From the IMG/VR virus record IMGVR_UViG_3300047323_000273, positions 1 through 26,724 of that record: 26,724 bases of DNA; one strand, 5' to 3'. The notes below the pieces were generated by a model that was not told where the DNA came from, did not search any database, and worked only from the letters and a program-made list of their open reading frames with translations. Origin of the DNA: a virus. The translations under genes and the position numbers were made by a program. Positions 1 to 26,724 of the stretch are shown in pieces (the stretch's first letter is position 1; each line of letters begins with the position of its first letter).

Positions 1-193
1 GCGCAAAGCGAATACCCCTCACGAACCGGCTCGTGCCAGTTGCTGAAACCTATGAAAGCACCCAACTATCTGGCTTTCCGGCATTACGTCCCACATGCCT
101 GTCACCCGTCCTACATGAATTTCGGAAGTGCCTTCGCCGATGAGCGTGGATCAATAACATTGCCTTCCACAAAATCCAGACGCCAGAAACCAC
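1..193. other. Left-edge sequence, no supported gene
   Basis: This stretch lies outside the proposed prophage boundary. One plus-strand frame is open from base 1 into the terminator hairpin (stop at 202-204, about 67 codons), and the minus strand has short open stretches, but none has a convincing start, Shine-Dalgarno sequence or recognisable motif. It is probably host DNA downstream of a tRNA gene. Confidence 0.4.
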
Positions 194-227
194 AAAACCC
201 CTGACTTCTTTCGAAATCAGGGGTTTT
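194..227 (-). terminator. Rho-independent terminator, bidirectional in form
   Basis: An 11-bp perfect stem (AAAACCCCTGA at 194-204 pairing with TCAGGGGTTTT at 217-227) encloses a small TTTCGAAA inner dyad, with A and T runs on the two sides, so it could work on either strand. It lies 15 bases past the CCA end of the minus-strand tRNA remnant at 242-264, the place expected for the original terminator of that tRNA gene. Confidence 0.8.
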
Positions 228-241
228 GGTTACATCGAATT

Positions 242-264
242 TGGCGGTGAAGGAGAGATTCGAA
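242..264 (-). repeat. tRNA 3' remnant (probably tRNA-Ser), candidate prophage attR core
   Basis: On the minus strand these 23 bases read exactly as a tRNA 3' end: T-loop TTCGAAT, 3' T-stem CTCTC, 3' acceptor strand CTTCACC, discriminator G, then CCA. The acceptor strand would pair with GGTGAAG, the 5' end I associate with Pseudomonas tRNA-Ser(GGA). Upstream of the T-loop (bases 265 onwards) the expected GAGAG T-stem strand is missing and no anticodon arm follows, so this is a fragment. A fragment starting at the T-loop is what tyrosine integrases leave at the attachment site far from the intact tRNA. The isotype and the att role are inferences. Confidence 0.72.
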
Positions 265-430
265 ACTACCCGTTTGCGATTTTCGAAGCATACCCCCCCC
301 GTTTATAAGGGCTGCAGCCCGGCGGCCTTTGCAATCTCAGTCCCATGCCAGTCCCATGGGATTTACAGACGAGACTGCAGCACGACTGCTCGACAGGGAT
401 TTCGGCGTTTTATGTTGACCCATGGGAAAA

Positions 431-707
431 AGGTAATTTTGGTAATACGGTGAAGCAATGCCGGTAGAAGCCTTTAAAGCCGGGATGTTGATAGGTTTTT
501 GTGAAGGTAATAATAAGGTAAGTAAGTGGTTAGAAAATTACTTTTAGAGGTAGTAATCCTGAACACCTACCAAACCCCGTAAACTGGGGGCCTGCCCAAA
601 ATATTACCCCTCCCCTTACCTTAAATTACCCTCTGAGGTAATGGCTGAAAGCCACGTTCTATAAGGGCTCCATCCAGTTTTGATCCATCAATTACTAAAA
701 TTACCCT
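431..707. repeat. Island of GGTAAT motifs in inverted arrangement
   Basis: Seven exact GGTAAT/ATTACC copies occur within 276 bases: plus strand at 432, 441, 506 and 637; minus strand at 603-608, 625-630 and 700-705. There are further near-copies at 517 (GGTAAG), 549 (GGTAGT), 615-620 (CTTACC) and 691-696 (ATTACT). Outer pairs are spaced 9 bp on both sides and inner pairs 10-12 bp. The outermost pairs, AAGGTAATTTTGGTAAT at 430-446 and AAGGGTAATTTTAGTAAT on the minus strand at 691-708, are near-identical inverted copies. The arrangement resembles a multi-site protein-binding region such as integrase arm sites or iterons. The binding protein is unknown. Confidence 0.6.
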
Positions 708-736
708 TTCCCCACCCCACGTCTCAAAAATAGGCA

Positions 737-875
737 TAGGCCAATCGATTTGGCGCTTTTTCACACGCTCTCGATCGGTACTGACAGCCTGAAATTGATG
801 GTGACGCTGTGCAATGCCGCAGAACGCCGGAAAACCCCACGGGCTGGCCCTCACAGCTGTTTTGCGATTGGCCTA
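737..875. repeat. 11-bp inverted repeat pair
   Basis: TAGGCCAATCG at 737-747 is perfectly repeated in inverted form (CGATTGGCCTA) at 865-875. The 117 bp between contain no convincing gene. No function can be assigned. Confidence 0.4.
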
Positions 876-1021
876 GGCGGTCATTGATTCGCACCAGATA
901 TGAACCGTTCAAAAAACGAAAACACCGTCTGCTGCTGGTTTTCGCAACCAAAGCCCCTTTAAACCGGGCGTCTCACTCCCCTGACCAAATCTCCACCGTC
1001 CCTACCGATGTGTAAGGCCGC

Positions 1022-1127
1022 TGCACTTCTTTGCAAAACCTTGCACTCCGTGCAATTGCGAAAAAGCCCACAGCCCCCGCAGAGGGCCTGGGCGGAACCA
1101 CCGTTTGCACTACCATCCCCTTTGCAC
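1022..1127. repeat. Phased TGCA-core motif cluster
   Basis: TGCAC at 1022, TGCAA at 1032 and TGCAC at 1042 are exactly 10 bp apart. GTGCAA at 1050-1055 forms a perfect inverted repeat with TTGCAC at 1041-1046 (3-bp spacer). Further TGCAC copies are at 1106 and 1123. The same TGCAC-N5-TGCAC layout occurs in the repressor/cox switch at 24060 and 24070. This suggests a DNA-binding site array shared between the left end of the prophage and its genetic switch, as with Cox or Apl sites in P2 and 186. Confidence 0.5.
1061..1093 (-). terminator. Minus-strand Rho-independent terminator
   Basis: Read on the minus strand, GCCC and GGCCC segments (1084-1093) pair with GGGC and GGGC (1066-1076) around a small G/C-rich loop, and the hairpin is followed directly by five T (1065-1061). 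No minus-strand gene ends close by. The nearest is the late operon ending at 2418, so this may stop late transcripts that run on under the small plus-strand genes. Confidence 0.6.
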
Positions 1128-1578
1128 AAAAAAAGGACACAAAGCCCGTCGGCGGGAGGGGGATAAGTGCTTTTTCGTCAGTTTTTTTTTGCTATCAAGG
1201 AGTTTTTTGATCGGGCTGCTATGGTTTACCGGTACCAGACAGCGAGTAAAAGGAATCACTGCGATGGGCGAGAACGGGATGCTAAAAATTTGCTACAAAG
1301 ACCTCGGCTATCCTATGGAGCTGTTTATAGTTGCGCCGTTGAGTGCGAAGCCCGATGAGTACGCTGTGCTGTTCAATATCCTAAGACACTATAAAAACCG
1401 GAAGAACGTTGACGTCGATTTAGCGGCAACCGGGGCTGAGCGTTTGCGTCCGCAGGTGGCAGCGTTAGGTATATCCGACGTTACATGGGCGTTCGAGTAG
1501 GAAGAGCTGCGACGAAGGTGGTACACCCGCAACGGTCGTGGCTTTGCAATCCCTGATTCCCCTTGTTTGCACAAAAAA
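1121..1578. repeat. Direct repeat TTTGCACAAAAAA flanking the 78-aa gene
   Basis: The 13-mer TTTGCACAAAAAA is present at 1121-1133 and 1566-1578, each just after a CCCC run, and brackets the small gene at 1264-1500. It contains the TGCAC core seen in the 1022-1127 cluster. It may be a boundary of a small inserted segment or simply two binding sites. Confidence 0.4.
1264..1500 (+). CDS. Small hypothetical protein (78 aa)
   Basis: A 78-residue acidic-to-neutral protein with no signal peptide or membrane segment. I chose the ATG at 1264 because AAGGA lies about ten bases upstream (1249-1253). The longer open frame from 1105 would add a low-complexity N-terminus through homopolymer runs and looks non-coding. 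The layout, an N-terminal beta-like part (residues about 5-20) and a C-terminal segment ending ISDVTWAFE, faintly recalls the small DUF6555 proteins of Pseudomonas, but that is a weak impression. The gene sits in the accessory stretch, is transcribed opposite to the late operon, and is bracketed by two copies of TTTGCACAAAAAA (1121 and 1566). Function unknown. Confidence 0.5.
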   Translation: MGENGMLKICYKDLGYPMELFIVAPLSAKPDEYAVLFNILRHYKNRKNVDVDLAATGAERLRPQVAALGISDVTWAFE

Positions 1579-1580
1579 GC

Positions 1581-1609
1581 AACGCACGACCCGTTGTCGG
1601 TTTTGCGTT
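1581..1609 (+). terminator. Weak hairpin downstream of the 78-aa gene
   Basis: AACGCA (1581-1586) pairs with TGCGTT (1604-1609), and CGAC pairs with GTCG inside it. A four-T run lies just before the 3' arm rather than after it, so it is a poor intrinsic terminator. It may be an RNA structure between the genes ending at 1500 and starting at 1688. Confidence 0.3.
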
Positions 1610-1687
1610 CGTGTACCGCGCGTCATCTCTGCTGAACGCTTTTTTGCAGAGCGGCTCTACCGATTAAAGTGAACAGGTGGATAGGCC

Positions 1688-1909
1688 ATGAACCATAATC
1701 AGAAAAATCAGGCCTTGGCCTCTTGGCGTCAGTTGCTTGAACATCCAAAAATTCGAATGGATGCCGGTGAACAGTACGATGAGCTCTTGAGGCTGGCGGA
1801 CGAATTCCACCACAAGGGAATCATTGACTGGGATGAACGGAAGGATCTGGTGAGGAAGGCAACTGACTTCTATGCCCGCGCCGTCGAGGGAGTGGGTGGA
1901 GGAACCTAG
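1688..1909 (+). CDS. Small hypothetical protein (73 aa), Pseudomonas-like
   Basis: A charged, helical 73-residue protein with no membrane segment, starting MNHNQKNQAL and ending in a GVGGGT tail. An AGGTGGATAGG purine-rich stretch just upstream of the ATG is a plausible ribosome binding site. Its composition and codon use look like genuine coding sequence, and it resembles small conserved Pseudomonas proteins of unknown function that I cannot name. It lies in the accessory stretch between the att remnant and the late operon. The long minus-strand frame over the same bases (1664-2155) is judged a shadow. Function unknown; it might be a lysogeny-expressed cargo gene. Confidence 0.6.
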   Translation: MNHNQKNQALASWRQLLEHPKIRMDAGEQYDELLRLADEFHHKGIIDWDERKDLVRKATDFYARAVEGVGGGT

Positions 1910-2051
1910 GCCGGCTGGATAGGAGCTTAACGCCTTAATGGCGCTTCGCAAGCTGCGTGAGTCGGTGTTCAGTCCTAAACAATCTAACGGTCCACCAGTC
2001 AGGGCGTAAGATAAAAACTGATTTTGCCAAGAAGCATGGAACGCCGCGTTC

Positions 2052-2128
2052 GGAGATACCTTCTCCAGACTTTTGAAAATAATCAAAGCTAGAGTGCCTT
2101 GGCCGACTCTGGCATAGAAGGTATCTCC
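2052..2128 (+). promoter_or_regulatory. Long inverted repeat covering the Shine-Dalgarno of the DUF1652 gene
   Basis: GGAGATACCTTC (2052-2063) is the perfect reverse complement of GAAGGTATCTCC (2117-2128), which ends directly before the ATG at 2129 and contains the GAAGG Shine-Dalgarno. The stem can extend with CCAGA (2065-2069) and TCTGG (2108-2112). The 53-nt spacer also holds a CTTTTGA/TCAAAG hairpin. In RNA this would bury the ribosome binding site unless something opens it. It may be a translational switch, an attenuator-like leader or a remnant of a repeat element. Confidence 0.55.
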
Positions 2129-2392
2129 ATGTTGTCCAATCTTGAGCTGCGTCATCTGATCGAATCAGCATTTCTACCACTTTCCTGTAAGTGTGAAGCC
2201 GACCCAGTCGATCCAGTCGGATCATTGCAGGCTCAAATCATTGATCCCGCCTCCGGACGAGTAGAGCTGCTAATTACAGGTATTTCGGTTACGAACCTAA
2301 ATGGCAATCAGGCAATAACCAAGCTCATCGCCGAGCTACGAGACGAACTCCATACCACTCATGAGGTGAGCTCAACGCGCAGATTCAGATAG
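2129..2392 (+). CDS. DUF1652 family protein
   Basis: An 87-residue protein opening MLSNLELRHLIESAFLPLSC, with a central DPASGRVELLITGIS segment and an AELRDEL helix. This pattern is characteristic of DUF1652, a small family of unknown function widespread in Pseudomonas. I chose the ATG at 2129 because it matches the family start and has GAAGG 7 bases upstream. The last dozen residues (after the DEL helix) are not part of the pattern I know and may be a 3' alteration. It converges on the late operon, whose last gene ends at 2418, 25 bases away. Presence of such a host-type gene inside the proposed prophage boundary suggests cargo or an older chromosomal segment. Confidence 0.8.
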   Translation: MLSNLELRHLIESAFLPLSCKCEADPVDPVGSLQAQIIDPASGRVELLITGISVTNLNGNQAITKLIAELRDELHTTHEVSSTRRFR

Positions 2393-2417
2393 GCTTGGAC
2401 GACCTCGGCGTAACCAC

Positions 2418-3389
2418 TTACTGGGTAATTGGCTTCATCATTCCTAGCATTACTTTCGCGCTTGATGCGGCTGTCGTGAACGCTGCTGCATTCCCTGGTG
2501 GGGGTGTAGGTCCGTGGGTATGACTCGCCAGTTGCGTGTTCATCTGCTCGACCAAATCGAGCAGATCGCACATCACCTGCAGCACGTTGACTCCTGTTGA
2601 CCCCAACCATGTTTTGGGCGCCTGCAGACGCTGGCTCAGCCCGGCCATGCTCTCGCGCAAGCCCTGGATTTTCTCCTGCATGTCACCGCCCACTGTGGTG
2701 TTGTGCTTTTGTCCCACCACCAGGTTCAGATCCCGGCCGGTCGCCTGGTGCAGATCATCCACAGCCGCCAGGCTCGCGGATCCGCCCGATAGCAGTTTGA
2801 GTGCCCCCAAGGCTTCCACTTTCTTCACACCACCCACTGTCTCGGTCGAATGGTCGTCCACGATCCTGGTGTGATTCTGGAAGCTCTCGGTGTTGTCCAG
2901 AGCTTCAACTTCACGTTCGATCGCCTTGTCCTGGATCTTGCCATCGGTCTGGCGCAGCCAATTGCCATCGGCGTCGACGCGCTGCTGACAGGCCTCGCTG
3001 TGTTGCCACACCTGGTCACCCTTTGGCACCCGGGGCAGGCTCAGGCCGTGGGGCAGAATCTGCGTGATAAAAGGTTTGTTCGGCAGGCCATAGGCGAAGC
3101 TGACCACCACGGTGGTGCCCTCCTCCGGAAAGCCGAACATGCCCGCTTCTTGTCCGCCCATTGGGGCCGGCAACGGCAAGCTGGTCAGGATCGGTAGATC
3201 CGGATCCGGCTCGCCATCAGGCAGCAGCACTTCAACGTCGACGCCAAAGCGCGGCCGGAAGTCGTCGCACAGACCGGGCGCCGCAGGCGCATCCGGTACC
3301 GCGACCACGCGGCCGAAGCGCGGCAAGTGGTAGCCACCGCTCAGTTCAGGGAATTGGCGCGCTACGCTGCGCCGGATTGCGTCGTCCAT
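2418..3389 (-). CDS. Baseplate spike protein (gpV / gp5-like)
   Basis: A 323-residue protein. The N-terminal part (about residues 18-110) is an OB-fold-type spike domain with the typical stretch GRVVAVPD and the GTTVVVSFAYGLPNKPFITQ strand pair. The middle (about 140-250) is a repetitive region with polar and hydrophobic alternation (TVGGVKKVEALGALKLLSGG) typical of the triple-stranded beta-helix needle. The C-terminus carries SHTHGPT, resembling the metal-binding HxH tip region of phage spikes. It would form the membrane-piercing tip under the baseplate hub. I chose the ATG at 3387-3389, which overlaps the end of the hub gene by 28 bases; the longer frame from 3572 starts inside the hub gene with out-of-frame-looking residues. 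It is the last gene of the late operon. Confidence 0.8.
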   Translation of the reverse strand: MDDAIRRSVARQFPELSGGYHLPRFGRVVAVPDAPAAPGLCDDFRPRFGVDVEVLLPDGEPDPDLPILTSLPLPAPMGGQEAGMFGFPEEGTTVVVSFAYGLPNKPFITQILPHGLSLPRVPKGDQVWQHSEACQQRVDADGNWLRQTDGKIQDKAIEREVEALDNTESFQNHTRIVDDHSTETVGGVKKVEALGALKLLSGGSASLAAVDDLHQATGRDLNLVVGQKHNTTVGGDMQEKIQGLRESMAGLSQRLQAPKTWLGSTGVNVLQVMCDLLDLVEQMNTQLASHTHGPTPPPGNAAAFTTAASSAKVMLGMMKPITQ

Positions 3390-4066
3390 TTGATCGCCAT
3401 TTGATTGCCGGCAAGGGTCACACTGGTGATCCGCTCGCCCTGGTTGATAGTCGCACCTGGTCGAAGCCCTGGAAGGGGCGCGATCATGGCGCTCTGATTG
3501 CCCTGGTAACCGTCGAACAGTTCGACGGGCAGCTGCAGCGCAGGACGGGAGCCGAAAAAGCTGTCGACCCAACTGCCCACGAACACCTCGCCGTCGCCCT
3601 GCTGCTGCCAGATAAAGTCGGGGATGTTGAACACACTGGCCAGACTGTCCATGGCCAAGTAGCCCGCCGCCAAGCTATAGAAAAACGGTGCCTTGACCTT
3701 GGCATAGGCCTTGTCCGGAACCCTGAATCCCAGCCCGGTCTTGTCGCTGATCTCAGCCAACACCGCCTGCAGGTCGACGTGCCGCAGGTTCAGCGGCAAG
3801 GGGTTGGCCAGGATCGAGGCCAGCTCACGGCAGGCCACCAACTGCTGGGTGCTGTTGGCAGCGGTCGAGCGCTCGACATAGCCAAGGAAGTGGCGCTGCA
3901 ACGTGCGCTCGTTGTAACCGATATCCAGCGTCACCAGCCCTTTCAGCGATTCGCCCGCCTGCACCGTGAACGTGGCCCGACCAGGGCTTTTGATGTCCAG
4001 GCGTACTTCGTCCTTGATCAGCGAGTAGACCTGGCCGGCGATCGTCAAAACCTTATGCAGCTTCAT
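3362..4066 (-). CDS. Short tail hub protein (gpD / gp27-like)
   Basis: A 234-residue protein immediately before the spike gene, the usual place of the baseplate hub that holds the spike trimer. The N-terminal half has hub-like beta strands (VRLDIKSPGRATFTVQ, LVTLDIGYNERTLQRHFLGY) and a helical segment around LQAVLAEISDKTGLGF at about residues 104-119, as in late-control gpD and Mu gp44 proteins. It is much shorter than P2 gpD (about 390 residues), so either this lineage uses a minimal hub or neighbouring proteins supply the missing parts. Its start overlaps the previous gene in an ATGA arrangement. The role is inferred from position and overall pattern. Confidence 0.6.
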   Translation of the reverse strand: MKLHKVLTIAGQVYSLIKDEVRLDIKSPGRATFTVQAGESLKGLVTLDIGYNERTLQRHFLGYVERSTAANSTQQLVACRELASILANPLPLNLRHVDLQAVLAEISDKTGLGFRVPDKAYAKVKAPFFYSLAAGYLAMDSLASVFNIPDFIWQQQGDGEVFVGSWVDSFFGSRPALQLPVELFDGYQGNQSAMIAPLPGLRPGATINQGERITSVTLAGNQMAIKWTTQSGAA

Positions 4067-4605
4067 GTTTTAGGCGCCAGGTAGTCGTCCAGTTTCTTGA
4101 GGGTCTTTTCAAAGCCACTCAGCTCCTGGCCGTTGCCGGATTCGCCGGCGGCACCTGATCCACCCACCGCTTGGCCCGGGGCAGACTGCGAGCTGACGCC
4201 ATTCGCCGCCCGCCGCTGCTCGACCTTCTCGGGGTTTGAGGCCTTTTCCGACAGGGTGAACTGGACCAGCCAAGCGGCCAGGGTGTCGTCCTCCCGGGCG
4301 CTGACACCGTCCGAAAACTGCACCTCGCGGATGCCGAACGCAGCGGCGGTGTCGTTGACGATTCGATACATTTTGAGCTGGCCACCGCCGGCCGTGGCTT
4401 CCGCCAAGCGCATGATCGTGCGCAGCTGCGTCCCGTCGACAAATGGGATCATCAGCGACACGGCCAAGGTTTTGGGTTTGAAGCCCTTGTGAGCGGTCTG
4501 GGTGTTGCTGGTCTGCCCCGACAGGTCGTCGCTCTCAATCCGCAGGTTGGCGGTGATCTTCATCTTCTTGCCCAGGACTTGTTCACCATCGAGAAGTAGA
4601 GTCAT
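4063..4605 (-). CDS. Baseplate/tail-tip protein of unknown role (180 aa)
   Basis: A 180-residue protein with a compact N-terminal domain (to about residue 125) of alternating strands, then a low-complexity linker rich in Gly, Ser, Ala and Gln (about 130-160), and a short C-terminal helix (FEKTLKKLDDYLAPKT). The ATG at 4603-4605 overlaps the TGA of the upstream gene by 4 bases, so I chose it over the longer frame. It sits in the tail-tip block between the tail fibre genes and the hub, suggesting a baseplate role, perhaps linking hub and tube. The family is familiar from HP1-like Pseudomonas prophages, but I know no assigned function. Confidence 0.6.
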   Translation of the reverse strand: MTLLLDGEQVLGKKMKITANLRIESDDLSGQTSNTQTAHKGFKPKTLAVSLMIPFVDGTQLRTIMRLAEATAGGGQLKMYRIVNDTAAAFGIREVQFSDGVSAREDDTLAAWLVQFTLSEKASNPEKVEQRRAANGVSSQSAPGQAVGGSGAAGESGNGQELSGFEKTLKKLDDYLAPKT

Positions 4606-5525
4606 AGGCCGACCAGTTCGCGAACAAAGCTCAATCCTTCCAGCGACCCCACCAACAACACGCCGGCGGACAACACCCATTCGTGGCCCGGGGCTTCGCC
4701 CTCGAGCAGCGATCGCCGCAGTTCGTTAACGTCACCAGGGCCGATCAGGCGGGCACGCATGCTGGTATCAGCGGCCCCGCCGGCCAGCAGCGCCTTGAGA
4801 TCGTTCAACTGCTGGTCACGACCTTGCTGCTGCGCCACTTTGCGTGAGGCAAGCGCGACAAGATCACCCATTGGTGAACTGTCGGCCGCGTAACTTTCCA
4901 ACACCGCCAGTTGGCCAGCCATGGATTGTTTCGCGGCTTTGACTACGGTGCAGCGCTCGAGCGGCAGCGATTGCCAACGCGGCAATGGGCCAGAGCTGGG
5001 AATCTCCCACTTTTCCGTTTCCAGCGTCGACAGGTGCCCGGCACGACGCTCGGTGCGCACCAGGTCAGGAATCGGCAGCAAGGCGTTGAAGCGCGACAGG
5101 GTGTTGGCCAACTGGTCGTAGTTGGTGCCCAGAAACAACACTGACAGCGCGTACTGCGGCCCGGTCGGGCGGCCGGTGTCGGTGCCGTCGACCAATTTGC
5201 TCGCCAGCTGCTGCAGCAGATTCGGTGCCGACAGGAAACGTTGGTTGCCGCGTCCCTGGCCAATGCCGCTTTGAAACGGCGTCACCACCAGGCACGCCGG
5301 CGCCTCGCCCATCTGGCTGGCCATCGCGGCACGGCCAGCTGCGATCGCACTTTTCGCCGCCTCACCGACCGGCCCCGGGTTGGTACTGGCCTGCCCGTCG
5401 AGACTGGCCAAGCGCAAGGCGGTGTTGGCCAGTTCACTGCCGGCCAGATCCTTGGCCGCGCCCAGTCCGTCCATCCATTGGGTAGCCTGCTCCGGCCAGC
5501 GCATGGTCACCGGTGGCCAACTCAT
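4602..5525 (-). CDS. Tail/baseplate-associated protein of unknown role (307 aa)
   Basis: A 307-residue protein, rich in Ala and Gln, with no membrane segment or signal peptide. An N-terminal helical part (residues about 1-80) is followed by a mixed domain with LSVLFLGTNYDQLANTLSRF near residue 125, a helix-rich stretch, and a hydrophobic C-terminus (VLSAGVLLVGSLEGL). The start at 5523-5525 overlaps the fibre chaperone gene stop as ATGA; the alternative start six codons upstream is inside that gene. Its location after the tail fibre and chaperone, before the hub block, fits a baseplate component found in HP1-like phages. I cannot assign a specific function. Confidence 0.6.
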   Translation of the reverse strand: MSWPPVTMRWPEQATQWMDGLGAAKDLAGSELANTALRLASLDGQASTNPGPVGEAAKSAIAAGRAAMASQMGEAPACLVVTPFQSGIGQGRGNQRFLSAPNLLQQLASKLVDGTDTGRPTGPQYALSVLFLGTNYDQLANTLSRFNALLPIPDLVRTERRAGHLSTLETEKWEIPSSGPLPRWQSLPLERCTVVKAAKQSMAGQLAVLESYAADSSPMGDLVALASRKVAQQQGRDQQLNDLKALLAGGAADTSMRARLIGPGDVNELRRSLLEGEAPGHEWVLSAGVLLVGSLEGLSFVRELVGL

Positions 5526-6217
5526 GATTGGATTGGCTCCCAAGTCACGGCCTCAAGCGCGGCCACGTCATCGCTCTCCAGAGCCAGGTCGAGCACATGT
5601 TTCAGCTGCAACGCTTTCTGCAGCAGCTCCAGCTTGTATACAGTGAAGTCATCACTGACCTGACGAATCTGCGCAAAGGTGTGGGGCCTGAACTCTTTGC
5701 GCCCCCGCTCGTCGCGACAGGGATAGAGGGTGTCAACGCCGCGAAAAATAACCCCGTTCAGGTTTAATTGATCTTCCAGTTGGCTGCTGTAGTTGTGGGG
5801 CTCGCCCAATGCCGACGACCAGAAGCCAACAATGATGGCGGCCTCACAGGCGCGGTTCACTTCGTAGACTTTCACCAGGTGAACTTGCACGGCGTCCTTC
5901 ACCCAAGCCCCGGCACGCCAGTGATACTGCGCGGAAGGTCGCGGCTCTTTGGTCAAGCCTTCAGGCAACGGGCCCAGCTCCAGGTGCTCATCTTCAGCGC
6001 CTGTTTCAGTGCTGAACACAGCGCCGCGGTTGTCTGCCACCTGCTGCGGTTTTTCCTCGACCAGCACCCAAACATGGCCAGCCTCTGGTTGGGCCAGAAG
6101 CTTTTCCATCTGGATGGCATTGCCCGGCAGCTGTAGCTGTTGTCCAACACCCGGGATCGCTGGCACCTCAAACGGCCCTGTCAGAATGCCGCACGGGTCA
6201 AAAAAATAGGTAAACAT
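5522..6217 (-). CDS. Tail fibre assembly chaperone
   Basis: A 231-residue protein directly after the tail fibre gene (9-base gap). Its N-terminus (MFTYFFDPCGILTGPFEVPA) is of the kind seen in tail fibre assembly and host-specificity chaperones, with an AGAWVKD-like WRAGAWV motif near residue 100. The C-terminal half is helical. Such proteins bind the fibre C-terminus and help it fold or attach. No signal peptide or membrane segment is visible. The order fibre then chaperone is the general rule in P2-like, Mu-like and lambda-like phages, which supports the call. Confidence 0.7.
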   Translation of the reverse strand: MFTYFFDPCGILTGPFEVPAIPGVGQQLQLPGNAIQMEKLLAQPEAGHVWVLVEEKPQQVADNRGAVFSTETGAEDEHLELGPLPEGLTKEPRPSAQYHWRAGAWVKDAVQVHLVKVYEVNRACEAAIIVGFWSSALGEPHNYSSQLEDQLNLNGVIFRGVDTLYPCRDERGRKEFRPHTFAQIRQVSDDFTVYKLELLQKALQLKHVLDLALESDDVAALEAVTWEPIQS

Positions 6218-6226
6218 AGAAGCCCC

Positions 6227-8047
6227 TTAAATGAGTTTGATCCGGCCCGGATAGGCGATCGATCGAGGACGAGACTCCGATCCACCGCTAGATGAAGTGG
6301 TACCGGGTGTCCACTGCGAATAGTTGTTGCTGCCGCCACCCTGCATCTGGGTGCCGAAGTTCCCAGCACCAGGAGTCGTGTGGTTGTGGATCAGGTTCTG
6401 AGAGTCCTTCCAGCTACCCGCAGCGCGACCCGGATCGACTGCGCGAGCCTCATCCAGAACTCGCAAGAACTCGCCTCGACCCTCCGGCCCCCGGAACGTC
6501 AACACCCCATCGCCACTGGTCCACCCGCCTTCCATCCCAACGCGAGCCGCTTCGGTGGTCAGCATTGAGGACTGCTGTGCGTGATCCCATAACCACGGCC
6601 AGTCGGCGCGGTTGAACACGGCACTGCTCAAACCGCCATAGCCACCTGGCTGGAACACGGTGGTGGTTTCAAACACCGGCCGGCCCAGTGGCGTGGTGTC
6701 GAACCGTCCCACCGGCCACCAGTTGCCGGCGCCGTCACTGCGCAAATGCCACCAGTCGCCCGAGCCCATCAGGGTCAGGAAGCTGTAACCGGCGGCGCGC
6801 AAATGGGTATGGAACTTGATCTTGTCCGCGCCACTGGTTTGCACCACCAGGCGGTTGACGCTGTTGTCGGCACGTCGAACGATGAAGTCGATCACCCCCA
6901 ATGCCGCGTTCGCCGGGGGCAGCGTCACGGTGCGGTTGCCGGCGGCGGCGTCGACCACGACCAATCCCCGATCGGCAGCTGTCAGCGCCTTATCCGCCGC
7001 CACGCTGGAGATCTGCACGCAGATCGTTTTCCACAGATCAGCCACCGCCTTGGACGTCGCCAGGCTTTCACTGTCGGCGAGCACCAGGCTGTCGCTTTTG
7101 GCGTTGGGGAGGTTGCCCAGGTCCACGTCTTCCTTGGTGGTGGCCCGAGCGCGCAGGTGTTCGTAATCGCCGGTGCGGGCCGCGAAGTGCGTGACCAACG
7201 GACCATCGATCAGCTCGACGCTGCGACGATCAGTAATGGTGGCGGCATTCGGTAGATCAGCGATGGCCACGCAGTAGTGGCGCACACCGGCGCTGTCGGT
7301 GTAGTCCGGGCGATCGACGGCAAACACCACGTTCCAGCTGGCCACCACATCACTCAGCTCGCGCTGCAGGGCCACATCCAGCCATGCAGTGGTCGGGAAG
7401 GCTGGCGGCACTACTGCGAGTGCAGCAGAGCGCACCAGACGAATACCTTCGATATAGGCGCTCCCCGGTTGGAGCTGATAAACGCTGCCGACTTTCACCA
7501 GCTGCAGCGAAGCGCCGAAGAAACAGGCACGGCCAAAAATGTCGCGGTTACTCAGGCGCTCGCGCTCATCGATCCCGGCCAGGCGCACGGTAAAGTCGTG
7601 CTGCCAGGTGCTGGCATCAATGGTGATGCCGGTCAGCATCTGGGCCCCGTCAAACGCCACCAGGAAGTTGCGCGTGAGGTTGTTGCCGATCTGCAGCGGC
7701 GGGATATTGCGGCGTTTGATCTGCAGCGGCACGTACGCCACGGCAAATAGCACGCCTTCTGCTGTCTCGAGCCCGATCCAGTTGAAGTCCCAGTCGCCAA
7801 CGTCGGAGCCGATCTGCGAGCTGTACACGACCTGATTGGGGTTCACGTAGCCCGCGTTGCCGTCGGGAATGTCGTAGACGTGGACGATCTGCCCTGCTGC
7901 TGGCTTCGGTGCGGCGCGATCGACCGGTCCGCTGGAATCGAGTCCGGGAACGTTGGCAAAAATGAACCGCACCACATCAAGCCCCTGCTTGGCGGCTTGT
8001 TTTTGCGCGATCAGGTTTTCACCCGCAAGGGTAATGCTGGCTCCCAT
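6227..8047 (-). CDS. Tail fibre protein (gpH-like)
   Basis: A 606-residue tail fibre. The N-terminal 150 residues (start MGASITLAGENLIAQKQAAK) match the virion-attachment domain of P2/HP1-type fibres. The middle has beta-rich repeats, a LGNLPNAKSD segment near residue 320 typical of phage fibre repeats, and the C-terminus has a HNHTTPG motif and a final ESRPRSIAYPGRIKLI resembling the receptor-binding tip of Pseudomonas fibres and collar domains. It would bind the host surface, probably lipopolysaccharide. The ATG at 8045-8047 has GGAG about ten bases upstream; the extra upstream codons overlap the gpI gene. Fibre tips evolve fast, so host range cannot be predicted. Confidence 0.85.
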   Translation of the reverse strand: MGASITLAGENLIAQKQAAKQGLDVVRFIFANVPGLDSSGPVDRAAPKPAAGQIVHVYDIPDGNAGYVNPNQVVYSSQIGSDVGDWDFNWIGLETAEGVLFAVAYVPLQIKRRNIPPLQIGNNLTRNFLVAFDGAQMLTGITIDASTWQHDFTVRLAGIDERERLSNRDIFGRACFFGASLQLVKVGSVYQLQPGSAYIEGIRLVRSAALAVVPPAFPTTAWLDVALQRELSDVVASWNVVFAVDRPDYTDSAGVRHYCVAIADLPNAATITDRRSVELIDGPLVTHFAARTGDYEHLRARATTKEDVDLGNLPNAKSDSLVLADSESLATSKAVADLWKTICVQISSVAADKALTAADRGLVVVDAAAGNRTVTLPPANAALGVIDFIVRRADNSVNRLVVQTSGADKIKFHTHLRAAGYSFLTLMGSGDWWHLRSDGAGNWWPVGRFDTTPLGRPVFETTTVFQPGGYGGLSSAVFNRADWPWLWDHAQQSSMLTTEAARVGMEGGWTSGDGVLTFRGPEGRGEFLRVLDEARAVDPGRAAGSWKDSQNLIHNHTTPGAGNFGTQMQGGGSNNYSQWTPGTTSSSGGSESRPRSIAYPGRIKLI

Positions 8048-8057
8048 TGGGGGGCTC

Positions 8058-8582
8058 CTACAGGCTGGCAACCAGCGTTTGCTGGTCGTCGTTGAAGTCG
8101 ACCACGGCGACACGCAAGGTCACTGGGGTAAGGGTCACGAAGTCATAGCGGCGGCAGGTGCGGCCGTATTGTTGGATCAGTACGCGCAGCAGCTCGGGGT
8201 TCTTCGACAGCTGGGAATCAGAGAAACGCAGCAGCACCACGTCCCAATCCCGATCGGGCATGCGTTCCTCGATCTCGACGTAACCGACCCCCAGTCGCTG
8301 CAGGATGCGTTTCATGCCGGCAGTGCTGCCGGCGTCCACTGCGTTGATGAAGGCGAACTTCACGCGCAGGCGGTAAAGGGCCTCCGGCTCGCCCTTGAAG
8401 CGGGTGATGTCGCGCTGCCAGGCCAGCAGGTCGAGCATGACCAGGTGGCAGGTATCGGCGTCGAGCTGCAGCAGTGGCCAACGCAACCACCCCTCGACTT
8501 TTTCCCACCAGCTCTGGGCAGCGTCCTTGAGCTTGGTCAGCTCGGTTCCGGCCAGCCAGAACTTCAGATCGAGCTTAATCAT
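8058..8582 (-). CDS. Baseplate wedge / tail protein I (gpI)
   Basis: A 174-residue protein following baseplate J with an 8-base overlap, the invariant J-I order of contractile phage baseplates. It has the helical N-terminal half (residues about 1-80, with LLAWQRDITRF) and the strand-rich C-terminal half (RDWDVVLLRF) expected of the gpI family, which connects baseplate wedges to fibres. P2 gpI is of similar length. The role comes from context and overall pattern. Confidence 0.75.
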   Translation of the reverse strand: MIKLDLKFWLAGTELTKLKDAAQSWWEKVEGWLRWPLLQLDADTCHLVMLDLLAWQRDITRFKGEPEALYRLRVKFAFINAVDAGSTAGMKRILQRLGVGYVEIEERMPDRDWDVVLLRFSDSQLSKNPELLRVLIQQYGRTCRRYDFVTLTPVTLRVAVVDFNDDQQTLVASL

Positions 8583-9750
8583 TGATCAGCACCTCCAGAC
8601 TCTGGATCCGGGGGATGTTGAGCTCCGAGAGGATGTCGTCGTTGTCGAAGTGCAACGACTCGATGCCCGGGAACTGCTGGTGCAGCTCTTCGCCCAGGCG
8701 ACTGAAGGAAAACCGCGACTGTGGATAAGTCAGCGTCGGCTGATAGTCGCTGGTGGTGCTCTCACGAAAGGCAGCACGGATGAACAATGCGGTTTCGTCC
8801 AGCAAGGTTTGGCGCTGGACTTCGGTCAAGGTCGAGCGCAGCCAGAGCGTCACGCTCAGCGCGTGCAGGGTTTCGGGCATCACCATCACCAGCAGGTCGT
8901 CGCCGTGGCCATGGTTGCCCAGGTCGCGAATGTGCGCGTTGATCTGCTCCAGGTAAGTCGCCGCCGGCACGTCCGCATCGAACAGCACAAAGGCATTGGC
9001 ACTGCCGGGGCCACGCGGGGCGCCGTGCTCGAAATACACGCCGTCTGGACGCACGCCCGGGAAGGCGGAAATCATCGCCCGATACACCGCGTCGGTGTGC
9101 CATTGGTTGACCGCCGAGAACTGGTTGCGCACACGCAGACGCAGTTCGTCGTTGGGTTCTGGATCGGCGCCGGGGCTCGACAACCAGCCCTCGGCATTCA
9201 CCACCTGGGCGATGCCGGCGATCGGCACCGGCAAAATCGCGTAATACCCCGGCGCCAAGTTGAAGCCGCTGCCGACGTCCACCGCTTCGACCGGAATCAG
9301 CAGCTGCATCACGCCATCGGTGAAGGTGCCGACCGCCGTGGTCAGTAGTTGGTAAACATGGCCATTGATCGCGGCGGACTGCACCACCGTGCCCGCCGCG
9401 ACCTCAAGGGCACCGCCGGGAGCCAAGCGAGTGAACAGCAGAAAACCTGTCGCCTTGGTCGCGCCCTTGCGCTCGACGTTCACGCCCCAGGCCAGCATGT
9501 CGAGCCAGGCATCCACGGCGGTTTTGACGAAGAAATTCGGCAGTACCGTGCTGATTAAGAAGTCCAGAGTCCACATCACCGGCTTCGTCACCAAAGCGGT
9601 GACAACACGCCAGAACGGCGACCAGGTGCTGGTGTTACTCAGTTTGCTGCCCTGGGCGGTAACTTCAGCCTCCCACGCCTGGCGCAGGCCAGCCTCGGTG
9701 GTCGGAATGCCCGCGTCCGTGAGGGCCTGCTTAAAATCTACGTCGCTCAC
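8575..9750 (-). CDS. Baseplate assembly protein J (gpJ / gp6-like)
   Basis: A 391-residue protein of the baseplate J family, which forms the ring of wedges that triggers sheath contraction. Visible family traits are the GATKATGFLLF and VQSAAINGHVYQLL strands (residues about 95-135), a YAILPVPIAGIAQVVNAEGWLSSPGADPEPNDELRLRVRNQF segment pattern (about 165-210; GxDPEPNDELR is the hallmark turn), and a C-terminal helical and strand mix. The start overlaps the DUF2590-like gene as ATGA. Confidence 0.9.
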   Translation of the reverse strand: MSDVDFKQALTDAGIPTTEAGLRQAWEAEVTAQGSKLSNTSTWSPFWRVVTALVTKPVMWTLDFLISTVLPNFFVKTAVDAWLDMLAWGVNVERKGATKATGFLLFTRLAPGGALEVAAGTVVQSAAINGHVYQLLTTAVGTFTDGVMQLLIPVEAVDVGSGFNLAPGYYAILPVPIAGIAQVVNAEGWLSSPGADPEPNDELRLRVRNQFSAVNQWHTDAVYRAMISAFPGVRPDGVYFEHGAPRGPGSANAFVLFDADVPAATYLEQINAHIRDLGNHGHGDDLLVMVMPETLHALSVTLWLRSTLTEVQRQTLLDETALFIRAAFRESTTSDYQPTLTYPQSRFSFSRLGEELHQQFPGIESLHFDNDDILSELNIPRIQSLEVLIND

Positions 9751-10064
9751 AACGTTACCTCCATCGTGCCGAATTTTAGGGTGGTGGCCGTCACCAGGTA
9801 CTGCCCTGGCGCCAGTTGAGTGATCAACGCGGTACCCGGTACCAGGCGCTCGTCCGCCTCCACCAGCAGCTCCAGTTGCTGGATACAGTCGCGCTGCTTG
9901 AGCCGATCGCGCTCAGCAACCAGGATCACCAGCAGGCCGCTGTCGCGGATCATGTGAGCGATGTCCTGGGCGATACTGGCCCGGTCATCGATGAGCAGCG
10001 GCTGACGGGACAGATCCAGCACCAGGTCGTTGTCCTGGATCAGCAGGTCGATGTATTCGCTCAT
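9747..10064 (-). CDS. DUF2590-like baseplate protein (gpW/gp25 position)
   Basis: A 105-residue protein beginning MSEYIDLLIQDNDLVLDLSR, which I associate with DUF2590, a family found in HP1/K139-like phages between tape measure and baseplate J. Its position is that of gp25/gpW, the small baseplate protein that nucleates the sheath, and the IAQDIAHMIRDSGLLVILVAERD segment (residues about 30-52) resembles the core of that fold. It overlaps both neighbours by 4 bases. Equivalence to gpW is an inference. Confidence 0.7.
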   Translation of the reverse strand: MSEYIDLLIQDNDLVLDLSRQPLLIDDRASIAQDIAHMIRDSGLLVILVAERDRLKQRDCIQQLELLVEADERLVPGTALITQLAPGQYLVTATTLKFGTMEVTL

Positions 10065-12046
10065 CCTGGTACCGCCATGCTCATCATGTTTTCCAGCTCC
10101 AGCGGGGTCATAGGCTTGCCGGTATGGATGTTCAGGGTTTCCACATGGGTACCCTTGTTCTGGCTGCTGTTGTTGTTCTGGATGCTGGTCAGCAAGCCGC
10201 CCGGGGGCACGGCGTTGGGCCGCGCCGGCGACAGGGTTGGAATGGCCGAGTTGATGGTTTCCCGCGCTTTCTGCGCCGCTGCAGCGCCGTCCACGGTGTT
10301 GACGCCGATGTCGGTACCGGGCACCTCGGGCATCGCGCCGAACTTGGTCTCGATATCGACGCCGGGGATCTTGTTCAGCAACTCGATCAGGGCGTTAATC
10401 GACTTGTGAAAGATCGCAACGATGCCGTCCCATGCCGCCTTCGCCATGCCACTCCAGCCGCCCATGGACGTGAACCAGTCAGAAAGTGCTTTCAGCTGCG
10501 CGCTGACCCACTTAAAGGCCTCAGTGTTCATCAGCGCGGACGTCCACTTGTCCCAGTACACAACGGCGGCGACCACGACAGCGACCAGGGCGGCGATGCC
10601 CATCACCACGACGCCAATGGGGTTGGCAGTCAGGGCAAAGTTGACCAGCCAGATCGCGCCCTGCCAGGCCAACATGACGCCGCGCACGACCAACATGGCC
10701 GCACCGAACAACGTCAAGATGGACAGGTAAGCCAGGATGGCCAATTTCTGCAGCACGAAGCCGGCGGCGGTGCGCAGGTTGAGCAGCTGCACCACTTTCC
10801 AGACGCTCACCATGGCCAGCCAAGCCATACGGCCGGCGCCGATGGCAAAGGTCAGCAGCGATATGGCGGCGATGATCGCCAGGATGGTCAGCGTGGTAAT
10901 GCCGATTACCCGGGTGATGTTCGGGAACACTTGAGTCCAGCGGGTCATGGTGCCGGCGATGCCGGACAGCTTGGCCATCAACGGCGTCAGGATCGGGATC
11001 AGCGCCTGGCCGAAGGCGATGCGCAACGCTTCGACAGCGGCGGCGAACTGCTGCCACGGATCGACCATGGCCTTGGCCATGTTCTCGGCGTCCTCGAGGC
11101 CGCGCACCTTGCCCAGCTTATCCATGCCGTTGCGTAGGCGATCGGTGTCCTTGGCCAGGGAGCTGATGACCTGTGCACCCTCACCGCCAAACACTTCCAT
11201 CAGCTTGGCGCTCGCTGACGCGCTGGTCAGGTCGCCCAGTTTGCCCTGCAGCTTTTCCATGATCTGCAGCATGGGCAACGCCTTGCCGTTGGAGTCGGTG
11301 AACTTCATGCCCATCTTTTCGGAAGCCGCGCCCAGGTTCTCGAAGAACGCTTTGTAGCGGCCGCCGGCGTCGCCGCCCTCCATGGTGCTGCTCAGCGAGC
11401 CGATCACCGCGAACTGCTCCGCGATATCCACTCCGGCGGCGGTGGCGATCGAGCCCACTTCCTTGAATGCGTCCTTGAGTTGGGCGCCGTCGGTGCGAAA
11501 CAGCTGCACCGCCAAGGCGGTTTGGCCACCGAGCTTTTCAACCCATTCGCCCTTGCCCATGGCGTCAGCCTGGCCCTTGAACAGGTTGTACATGGTGCCC
11601 ACGTAGGCGCCCATGGTGTCGGCGTCGGACTTGGTGGACTTGGCCAGCAGGTTGCTGGTGTTGGTGAAGGTCGCCAGCTGGCTGCCGGTCAGTCCCTTGA
11701 TAGCGCCCTCAATGCTGTAGGCCGACGCGACAAAATCCCGGGCGTTCTCGCCATAGTTCACCGAGAACTCCAGGGACTTCTGATTCAGCGCAGTCAGCGC
11801 GTCCTCGGCCACGCCCAGCGACTTGACCTCGCCCAGAGCGCGGTTCATTTCCAAAGCAGGCTGCAGCGATTCGTTAATGCCGACGAAAGCGCCCGTTACA
11901 CCGGCCAAGCCCATGCCCATCGTTTTGATGTTCTTTTCGCTTTGCTCGGTCAGCTCGGAGAAGCCCATTTTCACCTTGCCCAGCGGTGCAGTGACCTTGT
12001 CGGTCAGGGCCAGGATGAAATCCAGGCGGGCGCTACGGTCGGCCAT
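10061..12046 (-). CDS. Tail tape measure protein
   Basis: A 661-residue tail length ruler of the TP901-like type. The N-terminal third has the characteristic ADRSARLDFILALTDKVTAP opening and the FVASAYSIEGAIKGLTGSQL-like repeats with helices. Three hydrophobic segments (about residues 380-405, 435-465 and 474-497) could cross the host inner membrane during DNA entry. The C-terminus (PARPNAVPPGG, then a TP-rich end) is low complexity. It follows the frameshifted tail chaperone, with the longer chaperone product ending 7 bases before its ATG. That adjacency of chaperone and tape measure is conserved in long-tailed phages. Confidence 0.9.
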   Translation of the reverse strand: MADRSARLDFILALTDKVTAPLGKVKMGFSELTEQSEKNIKTMGMGLAGVTGAFVGINESLQPALEMNRALGEVKSLGVAEDALTALNQKSLEFSVNYGENARDFVASAYSIEGAIKGLTGSQLATFTNTSNLLAKSTKSDADTMGAYVGTMYNLFKGQADAMGKGEWVEKLGGQTALAVQLFRTDGAQLKDAFKEVGSIATAAGVDIAEQFAVIGSLSSTMEGGDAGGRYKAFFENLGAASEKMGMKFTDSNGKALPMLQIMEKLQGKLGDLTSASASAKLMEVFGGEGAQVISSLAKDTDRLRNGMDKLGKVRGLEDAENMAKAMVDPWQQFAAAVEALRIAFGQALIPILTPLMAKLSGIAGTMTRWTQVFPNITRVIGITTLTILAIIAAISLLTFAIGAGRMAWLAMVSVWKVVQLLNLRTAAGFVLQKLAILAYLSILTLFGAAMLVVRGVMLAWQGAIWLVNFALTANPIGVVVMGIAALVAVVVAAVVYWDKWTSALMNTEAFKWVSAQLKALSDWFTSMGGWSGMAKAAWDGIVAIFHKSINALIELLNKIPGVDIETKFGAMPEVPGTDIGVNTVDGAAAAQKARETINSAIPTLSPARPNAVPPGGLLTSIQNNNSSQNKGTHVETLNIHTGKPMTPLELENMMSMAVPG

Positions 12047-12053
12047 GTGTTTC

Positions 12054-12511
12054 CTATCCGTTCAACGCATGGGCGATGCCGTTTGCCACGGCGAATTCCA
12101 TGCGCTTCCAGTGTTCGTCTTCCAGCCACTTGGCCGCGCCCATGTTTTCAATGCTGGGCTCGGCGCCAGGCAGCCACCGGTTGGTCAGGGCCAGCAACTG
12201 GCCCAGGCCGTCCTCGCTTAGGCGGTCAGCGTGCTCGAGGGCTTTTTTACGATGATCTCGACGTCAGGGGCGTACTCCTCGAGCAGCGCGCCGGCGATCT
12301 GCATGGTCATCACCGGGTTGGCCATCAGCTCGCGCAATTCGGCCTTTTCAGCCGGCAGCACGGTGCTGCTCAGCAGGTTGAAGGACGGCGCGACCTTGTT
12401 GTTGGCGGTCATGGCGTTGAAGTACTTGGTCACGTCCTGGGGCGTCAGGTTGAAAGTGAATTCCTTGGTACCGACTTCCAGGGTGATGTCGCGGGATTGG
12501 ATCTGGCTCAT
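12054..12511 (-). CDS. Tail assembly chaperone, -1 frameshift product (gpE' -like, 152 aa)
   Basis: Predicted longer product made by a -1 ribosomal frameshift near the end of the short chaperone gene. The slippery heptamer A AAA AAG (plus-strand 12242-12248) is exactly in the zero frame as GTA AAA AAG at residues 88-90. After slipping, reading continues 62 more codons (starting ALEHADRLSE) to a TAG at 12054-12056, just before the tape measure ATG. The extension has normal coding character (rich in Trp, Glu and Leu helices, ending FAVANGIAHALNG). In P2 (E/E') and lambda (G/GT) such fusions help the tape measure and tube assemble. A GGCCAG/CTGGCC hairpin lies about 35 bases downstream. Confidence 0.8.
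12218..12511 (-). CDS. Tail assembly chaperone, short form (gpE-like)
   Basis: A 97-residue zero-frame product, beginning MSQIQSRDITLEVGTKEFTF, with a fold pattern of tail chaperones in HP1-like phages (I associate it with DUF2765). It has beta strands at residues 8-22 and helices after residue 25. It lies between the lysis genes and the tape measure, where the chaperone pair is expected. It ends VKKPSSTLTA; the KK codons form the slippery site used for the longer form. Confidence 0.8.
   Translation of the reverse strand: MSQIQSRDITLEVGTKEFTFNLTPQDVTKYFNAMTANNKVAPSFNLLSSTVLPAEKAELRELMANPVMTMQIAGALLEEYAPDVEIIVKKPSSTLTA
12242..12248 (-). promoter_or_regulatory. -1 ribosomal frameshift slippery site (A AAA AAG)
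   Basis: On the minus strand the heptamer AAAAAAG is placed so that zero-frame codons are GTA AAA AAG, the optimal arrangement for -1 slippage in bacteria. The continuing -1 frame is open for 62 codons to the tape measure gene. Confidence 0.8.
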
Positions 12512-12553
12512 GTTTGTTTCCGTTGTAGTGGTGGGTTAAAGGGGTGATTCAGG

Positions 12554-13009
12554 TCAGCGCAGGCACACCTGGTGCACGTAGTCCTGCAGGCCCAGGATCA
12601 TTTGCTTGCTGAGGGCAAGCTGATCTCTGAGGGTGAAATAATCCGGTCGAGCGTCTGCTGCGAGTTCGGCGGTACCTGCATCAGCCACGCCGCCGGCGCC
12701 GGTGGTGTCGGGCGTGGTGACGCTGCAGGTGGCTTTGATGCGCAGCCGCTGACGGCCATCGGCAACAGCAAGGCGCAAAGTGTCGATTTCAGTGCGTGCA
12801 TGGTTCAGTTCCTGGGTGCGGGTACGGTCGATATCGTCGCGAGCGACGAGCATTTCGCCGCTGATACGAGCGGCCTCACGCAGGCCCGTGACCTCGGACT
12901 GCGCGGCGTCACGTTCTTCACGGGCGGTGTCGCGCTGGCCTTGCAGAATGTCGAATCCGATGTAAGCCAGCAGGCACAACAGCACCGGAAACAAGACTTC
13001 GCGCAGCAT
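12554..13009 (-). CDS. Inner-membrane spanin (Rz)
   Basis: A 151-residue i-spanin. A single N-terminal membrane segment (LFPVLLCLLAYIGFDIL, residues about 5-21) is followed by a charged coiled coil (about 25-90) and a Gly/Ala-rich linker. I chose the ATG at 13007-13009, whose first base overlaps the TGA of the endolysin gene, over the start six codons upstream. With the embedded Rz1 lipoprotein it would fuse the inner and outer membranes in the last step of lysis. Rz1 lies wholly inside it in another frame. Confidence 0.8.
   Translation of the reverse strand: MLREVLFPVLLCLLAYIGFDILQGQRDTAREERDAAQSEVTGLREAARISGEMLVARDDIDRTRTQELNHARTEIDTLRLAVADGRQRLRIKATCSVTTPDTTGAGGVADAGTAELAADARPDYFTLRDQLALSKQMILGLQDYVHQVCLR
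12598..12801 (-). CDS. Outer-membrane spanin lipoprotein (Rz1), embedded in Rz
   Basis: A 67-residue lipoprotein encoded entirely within Rz in a different frame. It has a short signal peptide (MHALKSTLCALLLPMAVSGC) with the lipobox ending at Cys20, followed by a proline-rich stretch (SKPPAASPRPTPPAPAAW), the hallmark of Rz1 proteins. After lipidation it would sit in the outer membrane and bind the Rz C-terminus across the periplasm. The embedded Rz/Rz1 arrangement is as in lambda and P2 lysBC. Confidence 0.85.
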   Translation of the reverse strand: MHALKSTLCALLLPMAVSGCASKPPAASPRPTPPAPAAWLMQVPPNSQQTLDRIISPSEISLPSASK

Positions 13010-13542
13010 CACAAACCCGCCTCGCACAGTGCCGCTTCGGCCAACCGGCGCGCGTGCAGCCCCGGGATAAACACTTTCTTGCCCTGGGCGGTGGTGATGA
13101 ATGCCCAGACCGGGGTTTTACCGTCAGGGGCCCAGGCCATCGCCTTGCATCCGTCCTTGATGCGGCCCGCGTTGATCAGACCTACCGCCCGACTGGCGCA
13201 GGTGTTGGGCGTGCCGACGTTGTGGCCATGGCTGCTGAGGGCGTCAAAGGTGTTCTGGCCCACCTGCTGATTGGTGATGCAATCGGCAAGCTGCAGTTGG
13301 CCTTTGCGGATCACCAGCTGCTCCACCTCGTTGCAGCGAGCGTCCGACCAGTAGTCACCGACAACCACCGGATAGGGGCTGGTGTGTCGGGTGATCCCTT
13401 TGCACACGGTCGGCAGGCCCTGGGCCAACTTGTCTGCGTAGACGGTGTTCTGGCCGTTGCCTTCCCAAGTGCCCAGAAACAGCACCAGTGTGGAACTGCA
13501 GAGCGCAATGCCGCCGGCGGCGATCTTGCCGCGCAGGCTCAT
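13009..13542 (-). CDS. SAR-type endolysin, GH24 lysozyme
   Basis: A 177-residue lysozyme that cuts the glycan strand of peptidoglycan. Its N-terminus (residues about 7-24, IAAGGIALCSSTLVLFLG) is a weakly hydrophobic Ala/Gly/Ser-rich segment, as in signal-anchor-release endolysins, which are secreted by the host Sec system and released from the membrane at lysis. The GH24 residues appear as Glu27, Asp37 and Thr45 in WEGN...YADKLAQGLPTVCKG. Cys15 in the anchor and Cys47 next to the active site resemble the thiol arrangement that activates P1 Lyz (inference). The start overlaps the holin-candidate gene in an ATGA junction. Confidence 0.85.
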   Translation of the reverse strand: MSLRGKIAAGGIALCSSTLVLFLGTWEGNGQNTVYADKLAQGLPTVCKGITRHTSPYPVVVGDYWSDARCNEVEQLVIRKGQLQLADCITNQQVGQNTFDALSSHGHNVGTPNTCASRAVGLINAGRIKDGCKAMAWAPDGKTPVWAFITTAQGKKVFIPGLHARRLAEAALCEAGL

Positions 13543-13841
13543 GGGAACACCGCCCGCAACAGGGTCGGGCCGACCATCTGCAGGATGGCCCAGAGGGTGC
13601 TGGCGATCGCCAGCGCCCAGGTGATCTTTTTGCCAATGTCGGACACGACGTCGGTCAGTTTCTGCTGGCCTTCGTTGAGTTCCGACAGCTGGCCAGACAT
13701 GTGTTCGAACTGTTGCTCCAGTTTGGTGACACGGATCGGGACCGACTCCTGGCGCTTTTCCAAGCTGACCAGGCGGTGTTTGAACACCGCCATGTCGCGT
13801 TCCAGCAGACGCACCGGATCGTTGACTACGGACTCAGTCAT
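13539..13841 (-). CDS. Holin candidate, coiled coil with C-terminal membrane segment
   Basis: A 100-residue protein with a charged coiled-coil N-terminal part (about residues 10-70) and a single hydrophobic segment near the C-terminus (ITWALAIASTLWAILQMVG, about 73-91). The pattern resembles XhlA-type and Mu-like membrane proteins of lysis cassettes. It lies directly before the SAR endolysin and overlaps both neighbours, so it is the best holin or pinholin-like candidate. Only one membrane segment is visible, whereas pinholins usually have two, so it could instead be an accessory lysis regulator. Confidence 0.6.
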   Translation of the reverse strand: MTESVVNDPVRLLERDMAVFKHRLVSLEKRQESVPIRVTKLEQQFEHMSGQLSELNEGQQKLTDVVSDIGKKITWALAIASTLWAILQMVGPTLLRAVFP

Positions 13842-14050
13842 CAGCGCTTTCCTTGCTCAATAAGGGTCTGGCACGGGACGCAGCGGGTCATACCGCCCAG
13901 CGCCTGGCGTTTTTCCGGGATTGGCTTATTGCAGTCCTGACAATGGGTCAGGCTTGGCCCGCTCGGCCGCGCAACTGCGCGCTGGGCGGCGATCGCCTGG
14001 TCACGCTGGCGTTGCTCCAGGGCTTGGGCACGGTCGAACGGGCACACCAT
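13841..14050 (-). CDS. TraR/DksA-type small zinc-finger protein
   Basis: A 69-residue protein with a C-terminal four-cysteine finger (HCQDCNKPIPEKRQALGG, then RCVPC, residues about 36-61), the pattern of TraR/DksA C4 proteins that bind in the secondary channel of RNA polymerase. It lacks the long coiled coil of DksA, as does F-plasmid TraR. Such a gene sits between tube and lysis genes in many HP1/P2-like phages. It may tune host or late transcription. It is joined to both neighbours by short overlaps. Confidence 0.8.
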   Translation of the reverse strand: MVCPFDRAQALEQRQRDQAIAAQRAVARPSGPSLTHCQDCNKPIPEKRQALGGMTRCVPCQTLIEQGKR

Positions 14051-14499
14051 CAGCGCAGGCCCTCGATTTCTGCAGCGGCCAGGTACGGCACACCGTTGAC
14101 GCGGATGAAATCGGGGCTGGTGACCTCGAAAGGCACCTTGTGCTTGGACTTCTCACCGCCTTTGGGATCGACACTGAGCAGGCTGGAGACCTTCAACTTG
14201 CAGCCGAACGCCTCGATGCGCAGTTCCTCTTCGCCGGCCTTGGCAAAGAACACCACGTCGAAAGGCTCCAGTTGGCGGAAGCTGCCGGCAGAGCGTGCGG
14301 CCTCGATCAACAAATTGAAGTTGCTGGTGTCGAACTCGAATTCACCGCTGGCCGCCACGTCACCATCGACGGTGCCGTTGGGTACACCACGGGTTTGCGC
14401 CGTTGCGCTGTTGTCGGTGATATCCAGGGTGCAGCTTTCGATATGCACCTGGAGATCGCCCAGGTTGATGTCGAAGTTTTTACCGCCAATACGGGACAT
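14050..14499 (-). CDS. Tail tube protein (DUF2597-like)
   Basis: A 149-residue tube subunit starting MSRIGGKNFDINLGDLQVHI, a start I associate with DUF2597 of HP1/K139-like phages. It is beta-rich, with GDVAASGEFEFDTSNFNLL and a RQLEPFDVVFFAK strand, as expected for the stacked hexamers through which DNA passes. It follows the sheath gene by 6 bases, the invariant sheath-tube order of contractile tails, and is one base into the next gene. Confidence 0.85.
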   Translation of the reverse strand: MSRIGGKNFDINLGDLQVHIESCTLDITDNSATAQTRGVPNGTVDGDVAASGEFEFDTSNFNLLIEAARSAGSFRQLEPFDVVFFAKAGEEELRIEAFGCKLKVSSLLSVDPKGGEKSKHKVPFEVTSPDFIRVNGVPYLAAAEIEGLR

Positions 14500-14505
14500 A
14501 GGGGG

Positions 14506-15621
14506 TTACTCCGAATCGTCGTTGGAAAGGTCCAGGGCGATGTTCGCCGTGAGGTCTTTCGGGCAGTTGAGGGGCTTGATCTTGATGTACACCTCGACCT
14601 TGGTTTTGGTGATCCAGACCAGGACGATGTCGCCGTCTTTGGGTGCCTCGATCTCACCCGGGAACACCTGGCCAGCGAAGGTCGCGGACTTGGCCATGGC
14701 GCGTAGCGGTTTCATCAAGGCACTGACAGCGGCCGCCATGCTGTTGGCCGTGTTGTTCAGGCGTCGATCGGCAACACGCAGAATCAACAGCGGGCGCACC
14801 TGGCGAGCGGCTTTGTCGGCCAAACGCAAGTACTCGACCACCTGGAAATCGCTCGCAGGCGCATCGAGCATGTTGCCGTCGCCCCAAAACACGCCCGGGT
14901 AATCCGGATAGGTCTGCGAGACAGAGAAACGTGCCTTGTCGAGCTCCGATCGGATGGCCGAAGGCAGCGGTACGCCATCCTTGTCATTGGGTACGGGGCC
15001 CAGGCCCAGCACGGCACCGCTGGCTACACGCATCGGGCTGTCGGCAATGCTGACGGCCGCATTGGCCAGGCGCCCGGCCAGAACGCCCTGGTCATTGCCA
15101 TGCAGCTGGGGCACGACCAGGACACGCGGCGCAGCCAGATCCTGGGTGATCGCCTTTTGTTCGGTCAGGTACTCCGACCAGGTCTGCTGGACAAGGATGC
15201 CAACGGTGCTGGCCATGACGAACAGGCGGCGCCCGTAGGTGTTGCTGATAGCAATCGCGGCGGCGTGCATCGCGGAGAGTTCCGCAGCGGTGGTCACCGG
15301 TTTGGTAATCACCACCGCCTCAACGGAAAACCCTTGTTGCTGGGCCATTTCGAGGGCGTCGGACCAGTCGCCGTCTGCAGCAAGCGGAGCGGCCAGGCAC
15401 GCCCAGCGATCGCCGCCATTCGCCATGGCTGCAGTGACCTGAGTTTTCAGATCACTGGGTGGGATGCCCAGCATCACGTCCAGGTCGCTGTCGGTGTTCA
15501 AAGGAATCAGGCTGCCGACGCTTTTGGCGCCGGGACCGATGAAAAGGAAATAGCGTTCGATCTCGGTCACGGCACCCTGGCCGAGGTTGAGATTGTTGAC
15601 GCTGACTTTGCCAAGTGCCAT
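14506..15621 (-). CDS. Contractile tail sheath protein (DUF2586-like)
   Basis: A 371-residue sheath subunit, starting MALGKVSVNNLNLGQGAVTE. It has the short form seen in HP1/K139-like phages (DUF2586). The C-terminal domain has the sheath hallmarks VWITKTKVEVYIKIKPLNCPKDLTANIALDLSN (a strand pair used for subunit linkage), residues about 330-367. It wraps the tube and contracts to drive the spike through the envelope. It lies after the tail-completion genes and before the tube. Confidence 0.88.
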   Translation of the reverse strand: MALGKVSVNNLNLGQGAVTEIERYFLFIGPGAKSVGSLIPLNTDSDLDVMLGIPPSDLKTQVTAAMANGGDRWACLAAPLAADGDWSDALEMAQQQGFSVEAVVITKPVTTAAELSAMHAAAIAISNTYGRRLFVMASTVGILVQQTWSEYLTEQKAITQDLAAPRVLVVPQLHGNDQGVLAGRLANAAVSIADSPMRVASGAVLGLGPVPNDKDGVPLPSAIRSELDKARFSVSQTYPDYPGVFWGDGNMLDAPASDFQVVEYLRLADKAARQVRPLLILRVADRRLNNTANSMAAAVSALMKPLRAMAKSATFAGQVFPGEIEAPKDGDIVLVWITKTKVEVYIKIKPLNCPKDLTANIALDLSNDDSE

Positions 15622-15632
15622 GCAGTGCCTCG

Positions 15633-16313
15633 TTAGCGGGATGAGTTGAGGATTTGTTGCAGCACCTGGTTAACCAGCAGGCTGGTGTCCCGGTCGGTGC
15701 TGACGCCCAGGAACTGGCGCTTGGGCAGGGTGATTTCCCAGCTTTGCGCACCGGTGCCCTCGGTTTTTTCGTCGGACAGGATGCGAATCAGCAACCCGGC
15801 CTTGGCGTAATTCACGTGTTCTTGAATCCACGCTACGGACGGCCGTGTGAGGCTCTTTTTGCCCGCCTGACGCACCTTGAAACCCAGACGACGCAAGCGC
15901 TTGGCCTGTTTGTCGGTCGCTGCCAGCCCTTCCGGAACTCGGTTCCAGCGGCGCATTTGCGCGGCGGTCCGGCGTTCGGAGGCACCGTTGTGCTGTTGCG
16001 CGGCGACCCAGCTGGTCAAGCCGTTGCGCCAGCCCAGAGTCGCGCTGTCAGGGGTCAGGGCGGTGACCTGGAGCAACTTGCCCAAGCCGGCCTCCATCTT
16101 CTTTTTGCCCTTGCCGTCGCCCTTGCGGGCCTCGAATGGCGAGCCGTCCAGGTTCTGCTGGTCGCGGATTCGCTTGCGGCCCATGGTCCGGATCCGCTTG
16201 CTGACGTTGTTGAGCAGACGCCGGCGCAGCTGCGGTGGCAGGCTGAGCAGAGCCAACTGCTCGCGCACGCCCAGATAGCCCCGGGTATCGAGCTCGAAGG
16301 TGCTACGCGCCAC
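15633..16313 (-). CDS. Tail completion protein (gpS-like, virion morphogenesis)
   Basis: A 226-residue basic protein with the virion-morphogenesis pattern: N-terminal helices containing RRRLLNNVSKRIRTMGRKRI (about 30-50) and a DGSPFEARK motif after them, found in P2 gpS and related tail-completion proteins. P2 gpS is shorter (about 150 residues), so this one carries an extra middle segment. It overlaps the gpR-like gene by 11 bases. It probably helps join or end the tail. Confidence 0.75.
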   Translation of the reverse strand: MARSTFELDTRGYLGVREQLALLSLPPQLRRRLLNNVSKRIRTMGRKRIRDQQNLDGSPFEARKGDGKGKKKMEAGLGKLLQVTALTPDSATLGWRNGLTSWVAAQQHNGASERRTAAQMRRWNRVPEGLAATDKQAKRLRRLGFKVRQAGKKSLTRPSVAWIQEHVNYAKAGLLIRILSDEKTEGTGAQSWEITLPKRQFLGVSTDRDTSLLVNQVLQQILNSSR

Positions 16314-16749
16314 GGCTGCGCACCTCGCCCTGCTCGGCCGTCCACAGGTCGAAGTCGATCAGGCCCCACTTCTTGCCGAACGCATCGATCAGGCCGCTGG
16401 GATCCTCGGCCAGGTGCTGGGCCTCGACGAACTCCAGGGTCAGCTCTACGTCCGCTTCGTCCGGCGTGACCTGGTCTACAGCAAAGGATGGCGCCGGCAG
16501 ATCGTCGTCCCGATCGGGATCATTGGATGCCAGCCAGCCGCCCAGGAGCGCCATCAGCAACGCCGGGTTGCCGGCGAATCGCTCAATGACAAGCACGGCG
16601 CGATATCGCATATCGCCCATGTGCAGGCCCTCAGTGGTGTCTTTCCAGATCAGATCCAGGTTGACCTGCTCGGCCCAGCTGTCGATCTGCTCGGGCAGCA
16701 CCAGGTTGAGGCCGATCAAGTAGGTGGTCAGGGCGCGGAGCTTGTTCAT
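16303..16749 (-). CDS. Tail completion protein (gpR-like)
   Basis: A 148-residue acidic protein between head-completion gpL and gpS, the position of P2 gpR. It has the gpR pattern of an N-terminal helix (MNKLRALTTYLIGLNLVLPE), a YRAVLVIERFAGNPALLMALLGGWLASNDPD core (residues about 49-80) and an ADVELTLEFVE strand in the second half. P2 gpR is about 155 residues. Its role is at the tail end that meets the head. Confidence 0.75.
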   Translation of the reverse strand: MNKLRALTTYLIGLNLVLPEQIDSWAEQVNLDLIWKDTTEGLHMGDMRYRAVLVIERFAGNPALLMALLGGWLASNDPDRDDDLPAPSFAVDQVTPDEADVELTLEFVEAQHLAEDPSGLIDAFGKKWGLIDFDLWTAEQGEVRSRGA

Positions 16750-17207
16750 AGCAGCGCTGCCGTGACGCGGCCACGGCCCTGCAGCGAGCGCACGGCCTGT
16801 TGGCTGAACGCCAGGAAAGTTTCCGGACGGTCTGGCAGTTCCTTGCCCAGGTTCTCGGCGCTGTCGCGGCGGATGATGGTCACGAACTGGGGCAGCAGGC
16901 TGGCTTTTGCCCTGCAGTACACAGCGCGCTTGTACGTCGCTGCGTGAAATGTGCGCTCGGGCAGCACCATAGGGTCAGCAGATTCCAAGGTGGTGACACC
17001 CACGTTCTGCCAACGGGCTTTGCACTTGGCCAAGTCGCTGTTGACCTCGGTCATGGCCGTGGTCAACTCAGCGGTCAGCAGTTCCACCAGGTATTCCGCC
17101 GGCAGGCGGTAACCCTTCTGGAATTCGGCCACATCGAGGTTCGGCCAGAAGCCGTCGTTCTCGATCGCCAGTTCCACGAGGGTGGTGGGTTTACCTGAAA
17201 AGCTCAT
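16746..17207 (-). CDS. Head completion/stabilisation protein (gpL)
   Basis: A 153-residue protein, starting MSFSGKPTTLVELAIENDGF, of the P2 gpL family. The FWPNLDVAEFQKGYRLP motif (residues about 20-36) is the family hallmark, and the length matches gpL. It seals the filled capsid at the portal. It overlaps the next gene as ATGA and follows a 96-base gap with no gene after gpM. Confidence 0.88.
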   Translation of the reverse strand: MSFSGKPTTLVELAIENDGFWPNLDVAEFQKGYRLPAEYLVELLTAELTTAMTEVNSDLAKCKARWQNVGVTTLESADPMVLPERTFHAATYKRAVYCRAKASLLPQFVTIIRRDSAENLGKELPDRPETFLAFSQQAVRSLQGRGRVTAALL

Positions 17208-17303
17208 GCTGACCGCTCAAATAGGGCGGGAAGCCTGTTTTCAGTGGGACGGTCCATAAATGGGCGGCTCACTTCCACAGGTTCCCGCTGGGGGGGTAGT
17301 CGG

Positions 17304-18026
17304 TTATTCGGAAGCCGTTGTGGCCTGTTGTTTTGCCAATGCCTTGCGGCACTTCTCGAGGCGGGTTTCGTTGCCGGCCTTCGCGTACAGCACGGTGGAA
17401 CGCTCCAGATGCTTGATCGCGGTTTCCCACTGCTGAGCGTCCTGGGCACGCATGCCGATCAACTTGTGGTACTTGCTCGGGATCTGTTCCGTCAGATCCC
17501 ATTCGCCGTCCACTCGTGGCAGCAGATCGGACAGGTACGGCTCCGGGCTGCGGGTAGCGTTGTATTCGGCATAAGCCCAATCGATCACCGCATCCGCGAC
17601 AAAGGTCTGGATGTCGCGGCGCTTGAAGCGCTCCGGCATCTGCTGATCCTGCTCGATCAAGAAATCCGCCAGTTCCAGGGCGTCTTCGAACTGGGAGGTG
17701 TCGAACAGCCAGACCATGACCTGCACCACAACGCGGTTCGGAAAGTTCAGCCCCGATTCGCAGTAGCGCTGGACGTAGTCCTGGTACTTGGGCAGCAGTT
17801 CGTCACGCTTGAGCGTCTGTTTGCTGGCCAGGTTCTTGAGCGCGCTCAGGCGCGCCAGATCCACGTCCAGCGCCGCTTCCTGCAGCAGCAGGTGCTTGCG
17901 GGCATTGGCCGGGCTACTCAACGCGTCGGCCGGGGTGTACGCCATGGCCGCGCCCGACAGGGCAACAGCTACAGCGGCCACACCCGAGGCCAAGATGCGG
18001 CGCTTGTGCGCCAGGGCCAGGCTCAC
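17304..18026 (-). CDS. Terminase small subunit (gpM)
   Basis: A 240-residue protein of the P2 gpM family. It includes the hallmark LLPKYQDYVQRYCESG and VQVMVWLFDTSQFEDALELADFLIEQDQQMPERFKRRD segment (residues about 75-125) and a C-terminal TPR-like helix pair (HLERSTVLYAKAGNETRLEKC). With gpP it recognises cos and cuts phage DNA. The N-terminus (ILASGVAAVAVALSGAAMAY) is unusually hydrophobic and looks like a signal peptide, but the start overlaps the capsid gene stop as ATGA and the rest is cytosolic, so I do not believe it is exported. Confidence 0.85.
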   Translation of the reverse strand: MSLALAHKRRILASGVAAVAVALSGAAMAYTPADALSSPANARKHLLLQEAALDVDLARLSALKNLASKQTLKRDELLPKYQDYVQRYCESGLNFPNRVVVQVMVWLFDTSQFEDALELADFLIEQDQQMPERFKRRDIQTFVADAVIDWAYAEYNATRSPEPYLSDLLPRVDGEWDLTEQIPSKYHKLIGMRAQDAQQWETAIKHLERSTVLYAKAGNETRLEKCRKALAKQQATTASE

Positions 18027-19045
18027 GCCAACAGCTCCACGTTCTCGGTCAGAGCGATCTTCTCCAACTGCTCGATCACGTAACCTTCGTTGCGGCTGTT
18101 GTAGTCCTCGACACGGGAGCGTTTCGGGTTGTCGACCGTCTGCTTACGCCAGCTGGAATCCTGGAAGTAGATCGACAGGTTGTCCCAGCTGGTGACCAGC
18201 ACGGCGTTGACCGGGAAGAACGGCACGCTGAAGCTCGGCAGGCCGCCGTAGGTCTCGATGACTTGGGCCTCTTCGATGCGCTCTTTCTCGGTCGGGGTGT
18301 CGCCCTGTTTGGCGTACAGCTTTGCCTTGTCGGCGGCGAGCAAGTCGCTACCGATGATCGCCACCAGGTCGCCGCCATCACGCAGACGCTCGTCCACCAT
18401 TTGCTTGGTGTCGTGCACCAGGGCGTCGAGGTTCGCATAGTCGCCACCGGCGCCCAGTTTGACCTTGCCAGAACCCGCCACGCCTTCCTTGAGCACCTGC
18501 TGCGGCGCTTGATCGCGCAACTGCTGCAGCCAGCCTTTGTTCACGTCCTGGAGCATTGGATAGGCGTCGATATCGGTCTGCACGGCCGCGTGAGTGCCGT
18601 GGAAACCGACCATGATGCGATCCAGGGCAATCTGTTTCTGGACCGCTGCGGAGTACTTCTGATGGAAGTCCGGGAACTTGGCCCAGGCATCAATCTTGGC
18701 GTACGGCAGACCCACGTCGGACTCGGTCGAGGACAATTCGTAGGTCGTGTGGTCCAGCTCCGAAGCGTCCTTGGCTTCGCGATCGGTGGTCTTGGTATTG
18801 GTGCGGCCGGTGACCGGGCCAGAAACACCAATGAACACCTTCTCGCCCTTGATCTCGGTCACGCCGAGGACGTTGATGCGAGAAAGGAAATCCGACTTGG
18901 CGGTGATGGCGTCGTTCAGCTCCTGGGCGACCGACGGTTCGACGTTGAACATCTTGCTGGACAGCTCGACACCGTAGGTTTCGGCGATCGCGAGCTGCAG
19001 TTTTGCGTACATTTGGGCGCCGTAGGCGCTGAGAGAACGGGCCAT
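18023..19045 (-). CDS. Major capsid protein (gpN)
   Basis: A 340-residue P2 gpN-family HK97-fold capsid subunit, beginning MARSLSAYGAQMYAKLQLAI. The N-terminal arm (about 30 residues) would be removed by the scaffold protease, as in P2. Typical elements are the FLSRINVLGVTEIKGEKVFIG strand pair (residues about 53-73) and the FPDFHQKYSAAVQKQIALDRIMVGFHG spine helix (about 120-145), plus the C-terminal NVELLA end. It lies one base from the scaffold gene, as in P2 O-N order. Confidence 0.9.
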   Translation of the reverse strand: MARSLSAYGAQMYAKLQLAIAETYGVELSSKMFNVEPSVAQELNDAITAKSDFLSRINVLGVTEIKGEKVFIGVSGPVTGRTNTKTTDREAKDASELDHTTYELSSTESDVGLPYAKIDAWAKFPDFHQKYSAAVQKQIALDRIMVGFHGTHAAVQTDIDAYPMLQDVNKGWLQQLRDQAPQQVLKEGVAGSGKVKLGAGGDYANLDALVHDTKQMVDERLRDGGDLVAIIGSDLLAADKAKLYAKQGDTPTEKERIEEAQVIETYGGLPSFSVPFFPVNAVLVTSWDNLSIYFQDSSWRKQTVDNPKRSRVEDYNSRNEGYVIEQLEKIALTENVELLA

Positions 19046-19046
19046 G

Positions 19047-19973
19047 TCAGAGCACCCGTGGTTTGGTGGTGGTTACCGGGCCGGGATTGCGCGGCAGCTG
19101 GCGACCGGTGGTGGTGTTCTGAATCGTGTTGAACTGCTTTTGCAGACCAACCAGTGCTGCCAGGACGGCTTTATTTGAAGCGCCGCCGTTGCGACTGAAT
19201 TCGCGCTCTTCTTCTGCAGTCGTGACGATCGCGTCCACTGCTGCGGTGACATCGTCGATCGGGGCTTGATCGGGTTCTGGTGCCTCTTCAGCTGCAGGCT
19301 CAATCACAGCCTGAATGCCGGCAGCGACAACCAGCAGCTGCGCCAGCAGGGCTTTCAAGGCCGTTGCGGTAGCTTCATCCATTGGGGGTTTGCTCTCGGT
19401 TGGGGTTTGCGGGGTGGTTTCGGTAGGCGTGTCTTCAATGCTCAGGCGCTTGAACAAGCGGGTGAACATGGTGGCGAGGCGCCCGATCTCGCCCTGCGGC
19501 TCGGTTTCGAGCAGGGAGCCAAGCTCTTGCGAGGCAGCAAAGTAAGCGTCACGGCTGGTGCGACTGGAGAAGTAGAGTTCCTGGGTGCCGATGCTGGCCG
19601 GTTCGTCAGTGACCGCGATGCCAGTCATGTAGGCTTTGCCACGGCCACGGAAATTCGGCTTGATCTCGATACTGGTGAACAGCTTTTCACCGGCGTCGTT
19701 CAGGCGCAGCAGTTTGTCGTTTGGCTTCAGCTGCGCTTCAAGGGCGACTTGTCCAGGTTCTAGGTCTTCGCCTTCCTCAATGAGGCGGACAGCAAAAACT
19801 GTCCCGAAGGATCCGAACCAGCGTTCGTGTTCGCACCAGATAACAGCGGTGTACAGCGTTGGGGTGTAGGTTTCGGCGATGTCGCGCAGTTCCTGGGGAA
19901 GGATCTCGCGGCCATCGACGGTCGGGCCGCTGGTGGCAACACGTTTCCAGTAGGAAATAAGGGAACGGGGCAT
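19047..19973 (-). CDS. Capsid scaffolding protein and protease (gpO)
   Basis: A 308-residue gpO-family protein with an N-terminal serine protease and a C-terminal helical scaffold (from about residue 180, rich in Ala/Glu/Thr). By alignment by eye with P2 gpO (Asp19, His48, Ser107), the catalytic residues are Asp20 in TVDGREI, His49 in WCEHERW and Ser101 in LFTSIEI. The TDEPASIGT segment (about 122-130) is also conserved. It shapes the procapsid and cuts gpN, portal and itself. It starts the late operon, with its promoter in 19974-20136. Confidence 0.9.
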   Translation of the reverse strand: MPRSLISYWKRVATSGPTVDGREILPQELRDIAETYTPTLYTAVIWCEHERWFGSFGTVFAVRLIEEGEDLEPGQVALEAQLKPNDKLLRLNDAGEKLFTSIEIKPNFRGRGKAYMTGIAVTDEPASIGTQELYFSSRTSRDAYFAASQELGSLLETEPQGEIGRLATMFTRLFKRLSIEDTPTETTPQTPTESKPPMDEATATALKALLAQLLVVAAGIQAVIEPAAEEAPEPDQAPIDDVTAAVDAIVTTAEEEREFSRNGGASNKAVLAALVGLQKQFNTIQNTTTGRQLPRNPGPVTTTKPRVL

Positions 19974-20136
19974 GGGCGATAACTGCGCTCAATCGGTGAT
20001 TTGAGCCGCCAAGATAGGGAGCCGAACGCCCTCTAACAAACGGTTCAATTGCGCGTTTCTCCTAGATTCGCGATCTAGGTGAAACGCGCAATTTAACCCC
20101 GCGTTTTCACTGTTTTCGCCGCATAGACTGCGGCCC
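19974..20136. promoter_or_regulatory. Divergent late promoter region, head genes
   Basis: The 163 bases between the minus-strand scaffold gene and the plus-strand terminase gene hold the start signals for both late transcripts, as the P2 O-P intergenic region does. The main feature is a 57-bp near-palindrome (20042-20098). I see no clear P2-type TGT-N12-ACA Ogr site. The likely late activator is the Ogr-like protein encoded at 23044. Confidence 0.7.
20042..20098. promoter_or_regulatory. 57-bp near-perfect palindrome in the head promoter region
   Basis: Centred on 20070, 24 of 28 base pairs match. The arms are GGTT/AACC (20042-20045, 20095-20098), AATTGCGCGTTTC/GAAACGCGCAATT (20047-20059, 20081-20093) and CCTAGAT/ATCTAGG (20061-20067, 20073-20079), with single mismatched positions between. 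The centre is 67 bp from the terminase ATG and 97 bp before the scaffold ATG, suitable for a dimeric or tetrameric regulator acting in both directions. Confidence 0.7.
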
Positions 20137-22188
20137 ATGTACTACTCGACCGAAGTTAAAGAAGCCGCCAAACGTCTGTTTCTGCGTCGCTGTAAGGCCA
20201 AGGAAATTCAGGCGCAACTCAACCTGCCCAACATCCGGATCGTCTATTACTGGATCCGCCAAGGCGGCTGGGAAGACATGCTGTCGGACGAAGAACCGCT
20301 GACCGCTGTTGGCCGGCGTATCACCCTGCTCCTGGACAAGGTCGGCAGCCTGTCGAAGGACGATCTGAACGAGCTGGACCGGCTGACTGCCGTGCGCGAA
20401 CGGCTACTGAAGCAAGCGGCCAAACCGACACCGGCGGCGGCAACGTTCGGTGATGACCAAGAAGAGCCCCAGGAACCGCGTCAACGCTCACGTGGCGATC
20501 GCCAAAGCCGAGGCGACAGTGGCGGCAAGAAAAAGGAGAAGAAGGCCAAGAACGACATCAGCGGCCTGACCGAAGTCGACTTCCTGGATAAGTTCATCAG
20601 CAAGATGTACCGCTATCAGCAGGAGCTGTTCGCGGCCAAGCAAAACCCGCTGACATGCCGGATCCGGAATATCCTCAAAAGCCGCCAGGTGGGCCTGACC
20701 TACTACTTCGCCGGCGAAGCGTTCATGGACGCGGTGTTGAGCGGCGACAACCAGGTGTTCCTGTCGGCTAGCCGATCGCAGTCGGAGATTTTCCGCAGCT
20801 ACATCATCCAGTTCGCCCAGCAGTGGTTTGGCATCGAGCTGACCGGCAACCCCATCACTCTGAGCAACGGCGCCGAACTGCGCTTCCTCAGCACCAACAG
20901 CAGCACCGCCCAGGGTTACCACGGGCATGTTTATGTCGACGAATATTTCTGGATCCGCGACTTCGAGAAACTGAGCACCGTGGCCAGCGCCATGGGCACC
21001 CACAAGAAGTGGCGCAAGACCTATTTCTCCACGCCCAGCGCCGTGTCACATCAGGCCTATCCATTCTGGTCAGGCGATGAATTCCGCAACAGCAAACGCG
21101 GGAAAAAGGCCGGCACTTGGCCGAGTGAAGCGGCATATACCCAGGGCGCGCTGTGCCCGGATGGCCAATGGCGCAAGACCATCACCATCCAGGATGCGAT
21201 CGACGGGGGCTGCGATCTATTCGACCTCGAGCAGCTGCAGTTGGAGTACGACGAAGACAAATTTCTGCAGCTGTTCTACTGCAAGTTCATCGACAGCACG
21301 CAAAGCGCATTCAGTCTCAAGGACCTGGAGCGCTGCTACTCCGACCTGTCGCTGTGGGAGGACTACAAGCCAGACGATCGACCATTTGGAAACAGTCCGG
21401 TCTGGTTGGGGTACGACCCGAGCCGCACCCGCGACGACGCCACCTGTGTGGTCATCGCGCCGCCGCTCGAACCCGGGGCGAAATTCCGCATCCTGGAGAA
21501 GCACAGCTGGCGGGGGCATTCGTTCACCTACCAGGCCGCCCAGGTCAAGAAGCTCACCGAGCGTTTCAACGTCCAGCACATCGGCATCGATGTCACCGGC
21601 GTGGGTTACGGCGTGTTCGACCTGGTGCGCGACTTCTACGCGAAAGCCACGCCGATCCACTACAGCCTGGAAGCCAAAAACGCCCTGGTGCTCAAGGCCC
21701 AGGACACGATCTCGGGCAGCCGCATCGAGTGGGATGCGGGCTGGACCGATATCGCCCAGGCGTTCCTGACCATCAAGCGCGGCACCACCAACAGCGGCCA
21801 GGTCACCTACAGCGCTTCGCGCACCGATGCCACCGGCCACGCCGACATTGCCTGGGCGGTCATGCACGCCCTGGCCAACGAACCCTTGAACACCAACAAG
21901 CGGCGACGCAGCCGCTACGTCACGAGTGGAAACAATGCCCAAGCCTCGACACAAAAAACGCCAGGTCAACCAGCAGGTGCAACAGCAACAGTCCATGCGG
22001 GCATTCACCTTCGGAGAACCCGAGCAGGTGTTGTCGGGCAATATCGGCGAGTACGTGGGGGTGTTTCCCAGCGACGACGGCGAGATCTACAAGCCGCCGG
22101 TATCACGCACCGGCCTGGCCAAGCTGCTGCGCGCCAATGCGCACCATGGCGCCATTCCAAAGTTCAAGCGCAACCTGTTGCTGCGTGA
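20137..22188 (+). CDS. Terminase large subunit (gpP)
   Basis: A gpP-family packaging ATPase-nuclease. An N-terminal DNA-binding helical domain (about residues 5-50, AAKRLFLRRCKAKEIQ) is followed by a Walker A-like KSRQVGLTYYF (about 181-191) and a Walker B-like VYVDEYFWI (about 265-273). The nuclease half has acidic motifs GYDPSRTRDD (about 425), GIDVTGVGYG (about 483) and HADIAWAVMHAL (about 568). The frame runs to 22188 and overlaps the portal gene by 254 bases; its last 80 or so residues are low-complexity Arg/Gln/Ala-rich sequence, an out-of-frame reading of the portal. P2 gpP is about 590 residues, so the conserved protein ends near 21930 and the tail may reflect a lost stop codon. Confidence 0.9.
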   Translation: MYYSTEVKEAAKRLFLRRCKAKEIQAQLNLPNIRIVYYWIRQGGWEDMLSDEEPLTAVGRRITLLLDKVGSLSKDDLNELDRLTAVRERLLKQAAKPTPAAATFGDDQEEPQEPRQRSRGDRQSRGDSGGKKKEKKAKNDISGLTEVDFLDKFISKMYRYQQELFAAKQNPLTCRIRNILKSRQVGLTYYFAGEAFMDAVLSGDNQVFLSASRSQSEIFRSYIIQFAQQWFGIELTGNPITLSNGAELRFLSTNSSTAQGYHGHVYVDEYFWIRDFEKLSTVASAMGTHKKWRKTYFSTPSAVSHQAYPFWSGDEFRNSKRGKKAGTWPSEAAYTQGALCPDGQWRKTITIQDAIDGGCDLFDLEQLQLEYDEDKFLQLFYCKFIDSTQSAFSLKDLERCYSDLSLWEDYKPDDRPFGNSPVWLGYDPSRTRDDATCVVIAPPLEPGAKFRILEKHSWRGHSFTYQAAQVKKLTERFNVQHIGIDVTGVGYGVFDLVRDFYAKATPIHYSLEAKNALVLKAQDTISGSRIEWDAGWTDIAQAFLTIKRGTTNSGQVTYSASRTDATGHADIAWAVMHALANEPLNTNKRRRSRYVTSGNNAQASTQKTPGQPAGATATVHAGIHLRRTRAGVVGQYRRVRGGVSQRRRRDLQAAGITHRPGQAAARQCAPWRHSKVQAQPVAA

Positions 22189-22978
22189 GTTCATTCCCTC
22201 GGCGGGCTGTAGTGCCCGGACCATGGGCTGCGCGGGATTGGACTACATGGTGTTCGGCGATGCGTTCTTCTATCGCGACACCAACGCCTTCGGCCAGGTG
22301 CTGGAGCTGCAGCACCTGCCGGCGATCAACATGCGGGTGAAAGTGGACGGCGGTTTCCGGATGCTGCTGCCGGACAACAAATTCATGGACTTCGACCAGG
22401 ACGAGATCGAGCACGTCATGGACTACGACGTCGAGCAGACCATTTACGGCATCCCGGATTACCTGGGCGGCCTGCAGGCGCTGCTGCTCAACGAAGCCGC
22501 GACCCTGTTCCGCCGGCGCTACTACAGCAACGGCGCGCACGCCGGTTACATCTTCTACACCAACGACCCGGACCTGACCGAGGAGGACGAAGAAAACCTG
22601 CGCGCCCAGATCAGTGCCAGCAAGGGTGTGGGCAACTTTCGCTCGATGTTCGTCAACATTCCCAACGGCAAAGAGAACGCCATTCAGATCATCCCGGTGG
22701 GGGATTTTCAGGCCAAGGACGAGCTGGAAAAGGTCAAGAACATCACCCGCAACGACGTGATTGCCGCCTGGCGCATGAACCCCGCGCTGGCCGGCATCAT
22801 CCCGGAAAACAGCGCCGGCTTTGGTGATATCGAGAAGATCGATCGGGTCTACACCAGCAACGAGATCCGGCCGATCTGTCAGCTGTTCAACCAGGTCAAC
22901 GACACGTTGCGCCAAGACAGGAATATTAGCTGGGTAGAGTCGGTTGATGCAGTTGATTCCACTGTATCCAGTGCGTAG
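21935..22978 (+). CDS. Portal protein (gpQ)
   Basis: A 347-residue portal of the P2 gpQ family, close to the P2 length (344). It contains the core segments LDYMVFGDAFFYRD (about 104-117), VMDYDVEQTIYGIPDYLGGLQALLLNEAATLFRRRYYSNGAHAGYIFYT (about 162-210) and VIAAWRMNPALAGIIPENSAGFGD (about 270-293). The dodecamer forms the DNA entry channel. I chose ATG at 21935; a GTG three codons upstream is possible. The final 20 residues (WVESVDAVDSTVSSA) do not match the usual gpQ ending that I know, so the C-terminus may be altered. Overlap with the terminase frame is discussed there. Confidence 0.88.
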   Translation: MPKPRHKKRQVNQQVQQQQSMRAFTFGEPEQVLSGNIGEYVGVFPSDDGEIYKPPVSRTGLAKLLRANAHHGAIPKFKRNLLLREFIPSAGCSARTMGCAGLDYMVFGDAFFYRDTNAFGQVLELQHLPAINMRVKVDGGFRMLLPDNKFMDFDQDEIEHVMDYDVEQTIYGIPDYLGGLQALLLNEAATLFRRRYYSNGAHAGYIFYTNDPDLTEEDEENLRAQISASKGVGNFRSMFVNIPNGKENAIQIIPVGDFQAKDELEKVKNITRNDVIAAWRMNPALAGIIPENSAGFGDIEKIDRVYTSNEIRPICQLFNQVNDTLRQDRNISWVESVDAVDSTVSSA

Positions 22979-22986
22979 CTAAGAGA

Positions 22987-23008
22987 TTGCCACTATATAT
23001 TGTGGCAA
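22987..23008. promoter_or_regulatory. AT-rich dyad between portal and ogr genes
   Basis: TTGCCAC (22987-22993) and GTGGCAA (23002-23008) form a perfect 7-bp inverted repeat around TATATATT, 8 bases past the portal stop and 36 before the Ogr-like ATG. It could be an operator or promoter element (the loop resembles a -10 box) or an RNA hairpin. Late activator self-control is possible. Confidence 0.4.
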
Positions 23009-23043
23009 ACTGGTGGCGATTGGCTGCCCTGGGGAGGGACACA

Positions 23044-23301
23044 ATGCGAGTTGAATGCAAATGCGGACACAGAGGACGGATCGCTTCGCGAGAGAAGCTA
23101 TCGACGGAGTTTGCGAAGCTGTACTGCCAGTGCCTGGATGCAAAGTGCGGGCACACGTGGGTCGCAAATCTGACGTTCTCGCACACGTTGAGCCCATCGG
23201 CTCAGTCTTTCGAAAGGATGTTGTTCGACCATTTGCGGGATATGCCCAGGGCGAAACAGCGGGAGCTGTTCGAGCAGTTGGGATCACAGGCAGTGGCGTG
23301 A
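23044..23301 (+). CDS. Ogr/Delta-like late transcription activator
   Basis: An 85-residue zinc-finger protein. Cys5, Cys7, Cys30 and Cys35 (ECKCG...CQCLDAKCGHTW) match the Ogr/Delta finger, with Cys30 and Cys35 at the same positions as in P2 Ogr; the first pair is C-x-C rather than the usual C-x2-C. The LTFSHTLSPS segment after the finger is a family trait in Pseudomonas phages. A GGGAGGG ribosome site precedes the ATG. The protein would activate the late promoters with host RNA polymerase. Its position after the portal gene and before the repressor differs from P2, where ogr lies past the tail operon. The C-terminal 30 residues extend beyond P2 Ogr. Confidence 0.85.
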   Translation: MRVECKCGHRGRIASREKLSTEFAKLYCQCLDAKCGHTWVANLTFSHTLSPSAQSFERMLFDHLRDMPRAKQRELFEQLGSQAVA

Positions 23302-23310
23302 TGTTCGGAC

Positions 23311-23332
23311 CGCCGACTCATAGGTGTCGGCG
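23311..23332. terminator. Hairpin between ogr-like gene and small minus-strand gene
   Basis: CGCCGAC (23311-23317) and GTCGGCG (23326-23332) form a perfect 7-bp stem with an 8-base loop. It lies 10 bases past the Ogr-like stop and between convergent genes. No T run follows on either strand, so it would be a weak terminator at best. Confidence 0.35.
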
Positions 23333-23353
23333 ATCGACTACATGGCTCGATTA

Positions 23354-23539
23354 TCAGTCGCTGGCAGCGCCTTCAGGATGGGTCGCTAGGACCTCGGACA
23401 TCCTGCGGAGATGAATCTGTTCCTGTTCACTCAGTAGACGGTACAACCGAATGAGCTGACGTTCGATTTTTGTAAGGCTAAGCCATTCGAACTCGGTGGT
23501 TCCGACACTGCCGAGTTCGTTTTTCGTGCGATCCAACAT
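23354..23539 (-). CDS. Small hypothetical phage protein (61 aa)
   Basis: A 61-residue helical, charged protein (MLDRTKNELGSVGTTEFEWL) preceded by a good Shine-Dalgarno (GGAG) seven to ten bases upstream on the minus strand. It lies downstream of the repressor in the same orientation and may share the repressor transcript. A single GTGCA at 23557-23561 sits in its upstream region. No family recognised. Confidence 0.6.
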   Translation of the reverse strand: MLDRTKNELGSVGTTEFEWLSLTKIERQLIRLYRLLSEQEQIHLRRMSEVLATHPEGAASD

Positions 23540-23640
23540 GCTTACTACTCCATAAAGTGCATTGCTGAATCGACGTTATCGGGGCGCGAATTGGCTTTAG
23601 AACGAGGGGGCGACGAATGTCGTACATGCTTTGTTACAAG

Positions 23641-23991
23641 TTAATTCCGCTGGCGAGCAGCATCGTCAGCCATTGCTTTCAGAAAACGACGGATCGCTTC
23701 TTGATCGCCTGGCGCGATGCTTCGGTACTGCTTTACGAGAGTGTCCTCTATGCCGCTGAGAGTGTGCTCAGACAGCGTAGTGCGCACTCCAGTCAGAATA
23801 TAGGGAACGTCGAAACCGAACTGAATCGCGACTTTGCTCAAATAAGACGCCGTCGCGTCGCTAGACCCGGACTCGTAATTAGCTTGAGTTCGCTTGGCTA
23901 TTCCCAATGCGTCTGCCAGCTCGTTCTGAGTCTTCGCGCATCGCTTCCGTTCTTCCTGCAGCCGGGAGCCTATCTCTTCGGAAAGGTGCAA
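23641..23991 (-). CDS. Phage repressor, HTH XRE type
   Basis: A 116-residue lambda-repressor-like protein. The HTH spans about residues 7-62, with TQNELADALGIAKRTQANYESGSSDAT as the helix-turn-helix core (about 21-47). The C-terminal half would hold the dimer interface. It lacks a LexA-type Ser-Lys peptidase, so it would not be self-cleaved in response to RecA, as in P2 C. The only suitable start is TTG at 23989-23991 (the frame has a TGA three codons upstream); the site overlaps a GTGCA motif. It faces the cox/cro-like gene, forming a divergent switch, and would maintain lysogeny. Confidence 0.85.
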   Translation of the reverse strand: MHLSEEIGSRLQEERKRCAKTQNELADALGIAKRTQANYESGSSDATASYLSKVAIQFGFDVPYILTGVRTTLSEHTLSGIEDTLVKQYRSIAPGDQEAIRRFLKAMADDAARQRN

Positions 23992-24075
23992 AATTATTCA
24001 TCTCTGATATTTACAAATGCATCGAAGTGCATCATTGTGCATTCCACACCACATGAAACTGCACGGAATTGCACT
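23986..24075. promoter_or_regulatory. Lysogeny switch operator region with phased GTGCA repeats
   Basis: This divergent promoter region holds (A/G)TGCA at 24017, 24027 and 24037, exactly 10 bp apart in the same direction, and TGCAC at 24060 and 24070, 10 bp apart in the opposite orientation. A further GTGCA overlaps the repressor TTG start (23986). The TGCAC at 24070-24074 abuts the ATG of the cox/cro-like gene. Ten-bp phasing puts the repeats on one helix face, as for P2 Cox, 186 Apl and P2 C direct-repeat operators. No clear -35/-10 pair is certain. Confidence 0.7.
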
Positions 24076-24288
24076 ATGCCCAACACTTGCATCACTGAGC
24101 AAGCTCGCAAACAAGCGCGTGAGGCCTTAGAGAAGCGCGGTCAATCCGCGAAGGACTTTGCTGAATTGCATGACCTGAACCCCAGCACCGTGTACGCGGT
24201 GCTGAGTGGCCAGAGTCGTTGTCGCCGTGGGGAGGCACATCGCGCCGCCGTGTTACTCGGAATCAAAGACGGCGTGATTGAACAGTAA
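24076..24288 (+). CDS. Cro/Cox-like small DNA-binding protein
   Basis: A 70-residue protein (MPNTCITEQARKQAREALEK) with a helix-turn-helix in residues about 25-50 (AKDFAELHDLNPSTVYAVLSG). It lies next to the repressor in the divergent switch, the place of cox in P2 and apl in 186, and would block repressor expression and possibly help excision. The start ATG at 24076 fits size and position; the long frame upstream to 23617 is antisense to the repressor and is not believed. Confidence 0.75.
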   Translation: MPNTCITEQARKQAREALEKRGQSAKDFAELHDLNPSTVYAVLSGQSRCRRGEAHRAAVLLGIKDGVIEQ

Positions 24289-24317
24289 TGGCACCGGGCC
24301 ACAGGAAAAAGCAGAAC

Positions 24318-24797
24318 ATGAAAAGCACAGTTCTAAAAACTCGGCGTCAGGTAGTCAGCGCAATTATTTGCGCCTATCCCGGCGGACGCGAATGCGCCGC
24401 CGCTCGCATCGGCCTATCGCTTAAAAAGTTCGACAATCACGCTTATGAAAACAACAACTGCCGCCCACTGACCGATGCACAGATCCACCAGCTCGAGCTG
24501 GAGACCGGGACGACCTTCCTATCCGAGTACATCGCAGCAATGTACGGCGGGATGTTCGTTCCAGTGGTTGAGCCTGAAGCTTTGGACAACGTCGAAATGT
24601 ACACCCGTTGCGTGCAAGCCTCAGCCAAGAAGGGCACCGTCGACCACCTCATTGAGGAGGCACTTAAGGACGGGATCATCAGCGAGGCCGAGGCAGAAGC
24701 GATCCTGCATGCGGACTCGCTGCACCTCGCAGCAAGACACGCCGAAGTTCTGGCTGTCATCCAACTGCACGCCTCGAAATCGGGGAAAGCCAAATGA
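24318..24797 (+). CDS. CII-like regulatory protein (Phage_CP76 / YmfL type)
   Basis: A 159-residue protein. The N-terminal part (to about residue 70) has the CII/YmfL layout with GGRECAAARIGLSLKKFDNHAYENNNCRPLTDAQIHQLE, a helix-turn-helix-like motif typical of Phage_CP76 in P2-like prophages. The rest is helical. I chose the ATG at 24318 with a weak AGGAAAA site; the alternative ATG at 24288 would add 10 residues and overlaps the upstream stop. It follows the cox-like gene and probably fine-tunes early or lysogenic transcription. Confidence 0.75.
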   Translation: MKSTVLKTRRQVVSAIICAYPGGRECAAARIGLSLKKFDNHAYENNNCRPLTDAQIHQLELETGTTFLSEYIAAMYGGMFVPVVEPEALDNVEMYTRCVQASAKKGTVDHLIEEALKDGIISEAEAEAILHADSLHLAARHAEVLAVIQLHASKSGKAK

Positions 24798-25159
24798 CCG
24801 CCATGCCCGAAGTGAATGAATACCAGCACATGCTGCAGCGCTCCGCACTGTTGTTCCTGGAGCGTCACCAGTCCGAACATCTGAGCGACGATCAGCAATT
24901 GTTCAGCCGTGCCGTTCAACACCTGGTTGCGGATTACGACGTGCAAATGCAGATCGCTGAAAGGGTCGTTCACTTGGCCAACAGCAGCATGGTCGCGGTT
25001 CGAGATCGGCAGCGCCTGAACATCCAGAGCAGCACGTCGACGCACACCGTAATTGTCGACCCAGTCACCGGCAGCCAATGGGCCGTGCCTGTGAGCCTGA
25101 TCTACGAGCGAATCATCAACGCGCCAGACATTGGCCGTTTCCGCTTAGCCAACTCGTAA
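24794..25159 (+). CDS. Early phage protein of unknown function (121 aa)
   Basis: A 121-residue soluble protein that overlaps the CII-like gene by 4 bases (ATGA). The first half is helical (LFLERHQSEHLSDDQQLFSRAVQHLV), the second strand-rich with HTVIVDPVTGSQWAVPVSLIYERI. I recognise similar proteins in early regions of Pseudomonas HP1-like prophages but no function. Confidence 0.65.
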   Translation: MTAMPEVNEYQHMLQRSALLFLERHQSEHLSDDQQLFSRAVQHLVADYDVQMQIAERVVHLANSSMVAVRDRQRLNIQSSTSTHTVIVDPVTGSQWAVPVSLIYERIINAPDIGRFRLANS

Positions 25160-25165
25160 CACCAA

Positions 25166-25204
25166 CCCCAAACGAACGCCTGCCCCACGCCCTGTGGGTT
25201 TGGG
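25166..25204 (+). other. Nested stem-loop in early intergenic region
   Basis: CCCAAA/TTTGGG (25167-25172 with 25199-25204) and CCCAC/GTGGG (25184-25188 with 25194-25198) form a two-part stem in the 74-base gap between early genes. It could modulate expression of the downstream gene or be a processed leader; no T run follows, so it is not a standard terminator. Confidence 0.4.
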
Positions 25205-25233
25205 TGAGCTGCGCCTGAAATCGAGGTTTCAAG

Positions 25234-25467
25234 ATGGGAAACGCCGTGATTCTGACCACCCAATTGCCAGCTGCAGAAGCCGAAGCGCTTCTGGCTGTGA
25301 TGCGTGAGCAGTACCGCTTGAGCCTCAACGACTACTGGTACGCCGATGAATACCGCTATGTCCCACAAGAAAAACGGCACAGCTCGATTCTGGAAAGAAC
25401 CCCGGTGATGGCTGCGCAAAAACGCCTGATGGCAGCCCTCTCCCTCAGCCTCAAAGCAGTGAAGTAA
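25234..25467 (+). CDS. Early phage protein of unknown function (77 aa)
   Basis: A 77-residue soluble protein with a helical N-terminal half (LPAAEAEALLAVMREQYRLS) and a Tyr-rich middle (LNDYWYADEYRYVPQEK). A GAGG site about 10 bases before the ATG at 25234 supports the start, and the primase-helicase begins 2 bases after its stop, suggesting coupled expression. No family recognised. Confidence 0.6.
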   Translation: MGNAVILTTQLPAAEAEALLAVMREQYRLSLNDYWYADEYRYVPQEKRHSSILERTPVMAAQKRLMAALSLSLKAVK

Positions 25468-25469
25468 TC

Positions 25470-26724
25470 ATGAAAGAAGATCTTCGCCACGACGTGTTGC
25501 AACGCCTCCAATTCGACTTCGGACTCAAGCACCGCACCGGCACCGACTACATGCGCGGCGGCACCTGCCCCAAGTGCAAGAAAAAGGAGCTGTATTCCCG
25601 GTTCGATACGCCGTGGATGGTGATCTGTGGTCGCCCGGAAAAGTGCGGCCATACCCTGCACGTTAAAGAGCTGTACGACGATCTGTTTGAGGACTGGAGC
25701 AAGCGTGCGCCGGCGACCGATCAGCACCCCAACGCTACCGCCCGGGCTTATTTGGAGTACGCCCGAGGCTTTCGGTTTGAGCTGATTCAGGGCTGGTTCA
25801 CGCAGGAAAGCTTCTATTCCCCTGAACACAACGCCGGCAGCGCCACGGTGCGTTTCGCTCTGGAAAAAGGCGGCTGGTGGGAACGCCTGATCGATCAGCC
25901 GCACCGCTTTGGCAAGATGAAGGCGCGCTTCAAATCCAAGGACAGCTATCGCGGCGTCTGGTGGTGCCCGCCCTGCGTCGACCTGCTCGAGGTCAAGGAA
26001 ATCTGGATCGTCGAAGGCATCTTTGATGCCATCGCACTGGTGCACAACGACATCGCGGCGGTATCGGCCATGTCGTCCAATGCGTTCCCGGTGGACTCCC
26101 TCAAGGCGCTGATCAAAACCCGTGAAGGCGGCAAGCTGCCCAAGCTGGTTTGGGCGCTGGATAACGAGCCGAGTGCCAACGCTTACACCCGGCGCTGGGT
26201 CCGTGAAGCCCGCGCCCTAGGCTTTGTCTGCGAATCCGCGCAGATCTCCCAGCGCGACGGGCGCAAGGCTGACTGGAACGATCTGCATCAGCGCTGGAGC
26301 TTCATCCAGGACGATGCCAAGCGTGCCGAACAGATCGCCACCGACCTCAAGCAGGCGCGGCATCTGGGCGCCCTGCTGCTGGCAGACAGTGCGGCTGAAA
26401 AAGCCTTGCTTATGTACGACTGGAACAAACGCGGTGAATTTCACCTAGGCTTCGGCAGCCGCCTGTACTGGTTCAAGTTGGACATGGAGAAATTCAACCG
26501 GGCCATGTCCGACATCGAGGACAGCGACAACCACGACGACCAGTTGCTCAACCAGGCGCAGCAGCGCGAAAAGGCGCTGCAGCAATCCGGTAGTGTCGTG
26601 GAGATTGCCAACTGTTACCCACAAGCCCTGTACTTCCAGCGCAACGAGGTGACCGACGAGTCTTGGTATTACCTGCGCGTGGACTTCCCGCACGATTCGG
26701 AAAGCGTCAAAAACACCTTCACCA
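25470..26724 (+). CDS. Bifunctional DNA primase/helicase, partial (runs off the window)
   Basis: The first 418 residues of a replication protein cut by the window edge. The N-terminus has a CHC2-type zinc site (Cys33, Cys36, Cys53 and Cys59 in CPKC...CGRPEKCGH). A Toprim domain follows, with the catalytic EG in IWIVEGIFDAIAL (about residue 182) and an acidic LDN (about residue 230). The DNAB-type helicase would lie beyond the window. Such bifunctional primase-helicases are typical of the replication module of P2-like Pseudomonas phages, where they act as the replisome primase. The ATG at 25470 follows the previous gene by 2 bases. Confidence 0.85.
   Translation, partial: MKEDLRHDVLQRLQFDFGLKHRTGTDYMRGGTCPKCKKKELYSRFDTPWMVICGRPEKCGHTLHVKELYDDLFEDWSKRAPATDQHPNATARAYLEYARGFRFELIQGWFTQESFYSPEHNAGSATVRFALEKGGWWERLIDQPHRFGKMKARFKSKDSYRGVWWCPPCVDLLEVKEIWIVEGIFDAIALVHNDIAAVSAMSSNAFPVDSLKALIKTREGGKLPKLVWALDNEPSANAYTRRWVREARALGFVCESAQISQRDGRKADWNDLHQRWSFIQDDAKRAEQIATDLKQARHLGALLLADSAAEKALLMYDWNKRGEFHLGFGSRLYWFKLDMEKFNRAMSDIEDSDNHDDQLLNQAQQREKALQQSGSVVEIANCYPQALYFQRNEVTDESWYYLRVDFPHDSESVKNTFT

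Follow-up and report, generated by a model that had tools for sequence, protein, structure and literature searches.

Repeat island and its neighbourhood

The DNA analysed here, referred to as the window, is a virus contig of 26,724 nucleotides from IMG/VR (IMGVR_UViG_3300047323_000273) that belongs to a phiCTX/P2-like Pseudomonas prophage. Near its left end lies a candidate att core (239..268), which is similar to a tRNA 3' end and to the core annotated in phiCTX; its attR mate is absent from the contig, as is an integrase gene. Just outside this core, a strong inverted repeat (AAACCCCTGACTTCTTTCGAAATCAGGGGTTTT, 193-228) resembles a host terminator. On the inner side, the direct repeat CAGTCCCATG occurs twice on the plus strand with 11-bp spacing (338..358), a layout shared with the two GTTCCCA copies of phiCTX. 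Further inward follow an island of short repeats (about 414-720, with sites at 432-705) and a likely cos region (1136..1175), which is proposed from similarity: it matches the end region of phi3 at 92.5% identity, and a similar stretch ends the UFJF_PfPro record. A primase-helicase gene with Zn ribbon and Toprim domain starts at the opposite end of the contig (25470..26724, plus strand) and is cut by the contig end, leaving the first 418 aa, so that the C-terminal domain lies outside the contig. The initial annotation had placed the island about 170-440 bp inside the att core, which is correct since the core resembling a tRNA 3' end lies at about 239-268. It had also stated that no gene explains the motifs, and indeed only spurious ORFs overlap the island and no plausible gene covers 432-705.

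The island is built from the 6-bp motif GGTAAT, present in seven exact copies, five in-register copies with one mismatch and one with two mismatches. In the left half, exact copies at site 1 (432..437, plus strand, offset 0), belonging to the left outer pair, site 2 (441..446, plus, offset 9) and site 3 (506..511, plus, offset 74) are followed by GGTAAG at site 4 (517..522, plus, offset 85; one mismatch) and GGTTAG at site 5 (528..533, plus, offset 96; two mismatches), both of which are exact in phiCTX and Dobby, then by AGTAAT at site 6 (537..542, minus, offset 105; one mismatch) and by a weak AGTAAT site (552..557, plus, offset 120; one mismatch). Beyond the central spacer (558..602), which contains the dyad centre at about 568/569, the right half comprises GGTAAT at site 7 (603..608, minus, offset 171), GGTAAG at site 8 (615..620, minus, offset 183; one mismatch), GGTAAT at site 9 (625..630, minus, offset 193) and site 10 (637..642, plus, offset 205), AGTAAT at site 11 (691..696, minus, offset 259; one mismatch) and GGTAAT at site 12 (700..705, minus, offset 268), which belongs to the right outer pair. 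Among 2000 dinucleotide shuffles of the 276-bp island, exact GGTAAT occurs 0.41 times on average and at most three times, and the earlier claim that the seven exact copies and their near-copies are non-random is thereby upheld. The layout is almost palindromic (positions p and 268-p), forming two inverted, AT-rich half-arrays. The matched outer pairs in inverted orientation that had been noticed before are borne out by the 15-bp outer ends, GGTAATTTTGGTAAT and, on the opposite strand, GGTAATTTTAGTAAT. A conserved left shoulder, GTTGACCCATGGGAAAAA, occupies 414..431; in the other motif classes, a related GTTGACCC or GGAAAA shoulder marks the array border and recurs in inverted form on the right (CTTTTCC...; GGGGTCAACC in UFJF_PfPro).

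In each genome, the island ranks among the AT-richest 0.05-1.3% of equal-sized stretches. Cumulative GC skew shows no turning point there, and a structured RNA was discarded as a reading, Rfam giving no match. The central spacer holds the small hairpin-like element CCCCGTAAACTGGGG (574-590), whose UFJF_PfPro counterpart, CCCCAGTAAACACGGGG, is located in another array spacer; both are possibly degenerate IHF-like spacer elements. Exact matches to the IHF consensus number 36 among 52 islands, whose rows are related, against 1.3 expected, and they mostly fall into spacers. The window island presents no IHF-consensus site with fewer than two mismatches. Since the window copy has none and the rows are related, the IHF sites serve as supporting evidence only.

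Constant geometry and changing motifs among relatives

A distant DNA search identified the phiCTX attP records D13409 and S75107 as the nearest relative. D13409 is annotated with the attP core at 1737-1766 and cosR at 2393, and between the two it carries 12 exact GGTAAT copies at the offsets of the window. The alignment is free of gaps (window 432 corresponds to D13409 1940, and 700 to 2208). The motif, which was to be sought in related prophages, is found in phiCTX in the same 12-site array and the same register, deposited without an origin annotation. The two differ in the number of exact sites (12 versus 7) and in their att cores. DNA resembling the start of the phiCTX record also recurs in methyltransferase genes of unrelated Pseudomonas phages.

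An array is present in every complete genome read among the relatives that share the primase. GGTAAT arrays occur in Dobby, Sirocco, the PACL phage and D14A, a TGTCAG array occupies the place in UFJF_PfPro that corresponds to the window island, and further motifs are GGTAAC in Smp131, AGGTAA in a Halomonas phage, TGTGAT/CATCAC in ESSI2 and TGTTCC in phi3. The register is common to the window, phiCTX and the Citexvirus relatives. Across about 55 arrays, including those of IMG/VR contigs, the offsets 0+, 9+, 74+, 85+, 96+, 105-, (120+), 171-, 183-, 193-, 205+, 259- and 268- are kept within a base or two, and the island spans 274 bp in most of these relatives. This conservation extends over the GGTAAT, TGTCAG, GGTAAC and CRTCAC classes, with single arrays missing some sites. 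The phi3-type TGTTCC arrays also consist of inverted halves and have their own spacing. According to k-mer scans, there is one island per genome, at a homologous place in most relatives. Array and primase gene are apart in most of these phages; in phi3 (L011), the array lies directly behind the gene (primase gene 4638-7328, array 7403-7709).

For the geometry scan, reversed sequences provide a poor null because the array is nearly palindromic. A better one was obtained by rescanning contig ends without a GGTAAT or TGTCAG array, and, L128 aside, these reach no more than 3.5; the arrays that were kept score at least 4. The L128 hit (GCGATA, 5.5) was excluded as a probable false positive. Partial arrays with similar offsets were observed for YGTAAG (L281 and L284, beside the L124 and L136 primases) and GGTTAG (L317, beside L247). 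They sit within clades that otherwise carry TGTCAG or GGTAAT; their sequences suggest further motif classes, and recent changes of the recognition sequence are a possible explanation. Many P. aeruginosa contigs are near-identical to Dobby and show no array in the contig end examined, probably as the IMG/VR prophage borders cut the array off. The relatives also vary in other respects. With respect to att and primase, the virion gene block of window/UFJF-type genomes is oriented opposite to that of Dobby-type genomes (L006 versus L005), and both types can carry GGTAAT origins. Dobby (L005) encodes a DNA cytosine methyltransferase and a PAPS-reductase-like protein between primase and excisionase (32322-35461), and phi3 contains a reverse transcriptase gene near its integrase (1071-2756).

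Motif identity follows the primase-helicase

The identity of the motif follows the primase-helicase of about 900 aa, and not the integrase or the portal protein. On a tree of 54 primases, the motif class changes four times, the minimum for five classes, while it changes seven times on the integrase tree and seven times on the portal tree; the rows of these trees are not independent, clean recombinants are few and the primase comparison left out the phiCTX primase. Individual pairs illustrate the pattern. A GGTAAT phage (L222) and a TGTCAG phage (L100) have integrases that are 96% and portals that are 94% identical, whereas their primases are 52% identical. Dobby and UFJF_PfPro differ in motif and share 70% identity between their integrases and 50% between their primases. 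phiCTX and Dobby carry the same motif, yet their integrases show no significant match. The primase fragment of the window is 99% identical over 418 aa to that of L241 (IMG/VR), whose island is of the GGTAAT type. Two further relatives (L009 and L186) possess GGTAAT-like arrays, yet their primases are only about 50% identical to that of Dobby. Since primase and array are separated by the integrase gene on the circular genome, the joint inheritance of the two across a foreign integrase argues for function rather than closeness. The repeat sequence is thus specific to its cognate primase-helicase in the sense of co-variation over 54 primases, which is a correlation and not binding.

The primase-helicase is assigned to Toprim by Pfam, with an additional DUF927 in UFJF_PfPro, and its PHROGs family is named DNA primase. 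Structure prediction for a full-length relative (mean pLDDT 86) yields a fold that is closest, within the PDB, to SCCmec Cch (5dgk, E 3e-14) and SaPIBov1 Rep (8tch, E 2e-12), followed by DnaG, PriRep1 and the SaPI5 primase-helicase. Its last 110 residues or so (pLDDT 88, above 90 in most blocks) are predicted to fold with a winged-helix-like order of elements, and this C-terminal region alone gives a weak fold match to Cch (E 0.24). A sequence-profile search of the PDB for an origin-binding domain returned nothing convincing, and the link to Cch and SaPI Rep comes from the fold search alone. As modelled, the protein resembles an initiator helicase of the SaPI Rep/SCCmec Cch fold fused to a DnaG-type primase, and, judged by the predicted fold of the relative, the element itself encodes such a helicase together with a DNA-binding domain at the C-terminus. 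In SaPI Rep helicases as in SCCmec Cch2, it is the C-terminal domain that binds DNA, namely the origin iterons in the former and the putative origin in the latter (PMC7581432); in the alpha protein of P4, a winged-helix domain binds the origin repeats (PMC4234260). The primase-helicase encoded at 25470..26724 is accordingly proposed as the candidate origin-binding initiator of the window.

A proposed iteron-type origin and its alternatives

The island (about 414-720) is best read as the iteron-type replication origin of the phiCTX/P2-like prophage, a function to which a probability of roughly 0.87 is assigned. Iteron origins that are served by a self-loading initiator helicase are marked by a short repeat recurring many times in AT-rich DNA, as is the case here. 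Iterons were among the options named by the initial annotation, and this one gains support from the conserved offsets and from the motif following the primase-helicase, while two of its other proposals, integrase arm sites and a MITE-like element, are not supported. In the proposed mechanism, the C-terminal winged-helix-like domain of the primase-helicase would bind each 6-bp site, and the distance of 9-12 bp between sites would place successive monomers on about one face of the DNA. The two inverted half-arrays would load a pair of helicase hexamers around the centre, and IHF-like bends in the spacers of most relatives may compact the complex. The helicase would then open the AT-rich DNA, the Toprim domain would prime, and the host polymerase would copy the excised circle from this theta-type start, which would replace the nick and rolling-circle start by gpA of P2.

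Among the other explanations, the one that survives best, though it is unlikely, is an operator, silencer or partition array for another DNA-binding protein (a repressor, Cox or a small HTH protein) that travels with the primase. Inverted arrays with multiple sites can be operators or centromeres, and several small HTH genes are found near the primase. No gene starts at the island, however, so that there is no promoter to control, and the small genes ahead of the primase vary among annotated relatives, whereas the primase is common to all array carriers read. Among the carriers read with annotation, no partition or transfer gene is common to them.

That the island represents arm-type integrase binding sites, forming one arm of attP, is very improbable. 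It does adjoin the att core in phiCTX and many relatives, and IHF-like sites are also known from attP arms. All 12 GGTAAT copies of phiCTX are nevertheless located on one side of the core, with none on the integrase side, while GTTCCCA pairs, 11 bp apart, are present on both. With P2-type integrases, the arm on either side of the core consists of two direct repeats (PMC3931495), which is why the GTTCCCA and CAGTCCCATG-type repeats, and not GGTAAT, are the likely arms. By its layout, the CAGTCCCATG pair at 338-358 likely forms the true integrase arm sites of the window; its Dobby counterpart is ACGTAACAAG, and AGTCCCAT-type repeats lie beside the island in four close relatives as well. The same motif moreover accompanies the unrelated integrases of phiCTX and Dobby, and different motifs accompany the nearly identical ones of L222 and L100, so that it is the primase that the motif follows when the lineages uncouple. 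In phi3, the array lies away from the integrase.

A MITE-like or other transposable element, suggested by the 15-bp inverted ends and the further inverted GTTGACCC shoulder, has a negligible probability, as each genome contains just one copy, which in most relatives occupies a homologous site, and the internal sites hold their spacing to the base while their sequence changes, unlike in copied elements. Equally remote is a packaging enhancer linked to cos: some 0.2-0.7 kb separate the island from the cos region in the window and phiCTX, but the phi3 array follows the primase gene while the stretch resembling the likely cos of the window is near the other end of the record, and the motif class does not track the portal lineage.

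For the iteron-type origin, a broader scenario can be put forward tentatively, at slightly less than even odds. The geometry of the origin, meaning where its dozen or so sites lie and which way they point, may be under stronger selection than the sequence of its sites, and origin and initiator may have switched recognition together several times (GGTAAT, TGTCAG, GGTAAC and CRTCAC, probably also GGTTAG and YGTAAG). The outcome would be separable replication types: co-resident P2-like prophages would not activate one another's origins, and origin and initiator would recombine as a module that spans the integrase gene between them. The co-varying pairs of protein and DNA site in a fixed frame offer a ready test set for the recognition code of winged-helix initiators, and they illustrate that arrays beside attP can pass for integrase arms. 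A literature search whose scope excluded most subscription papers, among them the original publications on phiCTX, yielded no description of this origin. What appears to be new is an iteron origin in the style of SaPI Rep and P4 alpha in P2-like phages, with fixed geometry and exchangeable recognition letters.

The closest likeness is to SaPI Rep (SaPIBov1 Rep, 8tch) and SCCmec Cch (5dgk), which have the same predicted helicase fold and a C-terminal DNA-binding domain, and SaPIs likewise use short iterons as the cognate origin (PMC7581432). The phage helicase differs from SaPI Rep and Cch in its fusion to a Toprim primase of the DnaG type. The phage origin is also usually distant from the initiator gene, beside attP and cos, and its sites keep their geometry from one motif class to the next, in P2-like phages of Gram-negative bacteria. 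A position directly downstream of the initiator gene, which is particular to SaPI origins, is found in phi3-type relatives only, and in the window the island and the primase gene lie at opposite contig ends. For this reason, the array would work like a SaPI origin but is not classed as one. P4 alpha combines, as here, a Toprim primase, a helicase and a C-terminal winged-helix origin-binding domain in one protein with a repeat-based origin (PMC4234260). No sequence match to a solved P4 origin-binding domain was found. The P4 motif and array layout probably differ from those of the phage array described here. P2 is the textbook rolling-circle phage. It belongs to the same group (Peduoviridae) and has the same virion genes, while its gpA origin functions by nicking and rolling-circle replication. 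Here iteron initiation is expected instead, and the gpA family (PF05840) was found in none of the eight relatives searched (0/8), the window contig itself being incomplete. A large branch of P2 relatives, including phiCTX, Dobby, UFJF_PfPro, phi3, Smp131 and ESSI2, appears to start replication at an iteron origin.
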